Source: an uncultured Pseudomonadota bacterium
GTDB lineage: Bacteria; Pseudomonadota; Alphaproteobacteria; Rs-D84
Direction: 5' to 3'
NCBI GenBank assembly: GCA_902798205.1
Contig: CADBVV010000006.1
Coordinates: forward strand, 1 to 59,589
Length of the DNA: 59,589 nucleotides
Of this stretch, positions 1-59,589 are shown piece after piece. Both the position numbers and the translations under genes were made by a program. Under the pieces are notes generated by a model. The model was not told the DNA's origin. It saw only the letters and a program-made list of their open reading frames with translations, and ran no database searches. Numbering within the stretch: position 1 is the stretch's first letter; each line of letters opens with the position of its first letter.

Positions 1-1
1 A

Positions 2-3000
2 GTAGACCTGTCTGGTGTATTTGATTTGCCGGGCGAACCAGAAAATGTAACATTATATGCCCAATGGACCCCTATTTCTTACACAATTACATATAACAAC
101 ATGGACGATGCGACAAATTATGACAACGCCCCAACCGGATATACATTCGGTACCGGTGCAACAATTGATGGAATACCAACACGTGATGGTTATATCTTTA
201 CCGGATGGTGCACGGATGAAGAATTAGAAAATTGTGCATATACCCAAACAATCGGCACAGATGCAACCGGAAATAAAGAATTTTGGGCAAAATGGGAACC
301 TGTTAAATTCACATTAACCACAACAGAAATGGGTGAAAATGATGTGTACAGATTTGGTATATCTGCGTCTGGTAAATTTTATGTTGATTGTGGCGATGAC
401 GGTGTATTGCATACCTTTGATATTTATGGTATGGGTCCAAGGTTGACCGGCAATACAATCAATCGTGCTAGTGTGGGGCAAACTATCTATGGCTGTGTTT
501 ACACAAATGCCGCCGATAAACATGAAATAAAATTTAGTGGTGCTGCAGACGGATATAATCCGACAGATAATAATCAGTCATGGTATGCCGCAATTTCATT
601 AACTTTGGAAGCTGATGGTTATTCTACGGCAAACAAGATTGCGGGTATATCCGGATCATTGGGTGAAATATTTGGAACAATTGGCAATGGCGATACATTG
701 GCAACACAGCCACGATTTATGTGGACTCTTGCCGGTGCAATAAATATGCATGATACTGATATAGATGATCCAAATAATCCAGGTAAAAAATACGCAATAC
801 CACCAACATTATTTGATGGTGTTCATGGTGCCCCTGCACAATATATGTTTACTAGTACATTCTCTGCGTGCAGCGGACTGACTGGCACAATACCGGCGAC
901 ATTGTTTGCGGGTATATCTGGTGCCCCGGCACAGAGTATGTTTGCTGGCACATTCTTTAGGTGCAGCGGACTGACTGGCACAATACCGGCGACATTGTTT
1001 GCGGGTATACATGGTGCCCCGGCAAACAATATGTTTAGCAGCACATTCTGGGGCTGCAGCGGATTGACTGGTTCGATACCATCAACATTATTCTGTCAGG
1101 ACACTGACAATCCAAATGCAAATAATTGTATTTATGGTGCCCCGGCACAGACTATGTTTGTCAACACATTCTATGACTGCAGCAACCTTTCCGGACAAAT
1201 ACCAGCGACATTGTTTGCGGGTATACATGGTGCCCCGGCAGAGACTATGTTTTATGGCACATTCCGGGAATGCAGCGGATTAACCGGATTTACGGATGGA
1301 ACAACAACCACAACTTATGTTCCGGGGACATTCCTGAACACTATCGATACAAATACATCCGTATCATCGCAGGCAACAAATATGTTTGCTGGTACCGGTT
1401 TGAAATCGCCATGTCCGGCAAATATGTATGAATCAACGCGTGAACAATTTAACGATGCCGGTAAACCATGGTGTGATCCGTGTCCGAATGGATATACATC
1501 AATAAATGGCGAAAATACCACAATTAATCAGTGTTATACAACCTGCCCGTTGAATGATTCTTTGGGTGGGACATATGTTTCAGAATTGGGTGGCCATGCA
1601 TACTATGGTGTTGATGGCGATGATATATCAACATGTAAATATGCTTATACGATTACATATCATGATGGTGAAGATATTGTTGAATTGTCGCCATCGACCT
1701 ATACATATGGTGTTGGCGCAACAATAGATGCAGTATTAACACGTGAAGGATACACATTTGATGGTTGGTATGATAATTCTGAATTAACAGGTGATGCGAT
1801 TACCACTATATCAACCGATGCAATCGGTAATAAAGATTTGTATGCTAAATGGAATGTGAATACATATACGGTTACATTGGATAAAAATGCGAATGATGCA
1901 ATGCCAGGCATAACATCTGTGACGGTAACTTATGGTGCAGATATGCCAACAATTAATGCCCCAGAACGTAATGGATATGATTTTATTGGGTATTATGACA
2001 CCCAAGAATCAACGGATGGAACAAAATATTATGATCCTGTTTACAGGGGTGCTTTAGTAAGGGCCACTTCCGCACATGTTTGGGATAAAACATCTGGGGC
2101 GACACTGTATGCCCATTGGACACCGCGTTCTGGTGAAATTAAGTTGAAACATAACGATGGTACAGATGATGTTGAAACCATTTACACAATATTTGATACA
2201 GGTGTTTATAAAGATTCAGATCATACATTGGAAATGACGACTGTTGCGAATCCGGTAACCCCATTGACCAGAAATGGATTTACTTTTGATGGATATGTGC
2301 AATACGTGTTACATTCAATAGAACCTGGTAATTCTGGAAGCACGCAAGACTTTTATGTTGCCACACCAGAAGATTTGGCACGGCCACGATTGATTGATGC
2401 AAGCGGATATATAACCGCAGATGGTTTGGCACTTGGTAAAACTATTTACGAAACACGCCAAGGCACAATAAATCTGGCTTCTGTATGGAAAGCGGTGTGG
2501 ATACCAATCGAATACAATATCCAATACGTATTGTGCCCAGATGGTTCGGCTAATTGTGTTGCAAATGCATCCAATGACGACCGTAATCCAACAACATACA
2601 ACACAACACAAAATGTGACATTGTATGATGCATCCAGAAACGGTTATGATTTTGCAGGCTGGTATGACAATCCTGAATTAACTGGCAATGTAATCACAAC
2701 AATTCCACAAAATTCTGTTGGTCAAAAAACATTCTATGCATCGTGGACACCAAAACAATACACGATATCTTATCGTTGTTTTGATAATGGTGATGTTGTT
2801 CATGCTGATTCATTAATGTATGGTGATTCTTATGAATTTGTATCAAATACTGATGATCATAGAATCTGTCAAAGACCAGGTTGGATATTTGCAGGTTGGA
2901 CATGTTCTTATGTTGATGAAAATTCTGAATCTCATAATATATCAACAGATCCTGTGTCAAAATGGTATTGGACATATAATGTATCGTGTGTCCCAAGTCC

Positions 3001-6000
3001 ATGGGATGAAACATACTTTAATGTATCGTTTAATGCAAATTCTATGTATGTTGAAAACCCAGAAGCGATGTCTTCAATATCTTGCCCGTATTCAACCGGA
3101 TGTGCAATGCCAGAAAGTTTGTATGTCAGAAACGGTTATTTGTTCGATGGTTGGAAATCAAATGAAGATGAAATATATAATATTGGAGATACTATCAAAG
3201 AACAATTATCAGATGTAACAGTGTATGCACAATGGAACCCACAAGATAATATCCAATGTGTTGCGGGAACATATCTGAAGGCTGGTGATTTTGATAAATG
3301 TACAAATTGTCCTGTTGGATTTTATTGCCCTGGTTTTGAATCTGGTGAATATGTTTATAATGCAACAAAAGACCAAGGAATAAGATCATGTCGCGTGGAT
3401 TTTGGTTCAACAATTCCATCAGTAACGACAGACAGCAAGTGTGAAGATTCTGAAGAAATTGGCGGTTGTGCAAAATCTTTGTCGGATTGCTATGTCCCAT
3501 GTGATACAACATATGGTAATTATGTAATAGATTCAGAAAACAACAAGATTCGTTATGGCCAAATAGCAAGCGATGTTTGTTTGTACAAGGCTGATATAGA
3601 ATATAAAGGTTCTGAAAATTGTGATACACAAACATATCTTTTTGCCGACAGAACATCTGTGTCGTTGTGTGTGCCAAATGAAGTTCTGGGCAGAACATTT
3701 ATCGGATGGACAGATAATAAAGGAAATAAATATACTGATATTTCCGCGGACAATAATGAACGCCAAATTGATGACAATGTTCCTGAATCAGGTGTTGTCA
3801 CAATGACTGCAAATTGGGATATTGAACAATATATAATTTCTTATGATTGTGGTAATGGAAACAATATAGTTGTTGGTGATATGGAATATGACGATGATGT
3901 TGAATTGTTAGATTATGCACGTTGCGATAATCCAGGATATACACTAACAAAATGGAATTGTGGTGATAATTTTATTGATAATAACAAGATGCCAAATCAC
4001 GATGTTGAATGTACCGCAGAAACCACAGTTAATACTTATAACATAGAATTTAATGGCAATGGCGCAGATTCTGGCAATATGGATACCATTGAAAATATAT
4101 CGTATATTGCAGAACAACAATTGTCGGAAAATACATATGAAAGATCTGGTTATGATTTTGTCGGCTGGTGCGATAATAACACCTGCTCTAATCATGTTTA
4201 TGATGATAAAGAAATTGTTTCAAAATTAACACCAGATAACGATGCAACTGTTGTATTGTATGCACAATGGAAACCAATTCCATATACCATATCTTATACA
4301 ATACCATATGGTATAACTGTTGCTAATAAAACAACATACAGTAAAGAAACGCCAACATTTACATTAAATAACCCATCAGAACCTGGATATAAATTTAATG
4401 CATGGTGTACAAATGCAGAATTGACCGAAAATTGTGAATTAACAAAGACCATAGAACAAGGTTCAACAATTGGTAATTTAGCATTCTTTGCAAGCATGGA
4501 ACCAATTGAATACACCATAACATATAAATTCAAGGATGTTGATGGTGTTGTTCATGATATATCAGATATGTTTGAAAATCGTTATACAAAAAGAACTGTC
4601 GGCCAATCTGTATCATATCCTAAGAAAGCAGATGTTCATATTCCAAACTATAATTTTGTAGCATGGTATAATAATTCGAATCTTACAGGTGCTTCTGTAA
4701 ACGGTGTCGCCGCCAGTGTGACAAGTAATATGACGGCGTGGGCAAAGGTTACGGCTTTGTCTTGTGGCGTAAACCAGTATATTGAAGAAGGAGTATGTAA
4801 AGATTGCCCTGCCCATTCATCAAGCGATGGTGCATTAGCAACAGAATGCGTATGTGATACGGGATACTATAAAGATGGTGACAACTGCATATCAAATACA
4901 ATAACATTAGATTGGAACGAAAACGGTGGTTCACAGATTGATAATGGTGTTTGTGAATACGGAACAGATTTGATTTTACCAGATGCACCTGTTCGTGATG
5001 GTTATGTGTTTGCTGGTTGGAAATTGGCAGATGGTACAATAAAGAATGCAACAGAAACTGTGGCGGCCGGGTGTGTTGAAAATTACATTGGTGTTACAAG
5101 TGGTGATTCTAACGTTATCGCTGCACAATGGAATGTGCAAAAATACACAATTAAATATAATTCAAATGGCGGAACAACATATCCACAAAAACAATATACG
5201 GTTAATTCTGCAGATATAATGTTGCCACAAAATGCTGTTCGTAACGGATATGAATTTGGTGGTTGGTATGCAAACGAAGATTTATCTGGTTCTGTTGTTG
5301 ATATGGTTGCGCATGGTTCAACAGGTAACAAAGAATTTTGGGCATTATGGAATGTTATAAATTATGAAATATCTTATAATAATGATGGTGGCGAATTTAA
5401 ATCTGGGTATGTACCAATCACAACATATAACATGAACAGTGATACAATTGCATTACCAACATCAGATGATATCGTGCGTGATAACTATGTCTTTGTTGGT
5501 TGGGTTGATGAAAATAATAATATTGTCACAGAAATTCAATCTGGTTCATCTGGCAATAAAGAATTAACAGCCCAATGGACGCATGAATCGTGTGAACAAA
5601 ATCAATTCTGGGATACAAACAGTGATATGTGTGAAGCGTGCCCTGCACATTCAACAAGTGCTGGCGGTATGGCCACACAATGTAATTGTGACAATCATTA
5701 TGTAATGAATAACAATACATGTGTTCCGAAATCTTATACAATCACATATTACTATAACGGTGGTACTTTGGCCGAAGGTTTAACGAATCCGCAAACATAT
5801 AATATTGAAATGCCAGAGACCGTTTTATATGCCCCAGAAAAAACAGATTATACTTTCAATGGGTGGCATTTGAATTCTGTAAATGGTGCGATTATAACAA
5901 ATATTTCTGGTGATATGATCGCATATAAGAACATCAGATTGTATGCAACATGGACCAAGAACCCAGATACCAGAACGATAACATATAATTGTAAAACAGA

Positions 6001-8341
6001 TAAAACAATTGAACGCGCTGGTTTTGTTGGTTCAAATGTAACTGTACCAACAACAGAAGAATGTGAAATAAGTACGGGCGATATAACGGGTTGGACATGT
6101 AATGGTCAAACATATACAGATACAATGATAATACAAAGCAATAATATAACATGTACACCTGTAATATCTTATGCAAATGTTGAATATAATATTATCTACA
6201 AAGGTTACGATACCGATGGTAATGAAATAGATTTAAGTTTCTTGGGGCCAACAACTTATACTGCAAGCAATGGTATCAGGTTACCAACGAAAAATCAGAT
6301 AAATGTACCAGGATATAATTTTGAACGTTGGTATTTAAAGTATAATAATTCTGTGTTCTCGTCATCTATAACTGGTTATGCGGCAAATGCTAATATCAGG
6401 GGCGCAAAAACATTCTATGCCAAATTTACTGCTGTGACTGTACATTGTGATCCTGGGTATTATTTGCCTGCAAATTCGACAGAATGTGCATTGTGTGAAG
6501 AATCTGGTATGTATTGTCCAGGCGGGGACTTTGTATATTCAGATACAATAGACAGTATAAACACTTGTGATGAAAATTATCCATTGTCTGATTCCGGTGC
6601 ACAATCGATGGATGATTGTTATAAACAGTGCGATGAACGTGAACATTATACGGTTGTTGGACATCAATACAGCAATGGTACTAATGATTGTGTTTATACA
6701 CCTGTTACTTATTATATTTATTATAATACAAACGGCGGAAATACCGTCGCGCCAACGGAATACAATGTTGAAATGGGTGTGATAACAGAATTGCCAATAC
6801 CAGAAAAAGCAAATAAAGATTTTGATGGTTGGTTTGATGCTAATGGAACGCAAATAACAGGTATAGATACTTCATTAGGTGCAGATATTACATTGAATGC
6901 CCGTTGGACACCGAAACCTTGCGATGAAAATCAATATGTTGTTGGTGAAGAATGTGTTGCGTGCCCAGAAGGTTTGTATTCAGATGGTGGTTTGGTGACA
7001 GAATGTGGATGCAAGCCGGGATACGAAAAACACACTTCCAGAATAAGCGAAATTTATCCTGCAAGCGGTGTTGTCATTAATTCTTATTCTGGATCTGGTA
7101 TGAATTGGCATATGGATGTTAAACCAGGAACTTGGGTGTCCGATTCTGCCGATGGCTTTGCAGAATGCAGATATAACCAGTCTGGGCCACTTCCTGGCGC
7201 TGTATGGAATGAAAACGATATTGTGGAACCTGGAAAATATTGTTGGTGCCGTATGGATTCACCATTTGAAACAAAATGGATATATTCTGGAATGAATAAT
7301 TCTTCAAGATGTTCAGAATTATGTGCAAACGATTGTGGTGCACGAAGCAAGAGTAATGGTGGGTTAAGAAGTGCTTTGTTTGACAGTGCGTATACAGATG
7401 GTGGTGCAGATTATGAAATAACAACATGTGAAATTATTACTTACAATATTACATATGTTGGATTAGAGGGTGCAACACATTCAAACACATTAACATATAC
7501 GGTTGAAGATGCTGATTTACAATTTAGCGCCCCTTCTGATCGTATTGGTTATGAATTTACAGGTTGGACAAAGGATGGGGAAACGGTCACAATCTTGCCA
7601 CAAGGAACAATTGGAGATATCACTTTGACTGCAAATTGGAAAGCAAAGACGATACATTGTGATCCTGGTTATTATTATCCTGGAAACAGTGAAACTTGCA
7701 CACAATGTGTCGAAGAAAACATTTATTGTCCTGGTGGTGATTATACTTATTCTGATACGCCAAACGGCAAAGAAAATTGCCCTGTGGAATATCCTTATTC
7801 TACAGATGGCATATCCTGCTATAATTCTTGTGTCGATCCAAATGTATCTGGTGCGATATATGCAGATGGCAGAGATACCTGTGATTATACATATCCAATA
7901 GAATATAATTTGGACGGTGGAGAATTTAATACTGTTTACCCAGAAACATATGAACACGGTGTTGGGAATTTGCCTTTGGCGACACCTGCAAAATCTGGTT
8001 ATGGTTTCTATGGTTGGTATGATAATCCAGAAAAGCAAGGTAATCCTGTGACCAGCATTGATACAAACAGGTATGGAGCTGTTGAATTGTGGGCAAAATG
8101 GGGGTTTGTATGTGAATCTGGTAAATGGCTGCGTTTGGGTGATGGTGATGACAGACTCTGCTTGTATACAGAAAAGCCAGCGGGCACAGTAATGGTTCTT
8201 GAGACAAGGGATAAACCAACGTATATAATGTTAACAGAAGATGAAGATGTTACTGTTCACAAGGGTTCTTCAAAGAAATTGCGTGTTGCAATTGGCAATA
8301 AAGTCTATAATGCCTATGATGCATCGGTGAATATGGACTAA
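2..8341 (+). CDS. Giant InlB-type repeat surface protein, 5' truncated by window edge
   Basis: The frame is open from the first bases of the window, so the N-terminus and any signal peptide lie to the left; about 2,779 residues are visible. About twenty copies of the Listeria-Bacteroides (InlB B-type, Flg_new) repeat run through it, each with a core like R-[DN]-G-Y-x-F-x-G-W followed by GNK-x-[LF]-[YW]-A-x-W. A separate block at nt 800-1290 has repeats of the form IPATLFAGIxGAPAxxMF with CSGLTG, resembling the BspA/DUF285 surface repeat. Cys-rich GCC-like modules (CDPGYY.P.....C..C....YCPGG) recur around nt 3290, 4780, 6450 and 7660. The last 75 or so residues form a domain also found at the end of the protein at 55396. 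Such repeats are known in adhesins and large secreted proteins. A role in surface attachment is inference. Confidence 0.9.
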   Translation, partial: VDLSGVFDLPGEPENVTLYAQWTPISYTITYNNMDDATNYDNAPTGYTFGTGATIDGIPTRDGYIFTGWCTDEELENCAYTQTIGTDATGNKEFWAKWEPVKFTLTTTEMGENDVYRFGISASGKFYVDCGDDGVLHTFDIYGMGPRLTGNTINRASVGQTIYGCVYTNAADKHEIKFSGAADGYNPTDNNQSWYAAISLTLEADGYSTANKIAGISGSLGEIFGTIGNGDTLATQPRFMWTLAGAINMHDTDIDDPNNPGKKYAIPPTLFDGVHGAPAQYMFTSTFSACSGLTGTIPATLFAGISGAPAQSMFAGTFFRCSGLTGTIPATLFAGIHGAPANNMFSSTFWGCSGLTGSIPSTLFCQDTDNPNANNCIYGAPAQTMFVNTFYDCSNLSGQIPATLFAGIHGAPAETMFYGTFRECSGLTGFTDGTTTTTYVPGTFLNTIDTNTSVSSQATNMFAGTGLKSPCPANMYESTREQFNDAGKPWCDPCPNGYTSINGENTTINQCYTTCPLNDSLGGTYVSELGGHAYYGVDGDDISTCKYAYTITYHDGEDIVELSPSTYTYGVGATIDAVLTREGYTFDGWYDNSELTGDAITTISTDAIGNKDLYAKWNVNTYTVTLDKNANDAMPGITSVTVTYGADMPTINAPERNGYDFIGYYDTQESTDGTKYYDPVYRGALVRATSAHVWDKTSGATLYAHWTPRSGEIKLKHNDGTDDVETIYTIFDTGVYKDSDHTLEMTTVANPVTPLTRNGFTFDGYVQYVLHSIEPGNSGSTQDFYVATPEDLARPRLIDASGYITADGLALGKTIYETRQGTINLASVWKAVWIPIEYNIQYVLCPDGSANCVANASNDDRNPTTYNTTQNVTLYDASRNGYDFAGWYDNPELTGNVITTIPQNSVGQKTFYASWTPKQYTISYRCFDNGDVVHADSLMYGDSYEFVSNTDDHRICQRPGWIFAGWTCSYVDENSESHNISTDPVSKWYWTYNVSCVPSPWDETYFNVSFNANSMYVENPEAMSSISCPYSTGCAMPESLYVRNGYLFDGWKSNEDEIYNIGDTIKEQLSDVTVYAQWNPQDNIQCVAGTYLKAGDFDKCTNCPVGFYCPGFESGEYVYNATKDQGIRSCRVDFGSTIPSVTTDSKCEDSEEIGGCAKSLSDCYVPCDTTYGNYVIDSENNKIRYGQIASDVCLYKADIEYKGSENCDTQTYLFADRTSVSLCVPNEVLGRTFIGWTDNKGNKYTDISADNNERQIDDNVPESGVVTMTANWDIEQYIISYDCGNGNNIVVGDMEYDDDVELLDYARCDNPGYTLTKWNCGDNFIDNNKMPNHDVECTAETTVNTYNIEFNGNGADSGNMDTIENISYIAEQQLSENTYERSGYDFVGWCDNNTCSNHVYDDKEIVSKLTPDNDATVVLYAQWKPIPYTISYTIPYGITVANKTTYSKETPTFTLNNPSEPGYKFNAWCTNAELTENCELTKTIEQGSTIGNLAFFASMEPIEYTITYKFKDVDGVVHDISDMFENRYTKRTVGQSVSYPKKADVHIPNYNFVAWYNNSNLTGASVNGVAASVTSNMTAWAKVTALSCGVNQYIEEGVCKDCPAHSSSDGALATECVCDTGYYKDGDNCISNTITLDWNENGGSQIDNGVCEYGTDLILPDAPVRDGYVFAGWKLADGTIKNATETVAAGCVENYIGVTSGDSNVIAAQWNVQKYTIKYNSNGGTTYPQKQYTVNSADIMLPQNAVRNGYEFGGWYANEDLSGSVVDMVAHGSTGNKEFWALWNVINYEISYNNDGGEFKSGYVPITTYNMNSDTIALPTSDDIVRDNYVFVGWVDENNNIVTEIQSGSSGNKELTAQWTHESCEQNQFWDTNSDMCEACPAHSTSAGGMATQCNCDNHYVMNNNTCVPKSYTITYYYNGGTLAEGLTNPQTYNIEMPETVLYAPEKTDYTFNGWHLNSVNGAIITNISGDMIAYKNIRLYATWTKNPDTRTITYNCKTDKTIERAGFVGSNVTVPTTEECEISTGDITGWTCNGQTYTDTMIIQSNNITCTPVISYANVEYNIIYKGYDTDGNEIDLSFLGPTTYTASNGIRLPTKNQINVPGYNFERWYLKYNNSVFSSSITGYAANANIRGAKTFYAKFTAVTVHCDPGYYLPANSTECALCEESGMYCPGGDFVYSDTIDSINTCDENYPLSDSGAQSMDDCYKQCDEREHYTVVGHQYSNGTNDCVYTPVTYYIYYNTNGGNTVAPTEYNVEMGVITELPIPEKANKDFDGWFDANGTQITGIDTSLGADITLNARWTPKPCDENQYVVGEECVACPEGLYSDGGLVTECGCKPGYEKHTSRISEIYPASGVVINSYSGSGMNWHMDVKPGTWVSDSADGFAECRYNQSGPLPGAVWNENDIVEPGKYCWCRMDSPFETKWIYSGMNNSSRCSELCANDCGARSKSNGGLRSALFDSAYTDGGADYEITTCEIITYNITYVGLEGATHSNTLTYTVEDADLQFSAPSDRIGYEFTGWTKDGETVTILPQGTIGDITLTANWKAKTIHCDPGYYYPGNSETCTQCVEENIYCPGGDYTYSDTPNGKENCPVEYPYSTDGISCYNSCVDPNVSGAIYADGRDTCDYTYPIEYNLDGGEFNTVYPETYEHGVGNLPLATPAKSGYGFYGWYDNPEKQGNPVTSIDTNRYGAVELWAKWGFVCESGKWLRLGDGDDRLCLYTEKPAGTVMVLETRDKPTYIMLTEDEDVTVHKGSSKKLRVAIGNKVYNAYDASVNMD
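868..1009 (+). repeat. DNA-level tandem repeat inside the giant surface gene
   Basis: A 49-nt stretch at 868-916 recurs exactly at 961-1009, a 93-nt (31-codon) period. Diverged copies follow near 1055 and 1190. They encode the CSGLTG-TIPATLFAGI surface repeat. The identity at silent positions suggests recent duplication or gene conversion. Confidence 0.85.
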
Positions 8342-8406
8342 ATTTGATAAAAATATTGCTTCGAAACTTGTTTTACAAAAAATCTTTATTATATAGATAA
8401 AGTATC

Positions 8407-8435
8407 TTGACCCAGACACCTAAAATTGCTATAAA
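8407..8435 (+). promoter_or_regulatory. Promoter for secA (TTGACC-17-TATAAA)
   Basis: TTGACC at 8407-8412 and TATAAA at 8430-8435 are 17 nt apart. Transcription would start near 8442, giving a leader of about 58 nt before secA. The promoter sits inside an imperfect inverted repeat (8411-8420 with 8449-8461, CCCAGACACC against GGGTGTTTCTGGG). Confidence 0.6.
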
Positions 8436-8499
8436 AATATAAATATTTGGGTGTTTCTGGGACATAATTGTCTTTGAAAGAATTGGTAAGGGATGAAAT

Positions 8500-11130
8500 A
8501 TGAAAAATGTATTAAAAATGCTGTTGGGTTCGGCAAACGAAAGATTGGTAAAATCTTATGATAAAACGGTTTCCATAATAAATGGTTTGGAAAGCAAATA
8601 CGCGGCAATGTCTGATGATGAAATTCATGGATTAACCGCTGTTTTTCGCGAAAGATTGGCAAATGGTGAAAAAGAAAAAGATATTTTACCAGACGTTTTT
8701 GCTGCTGTTCGTGAAGCCGCTAAACGTTCTATTGGTTTGCGCCATTTCGATGTTCAATTGATTGGTGGTATGGTTTTATCAAATGGTCAAATTTCTGAAA
8801 TGAAGACCGGTGAAGGTAAAACATTGGTTGCCACATTGGCATTGTATTTAAAGGCTTTGCATGGCAAAGGCGCACATTTGATTACTGTTAACGATTATTT
8901 GGCATCGCGTGATGCGGGCTGGATGGGTCAGGTTTACAGATTCTTGGGTATGACAATTGGTGTTGTTCAACATGATATGTCTGACGAAGACAGACGCGCA
9001 GCATATAATTGTGATATTACATACGTAACCAATTCCGAATTAGGATTTGATTATTTGCGCGATAATATGAAATTTACCAAAGAACAACAGGTTTTGCGCC
9101 CGTTCTTTTATGCTATTGTTGACGAAGTGGACAGTATTTTAATTGATGAAGCGCGTACACCATTGATTATTTCTGGACCTGCAGAAGATACCAGTGAATT
9201 GTATAACAAGGTTGATGCGGTTGTTGTTCAATTGGTTGCAGATGATTATAAAATCGATGAAAAAGACAGACATGTAACATTAACAGAATCTGGTATAGAT
9301 CATGCCACTAACCTTTTGAAATCAGCAGATATTTTAATTGGGGATAATTTATATTCTTCTGAAAATGCTATTGTTGTTATGCATTTACAACAATCACTTT
9401 TGGCACATCATTTGTATGAAAGAAATGTAAATTATGTTGTGCGTGATGGCGAAGTTTTAATTGTTGATGAATTTACTGGACGTGTGATGTCTGGCCGCCG
9501 TTTTGGCAAGGGATTGCATCAGGCTATTGAAGCAAAAGAACATGTAACTGTTCAACCAGAAAACCAAACTGTTTCCAGTATTTCATATCAGAATTTGTTC
9601 AGAATGTATCCGACATTAGCGGGTATGACCGGAACAGCAATGACAGAAGCCGCAGAATTCGAAGAAATTTATAAACTGCGCGTTGTTTCAATACCAACAA
9701 ATAAACCTGTGGCGCGTGTTGATCATCATGATGAAATTTATCGTAATAAATCTGAAAAGTATGACGCGATTATCAAACAAATTTCTGAATGTATGGAACG
9801 CGAACAACCTGTGTTGGTCGGAACAGTTTCTATTGAAAAATCTGAAGAATTGGCAAAAATTGTGCAAGAAAAATTGGGTATCAAACCTGCGGTTTTGAAT
9901 GCAAAACACCATGAATCAGAAGCTAAAATTGTATCCCAGGCTGGTGCACCAGGCGCAGTTACAATTGCAACAAATATGGCTGGTCGTGGAACCGATATTA
10001 AATTGGGTGGTAATGCCGAAGATTTGATTGCTGATTTGGATGAAACTGCGCCAGATTTTGAAAAGAAAAAACAAGAAATTATAAAAACAATCGAAGCCAA
10101 TAAAGAAAAAGTATTAAAGGCTGGTGGTCTTTATGTGATTGGTACAGAACGTCATGAATCACGTCGTATCGATAACCAATTGCGTGGTCGTTCCGGACGT
10201 CAAGGCGACCCAGGTGATTCAAAATTCTTTTTGGCATTGGATGACGATTTAATGCGTATCTTTGGTGCGGCCAGATTGCAAAATATGTTAACAACTCTTG
10301 GCTTAAAACCTGGCGAAGCGATTACACATCCTTGGATAACAAAAGCATTAGAAAAAGCACAAAAACGTGTTGAAGCCAGATATTTCGAAGCACGTAAAGA
10401 ATTGCTTAAATACGATAATGTTATGAACGATCAAAGAACAGTTATCTATAAACAACGTAATGATTTAATGTCTTTGGATGATTTAAAACCATTCGCGACA
10501 GAATTAATAGGTGATGTTGTTGAAATTATCTGTGAAAAAAATATTCCAGAAAAAACACATCCATCTGCATGGAATATTGCAGGCCTGCATGATGATATGA
10601 TGCGTATATTTGCATTGGATATAACCGACATTGATAAATGGAAAACCGATGAAAATATATCCGAACGTGGTGCATATAACACATTGTTTAATTTAGCGAT
10701 GCATCGTTATAACCAACAAAATGAAAAGTATGGTGATGAATTGATGCAGACAGCACAAAGACAAATGATGTTGGGTGCGTTGGATGCAGTATGGAAACGA
10801 CATTTGCAACAAATGGATTATTTACAGGGTGCAATTGGTTTGCGTGGATATGCACAAAAGAATCCATTGTATGAATATAAAAACGAAGCTTTGGAATTGT
10901 TTAAAAACACAATTCAAAATTTCAAAACAATGTCTGTTGCATATATTTGTCGTATGGAATTAACGCGCGAAGATGTTGATGCAACCGCTCAACAACAGGC
11001 GCAACATGATTCTGCATTGAATCAAAATACTGGTTCAAACAATATGGCGAACATGAATATATCGCGTAATGCGTTGTGCCCATGTGGTTCTGGATTAAAA
11101 TACAAACATTGTCATGGTAAATTAAGTTAA
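8500..11130 (+). CDS. secA: SecA, preprotein translocase ATPase
   Basis: SecA drives export of unfolded proteins through SecYEG using ATP. The 876-residue protein has the usual length and domain order. The Walker A segment reads MKTGEGKT, the Walker B/DEAD region reads VDEVDSILIDEARTPLIISG, and the second helicase half has TNMAGRGTDIKLGGN and the GRSGRQGDPG signature. The extreme C-terminus carries the zinc-binding, SecB-contacting motif CPCGSGLKYKHCHG. The start ATG follows GGTAAGGGATG-like purine-rich sequence. It heads a likely secA-dnaE-rsmH transcription unit. Confidence 0.97.
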   Translation: MKNVLKMLLGSANERLVKSYDKTVSIINGLESKYAAMSDDEIHGLTAVFRERLANGEKEKDILPDVFAAVREAAKRSIGLRHFDVQLIGGMVLSNGQISEMKTGEGKTLVATLALYLKALHGKGAHLITVNDYLASRDAGWMGQVYRFLGMTIGVVQHDMSDEDRRAAYNCDITYVTNSELGFDYLRDNMKFTKEQQVLRPFFYAIVDEVDSILIDEARTPLIISGPAEDTSELYNKVDAVVVQLVADDYKIDEKDRHVTLTESGIDHATNLLKSADILIGDNLYSSENAIVVMHLQQSLLAHHLYERNVNYVVRDGEVLIVDEFTGRVMSGRRFGKGLHQAIEAKEHVTVQPENQTVSSISYQNLFRMYPTLAGMTGTAMTEAAEFEEIYKLRVVSIPTNKPVARVDHHDEIYRNKSEKYDAIIKQISECMEREQPVLVGTVSIEKSEELAKIVQEKLGIKPAVLNAKHHESEAKIVSQAGAPGAVTIATNMAGRGTDIKLGGNAEDLIADLDETAPDFEKKKQEIIKTIEANKEKVLKAGGLYVIGTERHESRRIDNQLRGRSGRQGDPGDSKFFLALDDDLMRIFGAARLQNMLTTLGLKPGEAITHPWITKALEKAQKRVEARYFEARKELLKYDNVMNDQRTVIYKQRNDLMSLDDLKPFATELIGDVVEIICEKNIPEKTHPSAWNIAGLHDDMMRIFALDITDIDKWKTDENISERGAYNTLFNLAMHRYNQQNEKYGDELMQTAQRQMMLGALDAVWKRHLQQMDYLQGAIGLRGYAQKNPLYEYKNEALELFKNTIQNFKTMSVAYICRMELTREDVDATAQQQAQHDSALNQNTGSNNMANMNISRNALCPCGSGLKYKHCHGKLS

Positions 11131-11160
11131 TTTTTGATGGACATAAAAGGAAGGAAAATC

Positions 11161-14100
11161 ATGGCAGATTTTGTACATCTTCGTGTTCATTCAAAAATAT
11201 CTGTTGGGTCCAGTACCCTGTCCGTTGCTGCAAACAAAAAATTGGGTATCTTAAAAGGGATACCTGAATTGTGTCGCGATAATAATATGTTTGCGTGCGC
11301 ATTAACAGATACAAATATGATGTCTGGGTGTGCAGAATTTTCCGATGTTATGCCATCAAATAAATTACAACCAATAATTGGTGTTGAATTATCAATAAAC
11401 CACCATAATGCCGATCCAAAGATTTTACGTCAATCATCGTTATCAAAGATAGTTTTATTAGCAAAACATCACGCAGGTTATTTAAACCTTTGTGAATTAA
11501 GTCGCATTATGTACATGCGCCAAGAAAATCATCATCTGGGGCCATATATAACAATGTCGGAATTAAAGGCACACAAAGATGATTTGATTTGTTTGTCTGG
11601 TGCGCATACTGGCGCAATTGGCATGGCGATTTTAAACAATCAAAATAATACTGCGTTTAATTTGGCACAACAATTCTTGGATATATTTGGTAACAATTTT
11701 TATATTGAAATTCAACGACATGGTTTGGAAAGCGAAATAAAAACAGAACCTGTATTTTTACAGATTGCACGTGATTTAAATATACCGATTGTTGCAACCA
11801 ATGATGTTTGTTTTGCACATCCTGATGATTATGAAGCCATGGATGCATTAAGTTGTGTTTTGGGGCAAACAAAAGTAATTGATCCAGACAGACCGCGTAA
11901 ATCATCTGAACAATATTTTAAATCTTGTGAAGAAATGACAGAATTGTTTTCTGATTTACCAGAAGCAATCGAAAATACTGTACATATTGCAAAAAGATGT
12001 GCGTTTTATGTAAATGTTCATGAAAAACCTTTGTTGCCAAAATTTGGTGATGATTTTGAAACCGAATGCCAAATGTTGCGCGATAATACAATTAACGGTT
12101 TAACGAAACGTTTAAAAGATCACAATATAACGGATACTGCGCCCTATTTTGAACAGGCAGAATTTGAATTAAAAACAATTATCGGTATGGGGTTCCCGGG
12201 ATATTTTCTTATCGTTGCTGATTATATTAATTGGTGTCGTAATAATGATATCTTAACGGGCCCGGGACGTGGTTCTGGTGCGGGTTCTATTGTTGCGTGG
12301 GCATTGGGTATTACACACGTTGACCCGTTGAAATATGGATTGCTTTTTGAAAGATTTTTGAATCCAGACCGTATATCAATGCCTGATTTTGACGTTGATT
12401 TTGAACCAACTGGTATTGAACGCGTATTAGATTATGTTGGTGAAAAATATGGTCGTGATTCTGTGTGCAGAATTATAACGTTTGGTTCATTACAGGCGCG
12501 TGGTGCTGTTCGTGATATTGGACGTGTTTATGGTATGCCATATTCTAAATCTGACAGATTATCAAAACTGATTCCACAGGACGCGAAGACATTACGCGAA
12601 GCCGTTGATTCATCGCGTGAAATTCAAGAAGTCTTGGAAAACGATCCAGATATGGCAAAGGTTGTTTCTGTCGCGGAAGATTTGGAAGGATCAATCAGAA
12701 ACCTTGGACAACATGCGTGTGGTGTTGTTATTGGCGACAGACCTACTACACAAATTGCCCCGGTTTATCGTGATCCTGCGAACCAATTGCCATCATGTCA
12801 ATTTGATGGACACTATTTGGAAAGCGCCGGTTTAATTAAGTTCGACTTTTTGGGGCTTGAAACATTGGTCGTATTAAAATATGCGACAAAACTTATTCAA
12901 AAGACACATGGCATAAATATAGATTTGGATCAAATACCAACCGATGATGCAGAAACAATGAAATTGTGGCAATCTGGATTAACCGAAGGCATATTCCAAT
13001 TCGATGCTCCGTTTGTTCAACAAACTTTGAAAAAAATGCATCCAACCAGTTTCTTGGAAATATCTGCATTGAATGCTTTGAATCGTCCGGGACCTATTGC
13101 GTTTATTCCACAATTTATTGCCCGTATGCATGGTGAAGAAAAAATTGAATATGTGCATCCAAAGGCCGAAGCCATTTTGAAAGAAAGTTATGGTATTATT
13201 GTTTACCAGGAACAAGTTATGCTTTTAACACGTGCCTTGGCGGGATTTACACGTGGTGAATCTGATACTGTGCGAAAGGCAATGGGTAAAAAGAAAATCG
13301 AATTGTTGGCCAAATTGGAAATCAAGTTCCTGGAAGGTTGTAAGAAAGAAGGAACTTTGGACGAAGCAACAGCAAAAGATTTGTGGGAAAAATTTAAAGA
13401 ATTTGCAAAATATGCATTTAATAAATCACATGCTATCGCCTATTCTATCGTTGCAAATCAATGTGCATATTTAAAGGCGCATTTCCCAGCCGAATTTTTG
13501 GCTGCATCTATGTCCAGTAATATGAATGATACAGACCAATTGGCAATATTTGTAGATGATGCAAAAACTAATTTTAATATTCCAATCGTTGCGCCTGATA
13601 TTAATGAAAGTGAATCATTATTCACTGTGCGTGGTGGTAAAATCATTTATGCCCTGGCCGCAATAAAAGGTGTAGGAACCGGTGTCACAGATCAAATTGT
13701 TGCTGAACGCGAAGCCAACGGTAAATTTAAAAATTTAACAGACTTTATCAAACGTTGTTCTGGTTTTGTTAACAAAAGAATTTTGGAAGCTTTTGCCAAG
13801 GTTGGTGTTTTAGATTCTTTGGAAAAGAACCGTGCATTGATATTTATGAATGCAGATGCAATATTGGCGTATGCGTCTAAATCGCGTGAAAGCGCAAATT
13901 CTTTGTCTTTGTTTGCTAATACAACACAAGATGATGTAAGCGAAGACAGATTGTTAAAAGATTTGCCAAAAACAAAACAATGGACATTTGCACAAAGATT
14001 GGAAAACGAATTGTCTGCACTTGGTTTTTATATTTCTGCACATCCACTTGACCAATATAAACATTTAATTACGCGTGCCGGTTTAACAACCAGCCAAACT

Positions 14101-14595
14101 TTACTTGGTCTGGGTGATCGTAAAAATGTTCAAATTGCCGCCAATGTTAATTCTTTTTCGCGTCGCAAGACAAAAACAGGCAAAGATATGTTGACTATAA
14201 ATGCCTCAGACAGCTTTGGAAATATTGAATGTGTTGCATTTGGCGAAGCTTCTATCGATTTGTCGCAAATATTAAACAGTGAAACAGAAGTGGTAATTTC
14301 TGGAAAAACATCTGTACGTGACGACAGAATATCTATATTTGTAGATTCTATAATGCCATTGAATAAATGGGTCGCCAAAATAGCAAAAACAATAACCATA
14401 GAAGTGCATGATAAGGCTGTTTTGGCTGACGTCAAAAAAGCATTAATGGCATTGCCGGCTGGTCAAACAAGGGTTGTTTTAAATTTATGTTCTGTGGGTA
14501 AAACGGCGGCATTGGCACTTAAAAATACCGTAGAATTGGGTGCAACAACTGCGAAAGATTTAACTGCACTTGGAACCAAGGTGACAATAGAATAA
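11161..14595 (+). CDS. dnaE: DNA polymerase III alpha subunit
   Basis: This is the replicative DNA polymerase catalytic subunit. The 1,144-residue length matches the DnaE1 family. The N-terminal PHP domain starts FVHLRVHSK, lacking some metal ligands of the active PHP form, as in the E. coli type. The polymerase core shows GPGRGSGAGSIVAWALGI, the catalytic PDFDVDFE motif and the third acidic motif KFDFLGLETL. A C-terminal OB-fold region follows. The ATG at 11161 is chosen because AAGGAAGG lies just upstream; the frame is also open further left. It overlaps rsmH by one base (TAATG). Confidence 0.96.
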   Translation: MADFVHLRVHSKISVGSSTLSVAANKKLGILKGIPELCRDNNMFACALTDTNMMSGCAEFSDVMPSNKLQPIIGVELSINHHNADPKILRQSSLSKIVLLAKHHAGYLNLCELSRIMYMRQENHHLGPYITMSELKAHKDDLICLSGAHTGAIGMAILNNQNNTAFNLAQQFLDIFGNNFYIEIQRHGLESEIKTEPVFLQIARDLNIPIVATNDVCFAHPDDYEAMDALSCVLGQTKVIDPDRPRKSSEQYFKSCEEMTELFSDLPEAIENTVHIAKRCAFYVNVHEKPLLPKFGDDFETECQMLRDNTINGLTKRLKDHNITDTAPYFEQAEFELKTIIGMGFPGYFLIVADYINWCRNNDILTGPGRGSGAGSIVAWALGITHVDPLKYGLLFERFLNPDRISMPDFDVDFEPTGIERVLDYVGEKYGRDSVCRIITFGSLQARGAVRDIGRVYGMPYSKSDRLSKLIPQDAKTLREAVDSSREIQEVLENDPDMAKVVSVAEDLEGSIRNLGQHACGVVIGDRPTTQIAPVYRDPANQLPSCQFDGHYLESAGLIKFDFLGLETLVVLKYATKLIQKTHGINIDLDQIPTDDAETMKLWQSGLTEGIFQFDAPFVQQTLKKMHPTSFLEISALNALNRPGPIAFIPQFIARMHGEEKIEYVHPKAEAILKESYGIIVYQEQVMLLTRALAGFTRGESDTVRKAMGKKKIELLAKLEIKFLEGCKKEGTLDEATAKDLWEKFKEFAKYAFNKSHAIAYSIVANQCAYLKAHFPAEFLAASMSSNMNDTDQLAIFVDDAKTNFNIPIVAPDINESESLFTVRGGKIIYALAAIKGVGTGVTDQIVAEREANGKFKNLTDFIKRCSGFVNKRILEAFAKVGVLDSLEKNRALIFMNADAILAYASKSRESANSLSLFANTTQDDVSEDRLLKDLPKTKQWTFAQRLENELSALGFYISAHPLDQYKHLITRAGLTTSQTLLGLGDRKNVQIAANVNSFSRRKTKTGKDMLTINASDSFGNIECVAFGEASIDLSQILNSETEVVISGKTSVRDDRISIFVDSIMPLNKWVAKIAKTITIEVHDKAVLADVKKALMALPAGQTRVVLNLCSVGKTAALALKNTVELGATTAKDLTALGTKVTIE

Positions 14596-15443
14596 TGAAA
14601 CATATACCTGTTCTTTTAAACGATGTTTTGGATACTCTGGGTGATATAAGTGGTCGCACAATTGTTGATTGCACATTTGGTGCAGGCGGTTATTCGCGTG
14701 CGTTCTTACAACGTGGCGCAAAAGTTATCGCTTTCGATCGTGATACAAATGTAGTCGTTGATGCCAAACAATTACAGCAAGAATATGGTGATAATTTTCG
14801 TTTTATAAGTGCACCCTTTTCTGAAATTAAGCAATTGAACGTTGGCGATTTTGATGATGTTGTGTTTGATTTGGGCATATCTTCCATGCAAATAGATAAC
14901 GGCGAACGCGGCTTTTCGTTTCGTTTTGATGCGCCACTTGATATGCGAATGGATACACGTACAAACACAACGGCCGCAGATTTAATAGTGAATTCCACAT
15001 TGGAAGAATTGGCGGATATTTTATATGAATACGGCGATATAAAAAAATCGCACATGTTTGCAACCTTGTTAAAGGAAAAACAGCCAAAAACCACATTTGA
15101 ATTGCGTGATTTAATAAAGAATCCTGGTGATGTTGCCCCTGTTTTTCAGGCTTTGCGTATTGCTGTTAATGATGAAATGGGACAAATCAAAGATGCATTG
15201 AACAGTGTTGATAATTTGTTGGGTTCTGGTGGCAGATGTGTTTGTGTGACTTTTCATTCTATCGAAGACAGGGTTGTTAAAAATACATTTCGCAAATGGA
15301 CAGAAAGTGCCGGCGACCCAAGGTTGCCTGTTGTAAGTGCACCGAAATACAAATTATTAAAAACAAAAACACCATCAGCACAAGAAATGGAAAATAATCC
15401 GCGTGCGCGTTCTGCGCATATGCGTGGGGTTGTAAAAGTATAA
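14595..15443 (+). CDS. rsmH: 16S rRNA m4C1402 methyltransferase RsmH
   Basis: RsmH (MraW) methylates N4 of C1402 in 16S rRNA using SAM. The protein opens HIPVLLNDVL and has the SAM-binding VDCTFGAGGYSRAFL motif and the FDLGISSMQID segment typical of the family; 282 residues is close to the normal length. The gene normally heads the mraZ-rsmH-ftsL-ftsI division cluster. Here it is translationally coupled to dnaE and no division gene follows. Confidence 0.96.
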   Translation: MKHIPVLLNDVLDTLGDISGRTIVDCTFGAGGYSRAFLQRGAKVIAFDRDTNVVVDAKQLQQEYGDNFRFISAPFSEIKQLNVGDFDDVVFDLGISSMQIDNGERGFSFRFDAPLDMRMDTRTNTTAADLIVNSTLEELADILYEYGDIKKSHMFATLLKEKQPKTTFELRDLIKNPGDVAPVFQALRIAVNDEMGQIKDALNSVDNLLGSGGRCVCVTFHSIEDRVVKNTFRKWTESAGDPRLPVVSAPKYKLLKTKTPSAQEMENNPRARSAHMRGVVKV

Positions 15444-15452
15444 ATATACTTG

Positions 15453-15482
15453 TTGACCTGATATTTGGTTTTTTGATAAAAT
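15453..15482 (+). promoter_or_regulatory. Promoter before the 15510 gene pair (TTGACC-18-TAAAAT)
   Basis: TTGACC at 15453-15458 and TAAAAT at 15477-15482 are 18 nt apart. Transcription would start near 15489. This would separate the two unknown genes downstream from the secA-dnaE-rsmH unit. Confidence 0.5.
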
Positions 15483-15509
15483 AACGAAAGGAAAAAGGAA
15501 AGAAATATC

Positions 15510-16001
15510 ATGAAAAAGTTATTATTGGGATTATTTGGTACGCTTGGGGTGTCGAATGCATTTGCAAATCCGGCATGTGCAGTATGCACGGTGGCCATTG
15601 GTGCAACCCTTACTATATCCAGAAAATTGGGCGTTTGTGACAATGCTGTTGCTGTGTGGTTGGGCGCATTTTTGGTTATTATGGGATATTGGGCAATCAA
15701 ATGGTTCGACAAGAAAAATTGGCATTTCTGGGGCCGTGATATATTTTTAATGGCGTTAACATTTTCGATGATTGCCGGATTGTATATCCATCATTTGTCT
15801 TACAGTCCATGTTATTGGATATTTGATGCATTTTTATTCTGGGCCATTATTGGTGGTTTGGTTTATATTATTTCACAAAAATTATATGAATATATGAAAC
15901 GTCGCAACAATAATCATGCGCATTTTCCTTTTGAAAAGGTTGTGTTGGCAATAGTAATGTTGATGATAACAAGTATGTTGGTTTCAAAATTCGCAATGTA
16001 A
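15510..16001 (+). CDS. Exported multi-pass membrane protein with N-terminal CxxC
   Basis: I do not recognise a named family. The 163-residue protein has a signal peptide (KKLLLGLFGTLGVSNAFAN), then ACAVC directly after the predicted cleavage site, so a CxxC pair would face the periplasm at the membrane. About four hydrophobic segments follow (roughly residues 43-62, 75-95, 103-125 and 138-158). A purine-rich ribosome site (AAAGGAAAAAGGAAAG) precedes the ATG. It lies 18 nt before the next gene, and the two probably act together. A thiol or metal role for the CxxC is only inference. Confidence 0.8.
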   Translation: MKKLLLGLFGTLGVSNAFANPACAVCTVAIGATLTISRKLGVCDNAVAVWLGAFLVIMGYWAIKWFDKKNWHFWGRDIFLMALTFSMIAGLYIHHLSYSPCYWIFDAFLFWAIIGGLVYIISQKLYEYMKRRNNNHAHFPFEKVVLAIVMLMITSMLVSKFAM

Positions 16002-16019
16002 TTAAAAAGGGACAGTATT

Positions 16020-16619
16020 ATGAAAAAAAATAGTAAAAAATTATCTATGGAAGAAATGATTGAAAAATTAGATGCCGCTAAAAAGGCTAACCCTCTTGAT
16101 TTGTCTTCAGATCAAGATTTGTCCATTGCATTGATGAATTTGGTGTCTTTGGAAGAACATTTTTTCTTTAGTGGTGCAAAAACCGGCAAAGTCGGCTTTT
16201 ATGATTTAATAAACACTGTTCGCAGTATGCGTAAAGAATTAATGGAACGTATTGTTAAAAAGTCCAGTGGTGATGATGGCGAAGTTTGGTGTATTTCAAA
16301 ACATTTATTGGCTGCTTCTATGCGTATTTATGAAGTTGGAACCAAGGCTATTGGTACAGGTAAAAAGAAAGAAGCATACGAAATGTTTGAAAAAGCATAT
16401 GATTTGTATTCTTTATTCTGGGGATTGAATATGCATTTAATAGATTTGAATGGTGTCCAAGAATCTGTTCCTGCTTTTTATGAAGGCGCAACCCAGGCAT
16501 GTGCAGATACAAAGGAAACAAAAAAAGTCCAGAAAACAGCCAAAAAAGAAGAAAAAGTATCGGGCGTAAAAAGACTGGGGCAATGGGTAAAGAACGCTGT
16601 TAATTGTTGTATAGAATAA
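16020..16619 (+). CDS. Conserved-looking cytoplasmic helical protein, unknown function
   Basis: This 199-residue soluble protein lacks a signal peptide. It is strongly helical, with a distinctive core: DLSIALMNLVSLEEH near residue 40, EVWCISKHLLAASMR near residue 90, and AYEMFEKAYDLYSLFWGLN near residue 125. The last forty residues are lysine-rich and end in an amphipathic stretch with two cysteines. The clustered Glu-Glu-His and Cys-x3-His residues could bind metal, but that is speculation. It follows the CxxC membrane protein at 18 nt, suggesting a two-gene module. Confidence 0.75.
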   Translation: MKKNSKKLSMEEMIEKLDAAKKANPLDLSSDQDLSIALMNLVSLEEHFFFSGAKTGKVGFYDLINTVRSMRKELMERIVKKSSGDDGEVWCISKHLLAASMRIYEVGTKAIGTGKKKEAYEMFEKAYDLYSLFWGLNMHLIDLNGVQESVPAFYEGATQACADTKETKKVQKTAKKEEKVSGVKRLGQWVKNAVNCCIE

Positions 16620-16623
16620 ATTC

Positions 16624-16653
16624 TTGCAACGGTATGGCAAAAAATGATAGAAT
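16624..16653 (+). promoter_or_regulatory. Promoter for the 931-residue secreted protein (TTGCAA-18-TAGAAT)
   Basis: TTGCAA at 16624-16629 and TAGAAT at 16648-16653 are 18 nt apart. The same two hexamers occur before xseA. A start near 16660 supports the GTG at 16676 rather than the upstream in-frame TTG (16604) or ATG (16634). Confidence 0.5.
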
Positions 16654-16675
16654 AGTAAAAAAGAGAGAAAAAGAC

Positions 16676-19471
16676 GTGGCGGGTTTTATCAAAAATATTT
16701 TGAAATTATCGGTTGTCGCATTGGCTGTGCCTGCGATTGCGTTTGGTGCACAACAACAAAATCCGCGTGGTTCTGTTGCTGCAAAAACTACTGCACGATC
16801 TGCAGATGCGGTAAGTAATGCATCAATACGTCGTTCTGCTACTTCTGTTATTGCCCGTTCTACTGCTGAAAATAATCGTAAAAGTCGCGCCGTTGTTACT
16901 GCACGCCCTGCTACTGTGCGCACCGCGTCTGTTCGTTCTGTGCGTTCTGTGCTGCCTGGAAATGGTGTCGCACGCAGTGCATCTAAATCATCGGTTGTGC
17001 GTTCTGGAATGAAACAAAAATCTGGAAAAGCTAATTTGTCACGTGCCGGGGTTGCGCGTGCCACCGCTGTTTTTAATGATATCACAAAGATTGGTGGTGG
17101 TTATGCAAATTGTCGTGATGCGTATGCCACATGTATGGATCAATTATGTGCAAATGCAAATGACACATACAGAAGATGTTTTTGCAGTGACAGATTTACA
17201 GAATTTCGTGAAACATCGGATAATCTGGACACTGCATTAAAAATGTTGGCTGAATTCCAAAACAATAATTTAGATGCTGTCGATAAAACCGCCGCCGAAG
17301 TTAATGCTATGTATACAGCAACTGCTGGTGAAAAAGCAATCAAAACAGACGTAAGTGCATCTCAACAGTTATTGAACAGTATCGGTGATATTTTGTCTGG
17401 TAAAAAGTCGGCGGTAAAACAACAAAAAACCACAACATCATTGGGTGTTTTAGATTTTTCGGGTTTTTCTTCGAATAATGATGATATATTTGGTTCTTCG
17501 TCTTCTTTGTTTGGTGGTGATTCTTCCTATACAGATGTATCAACATTGGAAGGCAAAGAATTATATGATAATGCAATGAAACAGTGCAGTGAAATTACCC
17601 GTGAAGCATGTGGTGGTGATGCAATGTTTAATTTGGCACGTTCCGCCTATTCTATTATGATAACTCAGGATTGTAATGCTTATGAAAAAAATATAAATGC
17701 AAAAAAGGCCAGTGTTGAAGAAACTGTCAGAACTGCTGAAAAATATTTACGCGAAGCACGTCTTGATGAATATCGTTCTCATAACTCTGCTGATGTTAAC
17801 GAATGTTTAACCAAGGTAGATGAAGCAATGCGTCAACCATTGGCATGTGGTCCAAATTATGAAAAATGTATGGATTATACCGGACAATATATTAATCCTA
17901 ATACTGGTGAACCTATTTATTCACAAGCATTGTTTGGATTGAATAATTTGATTGTTTTGAATGGCAGTGCTGATGTCTTGAAGGCAAATCCTAAATTTGA
18001 TAAATGGCTTGAAGACAGAAAAATGTTTGCTGAAACAGCGCTTGATTCATGCCGCGATAATGCAGGTATTGTATGGGAAGAATTTAAACGTTCTGCAATT
18101 ATACAAATTGCCCAGGCACAGGATGATAAAATTCAACAAATTAAAGATACTTGTGTTGCAACTGTAAAAGAATGTTATGATACACAAACAGGTGCTTTGA
18201 AATCTATGGATACCACGGAACTTCAAGGAACAGGTGCAATAGCCACTGCAACCGCACGTGGCATGTGTTATGATCGTGTCCAGGCTTGTGCGGCATTGTA
18301 TGGTGATCCTGATGGTTGTGTATATATTGACGCATCAAAGAAATTAACATCTGCGGATGGTAAAAAGTGCGGTTTACAATCGTTGTTAACTTTTGTTGAC
18401 ACTGTTGACAGTGTCAAAGTTGCCGAAGGATGTGAATCCGTATTGACCAAATATGCGCATGAATTATGCCCTGATGATGTCAAATATAAACTTGATGAAA
18501 AAGGTAACAAAGTAACAGATGAAGACGGTGAATACATTGTTGAAGAAACAATCCCTTATGGAAAATGTGTTAGTGACGATGCCACAAGAATGAGTAAAGC
18601 AAAGATTCGTGCGGCAATGGATAACAGGATGAAAGTATTTTGCCCAAGTGATTTAATAAATGGCGATACTTCAAATACGATTGGTACATCTGCATTTAAT
18701 ACAAATATTATGAATACAATTGTAAAAGATATTTATGATGCATTGGGTATTGCGTTTACCGCAGGTTGCGAAGATTTGGGTGGCGCATGGGTCAGTTCGG
18801 AAGAGTCTGCGGCCCCAGCGGTTGATATGTTGATCCAAGAATTTTATACAAAATATTATGGTCGCAAGGTTACCAAGGCTGGCGATTATATAGAAATGAA
18901 TTCACAAGACATGGGTTGGTGTATATCTGCGGATAGACAAAATCAGTGCCTTGATTTGGGTGAAGAATATCAAACTGGTTTGGATGATAATGGTTCATGT
19001 AAATTGACAGACTTCTGGTTTATGGATATGTGTACAAATTTATTAAATGGACAATGGGAAGGTGGTAATTGTGTGGTCGATAATATCACAAACGACAATG
19101 CACCGGCTGGTATCAGTAGCATTGTACCCCAAACAAAAAAATTTGATGTTTTATTTGAACCAATCAAGGATTTAAAACAGAAAAAATCAGAAGAAGCAAG
19201 ACAGAAACAATTAGAAGAACAACGTAAGATGGAAGAGGAATTACGGAAAAAGCAAGCTGCAATGAATGATATAGTTAAAGAACTTGTGTCTACTGTGCAA
19301 AGCGGTGGCATAACAGCAAAAAATATGGAATCTGTTTTTAATAAACTTATGTTGGATTGTTATAAGAATGGTATTAAACCAGAAGAACTGATCGATTCTT
19401 TGCCACAGGATTTGCCAATGAGAAATATGTTAGTACCAGCAGCAAAAGAATATATAAGGACTCATTTATAA
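16676..19471 (+). CDS. Large secreted Cys-rich protein, unknown function
   Basis: About 931 residues. From the GTG at 16676 the protein begins with a signal peptide (AGFIKNILKLSVVALAVPAIAFGA), then an Arg/Ser/Ala-rich low-complexity segment of about 110 residues. Next come several Cys-containing modules, such as CRDAYATCMDQLCAN followed by CFCSDRF, and CGPNYEKCMDYTGQY. A charged coiled coil (KQKKSEEARQKQLEEQRKM) lies near the C-terminus. The repeated cysteine pairs suggest disulfides outside the cytoplasm. No enzyme motif is visible. The start is uncertain, since the frame is open to 16604. The gene ends at a strong terminator. Confidence 0.8.
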   Translation: MAGFIKNILKLSVVALAVPAIAFGAQQQNPRGSVAAKTTARSADAVSNASIRRSATSVIARSTAENNRKSRAVVTARPATVRTASVRSVRSVLPGNGVARSASKSSVVRSGMKQKSGKANLSRAGVARATAVFNDITKIGGGYANCRDAYATCMDQLCANANDTYRRCFCSDRFTEFRETSDNLDTALKMLAEFQNNNLDAVDKTAAEVNAMYTATAGEKAIKTDVSASQQLLNSIGDILSGKKSAVKQQKTTTSLGVLDFSGFSSNNDDIFGSSSSLFGGDSSYTDVSTLEGKELYDNAMKQCSEITREACGGDAMFNLARSAYSIMITQDCNAYEKNINAKKASVEETVRTAEKYLREARLDEYRSHNSADVNECLTKVDEAMRQPLACGPNYEKCMDYTGQYINPNTGEPIYSQALFGLNNLIVLNGSADVLKANPKFDKWLEDRKMFAETALDSCRDNAGIVWEEFKRSAIIQIAQAQDDKIQQIKDTCVATVKECYDTQTGALKSMDTTELQGTGAIATATARGMCYDRVQACAALYGDPDGCVYIDASKKLTSADGKKCGLQSLLTFVDTVDSVKVAEGCESVLTKYAHELCPDDVKYKLDEKGNKVTDEDGEYIVEETIPYGKCVSDDATRMSKAKIRAAMDNRMKVFCPSDLINGDTSNTIGTSAFNTNIMNTIVKDIYDALGIAFTAGCEDLGGAWVSSEESAAPAVDMLIQEFYTKYYGRKVTKAGDYIEMNSQDMGWCISADRQNQCLDLGEEYQTGLDDNGSCKLTDFWFMDMCTNLLNGQWEGGNCVVDNITNDNAPAGISSIVPQTKKFDVLFEPIKDLKQKKSEEARQKQLEEQRKMEEELRKKQAAMNDIVKELVSTVQSGGITAKNMESVFNKLMLDCYKNGIKPEELIDSLPQDLPMRNMLVPAAKEYIRTHL

Positions 19472-19473
19472 AT

Positions 19474-19502
19474 AAAAAAAACGCCAATATGGCGTTTTTT
19501 TA
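19474..19502. terminator. Bidirectional terminator
   Basis: A-run, ACGCC-AATAT-GGCGT hairpin and T-run. It serves the 16676 gene on the plus strand and the XRE regulator gene on the minus strand. Confidence 0.85.
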
Positions 19503-19916
19503 TTTGTCTTCACCGTTTAACAATTTTAACATATCCATTATTGTTTTTCTTTGTGCGTCAGACGGCAAATTCCAATACAGGTTTATCAATTGCAAAGATT
19601 CGTTTTTGCTTAATGGATCGTCTTCTTTTACATCAGAAACGCGCATTGAACGAATTGCTTTGGTTTCTGGTGGAAAATTACCAGGCAATCCAGAAAAGAA
19701 AAATGCAACAGATGTTTCCAATGCCTGACTTAAATCAAACAAACGTGCCGCAGGAATACGATTGCCAGCGGTTTCATATTTTTGAATTTGTTGAAAACTT
19801 ACACCGCATTTACGGGCCAAATCTGTTTGTGTTAATCCCAACATAACACGGCGTAATTGTAAACGTTGTGCGATATGTTGATCTACTGAATTAATAAGCC
19901 CTGCTTTGCGTGCCAT
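19500..19916 (-). CDS. XRE-family transcriptional regulator
   Basis: A 138-residue DNA-binding regulator. The N-terminal helix-turn-helix (residues 12-68) reads VDQHIAQRLQLRRVMLGLTQ and then VSFQQIQKYETAGNRI, the form common in alphaproteobacterial SinR/Cro-like regulators. The C-terminal half is an acidic helical region without a recognised ligand domain. It is divergent from gpmI, and a short palindrome in its leader may be its own operator. The regulated genes cannot be told from the sequence. Confidence 0.88.
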   Translation of the reverse strand: MARKAGLINSVDQHIAQRLQLRRVMLGLTQTDLARKCGVSFQQIQKYETAGNRIPAARLFDLSQALETSVAFFFSGLPGNFPPETKAIRSMRVSDVKEDDPLSKNESLQLINLYWNLPSDAQRKTIMDMLKLLNGEDK

Positions 19917-19931
19917 AATATTTTCCTTTGG

Positions 19932-19947
19932 TAAGAAAAAGTTCTTA
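19932..19947. promoter_or_regulatory. Candidate operator upstream of the XRE regulator
   Basis: TAAGAA-AAAG-TTCTTA is a perfect 6-bp inverted repeat 16 bp upstream of the regulator's start, between a TATAAA-like -10 element and the ribosome site. Autoregulation is inference. Confidence 0.35.
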
Positions 19948-20031
19948 ATGTTTTATTTATACACTGTTTCTTTTTATTTTGCAATGAAAAAACATATATG
20001 ATACCCTGGATACATATGGAGAAATTGAAGT

Positions 20032-21498
20032 ATGAAACCGATTGTTTTATGTATCTTGGATGGTGTTGGTATTAACAATGATAAAAACCATAACGCTGTG
20101 GCATTGGCAAATATGCCATTCTTTAATAAATTATTAAAAAAATATCCAAATTCAAAATTAAAAGCATCTGGTAATGCGGTTGGATTGCCGGATGGTATTA
20201 TGGGAAATTCAGAGGTTGGACATATAACCATCGGTTCCGGACGCATAGTAAACCAATTTTTACGCAGATTTGAAATTGAAGATTTATCAAAAAACAAACC
20301 TTTAAATGACTTTGTTAAATCTGTAAAAAAAGATGGCGGAATTGTTCATGTTGCTGGGTTAATGTCTGATGGTCGTGTCCATGCGAATTTAGCAGATACA
20401 TTGAAAGCAATTAAATATATTGTAAAAAATGGATTACGCGTATGTGTTCATTTTATTGCTGATGGTCGCGATACACCACCACAATCGGCCCAAAAATATA
20501 TAGATTTAATTAAAAACGAATTGTCTGGTGAAATTGAAAATAATTCTGTATTTTTTGGGACTTTGTCGGGACGTTATTATACAATGGACAGAAATAACAA
20601 TCTTGACAGAACACAATTGGCTTTTGATGCAATTGCCAATGCTGAATCTGAATATCACGCAACAGACATAGATTCTGCCCTGGCGGACGCTTATGCACGC
20701 GGTGAAACGGATGAATTTATAAAACCAACCGTAATAACGCCAACAAAATTAACAACGCGTGATGGCTTTTTATTCTGTAATTATCGTTCTGATCGTGCCC
20801 GTCAAATTATGCGCAAAGTGGTTGAAAACGGTTGTCATATATTATGCTTTTCCCAATATGGCGAAGGTTTAGACGATGTTTGCCCCGCACTTTTGCCAGA
20901 TATAAAAACAGAAAATACATTGGGTGATATTTTGGCGGCAAATGGTAAATCGCAATTACGTATTGCTGAAACAGAAAAATATAATCATGTGACCTACTTT
21001 ATGGATGCAGAACGCAATATAGATTACACAAACGAAGAAAAAGTTTTAATACCATCCCCAGACGTTGCAACATTTGATATGAAACCAGAAATGTCGGCTA
21101 ATGAAATTACTGATGCTCTTTTGCCACGTCTTGCAAAATTTGATGTTGTGTTATTAAACTTTGCAAATGGCGATATGGTTGGACACACTGGAAATGAAAA
21201 AGCGGCGATTGTTGCAATGGAAACATTGGATAAACAATTGTCAAAAATTATTCCGGCAGTACTTGATTTAGACGGTTGTGTTTTGATTATTGCAGACCAT
21301 GGAAATGCAGAACAAATGTGGGATAACGAACATAACGTTCCTTTAACATCACACACAACAAACCCTGTGCCATTTATAATTGTTTCAAATCATGAATTTG
21401 TTGCACACGACGGTGGTTTAAGTGATGTTGCCCCAACAATATTAAAGTTGATTGGTATTAAAAAACCGGCTGAAATGACTGGTGAAAGTTTGGTTTAG
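20032..21498 (+). CDS. gpmI: 2,3-bisphosphoglycerate-independent phosphoglycerate mutase
   Basis: GpmI interconverts 3- and 2-phosphoglycerate in glycolysis using two Mn ions and a phosphoserine. The protein opens PIVLCILDGVGIN, and the catalytic serine lies in GIMGNSEVGH. The HFIADGRDTPP and IIADHGNAEQMWD segments supply substrate and metal ligands. At 488 residues it is slightly shorter than the usual 510. A GGAGA ribosome site precedes the ATG. Its last four bases overlap the convergent tadA. Confidence 0.96.
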   Translation: MKPIVLCILDGVGINNDKNHNAVALANMPFFNKLLKKYPNSKLKASGNAVGLPDGIMGNSEVGHITIGSGRIVNQFLRRFEIEDLSKNKPLNDFVKSVKKDGGIVHVAGLMSDGRVHANLADTLKAIKYIVKNGLRVCVHFIADGRDTPPQSAQKYIDLIKNELSGEIENNSVFFGTLSGRYYTMDRNNNLDRTQLAFDAIANAESEYHATDIDSALADAYARGETDEFIKPTVITPTKLTTRDGFLFCNYRSDRARQIMRKVVENGCHILCFSQYGEGLDDVCPALLPDIKTENTLGDILAANGKSQLRIAETEKYNHVTYFMDAERNIDYTNEEKVLIPSPDVATFDMKPEMSANEITDALLPRLAKFDVVLLNFANGDMVGHTGNEKAAIVAMETLDKQLSKIIPAVLDLDGCVLIIADHGNAEQMWDNEHNVPLTSHTTNPVPFIIVSNHEFVAHDGGLSDVAPTILKLIGIKKPAEMTGESLV

Positions 21499-21944
21499 GC
21501 TTTTTTGCGCAAATCAGCGAAAAATTCTTTTAACATTTGCGCAGATTCTTCTGCGTATTCACCCATTTGAATCACATTTGGTTTCCACAGGTGTTTGTCA
21601 TTTTCAAATATCTTTGCATTACTGGTTATGCCACCGCCCTTTTCATCGGTTGCAGCGAAATAAATATTTTGAATGCGGGCAAAAGAAATCGCGGTTGCAC
21701 ACATAGAACAAGGTTCCAATGTCACATATAAATCGCATCCGTCCAAGAATTTAGCGTTTAATTTCTTACAGGCTTTGTTTATGGCAACAATTTCGGCATG
21801 CAATGTTGGATTTTTAGATTTTTGAACCCTGTTTTCGCCACGTGCAATGATTTTACCATCACGAACAATGACTGCACCAATTGGAACATCACCATGTTGT
21901 TTGGCTTTTTTTGCTAATAAAAATGCTTGATTCATAAAATTCAT
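21495..21944 (-). CDS. tadA: tRNA adenosine(34) deaminase
   Basis: TadA converts A34 to inosine in tRNA-Arg(ACG). The zinc motifs are present: HAEIVAI supplies His and the catalytic Glu, and PCSMCATAI supplies two cysteines. At 149 residues the length is normal. A second in-frame Met three codons later is an alternative start. It is convergent with gpmI and divergent from rsmD, whose start is only 17 nt away, so their promoters share a very short region. Confidence 0.93.
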   Translation of the reverse strand: MNFMNQAFLLAKKAKQHGDVPIGAVIVRDGKIIARGENRVQKSKNPTLHAEIVAINKACKKLNAKFLDGCDLYVTLEPCSMCATAISFARIQNIYFAATDEKGGGITSNAKIFENDKHLWKPNVIQMGEYAEESAQMLKEFFADLRKKA

Positions 21945-21961
21945 AATGTAAACTTTACACC

Positions 21962-22513
21962 ATGAAATCGAATTTGCAAATTATTTCCGGAAAATACCGT
22001 GGCAAGAAATTAAATTTGCCTATTGATGCGCGTCCTACACAAAATATGGCGCGTGGTGCGTTGTTTAATATGTTGAACGGAATAATTGATACAACAAAAC
22101 CGATATCTGTCTGGGATGTTTTTGCCGGATCTGGTGCATTTGGTTTGGAATGTTTATCGCGCTTTAACAACCCAATGGTTGTGTTTACAGACAATGCAAA
22201 AAATTCAATAGATACAATAAAAAAGAATCTGGTGTCTGTGAACGAAAACGCAACGATTGAAATGTGTGATGCAATTGGCGCAATATCAAGATTTGGTGGC
22301 ATATCAGATTTATTCTTTGTCGATCCACCCTATCCAGACTTTAATTTTGGCGTATTGTTTGTAAAAAAATTAAGCAAAATCGCAAAATCCGGCGCAATTT
22401 TAATCTGGGAATTTGAAAACACACAAAAAGCACCAGATTTAAGTGAATATTGGGATGTTTTGCGTGATAAAACCTATGGACGCGCCAGATTTTTGATTTT
22501 AAAGAAAAAATAA
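21962..22513 (+). CDS. rsmD: 16S rRNA m2G966 methyltransferase RsmD
   Basis: RsmD methylates N2 of G966 in 16S rRNA. The 183-residue protein has the family opening (IISGKYRGKKL), RPTQNMARGALFNML, the SAM loop VFAGSGAFGLECLSR, and the catalytic VDPPYPDFNF. The length is normal. It starts just upstream of the rplY promoter region. Confidence 0.94.
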   Translation: MKSNLQIISGKYRGKKLNLPIDARPTQNMARGALFNMLNGIIDTTKPISVWDVFAGSGAFGLECLSRFNNPMVVFTDNAKNSIDTIKKNLVSVNENATIEMCDAIGAISRFGGISDLFFVDPPYPDFNFGVLFVKKLSKIAKSGAILIWEFENTQKAPDLSEYWDVLRDKTYGRARFLILKKK

Positions 22514-22524
22514 TCAGAAAAAAC

Positions 22525-22584
22525 TTGATTTTTCACGACTTTTAATAAATAATATACCCCGCATGACACCCTTGGAGGTCATGC
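22525..22584 (+). promoter_or_regulatory. Promoter and leader hairpin of rplY
   Basis: TTGATT at 22525-22530 lies 17-19 nt before AATAATAT. Just downstream, GCATGAC (22561-22567) pairs with GTCATGC (22578-22584) in a compact hairpin within the leader. The hairpin may be an autoregulatory site for bL25, as several ribosomal proteins bind their own leaders; that role is inference. Confidence 0.4.
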
Positions 22585-22620
22585 AAAACAAAGAAACAAC
22601 CATTAAAAAGGATTATAAAA

Positions 22621-23246
22621 TGGCTATTAAATTAAACGCTGAAATTCGCAAAGTTGCTGGCAAGGGGGCCGCACGTGCAGTTCGCAAGAACCAAAACATC
22701 CCTGCTGTTATCTATGGCGAAAAGAAAGAACCTGTGTCCATTGAATTGAACGGACGCGAATTCAATATGTTGTTGGTACAACCATCATTGCGAACAAAAT
22801 TATTTGAAATTACAACTGCAAATGGCAAAGAAGATGCTATGTTGATGGATATTCAATATCACCCTGTATCTGATAAAGTTGTTCACGTTGATTTCAAACG
22901 TATCAATGTTAAAGAACCTGTCCACGTTGTTGTTCCTGTGGAAGTTATCAATGCTGAAACATCCAAAGGTATCAAATTGGGCGGTGTTTTGAACTTTGCT
23001 GTTCGTAAAGTTGCTTTGGTTGGTTTGGTAGATGATATGCCAGAAAAAATCACAATTGATTTAACAGATGTTACAATTGGCGACACAATTCACGGATCTG
23101 ATTTGGTATTGCCAAAAGGTATTACATTGGGATTGCATATGGCTGATTTGGCTTTCGCAACAATTGGTGGTAAAATGCCAGAAGAAGCGGATGCTAAACA
23201 ACAAGCTGCCGCTGCAGCACCTGCTGCTGCACCAGCAAAGAAATAA
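22621..23246 (+). CDS. rplY: Ribosomal protein bL25 (Ctc form)
   Basis: A 208-residue bL25 of the long Ctc type. It has an N-terminal 5S rRNA-binding domain (KVAGKGAARAVRKNQNIPAVIYG) and a C-terminal beta domain (HVDFKRINVKEPVHVVVPV), then a short Ala/Pro/Lys tail. The ATG at 22621 is chosen because AAAAAGGATT lies just before it. The frame is open for 19 more codons upstream, but that stretch contains the leader hairpin. It is followed by a terminator. Confidence 0.94.
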
Positions 23247-23270
23247 TATCAATCAAAGATATCAAAGATT

Positions 23271-23297
23271 AAACCGCCCTTTTGGGTGGTTTTTCTT
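23271..23297 (+). terminator. Intrinsic terminator after rplY
   Basis: AAACCGCCC-TTTT-GGGTGGTTTTT hairpin followed by T-rich sequence. Confidence 0.85.
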
Positions 23298-23333
23298 TGG
23301 AATAAAAACTTATAATTATTTTATTTTTAACCC

Positions 23334-23363
23334 CTTGAAACCATATTTTTTATAACTATATTT
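23334..23363 (+). promoter_or_regulatory. Candidate heat-shock (RpoH) promoter of dnaK
   Basis: CTTGAAA at 23334-23340 is followed after 15 nt by CTATATTT at 23356-23363. This fits the alphaproteobacterial sigma-32 pattern CTTG-N17/18-CYTATNT. The position before dnaK supports it. Confidence 0.55.
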
Positions 23364-23402
23364 CGATTAAGCGAAAAAAACTTATCATAAGGAGTAAAAA
23401 TT

Positions 23403-25304
23403 ATGGCAAAAGTATTAGGTATTGATTTGGGTACAACAAATTCCGCCATGGCTTTCATGGACGGTTCAGATCCAAAAATTATCGAAAACAGCGAAGGTCA
23501 ACGTACTACCCCATCTGTTGTTGCAATTACAAATAATGGTGACCAATTGGTTGGTATTACCGCAAAAAACCAGGCTGTCACAAATCCTGAAAATACTATT
23601 TATGAAATCAAACGTTTAATGGGATTGCGTTTTGACAGCGAAGCCGTTAAAGATATTCAAAAACGCGTTCCTTATAAAATTGTTGCCGGTGATAATGGTG
23701 ATGCATGGGTTGAAATCGAAGGTAAAAAATATGCCCCATCACAAATTTCAGCTATGATTTTGTCTAAATTGAAAAAAGATGCTGAAAGCTATCTGGGTGA
23801 AACAATCACAGATGCAGTTATTACAGTTCCTGCATATTTTAATGATTCTCAACGTCAGGCAACAAAAGATGCTGGTCGTATTGCAGGTTTAAATGTTTTG
23901 CGTATTGTTAACGAACCAACTGCTGCTGCTTTGGCATATGGTTTGGATAAAAACAAAGATGGCACAATTGCTGTGTATGACTTGGGTGGTGGTACATTCG
24001 ATGTGTCTATTTTGGAAATCGTTGACGGCGTATTCGAAGTTAAATCTACAAACGGTGATACGGCATTGGGTGGTTCAGACTTTGATGCACGCGTTTTGAA
24101 ATATTTAATGGATGAATTCAAAGCGCAATCAGGTATTGATTTGTCAAATGATAAATTGGCATTGCAACGTTTGAAAGAAGCCGCAGAAAAGGCAAAAATT
24201 GAATTGTCTTCAAAGACATCAACAGATATTAATTTGCCTTATTTGACAGCAGATGCCACAGGTCCAAAACATTTCAATACAACACTTACACGTGCAAAAT
24301 TGGAATCTTTGGTTGCTGATTTGATTGAAAAGACAATTGAACCATGCAAAAAGGCTTTGAAGGATGCAGGTTTAACAACGTCCCAAATCAACGAAGTTAT
24401 TTTGGTTGGTGGTCAAACACGTATGCCAAAGGTCGTTGAAACAGTGAAAGAATTCTTTGGTAAAGAACCACACAAAGGCGTTAATCCAGACGAAGTTGTT
24501 GCACTTGGTGCCGCTATCCAGGGTGGCGTTTTGAAAGGCGAAGTCAAAGACGTTTTATTGTTGGATGTTACCCCATTGTCTTTGGGTATTGAAACATTGG
24601 GTGGTGTGTTCACAAGATTGATTGACAGAAACACAACAATTCCAACAAAGAAATCACAAATCTTCTCTACCGCCGAAGATAATCAATCTGCTGTAACAAT
24701 TCGCGTATTCCAGGGCGAACGTGATATGGCTGCAGACAATAAATTGCTTGGTCAATTTAATTTGGAAGGTATCGCACCTGCCCCACGTGGTATGCCACAA
24801 ATCGAAGTATCTTTTGATATTGATGCGAACGGTATAGTTCACGTATCTGCGAAAGATAAAGGCACCGGTAAAGAACAAGCGATTTCTATTAAATCTGACG
24901 GTGGATTAAGCGAAGAAGAAATCAAACGTATGGTTGATGAAGCTGCCGCTAATGCCGAAGCAGATAAAAAGAAAAAAGAATTGGCCGAAGCCAAAAATAC
25001 AGCAGAAACAGCGGTGTTCAGCATTGAAAAATCTTTGAAAGAACACGGTGATAAAATCTCTGCCGAAGAACGTCAGGCAATTGAAGATGCCAAGAAAGAA
25101 TTAAGCGATGAATTGGCAAAAGCTGATGCAACGGCTGAATCTTTAAAGGCAAAAACAGATGCATTGACTGAAAAAGCAATGAAATTGGGCGAAGCGGTCT
25201 ATAAAGCCGCCCAGGCTGAACAAGCAGCCCAACAAAACGGCCAATCAGAATCTTCTGAATCTGGTGACAAAGGTGCCACAGACGCAGATTTTTCTGAAAA
25301 ATAA
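23403..25304 (+). CDS. dnaK: Chaperone DnaK (Hsp70)
   Basis: DnaK is the ATP-driven Hsp70 chaperone working with DnaJ and GrpE. The 633-residue protein has all nucleotide-binding motifs: [10 protein letters not shown]-like opening ([13 protein letters not shown]), [36 protein letters not shown] and [12 protein letters not shown]. The substrate domain starts near [14 protein letters not shown], and the helical lid and a short tail end in Asp-Phe-Ser-Glu-Lys. A strong AAGGAG site precedes the ATG. dnaJ and grpE do not follow; a terminator does. Confidence 0.98.
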
Positions 25305-25330
25305 TAACATGGTTATCCCCTTAATAAAAA

Positions 25331-25357
25331 CAAACCGCCCAAACGGGCGGTTTTTTT
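25331..25357 (+). terminator. Terminator between convergent dnaK and pfk
   Basis: AAACCGCCC-AAAC-GGGCGGTTTTTTT hairpin with a long T-run; the complementary strand has a weaker T-run. Confidence 0.88.
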
Positions 25358-26444
25358 ATTTTCTTTTTTCACCGATATAAATTCCCATATCTGTTGCGAT
25401 TTGTAATAATACATCGTCTGGTTCTACATAACGATTAGATGTCATTACACCAACGATATTTGGATCTTTTACTTTGCGTCCGGCATTAAAGAAATCACTT
25501 AAAGATACGGTTTTGTATTCGCCGTTCTGTAATGCCGTCATAACATTTGTTTCGTTGTTTTCGATTGCTTTTAATGCAGTATCCGCAAAACCCATGGCTA
25601 ATATTCTGTCACTTGCGGTTGTATCACCTGTCCGTTGAAGATGTTCAGAAAAGGATGTTCTGTTTGGTATGTTTGCGGCACTTAATGCACGTGAAATCAT
25701 ATCAGCAGGTTTCCCAGAATGCCCGCGAATTGAAATGGCTTCGGATACCATTATTATTCCATAATCGCGTTTTGATTGTTTAATGTGTTTAACCAGATTA
25801 TCAACATCAAATTTAACTTCTGGTATTAAAATTGCGTCTGCGCCAACTGCAACACCGGCGTGTAATGCCAGGCTTCCGCATGCGCGCCCCATCGCCTGAA
25901 TAACAAACCATCTGTGATGACTGCGTGCAATCAATGACAGTTGTTCTGCATAATAAGACAATTGTTGTACCGCGGTATCAAAACCAATTGTTTTATCGGT
26001 TAATGGTATATCCAAATCCATTGTTTTTGGAATACAAACCAATTGTAAACCACTGTAAATTTCGTTGTATGTATGTGCCAAAGACAATGAACCATTGCCA
26101 CCAATTAAAACCATTGCATCCAGGTTTAAATCTTTTAATGATTTTTGTAATCTTTTGTTAAAAGCAGATAATTTTCCGGCATGTGCGGCTGCTTCAAAAT
26201 TCATAACACCATCGTGTCCATTTGATAAAATACTGCCGGCCAGGTGTGATGACGCAAATTGAAAAACATCGTTTGTTAAATCTATCGTTTTCGCAGGGTT
26301 TGCATAAAGCCCATCTGTGCCGTCTTGAATACCAATAATATCCCATTTACGTAATCTGCAACCGTCAATCAGGCGTTGAATTACGGTGTTTAATCCCGAA
26401 CAATCTCCACCTGTGGTCATAATACCTATCTTTTTGCGCATCAA
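25356..26444 (-). CDS. pfkA: Phosphofructokinase with atypical nucleotide-site residues
   Basis: Phosphofructokinase phosphorylates fructose 6-phosphate. The 362-residue protein has the family motifs in order: GGDCSGLN (residues 12-19), GGNGS (115-119), PKTMDLD (139-145), KTIGFDTA and MGRACG. In bacterial ATP enzymes the second motif is GGDGS, whose Asp contacts Mg-ATP; here it is Asn. Gly at the next position favours ATP, while Lys in PKT is the residue typical of pyrophosphate and some mixed-clade enzymes. The catalytic Asp in TMD is kept. The phosphate donor cannot be fixed from sequence alone. It is convergent with dnaK. Confidence 0.85.
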   Translation of the reverse strand: MMRKKIGIMTTGGDCSGLNTVIQRLIDGCRLRKWDIIGIQDGTDGLYANPAKTIDLTNDVFQFASSHLAGSILSNGHDGVMNFEAAAHAGKLSAFNKRLQKSLKDLNLDAMVLIGGNGSLSLAHTYNEIYSGLQLVCIPKTMDLDIPLTDKTIGFDTAVQQLSYYAEQLSLIARSHHRWFVIQAMGRACGSLALHAGVAVGADAILIPEVKFDVDNLVKHIKQSKRDYGIIMVSEAISIRGHSGKPADMISRALSAANIPNRTSFSEHLQRTGDTTASDRILAMGFADTALKAIENNETNVMTALQNGEYKTVSLSDFFNAGRKVKDPNIVGVMTSNRYVEPDDVLLQIATDMGIYIGEKRK

Positions 26445-26487
26445 TATATCTCCTGTTTTTTGTCTTTATGATTATATCATAAAAACA

Positions 26488-26516
26488 TTGACAAATAAAT
26501 AATTTTTGGAATAATT
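26488..26516 (+). promoter_or_regulatory. Promoter for the LysM operon (TTGACA-17-ATAATT)
   Basis: A perfect TTGACA at 26488-26493 lies 17 nt before ATAATT (TAATTT with 18 nt). It drives the LysM gene and two small ORFs. Confidence 0.5.
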
Positions 26517-26549
26517 TTGTCAAAGACAATAAACCCAGGGGTATGAATT

Positions 26550-27680
26550 ATGGCAGCAACAAATATCGGAAAAACAAAACGCAGCACTGATGAATTGATA
26601 AACGATGCAGTTAATCGTCAACAAGACTGGTTGGAAAACCGTCGTGCTTTTACTCGCAAATTCTTGCAAAGATTTAATGTTTTTAAAAAGCCAGAACAAG
26701 AACCTGTTGTAAAAACTAAAAAAACATCAGTCAAAGAAGAATCTAGAAACCGCACTATTTTGCATAATTTCTGGTTTCCTATCGTTTGTGCATTATTGGT
26801 TGTTTTAATTGCGGTTTTTGTTATGTTGTTCAGAATAAATGCACCAGTAAAAGTTATTGCGCCATCTGTCCCTGAACCAATTGTAAGAAATGTAAAGAAT
26901 ACAGAAAAACACACTACTCCGTCTTTCGATTTGGTACGTATTGAAAAATCTGGCAATATCATTATCGCAGGTCGCAATGTTCGTGAATCAAACATATCAA
27001 TTGTTATTAATAAAAAAATCGTTGCCACAGAACACACAAACAAAGACGGTGAATTTGTATATGCGCCAAATGAAGTATTAAAACCTGGTAATTATGTAAT
27101 ATCTTTAATTGATACTGATAAAAATATTAAATCTGCTGATTCTGTGTTTGTGTATGTTTCAGAACACGGATATAAAAATTCTATTTCTTTGTTAATGACC
27201 AAAAACGGCAGCAAAATTATGCAAGCCCCAGAATTAATGGATGGCGATTTGGTCGTTTCTAAAATAGATTATCTTGATAACGGTCGTATGGTTGTGACCG
27301 GTAAAGCATTACCAAGATTGCGTGTGTCTTTATCTCTTAACGACAAATACATTGGTTTTGCACGCGTGTCAGATTATAAAAATTTTGGTCTGGGTGCAGA
27401 TATTGGTAAATTAGAAAGTGGCAAAGAATATAAATTAAATATCCGTTTGCACGATGGCGAAGGAACAACAATAGCCAATGTTGAACATCAATTTGTTATG
27501 CCAGAAATGACCGGGGATGATAATACTTTCTATACAGTTCGCCGCGGTGATTGTTTGTGGATTATTGCGCGTAATTTCTTGCGTCGTGGCATATTATTCA
27601 CAATGATAGCAGAACGTAATACAATTGAAAATCCTGATTTGATATATCCTGAACAATTATTACAAATACCGACTAAATAA
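26550..27680 (+). CDS. Membrane-anchored LysM-domain protein
   Basis: A 376-residue protein with a cytoplasmic N-terminus of about 75 residues, one membrane segment (FWFPIVCALLVVLIAVFVML) and a periplasmic region. The middle contains two Ig-like beta repeats (residues 130-320) with motifs such as DLVRIEKSGNIIIAG and EFVYAPNEVLKPG. The C-terminus is a LysM domain (YTVRRGDCLWIIARNFL through YPEQLLQIP), a fold that binds peptidoglycan. This resembles the alphaproteobacterial LysM proteins with Ig-like regions; the exact role is unknown. Two small ORFs follow closely, suggesting an operon. Confidence 0.88.
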   Translation: MAATNIGKTKRSTDELINDAVNRQQDWLENRRAFTRKFLQRFNVFKKPEQEPVVKTKKTSVKEESRNRTILHNFWFPIVCALLVVLIAVFVMLFRINAPVKVIAPSVPEPIVRNVKNTEKHTTPSFDLVRIEKSGNIIIAGRNVRESNISIVINKKIVATEHTNKDGEFVYAPNEVLKPGNYVISLIDTDKNIKSADSVFVYVSEHGYKNSISLLMTKNGSKIMQAPELMDGDLVVSKIDYLDNGRMVVTGKALPRLRVSLSLNDKYIGFARVSDYKNFGLGADIGKLESGKEYKLNIRLHDGEGTTIANVEHQFVMPEMTGDDNTFYTVRRGDCLWIIARNFLRRGILFTMIAERNTIENPDLIYPEQLLQIPTK

Positions 27681-27696
27681 AGAAAGGAGATGCGTT

Positions 27697-27939
27697 ATGA
27701 ACGAAGATAAAAAATCTAAATATGATTATTTTAATCCGTCCGCATCTAATAAAGAGCAAAGCGCACAAGAATTATATGCGTCTATATACTCGTATATTAA
27801 ACATACTACTTTAAAACCGGGTGATTGGATTGCGTTAGATAAATTGTTAAAACAATTAAAAGGTGCTCGTACTAATTTGCCAAGAAAAGTTTTGCGCAGT
27901 ATTGTAAATAAATTTAACGACATAAAAAGACAATATTAA
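27697..27939 (+). CDS. Small basic protein, unknown
   Basis: An 80-residue protein after a good ribosome site (AAAGGAG), 16 nt behind the LysM gene. The N-terminal third is polar. The rest is helical and basic (LDKLLKQLKGARTNLPRKVLRSIVNKF). No domain recognised. The spacing supports translation from the LysM message. Confidence 0.7.
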   Translation: MNEDKKSKYDYFNPSASNKEQSAQELYASIYSYIKHTTLKPGDWIALDKLLKQLKGARTNLPRKVLRSIVNKFNDIKRQY

Positions 27940-27953
27940 AGGTAAACACCAAT

Positions 27954-28220
27954 ATGCCAAAGATTAACTTTCAACATACACCCCGTAAAAACAACAAAAT
28001 GTTTCGTGTGACCAGCAACTGCGACACATTGATACACAGAATAAAAAATTTTTATTTTAAATACGAAACATATCTTTCCTTAGAAGACAAAAGACGAATA
28101 CTTATGTGTGTTCAACAAATAGATCGCGCTAACAAGGTGTTGGATGCAAAGATACGTAATGATATATATGTAATGATAAGAAATATTGCTAAAAAATATC
28201 AAGAAGATCTTTCCCGATAA
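27954..28220 (+). CDS. Small basic helical protein, unknown
   Basis: An 88-residue lysine- and arginine-rich protein 14 nt after the previous one, with AAAGGT before the start. It is mainly helical (RIKNFYFKYETYLSLEDKRR; QIDRANKVLDAKIRNDIYVM). The charge suggests nucleic-acid or membrane contact, but nothing diagnostic is seen. It ends at a terminator that also serves the opposite strand. Confidence 0.65.
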   Translation: MPKINFQHTPRKNNKMFRVTSNCDTLIHRIKNFYFKYETYLSLEDKRRILMCVQQIDRANKVLDAKIRNDIYVMIRNIAKKYQEDLSR

Positions 28221-28228
28221 GATAAATT

Positions 28229-28256
28229 AAAAAACCGACATAATGTCGGTTTAATT
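28229..28256. terminator. Bidirectional terminator
   Basis: ACCGACA-TAA-TGTCGGT hairpin with T-rich sequence on both sides (six T's on the minus strand). It ends the LysM operon and the minus-strand tRNA-Gly/element transcript. Confidence 0.8.
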
Positions 28257-28258
28257 TT

Positions 28259-28414
28259 TGGTGCGGGCAAAGGGAATGTAATTTCCCACTCGTTTAAACT
28301 CGTGGGCCCCTTTCAACTTCGTTTACGAACCCTTCGTTGCTTTCGCAACTCTATCGGGTTCTCTTCCGTCGTCGCTTGCCATAAATTAAACCGGTATAAA
28401 ACCGGTTGAATTTC
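28259..28414 (-). ncRNA. tRNA-linked structured element, copy 1 (after tRNA-Gly)
   Basis: This 156-nt unit directly follows the CCA of tRNA-Gly on the minus strand. It ends in an exact 19-nt copy (28259-28277) of the tRNA 3' end at 28415-28433. Its middle matches the unit after tRNA-Ser(CGA) at 55137. In tRNA orientation it has helix A (GTTGC-GAAA-GCAAC, 28336-28349), an outer pair GGGT/GCCC (28329-28332 with 28304-28307), helix B (AAC-GAA-GTT, 28315-28323), the strings GAAAGGG and CCCACGA, and then a hairpin GGGAA-ATTACA-TTCCC that resembles a T-arm with the normal loop replaced. It shows no long ORF. A terminator follows. It is probably a transcribed RNA or mini mobile element; the family is not one I recognise. 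Confidence 0.75.
28385..28410 (-). terminator. Hairpin immediately 3' of tRNA-Gly
   Basis: In tRNA orientation, AACCGGT-TTTAT-ACCGGTT then TAATTTAT. It looks like a weak terminator at the start of the tRNA-linked element. Confidence 0.5.
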
Positions 28415-28488
28415 TGGTGCGGGCAAAGGGAATCGAACCCTCGTCTAAAGCTTGGGAAGCTTTCGTTCTGCCATTATACCATGCCCGC
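28415..28488 (-). tRNA. tRNA-Gly (anticodon CCC)
   Basis: The 7-bp acceptor stem (GCGGGCA with TGCCCGC), anticodon stem AAAGC/GCTTT with loop TTCCCAA, and T-arm GAGGG-TTCGATT-CCCTT are all visible. The anticodon is CCC. The 3' CCA is encoded (28415-28417). The 3' end is duplicated 156 nt downstream. Confidence 0.96.
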
Positions 28489-28504
28489 TGGGTAAGTGAC
28501 ATTA

Positions 28505-28533
28505 ATTATACAATATTCAGCCAAAAAAGTCCA
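28505..28533 (-). promoter_or_regulatory. Promoter of tRNA-Gly (TGGACT-17-TATAAT)
   Basis: A perfect TATAAT (minus strand, 28510-28505) lies 17 nt from TGGACT. Start near 28498, about 10 nt before the tRNA. Confidence 0.6.
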
Positions 28534-28634
28534 GACGATTTAATGTCAAAAATCGATTTTATGTATAAAATTAATACTGTTTTTGTGTAATAATGTGTAT
28601 GTTAAAGGTTTTTGATTATCAAAGGGGGAAATTT

Positions 28635-29234
28635 ATGACCAACAGCGAAGTCAAAGGAACTCTAAAAGAGATTAAGCAAATAACGGACAAGATGGATGAA
28701 TCCCATTTAAACAGAATACTAAAGATTCTTATAGACGCACAGACTACAAAAGGCTGTGCGTTTTTTCTTGCTTTGGATGTTCGAAAAACAGTAAAGAAGA
28801 TGTTAACCGATTTAATAAAAACCAGTCATATTAACAATATTTTTAATCGCAAACAAATTAAACAGATTTATGAAATTCTGGGTGATTACCATGTTTACCC
28901 CGTTTGTAAATTATGTGGTCAACCAATAAAGATAGATTCTGGCAGTATTCAACAGTATCGTACCAATCAGGCTGACAAAATGGCTTTTTCATGGGATCAT
29001 ATGCAACCGAAATCTTTGGGTGGTGGTTATGAATTGAATAATATGCAACCAACACATAAAATTTGTAATAACAGACGCGGAATTCAGCCGGCATATAATC
29101 AAAGATTGCATATTAACATAAAGATATCATTGGAATTTGATGGTGCGCAAACGATAAAACATCGCCCAATACATTTGACTGTGATTCCACAAATACAGTA
29201 TTGTCAAAATCAATGTTGTCAAAATGCCCGTTAA
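28635..29234 (+). CDS. HNH-type endonuclease domain protein
   Basis: A 199-residue protein. The first 85 residues are helical. A CKLCGQP zinc knuckle (near residue 92) then leads into WDHMQPKSLGGG, NNMQPTHKICNNRRG, which is the His-Asn-Cys arrangement of HNH nucleases. The C-terminal region ends with extra cysteines (CQNQCCQNAR). The ATG at 28635 is chosen for the strong AAAGGGGGA site. HNH proteins include homing, restriction, Cas and phage enzymes; nothing here tells which. It diverges from tRNA-Gly and its element, so a link to that element is possible but unproven. Confidence 0.8.
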   Translation: MTNSEVKGTLKEIKQITDKMDESHLNRILKILIDAQTTKGCAFFLALDVRKTVKKMLTDLIKTSHINNIFNRKQIKQIYEILGDYHVYPVCKLCGQPIKIDSGSIQQYRTNQADKMAFSWDHMQPKSLGGGYELNNMQPTHKICNNRRGIQPAYNQRLHINIKISLEFDGAQTIKHRPIHLTVIPQIQYCQNQCCQNAR

Positions 29235-29248
29235 AGGCCAACAAATAT

Positions 29249-29277
29249 TTGACTTTTGATAAAATTTAATACATAAT
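29249..29277 (+). promoter_or_regulatory. Promoter of the rpsP operon (TTGACT-17-CATAAT)
   Basis: TTGACT at 29249-29254 and CATAAT at 29272-29277 are 17 nt apart. Start near 29284, leaving a leader of about 146 nt. Confidence 0.6.
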
Positions 29278-29283
29278 AAGCCT

Positions 29284-29429
29284 GCAAATCCCAAAGATTG
29301 CCATTATTAACAACCCTGTGTACGGTATGTACAAGGAACATCAACCGGCGAGTTTTCGCTCTTGATGGCGGTTTTGTTTGTGGTATTTATGGGAAAAACA
29401 GATAACAAAAAACTAAGGAGCAAAATAAA
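29284..29429 (+). promoter_or_regulatory. Structured leader of the rpsP operon, possible attenuator
   Basis: The leader contains a hairpin TGTAC-GGTAT-GTACA near 29320. It also has a second region with two alternative pairings: CATCAA (29339-29344) with TTGATG (29362-29367), or AACCG (29343-29347) with CGGTT (29369-29373), the latter followed by a T-rich stretch. The two share bases and cannot form together. This is what a transcription attenuator would look like; the ligand could be S16, but that is inference. Confidence 0.4.
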
Positions 29430-29918
29430 ATGGCAACAGTTATCAGATTGGCACGTTATGGTGCAAAAAAACGTCCTTACTATCACGTAGTAGTTACAGA
29501 TTCTCGTAACGCACGTAATTCAGGGGCAATTTTGGAAACAGTTGGTAAATACAACCCAATGTTGGCAAAAGACGATGCAAAACGCGTTGTTTTGGATATT
29601 GAAAAAGTTAAATCTTGGATGGCCAAGGGTGCAAAACCATCTGACCGTGTTTACAAATTCTTGGTAAATGCAGGTTTGGTTGCTGCAAAACCAATTCCAA
29701 CACAAACAAAGAAAAATCAACCTTCTGAAAAAACTCAAATGAAGGCTAAAGATAAAGCCGATAAATTGGCTAAAATCGCTGAAGAAAAAGCCGCAGCAGA
29801 AGCTGCTGCTAAAGCAGCCGCAGAAGCACCAGCAGAAGAATCTGCACCAGTTGCAGAAGAAACACCTGCTGAAACACCTGCGGAAGAAACAGCTGCAACA
29901 GAAGCTGTTGCCGAATAA
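29430..29918 (+). CDS. rpsP: Ribosomal protein bS16 with long acidic tail
   Basis: bS16 is a small-subunit protein. The first 85 residues are the conserved fold (IRLARYGAKKRPYYHVVVTDSR). The remaining 75 form an Ala/Glu/Lys/Pro-rich low-complexity tail of the sort seen in many alphaproteobacterial S16 proteins. Total length is 162. A TAAGGAG site precedes the ATG. It heads the S16-RimM-TrmD-L19 operon. Confidence 0.96.
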   Translation: MATVIRLARYGAKKRPYYHVVVTDSRNARNSGAILETVGKYNPMLAKDDAKRVVLDIEKVKSWMAKGAKPSDRVYKFLVNAGLVAAKPIPTQTKKNQPSEKTQMKAKDKADKLAKIAEEKAAAEAAAKAAAEAPAEESAPVAEETPAETPAEETAATEAVAE

Positions 29919-29930
29919 TATTTTGCTTGA

Positions 29931-29956
29931 ATACTTGGCGGGCAACCGCCAAGTAT
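29931..29956 (+). promoter_or_regulatory. Perfect GNRA-capped hairpin between rpsP and rimM
   Basis: ATACTTGGCGG (29931-29941), loop GCAA, then CCGCCAAGTAT (29946-29956). This is an 11-bp perfect stem with a GNRA tetraloop. It includes the first two bases of the upstream rimM ATG and is followed by GGTTTTAG, a short T-run. It may be a partial terminator, a processing site or a translational block. Confidence 0.6.
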
Positions 29957-30428
29957 GGTTTTAGATATGAATACAGCAAATAAAATCTTGGTCGGTAAAA
30001 TTGTTGCGCCTCAGGGAATTCGTGGTGAATTTCGTGTGCAATCTTTTGCAGAAACACCAAATGATTTTAAAAAATTTCATATTATTTGCGACAAATGCGA
30101 ACCTGAACAGTTTCAATTTGTTCGCGTATTAAAGCAAAATATTATAATTGCAAAAATTGACGGTATAAATGACCGTAATACTGTTGAAATATTACGTGGA
30201 ACCGAATTATTTATTTCACGTGATGATTTACCAAAATTAAAAGAAAACGAATATTATCAATCAGATTTAATAGGGTTTGATGTTATTCGTGGGGGAACAA
30301 AGATAGGCGTCGTCGATTGTTTTCAAAACTTTGGTGGTGGCGATATTATTGAATTGGATAATGGAGAGATGGTTTCTTTTAAAAACGCAGATGTTGATAT
30401 AAAAAATAAAACAATAATTGTGTTATAA
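29955..30428 (+). CDS. rimM: Ribosome maturation factor RimM
   Basis: RimM binds S19/S16 during 30S assembly. The 157-residue protein has the family opening ILVGKIVAPQGIRGEFRVQSF and the PRC-barrel half (EYYQSDLIGFDVI, DIIELDNGEMVSF). The ATG at 29955 lies inside a stable hairpin; the ATG at 29967 may be the true start. Neither has a clear ribosome site. Length is near the normal 170. Confidence 0.92.
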   Translation: MVLDMNTANKILVGKIVAPQGIRGEFRVQSFAETPNDFKKFHIICDKCEPEQFQFVRVLKQNIIIAKIDGINDRNTVEILRGTELFISRDDLPKLKENEYYQSDLIGFDVIRGGTKIGVVDCFQNFGGGDIIELDNGEMVSFKNADVDIKNKTIIVL

Positions 30429-30443
30429 ACAAGGAAAGAAACG

Positions 30444-30695
30444 ATGAGCCAAAATTTTATAATAAGTTTGCCTTTGGTAAATATTGAATGCAAACAAACA
30501 CTTAAAGATGGATTGCGTTCAAATTGTCCATTAAAACAGTTTTTAGATTCTGATGAAGCAATATATGTTGCTTGGCCACAAGATAACAGATTGTTGCCAG
30601 ATACAACTGATTTTCAAACTGCTGTTAATGAAATGGAAAAAATACGCAAGATATGTGACAATTGCAATAATCAACACAAAGGGGCAAACAGATGA
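30444..30695 (+). CDS. Small four-cysteine protein in the rpsP operon, unknown
   Basis: An 83-residue protein 15 nt after rimM, with AAGGAAAG before the ATG. It has Cys near residues 15 and 27 and a C-terminal CDNCNNQH motif, consistent with a small zinc-binding fold. The 63-residue protein at 31571 has a similar CxxC near the end followed by a His, so the two may be related. It overlaps the next start by four bases (ATGA), indicating coupled translation. Confidence 0.65.
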   Translation: MSQNFIISLPLVNIECKQTLKDGLRSNCPLKQFLDSDEAIYVAWPQDNRLLPDTTDFQTAVNEMEKIRKICDNCNNQHKGANR

Positions 30696-31081
30696 CATTT
30701 ATTGTATCAAATAAAGAACATCAAGAACACATAAAAGAACTTGCCCTGCCCGTATTTGCTGCAGTTGAAAAGTTATTGTGTGTTATAAATGCTAACAAAG
30801 ATCATTCAACATACGCAAATGTTCAAAAGGCTACATTAGATTTGAATAAAACAATTTTTGTTTTTCAGGGATATGGACCAACGTGGGAATTAGAAAGTAT
30901 AAGCAAAGCTTTGCATAAATTAATTCAAAGTGTCCCAAGAATATCAAGAAATTACATACCATATCAAGAGTTAGAAAATTATTTAAATATGCTTTCTAGA
31001 CCAATTGCGCGTATGAACACAACAATCAGTTTTCTGGATAAAATAAAACAAAAATTTGGTTTTGGGAAAAATCCAAGATAA
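30692..31081 (+). CDS. Helical protein in the rpsP operon, unknown
   Basis: A 129-residue mainly helical protein, coupled by ATGA to the previous gene. Segments include ALPVFAAVEKLLCVINANK and WELESISKALHKLIQSVPR; the end is basic (KIKQKFGFGKNPR). No signal peptide, membrane segment or known motif is visible. Confidence 0.65.
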   Translation: MTFIVSNKEHQEHIKELALPVFAAVEKLLCVINANKDHSTYANVQKATLDLNKTIFVFQGYGPTWELESISKALHKLIQSVPRISRNYIPYQELENYLNMLSRPIARMNTTISFLDKIKQKFGFGKNPR

Positions 31082-31106
31082 TAATAATTTGCAGGAAAAA
31101 TAAAAT

Positions 31107-31535
31107 ATGAATTTTGAAGTGAATGGAACTTTGACGGATAGAAAATTCAATAATACAGTAAAATCTGTAATGGATTTTGCCGATAAACAGTTATTGAAAT
31201 ATGATCACCTTATAGATGACAAAAAATATAAAAGATATCATGAAATCCACGAATATTTGGAACAACATTTAAACAAAGCATATTATGCACTATCAAAACG
31301 CACTTTGGTATGTGATTTAATGGATTTAACATATCGATTTCCTATCAAGGCACCAATGATTAGAAAAAAAGTCAAAGATTATTTTAATATGCAAATCAAT
31401 GCATACAGTTTAAGTGAACGTCCATACACAAATGCAATCGCGGGTTATCCATATAAATCAACCAATATCGTAGATTTATTGGAAGAAGTTGAAATGGTCA
31501 GAAAAGAAAGATATGAATCAGGACTTTCTAGATAA
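31107..31535 (+). CDS. Helical protein in the rpsP operon, unknown
   Basis: A 142-residue charged helical protein (SVMDFADKQLLKYDHLIDDK; YHEIHEYLEQHLNKAYYALS). AGGAAAAATAAA lies upstream. No recognised domain. Its place between rimM and trmD suggests co-expression with ribosome-linked genes. Confidence 0.62.
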   Translation: MNFEVNGTLTDRKFNNTVKSVMDFADKQLLKYDHLIDDKKYKRYHEIHEYLEQHLNKAYYALSKRTLVCDLMDLTYRFPIKAPMIRKKVKDYFNMQINAYSLSERPYTNAIAGYPYKSTNIVDLLEEVEMVRKERYESGLSR

Positions 31536-31570
31536 AAATATAATGAAAGATAATACAAGGACTTGATAAA

Positions 31571-31762
31571 ATGTTTACAGATAAACCAATAACACAAACA
31601 TGCCCGCAAAAAGAAAATCCAAATTTGGAATGCCGTAAAACATTGGTATATCAGGCACTGCATGGTGTTGAATTATCATATGAATCAACTTACCATTTGG
31701 ACAATATTCTTGGTGATGTTTGTAGTTTTTGTATCAAAGAACACAATCAAAAAAAGAGATAA
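31571..31762 (+). CDS. Tiny cysteine protein before trmD, unknown
   Basis: A 63-residue protein with Cys at about 11, 21 and a late CSFC followed by EHNQKKR. The pattern resembles the 83-residue protein at 30444 and could form a small zinc site. It ends six bases before trmD. Confidence 0.6.
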   Translation: MFTDKPITQTCPQKENPNLECRKTLVYQALHGVELSYESTYHLDNILGDVCSFCIKEHNQKKR

Positions 31763-31768
31763 ATCTAA

Positions 31769-32443
31769 ATGCATTTTAATATATTAACTGTTTTTCCAGA
31801 AATGTTCCCGGGAACCCTTGATAAAGGGGTTGTTGGTCGTGCGTTAGACAAAGGAATCTGGTCATATAAAGCAATCAACATCCGTGATTTTGCCATAAAT
31901 AATTACGGCAGTGTGGATGATGAACAATTTGGCGGTGGTGCTGGTATGGTTATGCGTCCAGATGTGCTGGGAAACGCAATAGATTCCATTGAAAAACCGG
32001 GAAAAATCATATTTTTTTCACCGCGCGGTAAAACTTTGACACAAAAATTAGTGCATGAATATGCAAAATGTGATACAATAACCATGCTCTGTGGTCGATA
32101 TGAAGGTATTGATCAACGGGTTATCGACGAATATGATATTGAAGAATTATCTATTGGCGATTATGTGTTATCTGGTGGTGAAATTGCAGCGCAAGTTTTA
32201 GTTGACAGTTGCGTTCGCGTGTTAGATAATGTATTGGGTGGCGGCGATGAAGCCGTCCAAAACGAAAGTTTCGAAATCGGCGGGCTTGAATGGCCATTAT
32301 ACACCCGTCCGTCAGTATGGCGTGGACATAAAGTCCCAGAAGTCCTGCTGTCCGGTCACCATGGCAATATCGAACGGTGGCGGAAACAACAATCGGACGA
32401 AATAACAAAAGAACGTCGTCCGGATTTAATAAAGGAAAACTAA
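31769..32443 (+). CDS. trmD: tRNA (guanine-37-N1) methyltransferase TrmD
   Basis: TrmD makes m1G37 in tRNAs reading CNN codons. The 224-residue protein has the trefoil-knot SPOUT motifs: [24 protein letters not shown] and [13 protein letters not shown]. The family opening [11 protein letters not shown] is present. It sits directly before rplS, as usual. Confidence 0.97.
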
Positions 32444-32444
32444 A

Positions 32445-32834
32445 ATGAGCATTATTAAAAAAATTGAACAAGAACAAGTTGCTAAATTAAAAGGCAACAA
32501 AGTTATCCCTGAATTCAAAGCGGGTGATACAGTAAAAGTTCATGTTAAAATTAAAGACGGTGATAAATTCCGTATCCAAATGTTTGAAGGTGTTGTTGTT
32601 GCACGTGATGGCGGAAACGGAAATAATGCTTCTTTCACTGTACGCCGTGAATCTTATGGCGTTGGTGTAGAACGTAAATTCCCATTATACAGCCCAGCAA
32701 TCGAAAAGATTGAAAAAGTTCGCGTCGGTAAAGTCCGTCGTTCGAAATTGTTCTTCTTGCGTGGTTTGTCTGGCAAGAAAGCTCGTATTGTTGAAGATTT
32801 GTCTGCAAATGCTAAAAACGGCAGCGAAGATTAA
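32445..32834 (+). CDS. rplS: Ribosomal protein bL19
   Basis: bL19 lies at the subunit interface of the 50S. The 129-residue protein has [31 protein letters not shown], and [20 protein letters not shown]. The start lies one base after the trmD stop. Length and position are typical. Confidence 0.97.
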
Positions 32835-32871
32835 TCTTCTTTGTAAAGAATATAAAACAAGGGGTGTCAAA

Positions 32872-33231
32872 ATGCGATTCATAAAATATTTGTGTTTTGT
32901 TTTTGCTCCCCTGTTTTTATTTTTGAACACATCTGCTTTTGCATATATTGAAAAAGAAACCGCTGTTTTGCGCGTAATGAACAAGGCAGCCGGGAAAACA
33001 CAAACCGTTTCTGGAAAGGTTGGTAATTCAATACAACATGATGGATTAATAATTAAAATCAGAAATTGCAAACAAACCGACCCTTTTGATCCAGAAAACT
33101 TTTTTGCATTTCTTGAAATATATACAAAAACAGACGAACGTATTTTCAGTGGTTGGATGAATCATAATGAACCAGGCCAAAACCCATTACAAGATGATAC
33201 TTATGATGTATGGCTGGAAAAATGTGAGTAA
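32872..33231 (+). CDS. Exported DUF2155 protein
   Basis: DUF2155 proteins are small exported proteins of alphaproteobacteria with no known role. The 119-residue product has a signal peptide ending near NTSAFA, then AVLRVMNKAAGKTQTVSGKVG and the hallmark end FSGWM...QDDTYDVWLEKC. Two cysteines may pair. The ATG at 32872 has AAGGGGTG upstream and gives a clean signal peptide. The open frame runs further left into rplS but that part is not credible. Confidence 0.88.
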   Translation: MRFIKYLCFVFAPLFLFLNTSAFAYIEKETAVLRVMNKAAGKTQTVSGKVGNSIQHDGLIIKIRNCKQTDPFDPENFFAFLEIYTKTDERIFSGWMNHNEPGQNPLQDDTYDVWLEKCE

Positions 33232-33234
33232 ACA

Positions 33235-33567
33235 ATGACAAAGAAAAAAAGATTACAACAAATAAAACTGTTAATAAAAGCATCTATAATCATTGGTGTG
33301 TTGTTCGTTTTTATTGTCTTGGGATTGTTTGTTCGCCCAAATCGTACATTCGAAAATGTCAACATGAAAAAATGGTTAAATTTAACATCTGAACAGCGCG
33401 CATTGACAATAGAACATATTATAAAAGATGTCCAAGACAAAGAATTATTGATTAAATGTCTTGATAAAATTGCAGAATTACCAAATTCAAACGAAATGTT
33501 AATAAAAGATGCAACTGTGATTTGTTACAGTGGGATACAAATGAATGCTTCCAAAGACGAAGACTAG
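33235..33567 (+). CDS. Small single-pass membrane protein, unknown
   Basis: A 110-residue protein with a short basic N-terminus and one hydrophobic segment (LLIKASIIIGVLFVFIVLGL), then a mostly polar tail. It starts three bases after DUF2155. Its end overlaps the start of the DUF1460 gene by 23 nt, so translation is probably coupled. Confidence 0.7.
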   Translation: MTKKKRLQQIKLLIKASIIIGVLFVFIVLGLFVRPNRTFENVNMKKWLNLTSEQRALTIEHIIKDVQDKELLIKCLDKIAELPNSNEMLIKDATVICYSGIQMNASKDED

Positions 33568-34243
33568 ATTATTTGTGCTGTTGTTTTTGTTGTCTGGTTG
33601 TTCAACGACCAAACCCGTTGATTTAGGGTATCAATATTTAAATGTTAAATATCAAATTAATCCTTTGGGCGAAGAAAAATCCCCAGACACAGATCCTTTG
33701 ATTCGTTTTGATGCGTTTGATTGTACGACTTTTGTTGAAACTGTTCTTGCAAATGGCGATAAAGAAAAATTAACTAAAATCAGATACAAAGACGGCGAAG
33801 TTGATTTTATAAATCGTAATCATTTCATGGAAACCGATTGGATACCAAACAACAAATTTGAAAATGTCAGCCATTTATACGGCAAAACAAATATCAGGCA
33901 TATTGTGATTGATAAAAAATCTTGGGTCAAACACGTGTATAACACAGATATAAATTTTGATAAGCAAAGTGCAGATATAGAATATATACCATACGAAAAT
34001 TTATCAAAAATAGATATACAAACGCCTTTAATTGTGTTATTTATACATGACGGTAATGGTTTTTATAAAAAAATCGGAACCGATTTGGCGATTATTCATA
34101 TGGGCTTTTTATTGCCTGGGAATGTATTACGTCATGCATCAAGAATGCATGGTCGTGTTGAGGATGTCAATTTTGAAGAATATATAAACAAACGAAAGAA
34201 AAACAAACACAACCTGGGAATAACATTGGTAAAGATAAAATGA
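33545..34243 (+). CDS. DUF1460 lipoprotein, NlpC/P60-like amidase family
   Basis: DUF1460 proteins belong to the NlpC/P60-like papain superfamily; some relatives act on peptidoglycan. The 232-residue protein has a lipobox (LLFLLSGC), and the catalytic-type segment FDCTTFVETVL with a later IIHMGFLLPGNVLRHAS, supplying a Cys and His. The start follows no strong ribosome site but overlaps the previous gene. It overlaps tsaD by four bases. Confidence 0.75.
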   Translation: MLPKTKTRLFVLLFLLSGCSTTKPVDLGYQYLNVKYQINPLGEEKSPDTDPLIRFDAFDCTTFVETVLANGDKEKLTKIRYKDGEVDFINRNHFMETDWIPNNKFENVSHLYGKTNIRHIVIDKKSWVKHVYNTDINFDKQSADIEYIPYENLSKIDIQTPLIVLFIHDGNGFYKKIGTDLAIIHMGFLLPGNVLRHASRMHGRVEDVNFEEYINKRKKNKHNLGITLVKIK

Positions 34244-35364
34244 ACGAAGAAAAATTGATTATAACAGATATGGGCGCAAGCAATGAACACAAATCTTCTG
34301 ATAAATCGATTTTGTGTTTAGGGATAGAATCTTCTTGTGATGAAACCAGTGCCGCAATCGTGGACAGCGACAGAAATATTCTATCACATATTATATATTC
34401 ACAAATTCCAGAACATCAAAAATATGGTGGTGTTGTTCCTGAACTTGCTGCACGTGCGCATATATTGGCAATAGATGAAGTTATAAAATTAACTTTAGAA
34501 CGCGCAAATAAAACAATTAATGATATTGATGTCGTTGCGGCAACGGCTGGTCCGGGGTTAATTGGTGGTGTTTTAGTTGGGTGGATGGCAGCAACAGGTA
34601 TTGCAAATGCAACAAATAAACCTTTGGTTGCGGTTAATCATTTGGAAGGACACGCATTGGTTCCACGTCTGAAAGCGACTTCTGCAACCGATTCTGCAAC
34701 AAATATCAATGTTGAATTTCCGTATTTGTTAATGCTGGCATCTGGTGGACACTGTCAGATTTTATTGGTGTACGGTGTCGGTAAATATGAATTAATAGGT
34801 CAAACATTGGACGACAGCGCCGGTGAAGCATTTGATAAGATTTCAAAAATGTTGGGACTTGGTTATCCTGGCGGTCCAATTGTTGATAAACGCGCACAAT
34901 TGGGCAATCCAAAACGTTTCCATTTTCCAAGACCGTTATGTGATAAACCAGGATGTGATTTTTCGTTTTCAGGCATCAAAACAGCCGCACGTATGTTGTT
35001 GGATAAAACACCAGAATCTGATATAAATGAAGAATTTATAAACGATTTTTGTGCGTCTTTTCAAACATCTGTGGTTGATTGTATTATTAATCGTTTAACA
35101 AATGCATTGCACGATGAACGTGTTTTAAATGCACAACCAAAAACATTGGTTGTTGCCGGTGGTGTTGCTAAAAACAGTGCAATTCGTGCAGCAATGGAAA
35201 ATTTGGCCAATAAATCAAATATGGTATTCGCCGCCCCACCAATGAGTTTGTGCACTGATAATGGTGCAATGATTGCATGGGCAGGATTGGAAAATTATAA
35301 AATTGGCAATGTCGTTCGCGAACCAATTGCACCCCGCCCCCGTTGGCCACTGACCGAATTATAA
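34240..35364 (+). CDS. tsaD: tRNA t6A synthesis protein TsaD
   Basis: TsaD transfers threonylcarbamoyl to A37 of ANN-decoding tRNAs. The protein has LGIESSCDETSAAIV, the metal-binding HMEGH-like motif (here NHLEGHALVPR), and ASGGHCQILLV. At 374 residues it has about 20 extra residues before the usual start, so a later Met (34270) is an alternative. The ATGA overlap with the DUF1460 gene indicates coupling. Confidence 0.96.
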   Translation: MNEEKLIITDMGASNEHKSSDKSILCLGIESSCDETSAAIVDSDRNILSHIIYSQIPEHQKYGGVVPELAARAHILAIDEVIKLTLERANKTINDIDVVAATAGPGLIGGVLVGWMAATGIANATNKPLVAVNHLEGHALVPRLKATSATDSATNINVEFPYLLMLASGGHCQILLVYGVGKYELIGQTLDDSAGEAFDKISKMLGLGYPGGPIVDKRAQLGNPKRFHFPRPLCDKPGCDFSFSGIKTAARMLLDKTPESDINEEFINDFCASFQTSVVDCIINRLTNALHDERVLNAQPKTLVVAGGVAKNSAIRAAMENLANKSNMVFAAPPMSLCTDNGAMIAWAGLENYKIGNVVREPIAPRPRWPLTEL

Positions 35365-35373
35365 AATGTTGTT

Positions 35374-35398
35374 CCCCACATTGATTTGTGGGGTTTTT
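35374..35398 (+). terminator. Terminator after tsaD
   Basis: CCCCACA-TTGATT-TGTGGGG hairpin followed by five T's. Confidence 0.88.
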
Positions 35399-35417
35399 AA
35401 TGATATAATTATACATT

Positions 35418-36425
35418 ATGAGATTAAAAAACGATCCTGTTTTATACAAAGAAGCCACCAAAAAGATTTTGGCACAAATCGATGCCTTGCATTTAACACC
35501 AGAAAAACACGAATGCGCAATTCGTCTGGTGCAATTGCTTCGCAAATCTTTTACTAATACAGAGATAAAAAAGGCAACATTTTTGGCAAACTCAACGGAC
35601 AATGTTTGGAATTTGGGTTATGAATCTGGTGGTTTTTGTCGTGTAGCCAGCATACTGTTTATGTATGCAATGCCGGATTCAGAAGATTGGCAATTGATGG
35701 CACTGGACAATGGTGCATGGGAATATGAACATCATTGGCTGGTTCATAAACCAAGTGGTAAAATACTTGATTTGACATACGATCAATTTATTTCGCCTGT
35801 GCCTTATGAATTGGGTAAACCTGTGGCACCAGAATTATCATTACAAGACGAAGCGCATGTGTTTGCAAAGAAACTAGGTTTTAATTTGATGAAATTAATT
35901 GGAAATAAAAGACAACAAAGTAAAAAATCTTATGCGCAAAGATACGAAGATTTTACAAAAGCAACCGTAAAATTGGCTGAAAAAATTCATGCCGCAAATT
36001 ATTCTAAAACAATTAATGCCAAATATACATTGCCGGAAATAACTGTTGCGTTGCGTAATATTTATAAAAATCCGGTATATCATACACGTTTTGTCGGTAG
36101 TAAAATGGAAGACAATAAATGGTCTTCTGGGTTTTGCGCGATGGCCAGTTTGTTGATATACGAAATGTATGGCGGTGCAGATGTTTGGAATTTGATGGCA
36201 ATACGTTATAATGATTGGGTCGTTAACGGCAATCCGGTAAGTTCGGTTGTGTTTTTACAAGACAAAACAACAGGTATCAATTTTGGAACAACTGGTGAAC
36301 ATTTTTATCCGTTAATTGTTCCTTATAATATTGGTGTTCCATTGGATGCTGGAAAATTGCGCACTCCAAACAAGGAAGAATTAAGGGATATTCTTATTAA
36401 AGAACTCGAACAAAACAGAAAATAA
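35418..36425 (+). CDS. Protein with two tandem papain-like units, unknown
   Basis: A 335-residue protein with no signal peptide. Two related halves are visible. The first has ESGGFCRVASILFMYAM (Cys74), EHHWLVHKPSGKILDL (His105/106, Asp118) and looks like a Cys-His-Asp protease or transglutaminase fold. The second has SSGFCAMASLLIYEMY (Cys240) and SSVVFLQDKTTGINF, where the His and Asp positions are replaced, so it may be inactive. Function unknown; the fold assignment is by eye. It has its own unit between a terminator and xseA. Confidence 0.7.
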   Translation: MRLKNDPVLYKEATKKILAQIDALHLTPEKHECAIRLVQLLRKSFTNTEIKKATFLANSTDNVWNLGYESGGFCRVASILFMYAMPDSEDWQLMALDNGAWEYEHHWLVHKPSGKILDLTYDQFISPVPYELGKPVAPELSLQDEAHVFAKKLGFNLMKLIGNKRQQSKKSYAQRYEDFTKATVKLAEKIHAANYSKTINAKYTLPEITVALRNIYKNPVYHTRFVGSKMEDNKWSSGFCAMASLLIYEMYGGADVWNLMAIRYNDWVVNGNPVSSVVFLQDKTTGINFGTTGEHFYPLIVPYNIGVPLDAGKLRTPNKEELRDILIKELEQNRK

Positions 36426-36481
36426 TCATCTATCGTTTATTGTTGAATGTGATAATGTTTGTTGTGCTGTTGGCGTTTTAT

Positions 36482-36598
36482 CTATTCGTTTATATGTGAT
36501 GGATTTGTTGCCATTGGATGTTTGATAACATAATTACCATCGCCAAAAACAAGGCTGTCCCGTGGTTTGTTTGTGTTAATTTGATTGTTGTTTAACAT
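36482..36598 (-). CDS. Possible 38-residue small protein
   Basis: In the 264-nt gap before xseA there is one minus-strand ORF with a protein-like composition (it contains RDSLVFGDGNYVIKHP). It has no ribosome site and could be chance or a gene remnant. Otherwise 36426-36628 shows nothing recognisable. Confidence 0.2.
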   Translation of the reverse strand: MLNNNQINTNKPRDSLVFGDGNYVIKHPMATNPSHINE

Positions 36599-36628
36599 GT
36601 TTTATATTTTATCGTTTTTACAATAAAA

Positions 36629-36657
36629 TTGCAATTTTTTTAACATTTTGATAGAAT
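36629..36657 (+). promoter_or_regulatory. Promoter of xseA (TTGCAA-17-TAGAAT)
   Basis: TTGCAA at 36629-36634 and TAGAAT at 36652-36657 are 17 nt apart. Start near 36664 rules out the upstream in-frame TTG (36648) as the start. Confidence 0.6.
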
Positions 36658-36689
36658 TGGACAACAACGAAAATAAAAAGATAAAAATT

Positions 36690-37922
36690 ATGTTACCAAA
36701 ACCAGAACCATTTGTTAAACCGGATATGATATTCAGTGTTTCTGATGCATCTGCATTATTGAAAAATGTGGTTGAAACAGCTTTTCCTGAAATACGTATT
36801 CGTGGTGAATTATCACAAATCACACATGCGTCGTCTGGACATTTGTACATGACAATCAAAGATACAAATGCAGCAATAAACGCAATTATTTGGCGTGGCA
36901 CACCGGTTAATTTTAAACTGGAAGAAGGTATGGAAGTAATAGTCGCTGGTCGCTTTACAACCTATCCTGCGCGCAGTAATTATCAAATCATTATATCGTC
37001 AATTGAAATGGCCGGGGTTGGTGCAATTCTTAAAATGTTGGAAGAAAGAAAACAAAAACTTGCCGCCGAAGGTTTGTTTGATGCATCACGCAAGAAAACA
37101 CTTCCACGTTTTCCACAAACAATAGGTGTCGTCACCAGTCCAACAGGTGCTGCGTTCCAAGATATTCAAAACAGATTGCGTGAAAGATTTCCGGTAAAAG
37201 TTTTGTTGTATCCGGCCACTGTCCAAGGCACAACAGCCGCTGGCGAAGTTGCCGCAGGTATTGAATATTTTAACGCAAAAAATAATGTTGATGTGATTAT
37301 CGTTGCGCGTGGTGGCGGTGCACTGGAAGATTTGCTGCCTTTCAGTGAAGAGGTTGTTGTTCGTGCAGCCGCAGCCAGTCGTATACCATTAATATCCGGT
37401 GTTGGACACGAACCAGATTGGATGCTGATTGATTTTGCCGCGGATGTTCGTGCCCCAACCCCAACTGGTGCGGCAGAAATGGTTGTACCAACGAAAATTT
37501 CTTTGATTCAAGAATTGGATAATTTATCACATCGTTTAAATACGGCGTTAACCAATAAAATTATCAGTTTGAAACGTAATTTATCTGCAATTAATATCAA
37601 AAATCCTAAACAAGTTCTTATGGAACAATCACAAAGATTGGATGATTTGGCGCGTACTATGAATATTGTTATTGATAAAAAATTACAATATGTGCACCAA
37701 CGAATTGAATTAATGTCGCGTTTTCCGATGATTTTATCAACCAGATTGTCTGTTTTGAATCAATCTGTAAATCATATGGGGCAAATGTTGAATTCTTTGT
37801 CGTACAAAAATGTATTACAACGTGGATACGCGATTGTGCGTGATGCAAACAATAATATAATCAGCACTTCTGCATCGGCCCCTGCCACAATTGAATTTAG
37901 TGACGGAATATTAAAGTTATGA
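36690..37922 (+). CDS. xseA: Exodeoxyribonuclease VII large subunit
   Basis: XseA with XseB degrades single-stranded DNA. The 410-residue protein starts with an OB-fold (FPEIRIRGELSQITHASSGHLYMTIKD). The catalytic core shows IGVVTSPTGAAFQDI, IIVARGGGALEDLLPFSEE and ISGVGHEPDWMLIDFAADVRAPTPTGAAE. A coiled helical region and RGYAIVRD follow at the end. The ATG at 36690 fits the promoter position. xseB is not in this window. It overlaps the next gene by four bases. Confidence 0.95.
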   Translation: MLPKPEPFVKPDMIFSVSDASALLKNVVETAFPEIRIRGELSQITHASSGHLYMTIKDTNAAINAIIWRGTPVNFKLEEGMEVIVAGRFTTYPARSNYQIIISSIEMAGVGAILKMLEERKQKLAAEGLFDASRKKTLPRFPQTIGVVTSPTGAAFQDIQNRLRERFPVKVLLYPATVQGTTAAGEVAAGIEYFNAKNNVDVIIVARGGGALEDLLPFSEEVVVRAAAASRIPLISGVGHEPDWMLIDFAADVRAPTPTGAAEMVVPTKISLIQELDNLSHRLNTALTNKIISLKRNLSAINIKNPKQVLMEQSQRLDDLARTMNIVIDKKLQYVHQRIELMSRFPMILSTRLSVLNQSVNHMGQMLNSLSYKNVLQRGYAIVRDANNNIISTSASAPATIEFSDGILKL

Positions 37923-38311
37923 TATATACTGGATATTGGTCCAAATTAAAGGAATACGAACAACATGGTTTAACCCCAGTTGGAATATCTGGTAAAATTC
38001 CAGATGGCTTTAATGGTGCATGCTATCAACAATTAGCACCTAAATACAGTTGGTGGAAACAGTGGCATGATGAAAATATGTCAAATGAATGGTTTGTTGA
38101 AAAATATAACGAAACAGTATTATCACAATTAAACCCAGATGACGTTATCAACGATTTGAACAAAATTGGCAAAGACATCATATTATTATGCTATGAAACG
38201 CCTGAAAAGTTTTGTCATAGACACTTGGTGGCAGATTGGTTAAACAAAAACACAAATGCAGATATCCTTGAATACGAATTGCCAGAAAAACAGCCCGAAT
38301 TTAATTTTTAA
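37919..38311 (+). CDS. DUF488 family protein
   Basis: A 130-residue DUF488-type protein. It shows the family ending with ILLCYETPEKFCHRHLVADWL, including the paired Cys and His residues. The function of the family is not established. It is coupled to xseA by an ATGA overlap and meets recN tail to tail with an 11-nt overlap. Confidence 0.8.
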   Translation: MIYTGYWSKLKEYEQHGLTPVGISGKIPDGFNGACYQQLAPKYSWWKQWHDENMSNEWFVEKYNETVLSQLNPDDVINDLNKIGKDIILLCYETPEKFCHRHLVADWLNKNTNADILEYELPEKQPEFNF

Positions 38312-39953
38312 TTAATGTTTTTGCGGTGGCGATTGATTCTTCGGTTATTGTTGCACCGCTAATTATGCGTGCAATTTCATTTATACGGTCATCGCCACTT
38401 ATTTCATTAACTGTTGTCGTTGTTGTATCATTATCGCTTTGCTTTGAAATCTTGAAATGTTTATCGGCAAATCCTGCAACCTGGGCAGAATGTGTTATAA
38501 CCAATAATTGTTCGTTTTGTGCCAATTTGTTCAAACGTGCACCAACCGCAGCAGCAGTTGCTCCACTGATTCCTGTATCTAATTCATCAAACACAATTGC
38601 TTTTTTGTTGTTTGGGTTATTAAGCACAACACGCAGTGCCAACATAAAACGTGATAATTCGCCCCCAGACGCGATTTTGTGTAATGGTGCAAAAGGTGTT
38701 CCCGGATTTGTTTTAATCATAAACACGACGTTATCTGTGCCGTTTGCAGATGGTTCAGCATTTTGTATATCAACCATAAAGTCTGCAGAACCTAATTTTA
38801 AATCTGGCAATTCTTTTAATATTTGTTTGCGCAAATTGTCAGATGCATTCCGGCGTAATTCGGATAATTTATTTGCATGTTCATTGAATACTTTTGTATA
38901 TTTTTCAACATCCGCCCTACTTTTCTTTAATTCTGCATCACTATTATCAATTGCATTTAATTGATTTTCCATATCTGCCAATTTGTTTGGCAATTCGTCC
39001 GCACTGCATCTGTGTTTACGTGCGGCAGCACGTATAGCAAACAATCTTTCTTCAATTGAATCTATGTCTTCGATATTGGTATTTTCAGGATGAATTTGTT
39101 CGCCTATTTCTGCAACTGTATTCGCTGCATCATACAATTTGTCTATTGCATCAGCATAAGGATTCGGATCTGTTTTAACACGTTCCAAAATGTGTGCAAC
39201 CGAACAAATCTGTTCGTCCAACGAATTACCATTGTTTTTTAATGCTTCAATTGCATCGTTCAGAATGCCGGCGTTCTTTTCGGCGTCCATCATTGCCGCG
39301 CGAGTATTAGCCAATTCTTCTTCTTCGCCGGGCTGTGGATTTAATTTACGCAATTCATTAACATTGTGTTCCAAGAATTCGCGTTCTGATTCTGACTTTT
39401 CTAATATTTCTGTTAATTCTTTTAAACGTTTTTGTGATGCGTGCAAATCATTGTAAGATGCACGAACATGATTCAAAACATCTTTGAATTCTGAATTATA
39501 AAGTCCTGCATATTCGTCCAACGATGTCAAATGTGTTGTTGCATCCAATAAAGAATGGTTTTCAAACTGTCCATGTATTTCAACCAATTCATCGCCAATC
39601 TGTTTCAAAGTTTTTATAGAAACCGGCACATCGTTAATCCAGGCTTTGCTTTTGCCGTCTGTGGATAAATTACGACGTAAAATAATTCCATCATCGCAAT
39701 CAATACCATTTTCATCTAATATGTTTTTAATATTGTCATTTGCACAATCGAATTCGGCAGATACCGTTGCCATATCACAACCACTGCGAATCAGACCCGT
39801 ATCAGAACGTGCACCCAATGCCAATGACAATGCGTCCAGCAAGATGCTTTTACCAGCACCAGTTTCACCGGTCATAATATTAAGACCGTTACCGAATTGT
39901 AAATTCAGTTTTTCAATTAAAACGATATTAGAAATATAAAGATTGTTTAACAT
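38301..39953 (-). CDS. recN: DNA repair protein RecN
   Basis: RecN is an SMC-like ATPase in double-strand break repair. The 550-residue protein has Walker A GETGAGKSILLDALSLALG, a central coiled coil (residues 160-370), the signature LHKIASGGELSRFMLAL and Walker B AIVFDELDTGISG. The ATG at 39953 is chosen because the family starts with LNNLYISNIVLIE-like sequence there. A TATAAT lies seven bases upstream, so the message is probably leaderless. Confidence 0.95.
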   Translation of the reverse strand: MLNNLYISNIVLIEKLNLQFGNGLNIMTGETGAGKSILLDALSLALGARSDTGLIRSGCDMATVSAEFDCANDNIKNILDENGIDCDDGIILRRNLSTDGKSKAWINDVPVSIKTLKQIGDELVEIHGQFENHSLLDATTHLTSLDEYAGLYNSEFKDVLNHVRASYNDLHASQKRLKELTEILEKSESEREFLEHNVNELRKLNPQPGEEEELANTRAAMMDAEKNAGILNDAIEALKNNGNSLDEQICSVAHILERVKTDPNPYADAIDKLYDAANTVAEIGEQIHPENTNIEDIDSIEERLFAIRAAARKHRCSADELPNKLADMENQLNAIDNSDAELKKSRADVEKYTKVFNEHANKLSELRRNASDNLRKQILKELPDLKLGSADFMVDIQNAEPSANGTDNVVFMIKTNPGTPFAPLHKIASGGELSRFMLALRVVLNNPNNKKAIVFDELDTGISGATAAAVGARLNKLAQNEQLLVITHSAQVAGFADKHFKISKQSDNDTTTTTVNEISGDDRINEIARIISGATITEESIATAKTLIKN

Positions 39954-39959
39954 GCCCGA

Positions 39960-39989
39960 ATTATAGCCAAAAATACAACAAAAATTCAA
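39960..39989 (-). promoter_or_regulatory. recN promoter placing the start at the ATG
   Basis: On the minus strand TTGAAT, 18 nt, then TATAAT at 39965-39960. The A of the recN ATG (39953) is 7 nt downstream, the usual start distance. No ribosome site is present. Confidence 0.5.
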
Positions 39990-40436
39990 TTAAATAATTT
40001 TATCAAGCACCCAATCGTGCAACCATAAAATATAACCGTTTATTTTAAAACCTGGATATGCAGAATGCAGCAATTCTGCATATTCTTTTAATTGATATTT
40101 GTATTGTTCCACAAACGCTTTTTTATCTGTATCTGTCTTGTAGTCAATAAAATCAATAGTTTTAGTGTTTTTGTTTATCAACAATCTGTCTATTCTGCGA
40201 CTGACAAAACGGCCATGAATATTCCCTGCAATTGAAACTTCTGTTTGTGCGTTTTTATCAAAAAAACACAATAAATCTGGACGATTTTTAATGTTATTTA
40301 TTATATCTGCATCTCCAGATTCGATATCTGTATCAATAATAACGCGTTGCAAAAGCGCGTGCATCTGTGTTCCGGTGTTTGTCGCAAATTGTTTATTCTT
40401 TGCACCATTCAAAAATTCTGTTAATTTCTGTGTCAT
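39990..40436 (-). CDS. addA: AddA C-terminal nuclease domain as a separate ORF
   Basis: A 148-residue RecB/AddA-type PD-(D/E)xK nuclease domain. GTQMHALLQ, then RIDRLLINK and DFIDYKTDTD give the His, Asp and DYK residues of the RecB nuclease motif. Its ATG lies inside the end of the helicase ORF, overlapping it by 44 nt in a different frame (+1). It may be translated separately by reinitiation, or joined by frameshifting, or reflect a split gene. No separate promoter is visible. Confidence 0.8.
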   Translation of the reverse strand: MTQKLTEFLNGAKNKQFATNTGTQMHALLQRVIIDTDIESGDADIINNIKNRPDLLCFFDKNAQTEVSIAGNIHGRFVSRRIDRLLINKNTKTIDFIDYKTDTDKKAFVEQYKYQLKEYAELLHSAYPGFKINGYILWLHDWVLDKII

Positions 40437-43035
40437 TTGTAATCCGTAAAGTATCTTCGTTAACGAATAATTCTTTTTTGTTACCAAAAACATCCCATAA
40501 TTGTTTATGCCACACCATGTCTGGTGCACGATCCATGTCGCAACCATATATGTATAATTCGTCGCGTGTACGCGTCATTGCCACATACAACAAACGATAA
40601 TATTCAGCAATTTGGTCGGCCTTGTTTTTATCGATAATCGGCTGTAATATTTCGCTGGTCGTTGTTTTCCATAACCAAACATCATAGGCTTTATTATTAT
40701 GCAAATAATTGGCATTTAATATCATTTCAGGTTTCGGAAAGGTTAATGTATCAATTAAAAATACAACAGGCGAAGCCAAACCTTTACTGCCATGAACAGT
40801 CATTATACGGACGCCTTGTGATGCATCCATGTCGCGTTTAATTTCACTGTCGCCAGTAATAAACCATTTTATAAAATGATGTAAAGTTCCTGGTTGTGTG
40901 CGTTCATACGCCATACACATTGTTAAAAATTCTTCGATTGGATCAATAACTTGTTTGCCCAATGTGGATATAAATTTTTTACGCGTATCATTTTTATTAA
41001 AAACATATGTAAAAAATGAATATGGTGCCAATGTTTTTGATTTATCTATTGTATCAATTAAATCTTCATAAATATCTGTTCTTTTATCTTTTAAAACATC
41101 AAATATTGTTAGTGTTTTTGTATTATTTTTTATTTTACACAAATCAAAAATATCGCGTTCTTTCAATTGATAAATTGGACTTTTTAACAAACAACACAAA
41201 CTGTAATCATCGTTGTTGTCCAAACAAAAACGCGTTAAATACAACATGTCTTTTATGGCAGAAAATTCTGGTAATTTTATTCTGTCATTTCCGGCAATAT
41301 CTATTCCGCGTTTCTTTAATGCGTTCGATAACAAATCAACATATGCACCACGCTTTTGAACCAATACCATAATGTCTTTTGGATTGCGCCCTGCTTTTAC
41401 CAAATCTTCAATTTTATCTGCAATAGTGTTTACATAAAGTTTATTTTTATCAATACCAGTTTTATCGCATTTAAATGTATCATGAATTTCAACAAAACCT
41501 TTGTCGTTAATTCTGAAACACTTATGCGTATTATTATAAAAGCCTGTTTTTTGAATTATTTCCGGGCAACCGAAGAAACAATCTACGGTATCTAATATTG
41601 GTTTTACAGAACGAAAGCTTTGATCCAACGCCACTTCGTGAATTGTTCTGTAATTTTGTTGTATCTGTTCTGCAATTGCATCACGACTGGCCGCAAAAGC
41701 ATAAGGATCTGCGTTTTGGAATCCATAGATAGATTGTTTTGTATCGCCAACAACAAATAAAGAACGATTGTTTTTTGTATCGCCGTCTGTAAAGAAATCA
41801 CCCGCCAGGCTACGTAAAATATTCCATTGTTGCGGACTGGTATCTTGTGCTTCATCAACCAATATATGCGACAAAGAAATATCCAATTGAGACAACACCC
41901 AACCCATAACATCTGGTTTTGAAAACAGTTTTTGTGTGTATAAAATCAAATCTTCAAAATCCAGTAAATTACGTTCTTGTTTGATTTTACGATAAGTGTT
42001 CGCAAAATCCATCGCCAAATCAAACAAAGCAACTGTATCATTGAATATTGTTGTGTTTAACGTATTTTGTTGGACCTTGTACACACGATTTGCTTCTTCA
42101 ACCAGAAAATCGTTTTTTAACACATTTTTTATAATGGCGTTATCGTTTGTTAAATACGCAGATTTGTATTTTTCAAAATTCACAGTATTATCAATATACT
42201 GTTTTGTTAAATCTATAATATTTTGGATATATTGTGCCGGCTTTTTTGATGTTTTTTGAATATCTTCGGCTTTTTTTACAATATCAATTAAATAATCTGG
42301 TTTAACAGACGCATCAACAGTGACATCAATATTCAAAAGTTTTTTAGTAGTTTCAATAAAGTATTTACGATATTGATTAACATCTTCCACCTGAAAAAAC
42401 GAACGATATCGCGATAATAATAATTCACGCAATTCGTCCAAAAAGTGTTCTGATTTAATATCGATAATTCTGTAAAACGCATTTAATGTGTTTTGCATAT
42501 TTAAAACACCAGAAAAAGACTGTTTTATCATTGAATCAAAAGAATCTTGTAATAAAACTGTTTGTGCTGTTCCGGACACCAAAGACCATGACGGCGATAT
42601 GCCTGCTTCCAATGGAAATCTGTGAAGAATTTCTTCACAAAAACTGTGTATAGTTTTTATTTTTAATACTTCTGGATTATCAATATACATAAAAAATACA
42701 CGACGTGCATATGCCAAATCTTGTTTCGTAGCAGGATTGTTTTCTGTTATACCATCAAGCAATTCTGTTAAAGCGGTATCGTCAGCCATAGCCCACTGAC
42801 GCAATTGTTCCAAAATACGATTACGCATTTCGCCTGCCGCAGCATTGGTATATGTCAAACAAAGTATTCCGGGGGCAATATCGTTGTTAAATTCACCATT
42901 TCTAAATAAAATACGCAACAAACGACGCACCAGAACAGTTGTTTTCCCTGTCCCAGCATTAGCCTGAACCCAAATGTTTTCAGATGGGTTTGAAGCGATG
43001 TTTTGCGCATTTGAAAAAACTTCGTTTTGTGACAT
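40393..43035 (-). CDS. addA: AddA-type UvrD helicase, helicase part only
   Basis: An 880-residue superfamily 1 helicase of the AddA/RecB type, for processing double-strand breaks. Walker A is ANAGTGKTTVL (residues 24-34). Later motifs include ILCLTYTNAAAGEMR, HILVDEAQDTSPQQWNIL, VVGDTKQSIYGFQ, GVRIMTVHGSKGLASPVV and LLYVAMTRTRDELYIYG. The nuclease domain normally fused to it follows in another frame. addB is not in the window. The gene diverges from the 43114 gene. Confidence 0.92.
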   Translation of the reverse strand: MSQNEVFSNAQNIASNPSENIWVQANAGTGKTTVLVRRLLRILFRNGEFNNDIAPGILCLTYTNAAAGEMRNRILEQLRQWAMADDTALTELLDGITENNPATKQDLAYARRVFFMYIDNPEVLKIKTIHSFCEEILHRFPLEAGISPSWSLVSGTAQTVLLQDSFDSMIKQSFSGVLNMQNTLNAFYRIIDIKSEHFLDELRELLLSRYRSFFQVEDVNQYRKYFIETTKKLLNIDVTVDASVKPDYLIDIVKKAEDIQKTSKKPAQYIQNIIDLTKQYIDNTVNFEKYKSAYLTNDNAIIKNVLKNDFLVEEANRVYKVQQNTLNTTIFNDTVALFDLAMDFANTYRKIKQERNLLDFEDLILYTQKLFSKPDVMGWVLSQLDISLSHILVDEAQDTSPQQWNILRSLAGDFFTDGDTKNNRSLFVVGDTKQSIYGFQNADPYAFAASRDAIAEQIQQNYRTIHEVALDQSFRSVKPILDTVDCFFGCPEIIQKTGFYNNTHKCFRINDKGFVEIHDTFKCDKTGIDKNKLYVNTIADKIEDLVKAGRNPKDIMVLVQKRGAYVDLLSNALKKRGIDIAGNDRIKLPEFSAIKDMLYLTRFCLDNNDDYSLCCLLKSPIYQLKERDIFDLCKIKNNTKTLTIFDVLKDKRTDIYEDLIDTIDKSKTLAPYSFFTYVFNKNDTRKKFISTLGKQVIDPIEEFLTMCMAYERTQPGTLHHFIKWFITGDSEIKRDMDASQGVRIMTVHGSKGLASPVVFLIDTLTFPKPEMILNANYLHNNKAYDVWLWKTTTSEILQPIIDKNKADQIAEYYRLLYVAMTRTRDELYIYGCDMDRAPDMVWHKQLWDVFGNKKELFVNEDTLRITNDTEINRIFEWCKE

Positions 43036-43113
43036 TTATACTCTTGCTTTATTAAAAAGATTTTAGTATAAATTTCCTTAGAGTTCAAGGATGTTATTTT
43101 AGGAGAAAGAGCT

Positions 43114-45033
43114 ATGAATCAAACATTGCTAATTATATCGTCAATATTGGGATTTTTGTTATTGGCAAGCCTGGTTGCTATATTTGTTATTTCACGCAAA
43201 TCTCAACAGGTTATGCAATCTTTATTGGAAATAATGACGCATCCTGAACATGCCAAGGTGCAAGATGCCACACGTGTATTACAAACAATTTTAAAAGACG
43301 AAATCAACAAGATTGATAATAATTTTAAATCTATGGCGGCTTCGCTGGAAAACCAAATTGCACACACAGAAGAAATACATCATGCTTTGGGCGAACAAAA
43401 TGACAAACTGGTTTCAACCGCAGATGAAGCGACTAAAAAAATCGCACTTATGTCACAAAGATTAGATAATACGATTGATGGTTTAAACAATATTGTTTCT
43501 TCGACAGGCTGGGCGGAAGTGCAACACAGCACAGATAATTTTTCTGCGACAGTTGAATCTTTGTTAAATAAAATAACCGACACATCAATGACAACGACTG
43601 AAAATGCTTCAAAGATACAAGATCAGATTAATCAGTGCATAGAAAACGAACAACAGATGAATGAACAATTGCAATCTCATTTTGCATCTAATACCGAAAA
43701 CATGGATAAATTAACAGCGTCAGCGGGCAATCTGCAACAACAATTGTCTGATTTAAGTGCCAGTGTAACAAGTGGATTTGAAAATGTGACAACTGCATCG
43801 CAAAACTATGACGAAACAATGCATCAAAACGATAAATTGTTAAGTGATTATTTAACCAAGATGTCCGAATTTACAAAACGCGCGGGCAAAGAATTAACAC
43901 GTCAGGTTGATACAATGACATCTACGGCTAATGTGGTTGGTGCAAATGTCCGATTGGCAGAAACATCCATTGATAAACAATTGCGCAAACTGGGGACAGC
44001 AATAGATGCTTTAAGCAATTCTACCACCAACACAACAGAATCTGTTCGCGGCTTAACAACCGAATTGTCCGGTTTAACAAACCGCTTTAACAGTGAAATC
44101 AAAGACTTTTCAACCAGTGTGGTAAAAGAAATCAAAGATGTATCTGGTGTCGCAAACACAACATTGGAAAACACAAAATCTGCCGCAACAGAATTTGCTG
44201 ATTCCGTAAAAAGTATGGGTATTGGTGTTCGTGAAACATTGATTGAAATGAACAAAGCACACACTCAATTATCAGGTCAATCTGAAAACCTTATAAAGAT
44301 GTCCACAGAAACCACAGAACAATTAAAGCCTTTGTCTGAATTGATAGAAAAATATTATGCGGCCCTGCCCGATTTGGCCGCTGGTTCGCGTGATATGAGT
44401 GAAAATTTGAATAACATAGTAAATACATTGGTTGAAAAAATTAACACTATGAAAACAACCATTGCTGAATCTTTGGAAAACATTAATTCTTCATCATCTC
44501 AATTGGGTAATTTGGCGGGTGAATCACGTCAACAAATGATAGATTTAATGTCTGATTATGCCAAGGCTGTTGATGCAATGCAAAGTTTGAACAAACAAAT
44601 GATGGTTGCACGTGCTTCGGCGCCAATGGACGCAATCAAAGTTGCCCCAGGTGCAACATTTAAACCAATCAACACAAAAGATTTTATGAATCAAACCGAA
44701 AAACTGTTTGAAAAACTGTATGAACAAGCGGTTGATTTAACCCGCGCATCAAATGCAGAAATTCCAGAAATCGTATGGAACAAATATAATGGTGGCGATA
44801 ACAAGATATTTGCAAAATGGTTGGTAAAAATGTTTAATGCAACAGATAAAAAACAAATTCATGATTTGTTGCGTTCTGACAAAATATTTAATTCCCAGGC
44901 AACACAATTTGTGCGCAATTTTGAAAAGATATTAAATGGCGCAGACCAAACCAATGATGCAGCGAAAGTAAAAACAGCGTTGCTTAAAACCGATTTGGGA
45001 ATAATATATACTGCACTGGCTAAAAACATGTAA
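43114..45033 (+). CDS. Membrane-anchored coiled-coil protein, unknown
   Basis: A 639-residue protein. One N-terminal membrane segment (LLIISSILGFLLLASLVAIF) is followed by about 480 residues of Ser/Thr/Asn-rich coiled coil, resembling chemoreceptor or apolipoprotein-like helices by composition. A globular C-terminal domain (residues 530-639) contains EIPEIVWNKYNGGDNKIFAKW and FNSQATQFVRNFEKIL. No HAMP or signalling hairpin is seen, so it is not a chemoreceptor. Function unknown. A good site (AGGAGAAAG) precedes the ATG. Confidence 0.8.
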   Translation: MNQTLLIISSILGFLLLASLVAIFVISRKSQQVMQSLLEIMTHPEHAKVQDATRVLQTILKDEINKIDNNFKSMAASLENQIAHTEEIHHALGEQNDKLVSTADEATKKIALMSQRLDNTIDGLNNIVSSTGWAEVQHSTDNFSATVESLLNKITDTSMTTTENASKIQDQINQCIENEQQMNEQLQSHFASNTENMDKLTASAGNLQQQLSDLSASVTSGFENVTTASQNYDETMHQNDKLLSDYLTKMSEFTKRAGKELTRQVDTMTSTANVVGANVRLAETSIDKQLRKLGTAIDALSNSTTNTTESVRGLTTELSGLTNRFNSEIKDFSTSVVKEIKDVSGVANTTLENTKSAATEFADSVKSMGIGVRETLIEMNKAHTQLSGQSENLIKMSTETTEQLKPLSELIEKYYAALPDLAAGSRDMSENLNNIVNTLVEKINTMKTTIAESLENINSSSSQLGNLAGESRQQMIDLMSDYAKAVDAMQSLNKQMMVARASAPMDAIKVAPGATFKPINTKDFMNQTEKLFEKLYEQAVDLTRASNAEIPEIVWNKYNGGDNKIFAKWLVKMFNATDKKQIHDLLRSDKIFNSQATQFVRNFEKILNGADQTNDAAKVKTALLKTDLGIIYTALAKNM

Positions 45034-45036
45034 AAT

Positions 45037-45065
45037 AAACCGCCCAGAACGGCGGTTTGTTTTTA
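45037..45065 (+). terminator. Terminator after the 43114 gene
   Basis: AAACCGCC-CAGAAC-GGCGGTTT hairpin then a T-rich run. Confidence 0.85.
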
Positions 45066-45665
45066 TTTGGTATGTTGTGCCACAGAATTTAAAAACGCAC
45101 GCAGACGGTCATCATATGCCAGCACATATGGATTGCATGTTACAATATGATCAATATAAACATGTGCATTTTTAAAATCTTCAAAATCACACGTGTTTTG
45201 TTTACGAACATCAATATCATTAGGCATATTTTGTCGCTTTGCCGCTGTTGCTAAACCATCCCATGGTGGCATAAACCACAACACACGAAAATTATATGTG
45301 TGTCGTATATCATTTTTATAGAACCAATTCATCATTTCGCGGACATAACGTGGTTGTATAACATCATAAGTAAAATTTGCGCCCCAGTTGTCTTTTATTT
45401 CAAATTCTGGCACACCATAAAGCCATTTGGGCACACCTGGCTTCCAAAACTGTTCGTTCACAAAAAGTTTGGTCGCAAATTTTTCTTTATCAAAATATTT
45501 TTCATCACGAAAATAGTATTCACGACCATCTTTTTCATAATCACGCATTGGACGCGTCGTTGCGGAACGCAGATTATAAAAGGCGCCCTTTGGCAATACA
45601 TTTTGTATAAAATAAGATTTGCCACTGCCTGATAAACCCGTGCAAAATAAAACTGTCTTTTTCAT
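45063..45665 (-). CDS. Guanylate-kinase-like P-loop protein
   Basis: A 200-residue P-loop protein. Walker A is GLSGSGKSYF, then RSATTRPMRDYEKDGREYYF matches the guanylate-kinase signature. The rest diverges: the later part contains WKPGVPKWLYGVPEFEI and no recognisable lid motif. It may phosphorylate a nucleotide or be a non-catalytic relative. A true gmk is not in the window, so it may or may not serve that role. Confidence 0.7.
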   Translation of the reverse strand: MKKTVLFCTGLSGSGKSYFIQNVLPKGAFYNLRSATTRPMRDYEKDGREYYFRDEKYFDKEKFATKLFVNEQFWKPGVPKWLYGVPEFEIKDNWGANFTYDVIQPRYVREMMNWFYKNDIRHTYNFRVLWFMPPWDGLATAAKRQNMPNDIDVRKQNTCDFEDFKNAHVYIDHIVTCNPYVLAYDDRLRAFLNSVAQHTK

Positions 45666-45679
45666 GTTTATACCTTACA

Positions 45680-45704
45680 AAAAAGCCCGCAAAAATGCGG
45701 GCGG
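45680..45704 (-). terminator. Terminator of the trcR-rpoD unit
   Basis: On the minus strand, GCCCGC-ATTTTT-GCGGGC then six T's, four bases after the rpoD stop. Confidence 0.92.
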
Positions 45705-45708
45705 TTAA

Positions 45709-47796
45709 TTAATCTTCCAAGAAACTGCGCAATTTACGTGCACGTGTCGGATGTTTCAGTTTGTTCAATGCTTTTTGTTCAATCTGACGGATACGTTCAC
45801 GGGTTACGCCGATATATTCACCAACTTCTTCCAAAGTGCTTGTTTTATTAGTGGACATACCAAAACGTTGACGCAAAACAGTTTCTTCTTTTGGATCCAA
45901 TTCAGAAAGGATTTGTGTAACGATTTTACGCAAATTCTTTTGTGCCGCAGATGTAAATGGATTCTTGGCTGTTTCGTCTGCGATAATTTCGATACGCGAA
46001 CTGTCGTCTTCGCTGCCAACTGGTGCTTCCAAAGACATTGGTTTAAGATTTACTTTCATTGCCTTGTGAATCTTGTCTACTGGCAAATAAATAATCTTTG
46101 ATAATTCTTCGGCAGTTGGTTGACGGCCATATTTATGCATAAATTGACGTGATGCACGTTGAATCTTGTGTATATTGTCAATCATATGCACTGGTATACG
46201 AATTGTGCGTGCTTGGTCAGCAATACTGCGCGAAATACCTTGTTGAATCCAGTTTGTTGCATATGTAGAAAATTTATTACCCAAACGATAATCAAATTTA
46301 TCAACAGCCTTCATCAAACCAATGTTTCCATCTTGAACCAGGTCAGAAAAATCAAGACCCAAACCACGATTGCTGGATTTTTTAGCAAATTTAATAACCA
46401 AACGCAAGTTAGCTTCAATCATTTCGCGTTTTGCACGGGCGGCTTCTGCCTGGCCACGACGAACTAATTCTACAACTTTCTTGTATTCAGATGTTGGTTG
46501 ACCCGTTTCTTTTGCTATTGCTGTGATATCTTCTTGGATTTTCAAAACATCAGCCTGATGTTTGGTAGCAAAATTTTGCCATGCAGCGCTTTTATTTCTG
46601 GCCAATTTTTTAACCCAATTACGATTTAATTCATTGCCAGCATATTCTGCCAAGAAATCTTCACGTTTGATTTTGCAAGCCAATGCAAGACGCAACATCT
46701 TCCCTTCCAATCCCATCAACAATTGGTCGCGTTGTGTCAATTTTTCCATAATTTCGGCAATTCTGTCATCGTTAAGGCGGATTTTGCCAACATATTCAAA
46801 CAATTCAACACGTGATTTGTTATATTTCTTTTCCAATGCTTCGTCAGGTTTTGCAGATGTAAGCAAGTTTTCCAAACGTTTGGCCTGCAATTTCTGCATA
46901 CCAGAAAAGACGCGTTTAATTTTAGCGAACAAATCGGTTATCATTGGCATAAGTGCATCTTCCATAACAGGAATTGGCACACCAGAAGAACTGCGTTGCC
47001 CGTCTTCTTTTTTGCCATCTTCATCTTCGTCTAATTCTTCGTCATCATCTTCATCCGAAGATACAGAATCTTCCAAAGCATCCAAATCTTCGTCATTTAA
47101 ATCATCAACCTGGTCAACACCCTTTGATTTAAGTGTATCAGCCAAGGCAGCCAATGATTTTTGTTCGGATTCACTGGAATACATAACTTCCAAATTAACA
47201 ATATGGCGCAATCTTATATCGCCATTTAACAACTGTTGATACCAATCCAACATTGCTTGAATTGTCATAGGGCTTTCGCAAAGACCATAAACCATCAATC
47301 TGGATGCGGCTTCAATACGTTGTGCAATTGCAATTTCACCGGCAGCTGTCAATAATTGAACAGTACCAATTTGTTTAAGGTATGATTGAACTGAATCTTG
47401 GATACCCAAAACCAGATTACCAGTAGAACTGCGTTCCAACTGTTTCGCATAATGTTCATAATCGTCGTCATTAACATCAACCTGTTCCGCATCAGCGTTC
47501 AATAAATCACGGGTTTTATCACGATTATAATTTTCATCGTCTTCTTCGTAATACTTTTCCATATCACGAGCAAATCTATCACCGTCTGTTTCCAAGATTT
47601 CCAATTCCAAATCTTGTTTAAAGAATTCAAGAACTTCGTCTTTTTCTTCGTCTGGAACTTCGTCAGCCTGGATAGCGGCATCAAAATCCATTTGGGACAA
47701 ATAACCAATTTCATTTGCAGACAATGCCAATTCTTTCAAGCTTTCTGGCAATGAATCGATTAATAATCTTGTTGCTTCATCTAGTTTTTTGGCCAT
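45709..47796 (-). CDS. rpoD: RNA polymerase sigma factor RpoD (sigma 70)
   Basis: The housekeeping sigma factor, 695 residues. Region 1.1 and an acidic insertion (SSDEDDDEELDEDEDGKKED) occupy the first half. Region 2 has GLDFSDLVQDGNIGLMKAVD and YATNWIQQGISRSIADQ. Region 3 and region 4 follow, with LEEVGEYIGVTRERIRQIEQ as the -35-binding helix-turn-helix. Start AAAGGTTTTTTT-ATG is weakly spaced but the opening fits the family. trcR lies just upstream. Confidence 0.97.
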   Translation of the reverse strand: MAKKLDEATRLLIDSLPESLKELALSANEIGYLSQMDFDAAIQADEVPDEEKDEVLEFFKQDLELEILETDGDRFARDMEKYYEEDDENYNRDKTRDLLNADAEQVDVNDDDYEHYAKQLERSSTGNLVLGIQDSVQSYLKQIGTVQLLTAAGEIAIAQRIEAASRLMVYGLCESPMTIQAMLDWYQQLLNGDIRLRHIVNLEVMYSSESEQKSLAALADTLKSKGVDQVDDLNDEDLDALEDSVSSDEDDDEELDEDEDGKKEDGQRSSSGVPIPVMEDALMPMITDLFAKIKRVFSGMQKLQAKRLENLLTSAKPDEALEKKYNKSRVELFEYVGKIRLNDDRIAEIMEKLTQRDQLLMGLEGKMLRLALACKIKREDFLAEYAGNELNRNWVKKLARNKSAAWQNFATKHQADVLKIQEDITAIAKETGQPTSEYKKVVELVRRGQAEAARAKREMIEANLRLVIKFAKKSSNRGLGLDFSDLVQDGNIGLMKAVDKFDYRLGNKFSTYATNWIQQGISRSIADQARTIRIPVHMIDNIHKIQRASRQFMHKYGRQPTAEELSKIIYLPVDKIHKAMKVNLKPMSLEAPVGSEDDSSRIEIIADETAKNPFTSAAQKNLRKIVTQILSELDPKEETVLRQRFGMSTNKTSTLEEVGEYIGVTRERIRQIEQKALNKLKHPTRARKLRSFLED

Positions 47797-47837
47797 AAAA
47801 AAACCTTTGATTTATTTGGTGTGAAACATAAAAAAAC

Positions 47838-48368
47838 TTATTTAGATGCTTTGCGTTCTGCCTTTGCAATAGCTTCGTGTAATGCGGATTCAGAAACCAA
47901 GCCCAACACAATCGGACTTTGAATTTGGATTGTCGAATAAGATTTATGTGTTTTTTCACGAATAGATTTTACAGTTGGATTTGTGCTGCGCATAAGGCGT
48001 GCAATTTGCCCATCTGTCAAAGCAGGATAATTCTTTAAAATCCACAAAATACCACCCAAACGGTTTTGACGATGTAATTTTGGTGTATATCCAACGCCTT
48101 TTTTGTTTTGTTTCTTTTGTGCTTCGACAATTTCTTCGCGCAAAGTCAATCTTGCTTCAGGATCAGCTTCACATCTTTCGATATCTTCACGTGTAACCTG
48201 ACCGTTAATAATTGGGTTAAGACCTTGCATTTTATTTGATTCTGCATCGGCAATATTTTTGACTTCTAATTCGTGCAAACCGCAGAATTCACCGATTTGT
48301 TCAAATGTTAATGCAGTGTTTTCAATCAACCAAAGTGCAGTAGATTTAGGCATATATGGATAATTCAT
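47838..48368 (-). CDS. trcR: TrcR-type transcriptional regulator (DUF1013)
   Basis: A 176-residue DUF1013 protein, the family of the Caulobacter cell-cycle regulator TrcR. It shows LPYMPKSTALWLIENTALTF-like opening (NYPYMPKSTALWLIENT), FCGLHELEVKNIAD, RLGGILWILKNYPALTDGQI and IRLMRSTNP-like recognition sequence (ARLMRSTNPTVKSIRE). DUF1013 is largely restricted to alphaproteobacteria. The next gene is rpoD, 41 nt away, so the two are probably one operon. Interlocked palindromes overlap its promoter. Confidence 0.9.
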   Translation of the reverse strand: MNYPYMPKSTALWLIENTALTFEQIGEFCGLHELEVKNIADAESNKMQGLNPIINGQVTREDIERCEADPEARLTLREEIVEAQKKQNKKGVGYTPKLHRQNRLGGILWILKNYPALTDGQIARLMRSTNPTVKSIREKTHKSYSTIQIQSPIVLGLVSESALHEAIAKAERKASK

Positions 48369-48389
48369 GGATTTTTCCTTTTATTAAGA

Positions 48390-48427
48390 CGCGTTTTAAT
48401 ATAGCACAAAACGCGCTATATTCAAGC
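48390..48427 (-). promoter_or_regulatory. trcR promoter with two interlocked perfect palindromes
   Basis: On the minus strand TTGAAT, 16 nt, TATATT forms the promoter. Two perfect 8-bp inverted repeats overlap it: CGCGTTTT-N10-AAAACGCG (48390-48397 with 48408-48415) and AATATAGC-N9-GCTATATT (48398-48405 with 48415-48422). They share one base and are interlocked, so they could be nested operators. Confidence 0.55.
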
Positions 48428-48444
48428 AGTTTTTTTAATATTTT

Positions 48445-49878
48445 TTATAAATTTATATCCCATACAGTACCAGAAGGATTATCTTTCAAAACAATGCCCT
48501 TTTCCAACAGGTCTGCACGGATTTTGTCTGCCACTGCCCAATCTTTATTTTGTTTGGCAACAGCACGTTCATTTATAGATTTTTCAATATCGCTTTCGGT
48601 CAAATTGTGTTCTTGTAATACAGCCTTTTTAGCCTTGGCAATATATTCATCTGGATTATGTTGCAATATATTGAAAACAGCGAATAATTCTTTGATTTTA
48701 TCTGCGATTTTTTGCAAATCATATTCTGTTGTTTTCTTTGTCAATTCTGCGTTTATAAAATTAAACCATCCAAATGCCGCAGCGATAACTTCCAATGTGT
48801 TAAAGTTGTCGTTCATCGCTCTTTCAAATTCAGACACGATTTCTTTGATTTTTTCATCTGTTTTTGCTTCATCCGCACCAGCAAAATCATGGTTTTTCAA
48901 AGATTCGGATACAGAATACATCTTGTAAACATGCTTAAATGATTCTGGTAATAATGCGTCTGTAATATCTATATCGGCAGAATAAGTATTACGCAATAAC
49001 GCGAATCTTATGGTGTCTGCATCATATTTGGCCAAAACATCTTTCAACAATATGCCATTATTCAAAGATTTACTCATCTTTTGACCATTGACCTTTACCA
49101 AACCGCAATGTATCCAATATTTTGCAAATTGTTTGCCGGTTAAAGATTCTGTTTGGGCAATTTCGTTTTCGTGGTGTGGAAACACCAAATCGCGTCCGCC
49201 ACCATGAATATCTATCTGTTCACCCAGATATTTCATATTCATTGCACTGCATTCAATATGCCAACCCGGACGTCCCATACCCCATGGTGATTTCCAAGCA
49301 ATTTCACCAGGTTTTGCAGATTTCCAAAGCGCAAAATCTAAATCGTTTTGTTTGCCAGGTTCCACATCTTTACGGACACCAGTATCATTTTTATCAATTT
49401 GAATATGCGACAATTTACCATATTCTGAAAAACTGTTTAAACGGAAATAAACATCACCAAATTCTGAAACATATGCATGGCCAGAATCTATCAATCTTTG
49501 AACAAATGCAATTATATCATCAATGCATTGTGTGGCGCGCGCCATAATTGTCGGACGTGAATTTCCCAACATATCCATTTCTGCATCAGTCTGCGCCATA
49601 TATTTTTCAGCAAATTCTATCGGATTTTCGCCTGTTTTTGCCGCATTGTTTATAATTTTATCATCCACATCAGTATAATTGCGGACATATTTAACTTCGT
49701 ATCCCAAATATCGCAAATAACGTGTTATAACATCAAAAACCACCGATTGATACGCATGTCCAATATGTGCATCACCAGAAACAGTTATGCCACATGCATA
49801 CATTTTGACAACACCTGGTGTCAAAGTGACAAAATCTTCTTTGGTTCTGGTTAAAACATTATAAACCTTAAGCGACAT
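48445..49878 (-). CDS. cysS: Cysteinyl-tRNA synthetase
   Basis: CysRS charges tRNA-Cys. The 477-residue protein has the class I HIGH motif in GDAHIGHAYQSVVFDV, the zinc ligands (YACGI, WHIECSAM and the HH of FPHHENE) and the KMSKS signature (GQKMSKSLNNG). The ATG at 49878 has AAAGGAAAA just upstream; a TTG eight codons earlier is unlikely. Normal length. trcR lies 76 nt downstream. Confidence 0.97.
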   Translation of the reverse strand: MSLKVYNVLTRTKEDFVTLTPGVVKMYACGITVSGDAHIGHAYQSVVFDVITRYLRYLGYEVKYVRNYTDVDDKIINNAAKTGENPIEFAEKYMAQTDAEMDMLGNSRPTIMARATQCIDDIIAFVQRLIDSGHAYVSEFGDVYFRLNSFSEYGKLSHIQIDKNDTGVRKDVEPGKQNDLDFALWKSAKPGEIAWKSPWGMGRPGWHIECSAMNMKYLGEQIDIHGGGRDLVFPHHENEIAQTESLTGKQFAKYWIHCGLVKVNGQKMSKSLNNGILLKDVLAKYDADTIRFALLRNTYSADIDITDALLPESFKHVYKMYSVSESLKNHDFAGADEAKTDEKIKEIVSEFERAMNDNFNTLEVIAAAFGWFNFINAELTKKTTEYDLQKIADKIKELFAVFNILQHNPDEYIAKAKKAVLQEHNLTESDIEKSINERAVAKQNKDWAVADKIRADLLEKGIVLKDNPSGTVWDINL

Positions 49879-49956
49879 CTTTTTTCCTTTTGTTTTCGAC
49901 AAATAATAATCAATTGATAAAAATATAGCAAATATTATGTAAAAAAAACAATACTT

Positions 49957-50706
49957 TTATAAAGTACGTTGATTTTGTTCGCTGTTAATCTCTTGTAATA
50001 AATCAGATAAAACACCAAAAGACGATAAATTGCCAATTTTCCAACCTTCAAGTATTTTGATAGTGTCTGCAATTTTATCTAATTCTGCATCAGACAAATC
50101 TTTCAGTTTGCGATTTACATCTATGCCTGTTTTTGCATATAAATGTCGTTGATATCTTACTGGATCGTTGTTGTCACAAAAAGGTGCATATTTATGAATT
50201 GCATCATATATTGATAAATTTGAATACGCATCTGTTCTTAGCAATGCTTTCAAAGCAATCATACCATGTTCTTCGGACGGAAAAACCGCAAATCCACCGG
50301 CATCACCAACCGCCCCCATTTTACGAGTAAACGGGCTGGTTCGTATTGCACCAGGATTTTGATTGCGCCATGTACGAGACCCAGACATACGCACAAAGCC
50401 AGATCCATCCGGACGTGTATAACGAACACTGCTGTCTTCATAAGACTTTATAACAAATGCCGTATCAATAAAATCATAGCCCAAATCTTGGTTTAATTTT
50501 GATTTTACATAAAATAAAGCCAGTGTATTTGATGTGGTTTTATTGTCTGTTAACAAAGGTTCTATATAATTTTTATCTGGCAAGTCGGGTTTTGCTGCTT
50601 CACAAACATATTGTTTCTTGCTTTTTTTTAATATGGCAGGTCCCTCCTTTGCGAACAAAGGCATCAAAAACACCAAAAAAAATATCAATTTTTTCTTGCT
50701 ATCCAT
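49957..50706 (-). CDS. Secreted protein with P5/lysozyme-like NPGxIR motif
   Basis: A 249-residue protein with a signal peptide (KKLIFFLVFLMPLFAKEG). The second half has TWRNQNPGAIRTSPF, FAVFPSEEHGMIALKALLR, IYDAIHKYAPFCDNNDPVRY and LYAKTGIDVNRKL. These match the arrangement in phage lysozyme-like structural proteins (P5-type), where RNNNPGN and WAPP..N.T are conserved. A lytic role on peptidoglycan is plausible but not shown. No phage genes surround it. Confidence 0.6.
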   Translation of the reverse strand: MDSKKKLIFFLVFLMPLFAKEGPAILKKSKKQYVCEAAKPDLPDKNYIEPLLTDNKTTSNTLALFYVKSKLNQDLGYDFIDTAFVIKSYEDSSVRYTRPDGSGFVRMSGSRTWRNQNPGAIRTSPFTRKMGAVGDAGGFAVFPSEEHGMIALKALLRTDAYSNLSIYDAIHKYAPFCDNNDPVRYQRHLYAKTGIDVNRKLKDLSDAELDKIADTIKILEGWKIGNLSSFGVLSDLLQEINSEQNQRTL

Positions 50707-50728
50707 AACATTTTACCAAAGACAAGGC

Positions 50729-50757
50729 ATTTTATAGGGCGTTTACCCCTTTGTCAA
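50729..50757 (-). promoter_or_regulatory. Promoter of the 49957 gene (TTGACA-17-TAAAAT)
   Basis: Perfect TTGACA (minus strand, 50757-50752) and TAAAAT (50734-50729) are 17 nt apart. Confidence 0.55.
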
Positions 50758-50788
50758 TATTTTAATCAAAAAAACTGTAAATTCACAC

Positions 50789-50817
50789 TTGCATTTAAAA
50801 AAGTGTTTATATATAAT
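50789..50817 (+). promoter_or_regulatory. Promoter of tRNA-Ser(GCU) (TTGCAT-17-TATAAT)
   Basis: TTGCAT at 50789-50794 and TATAAT at 50812-50817 are 17 nt apart; start near 50824, five bases before the tRNA. Confidence 0.75.
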
Positions 50818-50828
50818 AACACCCATCC

Positions 50829-50917
50829 GGAGCGTTGGCAGAGTGGTAATGCAGCGGATTGCTAATCCGTGACCGTAGTAATGCGGTCCATAGGTTCGAG
50901 TCCTATACGCTCCGCCA
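50829..50917 (+). tRNA. tRNA-Ser (anticodon GCU)
   Basis: Acceptor GGAGCGT/ACGCTCC, anticodon stem GCGGA/TCCGT with loop TTGCTAA, a long variable arm typical of serine, and T-arm ATAGG-TTCGAGT-CCTAT. CCA is encoded. It is followed directly by a terminator and carries no tRNA-linked element, unlike the other two tRNAs here. Confidence 0.96.
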
Positions 50918-50922
50918 GATTT

Positions 50923-50947
50923 AAACCCCATATTTATGGGGTTTTTA
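50923..50947 (+). terminator. Terminator after tRNA-Ser(GCU)
   Basis: AACCCCATA-TT-TATGGGGTT hairpin then a T-run. Confidence 0.88.
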
Positions 50948-50949
50948 TA

Positions 50950-50978
50950 TTGTCCAAATATGTTTTTTATGCTATAAT
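50950..50978 (+). promoter_or_regulatory. Promoter of the 51002 gene (TTGTCC-17-TATAAT)
   Basis: TTGTCC at 50950-50955 and TATAAT at 50973-50978 are 17 nt apart. Start near 50985, with a leader of about 17 nt. Confidence 0.55.
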
Positions 50979-51001
50979 ATAAACCAAAAGTGGTGTTCAA
51001 T

Positions 51002-51469
51002 ATGTATTATAAAATCGTTAAAGAAAATGGCGTTTTTATGCGCACCTTGGCAAAATCTTACAAGCCAGAAGACATCCCAACTGGCGAAGTGTTTGTTGCC
51101 CAAAAATTCAAATCTATAATGGACGTGCAAATAAAAGCCAATGAACCCATGATTCATTTTACAGACAGTGCCTGTGAAACTTTATTGTGGTATGATGTAT
51201 TATCTTTTCGTGGTTCAGAATCTGTATACATATATGAAATAACCCCAATAACAGAAGTGACAAAACAACAATGTGAATCCCCAAAAATATACCAATCTGG
51301 CGCTAACAAAATAGAATTCGGAAGAAAAATAGATAAAAAGACACTATTTAAACTGGCAAAAGAAGAACTGATGACCAACAAAGAAACAATATACGCAACC
51401 TATCCTGACATAGATTGGAATTCTTTATCACAACGTTGGGACCAAGGTCTTACCTGGTGGTATTGGTAA
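51002..51469 (+). CDS. Unknown 155-residue protein
   Basis: A soluble protein without a signal peptide. It starts MYYKIVKENGVFMRTLAK and ends with WDQGLTWWYW, a Trp-rich tail. The middle contains IYEITPITEV and a Lys-rich segment. I cannot assign a family. The frame is open to a GTG at 50990. It is convergent with accDA, with only 10 nt between stops. Confidence 0.72.
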   Translation: MYYKIVKENGVFMRTLAKSYKPEDIPTGEVFVAQKFKSIMDVQIKANEPMIHFTDSACETLLWYDVLSFRGSESVYIYEITPITEVTKQQCESPKIYQSGANKIEFGRKIDKKTLFKLAKEELMTNKETIYATYPDIDWNSLSQRWDQGLTWWYW

Positions 51470-51479
51470 TATCCAGTTT

Positions 51480-53219
51480 TTATATTGCTTTTTCTTCTGG
51501 GGTATGAGCTGGTTGAAATATTTCAACATCGCGCGTCATAGACAAGAATTTTTTTGCACGTAAAGAAATTAATTCTTCAACTGGTATATCTTTCAATTCA
51601 GTTAAAGCATCAGCAACTGATTTTGCCAACATTTCCATTGTTGTTTGCCAATCTTTGTGTGCCCCACCCGCTGGTTCATCAATGATTTTATCAATCACGT
51701 TTAATGAAGCCATATCACGAGCCGTTAATTTCAATGCGGTTGCGGCTTGTGCCTTAAATTTATTATCTTTCCATAAAATACTTGCACAAGATTCAGGTGC
51801 AATCACTGAATAAATCGCGTTTTCCAACATCATAACACGGTCTGCTGTTCCAATTGCGATTGCTCCACCAGACCCACCTTCGCCAACATTGACAGCCACA
51901 TATGGTGTTTTAACACTTAACCCCATGGCTATTGTTGCCGCAACGGCCTGTGATTGGCCACGTTCTTCGGCTGCACCACCAGCAAAAGCACCGGCAGTAT
52001 CAAACAAAGACACTATTGGCAAACCAAATTTTTCAGCCAATTTCATAAGGCGTTGCGCCTTTCTGTAACCTTCTGGGTTGGACATACCAAATCTATGTTG
52101 TTGGCGTGTTTCAATTGTACGGCCTTTTTCTTGTCCCAATACAACCGCAGGTATTCCATACCAATAACCAATACCACCACACATGGCGGCGTCTTCACCA
52201 AAGCATCTGTCCCCGGCAAGATATGTCCATTTATCAACAATGCCGTTTACATAGTCTAAAAAGTGTGGTCTGTTTTCATTACGTGCCAACAAAACCTTGT
52301 CGTATTCTGGTGTTTTTCCCATATCACGAGATTTTTTTGGCGCATCAAATTTAGGTGTCTTAACATCGATGACCTTTGGTTCGGCCGGTTGTTTTGTTAA
52401 CACTGTTAACACACGTTCCAGGGTTTCTTTTAATTTAGAACGTTCAACAACTATATCAACCATACCATGATCATACAAATAATCAGCCGTTTGGAAATTA
52501 GATGGTAATTTTTCGTGTATATTTTGTTCAATAACACGACGACCAGCAAAACCAATTCGTGCACCCTTTTCTGCAATGTGTATATCGCCCAACATTGCAA
52601 ACGAAGCCGTAACACCACCAAATGTAGGGTCGGTCAAAACAACAATATATGGCAATTTGTTTTCATGTAATTTATTAACAGCAACCGTTGTGCGCGCCAT
52701 TTGCATCAAAGACAAAATATTTTCTTGCATACGTGCACCACCACTGCATGTAACAATAATAAATGGTTGTTTCAATTCAATAGCGTGTTCAATGCTTGCA
52801 ATTATAGCATCACCGGCGGCACGTCCCATAGATCCCATCATAAAATCGCCGTTCATTACACAAACTGTTGAATCTATGCCACCTATCTTGCCATCTGCCG
52901 TTGATATAGAATCCTGACTGCCAGCATCTTCGCGTGCTTCTTTTAATCTTTCTTTATATGATATTCTGTCCACAAAATTAAGCGGATCATCACTTACAAT
53001 TGGCAAATCAAATTTCTTCCAATTAATATCGTCAAACAACAAATCAAATCTTTGTTTTGGTGTCATTATAAATGCACGACCACATTTTGGACAAACATAT
53101 TGATTGTTTTTATAATCTTTATAGAAAACCAAACGACCACACGCTTCGCATTTTATCCACATTAATTTGCGAACGCGTTCATATTTATCACGATTGCGAT
53201 TTGTAATTCCAGCTGACAT
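51480..53219 (-). CDS. accDA: Fused acetyl-CoA carboxylase carboxyltransferase, beta-alpha (AccD-AccA)
   Basis: The carboxyltransferase half of acetyl-CoA carboxylase transfers the carboxyl from carboxybiotin to acetyl-CoA. Residues 1-290 are AccD-like, with the zinc finger C24, C27, C43, C46 and SGGARMQENILSLMQM. Residues 320-579 are AccA-like, with GHQKGR-type sequence (LGQEKGRTIETRQQHRFGM), GEGGSGGAIAIG and SVIAPESCASILWK. In most proteobacteria these are two genes; here they are one ORF. The AccA part lacks most of its N-terminal helical segment. Start ATG at 53219, three bases after ihfB. accB and accC are not in the window. Confidence 0.94.
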   Translation of the reverse strand: MSAGITNRNRDKYERVRKLMWIKCEACGRLVFYKDYKNNQYVCPKCGRAFIMTPKQRFDLLFDDINWKKFDLPIVSDDPLNFVDRISYKERLKEAREDAGSQDSISTADGKIGGIDSTVCVMNGDFMMGSMGRAAGDAIIASIEHAIELKQPFIIVTCSGGARMQENILSLMQMARTTVAVNKLHENKLPYIVVLTDPTFGGVTASFAMLGDIHIAEKGARIGFAGRRVIEQNIHEKLPSNFQTADYLYDHGMVDIVVERSKLKETLERVLTVLTKQPAEPKVIDVKTPKFDAPKKSRDMGKTPEYDKVLLARNENRPHFLDYVNGIVDKWTYLAGDRCFGEDAAMCGGIGYWYGIPAVVLGQEKGRTIETRQQHRFGMSNPEGYRKAQRLMKLAEKFGLPIVSLFDTAGAFAGGAAEERGQSQAVAATIAMGLSVKTPYVAVNVGEGGSGGAIAIGTADRVMMLENAIYSVIAPESCASILWKDNKFKAQAATALKLTARDMASLNVIDKIIDEPAGGAHKDWQTTMEMLAKSVADALTELKDIPVEELISLRAKKFLSMTRDVEIFQPAHTPEEKAI

Positions 53220-53222
53220 AAC

Positions 53223-53501
53223 TTATCCATTCATTTTTTTAGTTAATTCACGACTTGGTTTAAACAAAATAGTCTTGTTAGCGTCCAAATGCATCAATTG
53301 ACCCGTGCTTGGGTTATAGCCTGTTTTTGTTGCGCGTTTGCGTGGTTGAAAAGTTCCAAAACCACGGATTTCAATTCTGTCGTCATTTGCCACCGCAGAT
53401 TTCATTTCATCTATCACTGTATCCAATATTGCGGTCGCATCAGAAGCACGCATATGTTTAAATTGCACTTGCAATGTTCTGATAACATCTGAACGTTTCA
53501 T
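53223..53501 (-). CDS. ihfB: IHF beta-like DNA-binding protein
   Basis: A 92-residue HU/IHF-family protein. It has RIEIRGFGTFQPRKR and the arm segment TGYNPSTGQLMHL, with FKPSRELTKKM at the end, most like IHF beta. IHF bends DNA at specific sites with IHF alpha. A GGATG-type site (AAAGGATGATTT) precedes the ATG. It is followed three bases later by accDA. Confidence 0.85.
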   Translation of the reverse strand: MKRSDVIRTLQVQFKHMRASDATAILDTVIDEMKSAVANDDRIEIRGFGTFQPRKRATKTGYNPSTGQLMHLDANKTILFKPSRELTKKMNG

Positions 53502-53612
53502 AATAAATCATCCTTTTATTCTTATACCACTTATTATGATACCATATTTTACAAAAAATAAAGTAAATTATTATACATATACATTTTAAGAAAAGGCTCT
53601 TATACCAAAAAG

Positions 53613-53648
53613 CCCCGAATACAAGTAAAATTCAAATAAAACACGGGG
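53613..53648 (+). promoter_or_regulatory. Hairpin covering the peroxiredoxin ribosome site
   Basis: CCCCG at 53613-53617 can pair with CGGGG at 53644-53648, which is part of the purine-rich site (GGGGG) six bases before the ATG. Pairing would hide the site. Short stem and long loop make this weak. Confidence 0.3.
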
Positions 53649-53654
53649 GCAAAA

Positions 53655-54380
53655 ATGCACGAAGAAAATGATAACAAATGTTCAACAATGGCATTAATTG
53701 GTGATATTGCGCCAACATTTACAGCAAATACAACAAATGGACCAATAAAATTTCCCGAAGATTTTCGTGGTCGTTGGGTGATTTTATTTTCACATCCGAT
53801 GGATTTTACACCTGTTTGCACAACAGAATTTTTATCATTTCAATCAATGATTAATGATTTTCAAGAATTAGATACAGCAATAATCGGGCTTTCTGTGGGT
53901 GCAATATCTTCACATTTGGCATGGTTTCGTTCGATACACGATGAAATAAACTTTAAAGATTGGAAAAATGTGGATATAACATTTCCAGTTATTGCGGACA
54001 TTGATTTACATGTTTCAAAACTGTATGGCATGATACACCCTAATACATCCGAAACAAAAACTGTTCGAACAGTTTTTATTATTGATCCAAACAGTATTAT
54101 ACGAACCATTTTATATTACCCACAAACCACAGGACGTAATATAAAAGAAATAAAAAGAATATTAATAGCACTGCAAACAACTGATGCTTTTAAAGTATCG
54201 ACACCTGCCGATTGGATTCCAGGCGCACCAGTTATAGAACCATCACCACAAAACACAAATGATTTAAAAAAACGCATAAACAACACTAACAAAAACATAG
54301 ATGTTCAATCGTGGTATTTGGCATTTAGGAATTTGCCAGAAAATAAAATATTTAACAGAATAAAAAAGAAAAAATCTTAA
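53655..54380 (+). CDS. Peroxiredoxin, Prx6/1-Cys type
   Basis: Peroxiredoxins reduce peroxides using a peroxidatic Cys. The 241-residue protein has FSHPMDFTPVCTTEF, with Cys55, and TVRTVFIIDPNSIIRTILYYP. No second resolving Cys is visible, which fits the 1-Cys Prx6 type. The C-terminus is basic. It meets atl tail to tail with a four-base overlap. Confidence 0.9.
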   Translation: MHEENDNKCSTMALIGDIAPTFTANTTNGPIKFPEDFRGRWVILFSHPMDFTPVCTTEFLSFQSMINDFQELDTAIIGLSVGAISSHLAWFRSIHDEINFKDWKNVDITFPVIADIDLHVSKLYGMIHPNTSETKTVRTVFIIDPNSIIRTILYYPQTTGRNIKEIKRILIALQTTDAFKVSTPADWIPGAPVIEPSPQNTNDLKKRINNTNKNIDVQSWYLAFRNLPENKIFNRIKKKKS

Positions 54381-54724
54381 AACTTTAACGGCATATCACG
54401 TAAATCTTGTGGTGCAGCCATGCTTTCCGGATGCCAACGATATTTTTCGACATCTATATTTCCATCTTTTGTAAAACCAACACCTTCGGCCTTTAACATA
54501 TCATGTTGTACTTTGGCCCATTGCCCGTCCCATAATCTGCCATCACTGAAAGTAACACGATGCCACGGCAAATTATCTGTTTCACAGGATGCAGACATTG
54601 CAAAACCAACAAAACGTGCCATACGTGGTCGCCCCAACATTTTTGCAATATCACCATAGGTAACAACTGTCCCAACTGGGATCTTTTCAACAATATCATA
54701 AACCTGTTGATTAAAACCTTTCAT
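54377..54724 (-). CDS. atl: Alkyltransferase-like DNA repair protein (Atl)
   Basis: A 115-residue protein of the MGMT DNA-binding fold. It has VYDIVEKIPVGTVVTYGDIA and NLPWHRVTFSDGRL, with Trp in place of the alkyl-accepting Cys of PCHR. That is the hallmark of ATL proteins, which bind O6-alkylguanine and pass it to nucleotide excision repair. The ATG at 54724 is chosen; a perfect TATAAT lies eight bases upstream, so the message is probably leaderless. Confidence 0.9.
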   Translation of the reverse strand: MKGFNQQVYDIVEKIPVGTVVTYGDIAKMLGRPRMARFVGFAMSASCETDNLPWHRVTFSDGRLWDGQWAKVQHDMLKAEGVGFTKDGNIDVEKYRWHPESMAAPQDLRDMPLKF

Positions 54725-54731
54725 GTTTTTG

Positions 54732-54759
54732 ATTATAGACAGATATTTTAAATATGCAA
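54732..54759 (-). promoter_or_regulatory. atl promoter at the ATG (TTGCAT-16-TATAAT)
   Basis: On the minus strand TTGCAT, 16 nt, then TATAAT (54737-54732). The ATG is 8 nt downstream of the -10 element, leaving essentially no leader and no ribosome site. Confidence 0.5.
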
Positions 54760-54813
54760 AAAGAATATTTGCAAAACACAAAATACAGTATAACATACAA
54801 AAAAGGACAAAAG

Positions 54814-54996
54814 ATGCAAAAATTAGAATTAATACAAATAATGAATCTGGCCGATAAATTGAACCATTTGGAATGGATAACGATATTGATGCGATTCAAT
54901 AACAACGGACAATTGGGACAATTCTTTGAAACAATTCAACAACAAGATATGTTAAAATCTGTATTGCAAAGCAAAAAGAAATCGCACACCAGATAA
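54814..54996 (+). CDS. Possible 60-residue small protein
   Basis: The ATG at 54814 has AAAGGAC upstream. The product is helical (KLELIQIMNLADKLNHLEWI; FFETIQQQDMLKSVL) with a basic end. A longer frame starts at 54754 but lacks a ribosome site. A TATAAC-like element lies near 54789. Unknown function; moderate support. Confidence 0.5.
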   Translation: MQKLELIQIMNLADKLNHLEWITILMRFNNNGQLGQFFETIQQQDMLKSVLQSKKKSHTR

Positions 54997-55002
54997 AAGC
55001 AT

Positions 55003-55030
55003 TTGATTTTTTCTTCAAAAAACATATAAT
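55003..55030 (+). promoter_or_regulatory. Promoter of tRNA-Ser(CGA) (TTGATT-16-TATAAT)
   Basis: TTGATT at 55003-55008 and TATAAT at 55025-55030 are 16 nt apart. Start near 55037. Confidence 0.65.
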
Positions 55031-55045
55031 ACCGATACAGCCTAC

Positions 55046-55136
55046 GGAGATATGGCAGAGCTGGTTGAATGCGCGCGACTCGAAATCGCGTATAGTGGCA
55101 ACACTATCGAGGGTTCGAATCCCCCTATCTCCGCCA
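55046..55136 (+). tRNA. tRNA-Ser (anticodon CGA)
   Basis: Acceptor GGAGATA/TATCTCC, anticodon stem CGCGA/TCGCG with loop CTCGAAA, long variable arm, and T-arm GAGGG-TTCGAAT-CCCCC. The anticodon is CGA, reading UCG. CCA is encoded (55134-55136). The 3' end is duplicated 151 nt downstream. Confidence 0.95.
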
Positions 55137-55287
55137 TAAAAATTAAATTGCCATTTGGGCAATTTTATTTTTATCGTGAATATGACCTTGGGATTAGGCG
55201 CTACAACAAAGTTGTTGGGTTCGTGGCGAAGCCGAAAGGGACCCACGAATATAATGAGAGGGAATTACAATCCCCCTATCTCCGCCA
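55137..55287 (+). ncRNA. tRNA-linked structured element, copy 2 (after tRNA-Ser)
   Basis: This 151-nt unit starts right after the tRNA-Ser CCA. It ends in a 23-nt exact copy (55269-55291) of 55118-55140, covering the 3' half of the T-arm, the acceptor strand and the CCA. It opens with a terminator-like hairpin (AAATTGCC-ATTT-GGGCAATTT), then helix A ACAAC-AAA-GTTGT (55203-55215), outer pair GGGT/ACCC (55217-55220 with 55241-55244), helix B GGC-GAA-GCC (55225-55233), GAAAGGG, CCCACGA and a pseudo T-arm GGGAATTACAATCCC. Compared with copy 1 the helices keep pairing while bases change, a sign of conserved RNA structure. A T-run follows at 55315. Confidence 0.75.
55144..55172 (+). terminator. Hairpin immediately 3' of tRNA-Ser(CGA)
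   Basis: AAATTGCC-ATTT-GGGCAATTT then TATTTTT. It resembles a terminator placed at the start of the tRNA-linked element. Confidence 0.6.
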
Positions 55288-55298
55288 TAAATAAGGAG

Positions 55299-55322
55299 CG
55301 GTCCTCGTAACCGATTTTTTTT
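55299..55322 (+). terminator. Weak terminator after the second tRNA-linked element
   Basis: CGGT-CCTCGTA-ACCG stem then eight T's. The stem is short. Confidence 0.45.
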
Positions 55323-55395
55323 AAATAAAAAACACTTGCGCTATCCTATCAATTTTTTCTATGATAATATCATGTACAGGAAGAGAAAGGACAAA

Positions 55396-58300
55396 ATGCT
55401 TAGTTTTGTGCGGTTTTGGCGCATATTACGAACATCGTGTTTTGCGATGCTGTTGTCCGTATTTTCTTTTGATGCATTTGCAGATAATTTGACAATTGGG
55501 CACTGGACTGGTACCACCAGTGAAGGAACAGTTGTCGGTGTATCAAGATGTGGTCCTAAAAGCGGTAACTCTTTGGGTGCACTAAAAGATAATTGGGGAA
55601 CAAGCAACTGGGGTTTACAAAATGCTGCTTGTTATTGTCGTGCGCGTGATATAGCCGAGGTTTCTGATTGGGATGATATTCCAAATAATTATAATGATGC
55701 TACTTCGCTTGGCGCAACATCGCATTGGTATGGTTCGGGTACCAATTTCGGCAGTGCAGATTTGTGTTTACAGGGATGTGCAGAAAAATGCCAAGAAATA
55801 TTTGACAATGACACATCTTCCTATCAATCAACACTTTGTGGTGGTGATTGTCAAATTGATCAAGGCGGAACACCTGTAACAACATATACTATCACATATG
55901 ATTTACAGGGTGGTACAGGCTGTAATGCAAGTGATACATATAATATAGATCAGTCTGCAACAATTTGCGAACCAACACGCGAAGGATATACATTTGACGG
56001 CTGGATGGATAATAATACATCTGAAACATATAGTGGTGGTGATGTTGTTTATAACGTAGATTTGGATTTGGTTGCATTTTGGACAGAAATACCGGGGACA
56101 AGGTATACAATTTTATATGATACAAATGGTGGTTCAGGATGCGCTGACACAGAATACGTGATTTCTACGACACTTTGTACCCCGAGTCGCGAGGCTTATC
56201 ATTTTGATGGTTGGGTGGATGCCGATACACAAAACATTTATAATGGCGGGACCACTGTTTCGGATATCGATTTAATATTGACGGCACAATGGACATTTGT
56301 TGGATGTGCAAACGGTCAATATTTTGAAAACAATACATGTAATACATGCGTATCTGGATATACATCCGATGGTGCAACCGCAACATCCCAAAACGATTGT
56401 TATCGTTCATGCACAACAGACGATGTTGATTATTCCCGTGGAACCGTAAATGGCAAATATTATTACGGTGGCAATAACCAATGCGAACCAACAGATTGTG
56501 TAAACGGATGGCATGTAAAACAGGGTTTGAATTTAGCATCCACAATCGGAAACACAAACACGGGTTTATTTGCTGCAACAAATAGCTCTGGCGAATTAAC
56601 AGGCGTTTCTGATATTGATTTAAGCGTCTATGGTTTAACAGGCTCTTCTGCGTTTGCCGTTGATTACGCAGACAAAGGTATAGTTTACGGTCACGGTCGA
56701 TGCAGCACCATTGCACAAGAAGACAATGTGTTTCCGATAGTGAATGCTAAATTTGTTGATACATTAGCCGATGAATCCGGAACAGGTACTTATTGTTATT
56801 GCTCGTTGGATGGACACAAACCGAGCAACAATGATTTACAAAGTTTTTCTACCCCTTGGATGTTTTATGGCAAATACTCTCAGCCGTCAACTTGCTCTGA
56901 CTTTTGCGCATTTTATTGTGGCTATGGAATGACCACTGTTGGCGACCCTGAATCAGATGCAGAATTCTTGTCTTTCCGTGCCGCGTTGCTTAGTTCTGTT
57001 GGTGCCTCGCCGGCGATGTGTGAAATTGACACATACACAATCGTGTATAATTCAAATGGCGGAACGGAATATGCGGATGGTTCATACACGATCGAATCTG
57101 ATACAATTACCCTGCCCGTACCAGTTCGCGATGAATATGAATTTGATGGTTGGTATGATAATGCAGATTTTTATGGGTCTCCAATAACCGAAATCACATA
57201 TGGTTCATATGGCGATAAAGAATATTATGCAAAATGGATAAAATTGCCATGCAACAATAATTACTATGGCGATGGTTTTATATGCGATACATGTCCGGTG
57301 GCATATCCTAATTCTGATAATACCGATAATAACGACATAACAAGATGTTATGCAATTGTCGACTACACAAATTATTGTGCACCTGGGGCATCATGTTATT
57401 CTGTCCCCAGTTCAAAGCGATACTATTATTCATCTGAAAATCCAGATGCATATATTGTAAAAAATTTATTCACACCATCAAATACTGATGATTACACATT
57501 TGGTGGCTGGTATTTAAATGATGAATATAATGGTGACGAAATTATTAATGGATCAACATTATCTGGCAATTTAATCTTGTACGGTAAATGGGACGAAATA
57601 TTAACAACCGAATGGGGATGTCGTGTTGGAAAAGTCACTGCAGATGCAGATTCTTGGTCAGAAGACATAAAAGAAGTTGGAACAGATATACCATCTGCAG
57701 AATCATTACGTTCCGCAACTGGTATTGTAACCCGCGCAGGAAATGATGGTTCTTATATATTAAATTATCAAGACCAACAAGATTATCAAACAAATCTGGA
57801 CAGATATTTGACTGGTGAAGAATTTTACGTTACATGGGGCAACACAACCATTCGCGGATGGGCTGGTTGCAGTGCAAACACATGGAACACCGATAAACCA
57901 AATTATTCATCCCAAACATTAACATACACAAACGCTGGATGCGGATGTTCAATTGATAAAGAAAGATGGATTGTCAAAAGAAATCTTTTGACACAAAATG
58001 GGTTAACATGGGATGAAAAGAACGAATATTGCCGTGCAAATTGCCCTGCCGCGTGTGCGAATGCGGTTGCCAATGATTATGCATTCCGTACGGCATTATT
58101 TAACGGTCAATGTCCTGCAGAATATGTTGAACAAATCACATGTGATCCGGGATATTATTTACCGGGTGGTGCCAACGAATGTAAAAAATGCAACATAAAT
58201 GGCACATATTGTCGTGGTGGCACATTTACACCATCTGATTCAGACCAGGGATTGTCCAAATGTCCAGATGTTGTTAATTATCCCGGTGCATATTGGACAA

Positions 58301-59589
58301 GAAAAGAATCGATATTACCATATATTAGTGACAGTTTAGATGATAACATAGAAGCTTGTGCAGCACTGTTCTGGTTTGAAGATTACGCTATTACCCGTGG
58401 ATCTGCTGGTACTGATCATGATAATGCATATAATGCAAATTCGCCAATTAATCAAAATGTAGTCTTGCATACAACATATTGTTTTTATAATGAAGAAACA
58501 CAATTGTATGACAGATGTTTCACATTGCCTGGTGTTAATTACCCAACAGCTTGCAGAAATGGTTATACAATTAATCCGGAATTATTGACAAATGTTCCAG
58601 ATTTGGGTGATAATTGGTCGGACGTTGATCATGAAATAATGCTTTCTGTATGGAATGAACAATTGAATAATTTGGGAAATTTGGTACCGCCTTGCGTTTT
58701 GGCAGAACCAGGATATTATACCGCCTTTTATGATTTACACAAAGATGACACAGATACAGAAACACAACGTTTGGCATCAGATATTGGCGTTATCAGTGTC
58801 TTTGGAAACATGGTGGATGTATACTATGGGGGAACCCAACAATCAAACGAAATATATAAACAATGCCCAAGTGAATATCCAGAATCTGCGGCAGGATCTT
58901 GGCAAAAGGCACACTGTTATTCCCAAATAACATATGTATTTAACGATGATACCGAAGATGTTATTGATAAACATTATTATTCAGATTCCGCAACAAATGG
59001 CTATCAAACCACTTTACCAACCTTAACACGCGACGGATACGAATTTGACGGTTGGTATAACACACCTGAATTTGATGGACAACCTGTGACGAACGAAACA
59101 GTGTTTGCTGGCAACACAACATTATATGCAAAATGGGACACAAACCAGGAAACAAAATGTATAAATCAGGGACAATATTATTCTTGGGACAGCGTAAATA
59201 ACACATGTGTTTATAATGAAGAAGTCGCTTGCACAGATAGTGACAAAGTATGGGATACAAACACATGTATTACCCATGACGAATATTGTGAAAACCATTA
59301 TGGTACCGGTTATGTGTGGAATGGCGAATCTTGCGAACGGGTTGCGTTCGAATGCACTTCTGGGAAATGGTTGCATTTGGGCGATAATGCAAAATTATGT
59401 TTATCAGAAACAAAACCTGCATCCCATGAATCACCTGTCGTTCTGAAAGTTCAGGTTGGTAGCAATGTTTATTATTTAAGTGCTACACCGGGGGCTGATT
59501 ATTTACCTGTTAATGAAGATTCCACAGGTGTAAAAATGAAAATGTATTATAAAGGCCGAACATATAATGTTCACGATGAAAGTATTTCT
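55396..59589 (+). CDS. Giant secreted InlB-type repeat protein, 3' end beyond the window
   Basis: The frame is open from the ATG at 55396 to the last base (1,398 codons). AAAGGAC precedes the ATG; a Met eight codons upstream (55372) lacks a ribosome site. The signal peptide is FAMLLSVFSFDAFA, followed by the mature start DNLTIGHWTG. Several InlB-type repeats (REGYTFDGW, REAYHFDGW, RDEYEFDGWYDN, RDGYEFDGWYNT) and Cys-rich modules (CDPGYYLPGG, CNINGTYCRGG) resemble those of the protein at 2-8341. The last visible 80 residues match the end of that protein (SGKWL-LGD, LCL, KPA, YN-HD-S), so only a few codons are probably missing. Confidence 0.92.
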   Translation, partial: MLSFVRFWRILRTSCFAMLLSVFSFDAFADNLTIGHWTGTTSEGTVVGVSRCGPKSGNSLGALKDNWGTSNWGLQNAACYCRARDIAEVSDWDDIPNNYNDATSLGATSHWYGSGTNFGSADLCLQGCAEKCQEIFDNDTSSYQSTLCGGDCQIDQGGTPVTTYTITYDLQGGTGCNASDTYNIDQSATICEPTREGYTFDGWMDNNTSETYSGGDVVYNVDLDLVAFWTEIPGTRYTILYDTNGGSGCADTEYVISTTLCTPSREAYHFDGWVDADTQNIYNGGTTVSDIDLILTAQWTFVGCANGQYFENNTCNTCVSGYTSDGATATSQNDCYRSCTTDDVDYSRGTVNGKYYYGGNNQCEPTDCVNGWHVKQGLNLASTIGNTNTGLFAATNSSGELTGVSDIDLSVYGLTGSSAFAVDYADKGIVYGHGRCSTIAQEDNVFPIVNAKFVDTLADESGTGTYCYCSLDGHKPSNNDLQSFSTPWMFYGKYSQPSTCSDFCAFYCGYGMTTVGDPESDAEFLSFRAALLSSVGASPAMCEIDTYTIVYNSNGGTEYADGSYTIESDTITLPVPVRDEYEFDGWYDNADFYGSPITEITYGSYGDKEYYAKWIKLPCNNNYYGDGFICDTCPVAYPNSDNTDNNDITRCYAIVDYTNYCAPGASCYSVPSSKRYYYSSENPDAYIVKNLFTPSNTDDYTFGGWYLNDEYNGDEIINGSTLSGNLILYGKWDEILTTEWGCRVGKVTADADSWSEDIKEVGTDIPSAESLRSATGIVTRAGNDGSYILNYQDQQDYQTNLDRYLTGEEFYVTWGNTTIRGWAGCSANTWNTDKPNYSSQTLTYTNAGCGCSIDKERWIVKRNLLTQNGLTWDEKNEYCRANCPAACANAVANDYAFRTALFNGQCPAEYVEQITCDPGYYLPGGANECKKCNINGTYCRGGTFTPSDSDQGLSKCPDVVNYPGAYWTRKESILPYISDSLDDNIEACAALFWFEDYAITRGSAGTDHDNAYNANSPINQNVVLHTTYCFYNEETQLYDRCFTLPGVNYPTACRNGYTINPELLTNVPDLGDNWSDVDHEIMLSVWNEQLNNLGNLVPPCVLAEPGYYTAFYDLHKDDTDTETQRLASDIGVISVFGNMVDVYYGGTQQSNEIYKQCPSEYPESAAGSWQKAHCYSQITYVFNDDTEDVIDKHYYSDSATNGYQTTLPTLTRDGYEFDGWYNTPEFDGQPVTNETVFAGNTTLYAKWDTNQETKCINQGQYYSWDSVNNTCVYNEEVACTDSDKVWDTNTCITHDEYCENHYGTGYVWNGESCERVAFECTSGKWLHLGDNAKLCLSETKPASHESPVVLKVQVGSNVYYLSATPGADYLPVNEDSTGVKMKMYYKGRTYNVHDESIS

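What the first reader, a model, noticed from the sequence alone, without database searches (positions are those of the whole stretch)
55118..55291. Second copy of the same unit after tRNA-Ser(CGA), with covarying helices
The interior of this 151-nt unit matches the tRNA-Gly unit (GGGTTCGT, CGAAG, GAAAGGG, CCCACGA, GGGAATTACA), but its terminal repeat copies tRNA-Ser, not tRNA-Gly. Helix A is ACAAC/GTTGT here and GTTGC/GCAAC there, with four of five pairs changed together. Helix B is GGC/GCC here and AAC/GTT there, with two pairs changed together. This is direct evidence of a conserved RNA fold. The tRNA-matched ends suggest either insertion at tRNA 3' ends with capture of the local sequence, or an unusual duplication. 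Ordinary tRNA-targeting integrases carry one fixed att sequence, so one element with two different host-matched ends is unusual.
Basis: partly seen in the sequence, partly recalled or inferred. Interest (0 to 1): 0.88.

Follow-up and report, generated by a model that had tools for sequence, protein, structure and literature searches.

The report
Structured cassettes inserted at tRNA ends
Gut bacteria of the Candidatus Enterousia group carry small non-coding, RNA-like cassettes that insert right behind many different tRNA genes and end in an exact copy of the last 18 letters of whichever tRNA they sit behind; I found no described family of this kind, and what moves them is unknown.

Summary
The 151-nt unit (55137-55287) is a structured non-coding cassette behind tRNA-Ser(CGA), ending in an exact copy of tRNA nucleotides 59-76; its sister sits behind tRNA-Gly(CCC). 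A covariance model from three copies found relatives in 108 of 156 genus genomes (Ca. Enterousia, by relatives' titles), behind 20 different tRNAs, each carrying the adjacent tRNA's own 3' end (118 of 221 contexts; mismatched-tRNA control 14/1872). The fold is supported: 14 of 17 pairs change on both sides, 0 of 500 shuffles match. Filled/empty pairs show insertion: the cassette brings its own terminator, the tRNA's last 18 nt appear twice, the old terminator follows. Cores up to 99% identical occur behind different tRNAs, even in one genome, while the flanking antisense strand matches the local tRNA. Several unrelated cores use the same slot; here 12 of 44 tRNAs carry one. T-loop integrases, IS200/605 MITEs, tRNA-primed retroelements and Rfam RNAs each fail at least one test. 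Mobility is well supported; the enzyme and any function are unknown.

The parts
55046..55136 (+). host tRNA-Ser(CGA); its last 18 nt (59-76) are 55119-55136
   Evidence: ARAGORN and Rfam RF00005
55137..55173 (+). T1: terminator-like long hairpin, brought by the element
   Evidence: sequence; the downstream terminator, not this one, looks homologous to the empty site of G042; same logic explicit in the aligned pairs L075/L264 and L031/L247
55174..55202 (+). V: strand partly antisense to the T arm/acceptor of the adjacent tRNA
   Evidence: V pairs better with own than with other tRNAs' 3' ends: 0/2000 permutations as good over 72 type I units
55203..55215 (+). helix A (ACAAC/GTTGT)
   Evidence: all 5 pairs have changes on both sides in 64 relatives
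55217..55223 (+). GGGTTCG, sense copy of the tRNA T-arm 5' half; left edge of the core
   Evidence: sequence; boundary of near-identical cores L122/L209
55224..55269 (+). type I core: helix B 55225-55227/55231-55233, GAAAGGGA 55234-55241, helix D 55242-55246/55258-55262, AATTACA 55263-55269
   Evidence: covariance model R1 hit, E 1.3e-12 (the model was built with it); covariation
55270..55287 (+). second copy of tRNA-Ser nt 59-76, exact
   Evidence: left limit of the copy falls at 58/59 in most exact or near-exact copies
55288..55325 (+). T2: original terminator of the tRNA gene
   Evidence: similar by eye to the single terminator of empty site G042/L222
28415..28488 (-). host tRNA-Gly(CCC) of the sister unit
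28277..28414 (-). sister cassette: T1, V, helix A, GGGTTCG (28332-28326), type I core (28325-28277)
   Evidence: R1 hit, E 2.4e-22 (the model was built with it)
28259..28276 (-). second copy of tRNA-Gly nt 59-76, exact

Best explanation
The unit is one copy of a family of small non-coding mobile cassettes that insert at the 3' end of tRNA genes. Each consists of its own terminator (T1), a strand partly antisense to the tRNA T arm/acceptor (V), helix A, a sense T-arm half (GGTTCG) and a structured core. It is followed by an exact copy of tRNA nt 59-76, so the tRNA stays whole. The core is the interchangeable, mobile module; the shell (V, GGTTCG, 18-nt copy) is tRNA-specific. Shown: structure, insertion against empty sites, the 18-nt repeat, core spread between tRNAs. 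Inferred: that a recombination enzyme supplied in trans acts at the tRNA T loop (58|59) and copies the 18 bp from the target at insertion. That enzyme step I rate about 0.35; a function of the transcript for the host is neither shown nor excluded.
For: Relatives in 108/156 genus genomes, many in several copies or tandem. 92 exact and 26 near-exact own-tRNA 18-mers behind 22 anticodon classes, all core types together. Copy limits sharp: 95 of 107 share only one base (A58, a near-constant core base) upstream of nt 59 and 30 share none past CCA. Filled/empty pairs: L075 against the window genome's own empty tRNA-Glu (L264), and L031 against L247; presence/absence at tRNA-Ser(CGA) across species. 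Core mobility: L122 (His) and L209 (Arg) of one genome, core 99%, V 56%; 25 cross-isotype pairs with core >=90%, mean V 58%. Covariation; G-U 20 against A-C 6 outside the tRNA-strand helix favours folding of the sense strand.
Against: No enzyme found. All genomes are assemblies of different species; no polymorphism within one population was tested. Core exchange could be gene conversion between resident units. Nearest relatives are often behind the same tRNA (59/116), so some units are inherited or locked to one tRNA. The window Ser and Gly cassettes have modest single-sequence folding scores (z -2.0 for the 150-nt Ser stretch, -0.8 for its 112-nt part; -3.2 Gly). The antisense strand is weak and imperfect in type I.
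Confidence: 0.62

Rival explanations
1. Miniature integrative elements, each lineage locked to one tRNA by an element-borne copy of nt 59-76, moved in trans by a T-loop (class II) tyrosine integrase; cores are swapped between lineages by homologous recombination.
For: Identity block from T loop to 3' end is the class II pattern (PMC1762012). V is more alike at the same tRNA and nearest neighbours share the tRNA in 59/116. Ordinary islands also seem to use these tRNAs (L020, L036, L052, L059).
Against: Ms6 needs 100% identity of a 26-bp core including the T loop; here the left side of the distal site is TTACA, not TTCGA, and unrelated core types end differently. No integrase inside the units.
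Confidence: 0.25
2. Functional host RNA (for example acting on tRNA processing or levels), spread by duplication and kept alike by concerted evolution; the tRNA match is selected.
For: Strong covariation; exact 18-mers persist where the two terminators no longer resemble each other; sense-strand G-U bias.
Against: Patchy: 48/156 genus genomes show no hit at E<=1, only 12/44 tRNAs occupied in this genome, the same tRNA empty in close relatives, truncated or decayed 18-mers.
Confidence: 0.25
3. tRNA-primed, RNA-mediated retroposition: an 18-nt tRNA-complementary stretch after T1 acts like a primer-binding site and tRNA sequence is captured by reverse transcription.
For: Type III units carry the reverse complement of nt 59-76 right after T1, perfect in L240 and limited at nt 59 in six of eight; layout T1-antisense-body-T2.
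Against: Reverse transcriptase family in only 48/147 genomes; none in element-rich G035 and G016; the one in this genome is AbiP2-type defence. No m1A58 methyltransferase (PF08704) in 40 genomes, so no known stop at 58.
Confidence: 0.1
4. Non-autonomous IS200/IS605-type element using hairpins and a TTAC-like site.
For: GAAAG next to a hairpin next to TTAC resembles IS608 ends (own knowledge).
Against: Y1 transposase in 2/147 genomes; IS608-type insertion does not duplicate 18 bp (own knowledge).
Confidence: 0.03

Closest known systems
Class II (T-loop) tRNA integrase elements, e.g. mycobacteriophage Ms6 (PMC1762012)
   Same: insert at tRNA T loop, rebuild the 3' end, leave an identity block towards CCA
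   Different: fixed att core, kilobases long, encode an integrase; here 130-200 nt, no gene, same core with different tRNA ends
Bacterial MITEs and small mobile sequences (PMC2229807, abstract only)
   Same: short, non-coding, foldable, presumably moved in trans
   Different: fixed ends and scattered targets; here ends track the host tRNA and nearly all sites are tRNA 3' ends
LTR retroelement primer-binding sites (own knowledge)
   Same: type III has an 18-nt complement of tRNA nt 59-76 after a repeat
   Different: no generally present reverse transcriptase, no LTR body, no m1A58 enzyme found
Rfam structured RNAs
   Same: covarying multi-helix RNA
   Different: no family reaches threshold except tRNA; searches show only sub-threshold matches

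Membership tests
T-loop (class II) integrase element | copy of tRNA from T loop to 3' end restores the gene | tested here: met
T-loop (class II) integrase element | one fixed att core identical to every target used | tested here: not met
   cores >=90% identical end in different tRNA sequences; fixed-core requirement from PMC1762012
T-loop (class II) integrase element | encodes its integrase | tested here: not met
   unit is about 150 nt; the ORF listed over it on the plus strand (55052-55294) runs from inside the tRNA; a helper in trans is not excluded
IS200/IS605 MITE | Y1 transposase available in the genome | tested here: not met
   2/147 genomes, none in G000
tRNA-primed retroelement | 18-nt complement of tRNA 59-76 | tested here: inconclusive
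   type III yes in six of eight; type I weak and imperfect
tRNA-primed retroelement | reverse transcriptase | tested here: not met
   48/147 genomes, absent from element-rich ones
tRNA-primed retroelement | m1A58 stop | tested here: not met
   PF08704 0/40
Known Rfam RNA family | match at gathering score | tested here: not met
Simple tandem duplication | repeat includes flanking DNA equally on both sides | tested here: not met
   T1 and T2 often unrelated, T2 equals empty site
Mobile element in general | observed excision or transposition | not testable with these tools
   only comparative evidence; organism known from metagenome assemblies

The most novel reading that the evidence does not exclude
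RNA-mediated spread: the structured core RNA enters the T loop of tRNA molecules, captures their 3' half, and is copied back to DNA next to the tRNA gene, so that each jump rebuilds its ends from the tRNA it met.
Probability: 0.1. Interest if true: 0.95.

Novelty: categorically new. Interest (0 to 1): 0.8.

Why it matters
These would be mobile units that carry no gene yet remake both ends to match whichever tRNA they land behind, in genomes of about 1 Mb where extra DNA is usually lost. They make target-copied ends at tRNA genes directly testable, and they point to an unknown recombination or RNA-copying activity. The many empty/filled pairs and interchangeable cores give a natural experiment. 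If instead they are host RNAs, they are a large unrecognised tRNA-linked RNA class.

Tried and rejected
Exact core pattern in viral contigs: none; phage and plasmid records: none. Rfam at loose thresholds: nothing convincing. First idea of a self-contained antisense guide to the whole tRNA 3' end in type I: weak with an 18-mer test, significant only as a trend and by duplex energy. IS608-like reading: almost no Y1 transposase. Retroviral-style priming: no general RT, no m1A58 enzyme. Test whether CCA is captured from RNA: uninformative, because nearly all tRNA genes seen encode CCA. Literature searches for Enterousia, tRNA-end repeats and bacterial primer-binding sites found nothing relevant. 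Class-wide search: 1 of 385 Alphaproteobacteria genomes, the own one; order-wide 67/201, two genera. Pattern hits L114 and L136 outside the group look like chance (no tRNA within 900 nt).

Full report
What was checked. tRNA-Ser(CGA) ends at 55136, the cassette runs 55137-55269 and an exact second copy of the tRNA's last 18 nt (nucleotides 59-76) is 55270-55287, 151 nt in all. The sister unit lies behind tRNA-Gly(CCC) on the other strand. Both covarying helices are as described; only the claim that GGGAATTACA is shared exactly is slightly off, Gly having one more A. The third tRNA of the window, Ser(GCT), has no unit. Rfam knows only the tRNAs.

Family. A short pattern found a third copy in another species, G042, again behind tRNA-Gly. 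A covariance model from the three copies gave hits in 108 of 156 genomes of the genus at E<=1. Stricter, at E<=0.001, 67 of 201 genomes of the order have hits, in two genera of one family, and of 385 genomes across the class only the own one. A fixed pattern in about 85,000 species genomes gave 109 stretches, nearly all gut Alphaproteobacteria including named Candidatus Enterousia. That the window genome belongs to this genus is inferred from these titles and from small genome size (PMC12306168).

tRNA ends. In 221 distinct tRNA contexts from fetched loci, 118 have their own last 18 nt again 60-480 nt downstream within three mismatches, 92 of them exactly; with other tRNAs' 18-mers the rate is 14 in 1872. 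Because most loci were fetched for carrying units, 118/221 is not a prevalence. In the own genome, where all 44 tRNA genes found were examined, 12 have such a copy: Arg-ACG, Arg-TCT, Gln-CTG, Gly-CCC, Leu-CAA, Met-CAT, Pro-CGG, Pro-TGG, Ser-CGA, Ser-GGA, Ser-TGA, Val-CAC. The copy stops sharply between 58 and 59 on the left (95 of 107 share only the near-constant A) and at CCA on the right in 30 of 107, with short extensions in most others.

Anatomy. From 5' to 3': T1, a palindromic terminator-like hairpin; V, a strand partly antisense to the T arm and acceptor of the neighbouring tRNA; helix A; GGTTCG, a sense copy of the T-arm 5' half; the core; the 18-nt copy; T2. The window's two cores are type I: helix B, GAAAGGGR, helix D, AATTACA. 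Other, unrelated cores occupy the same slot. Type II is at Arg-TCT and Arg-ACG in this genome; type III is at Gln-CTG, Pro-CGG and Pro-TGG; type IV is at Ser-GGA; further ones are at Val-CAC and initiator Met. The type names are mine and the automatic typing is coarse.

Fold. On 64 distinct type I sequences aligned to the model, 96.5% of cells pair (80.8% shuffled), 14 of 17 pairs change on both sides, and no shuffle of 500 reaches any measure; slid partners fall to 37-51%. The alignment was fitted to this structure, which favours it, so an anchored test without alignment was run: helix D pairs 5-8 pair in 0.99, 0.59, 0.50 and 0.78 of 76-78 distinct segments against shuffled means 0.73, 0.28, 0.29 and 0.36, above every shuffle; helix B 0.33 against 0.14. 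G-U cells outnumber A-C cells 20 to 6 outside the helix that includes the tRNA strand, which fits folding of the sense strand. V pairs with its own tRNA copy better than with others (mean -13.2 against -10.9 kcal/mol, 0 of 2000 permutations); this is a modest effect per unit. In six of eight type III units the antisense is long (score 10-18, others at most 8-10) and ends at nt 59; in L240 it is a perfect 18-mer.

Insertion. Orthologous tRNA-Ser(CGA) loci in related species are empty in several genomes, including the close relative G147 and G042, or carry other core types. In aligned pairs L075 against L264, which is the window genome's own tRNA-Glu, and L031 against L247, the filled locus equals the empty one plus T1-V-helix A-GGTTCG-core and a second 18-mer, and the old terminator follows the second copy. 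For the window's Ser unit the same is read by eye: T2 resembles the single terminator in G042; the automatic alignment of that pair did not place it so.

Core mobility. L122 (tRNA-His) and L209 (tRNA-Arg) come from one assembly; their cores are 99% identical, V only 56%. Across all data 25 pairs at different isotypes have cores >=90% identical with mean V identity 58%, near the 50% background. So the core moves as a module, by transposition or by gene conversion, into tRNA-specific shells.

Mechanism. Shown: insertion, the 18-nt repeat, exchangeable cores, conserved fold. Inferred: an enzyme in trans acting at the T loop. Classic T-loop integrases fit the place but carry a fixed core with strict identity (PMC1762012). 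IS200/605 transposase is almost absent. A reverse transcriptase is present in only a third of genomes, and the one here is AbiP2-type. The m1A58 enzyme that could explain a stop at 58 was not found. Several integrative islands seem to have inserted between tRNA and unit, which would make those units older than the islands. A host-RNA role kept by selection remains the main rival outside mobility.

Limits. No literature on this was found in the held library, which lacks many journals; novelty rests on that and on Rfam. All evidence is comparative, from metagenome assemblies, and tandem repeats may be misassembled in some contigs, though independent assemblies agree.

Noticed in passing
L039:910-2382 (G000:C4): AbiP2-type defence reverse transcriptase (PADLOC E 4.7e-164) beside a tyrosine recombinase ORF (148-732), likely a defence island.
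   Followed up: partly
L020, L036, L052, L059: tRNA 3' fragments not preceded by a full tRNA gene sit directly before a unit, as if ordinary islands had inserted between tRNA and unit; L020 also has a DNA cytosine methyltransferase-like ORF (by eye).
   Followed up: partly
L034 and L035, behind tRNA-Met: The terminator hairpin loop is inverted (AAAAA against TTTTT) between two species, in both copies of each, a sign of concerted change.
   Followed up: no
L111, L183, L186 behind tRNA-Gly(TCC): A further insert type, about 97 nt, ends ..CGGT before an exact 18-nt tRNA copy.
   Followed up: no
L212, tRNA-Asn, record titled Rickettsiales bacterium Gsp477: Unit-like copy of the tRNA-Asn 3' end with a different body and an antisense stretch.
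   Followed up: no
window 26-8341 +: A 2771-codon open reading frame; not studied.
   Followed up: no
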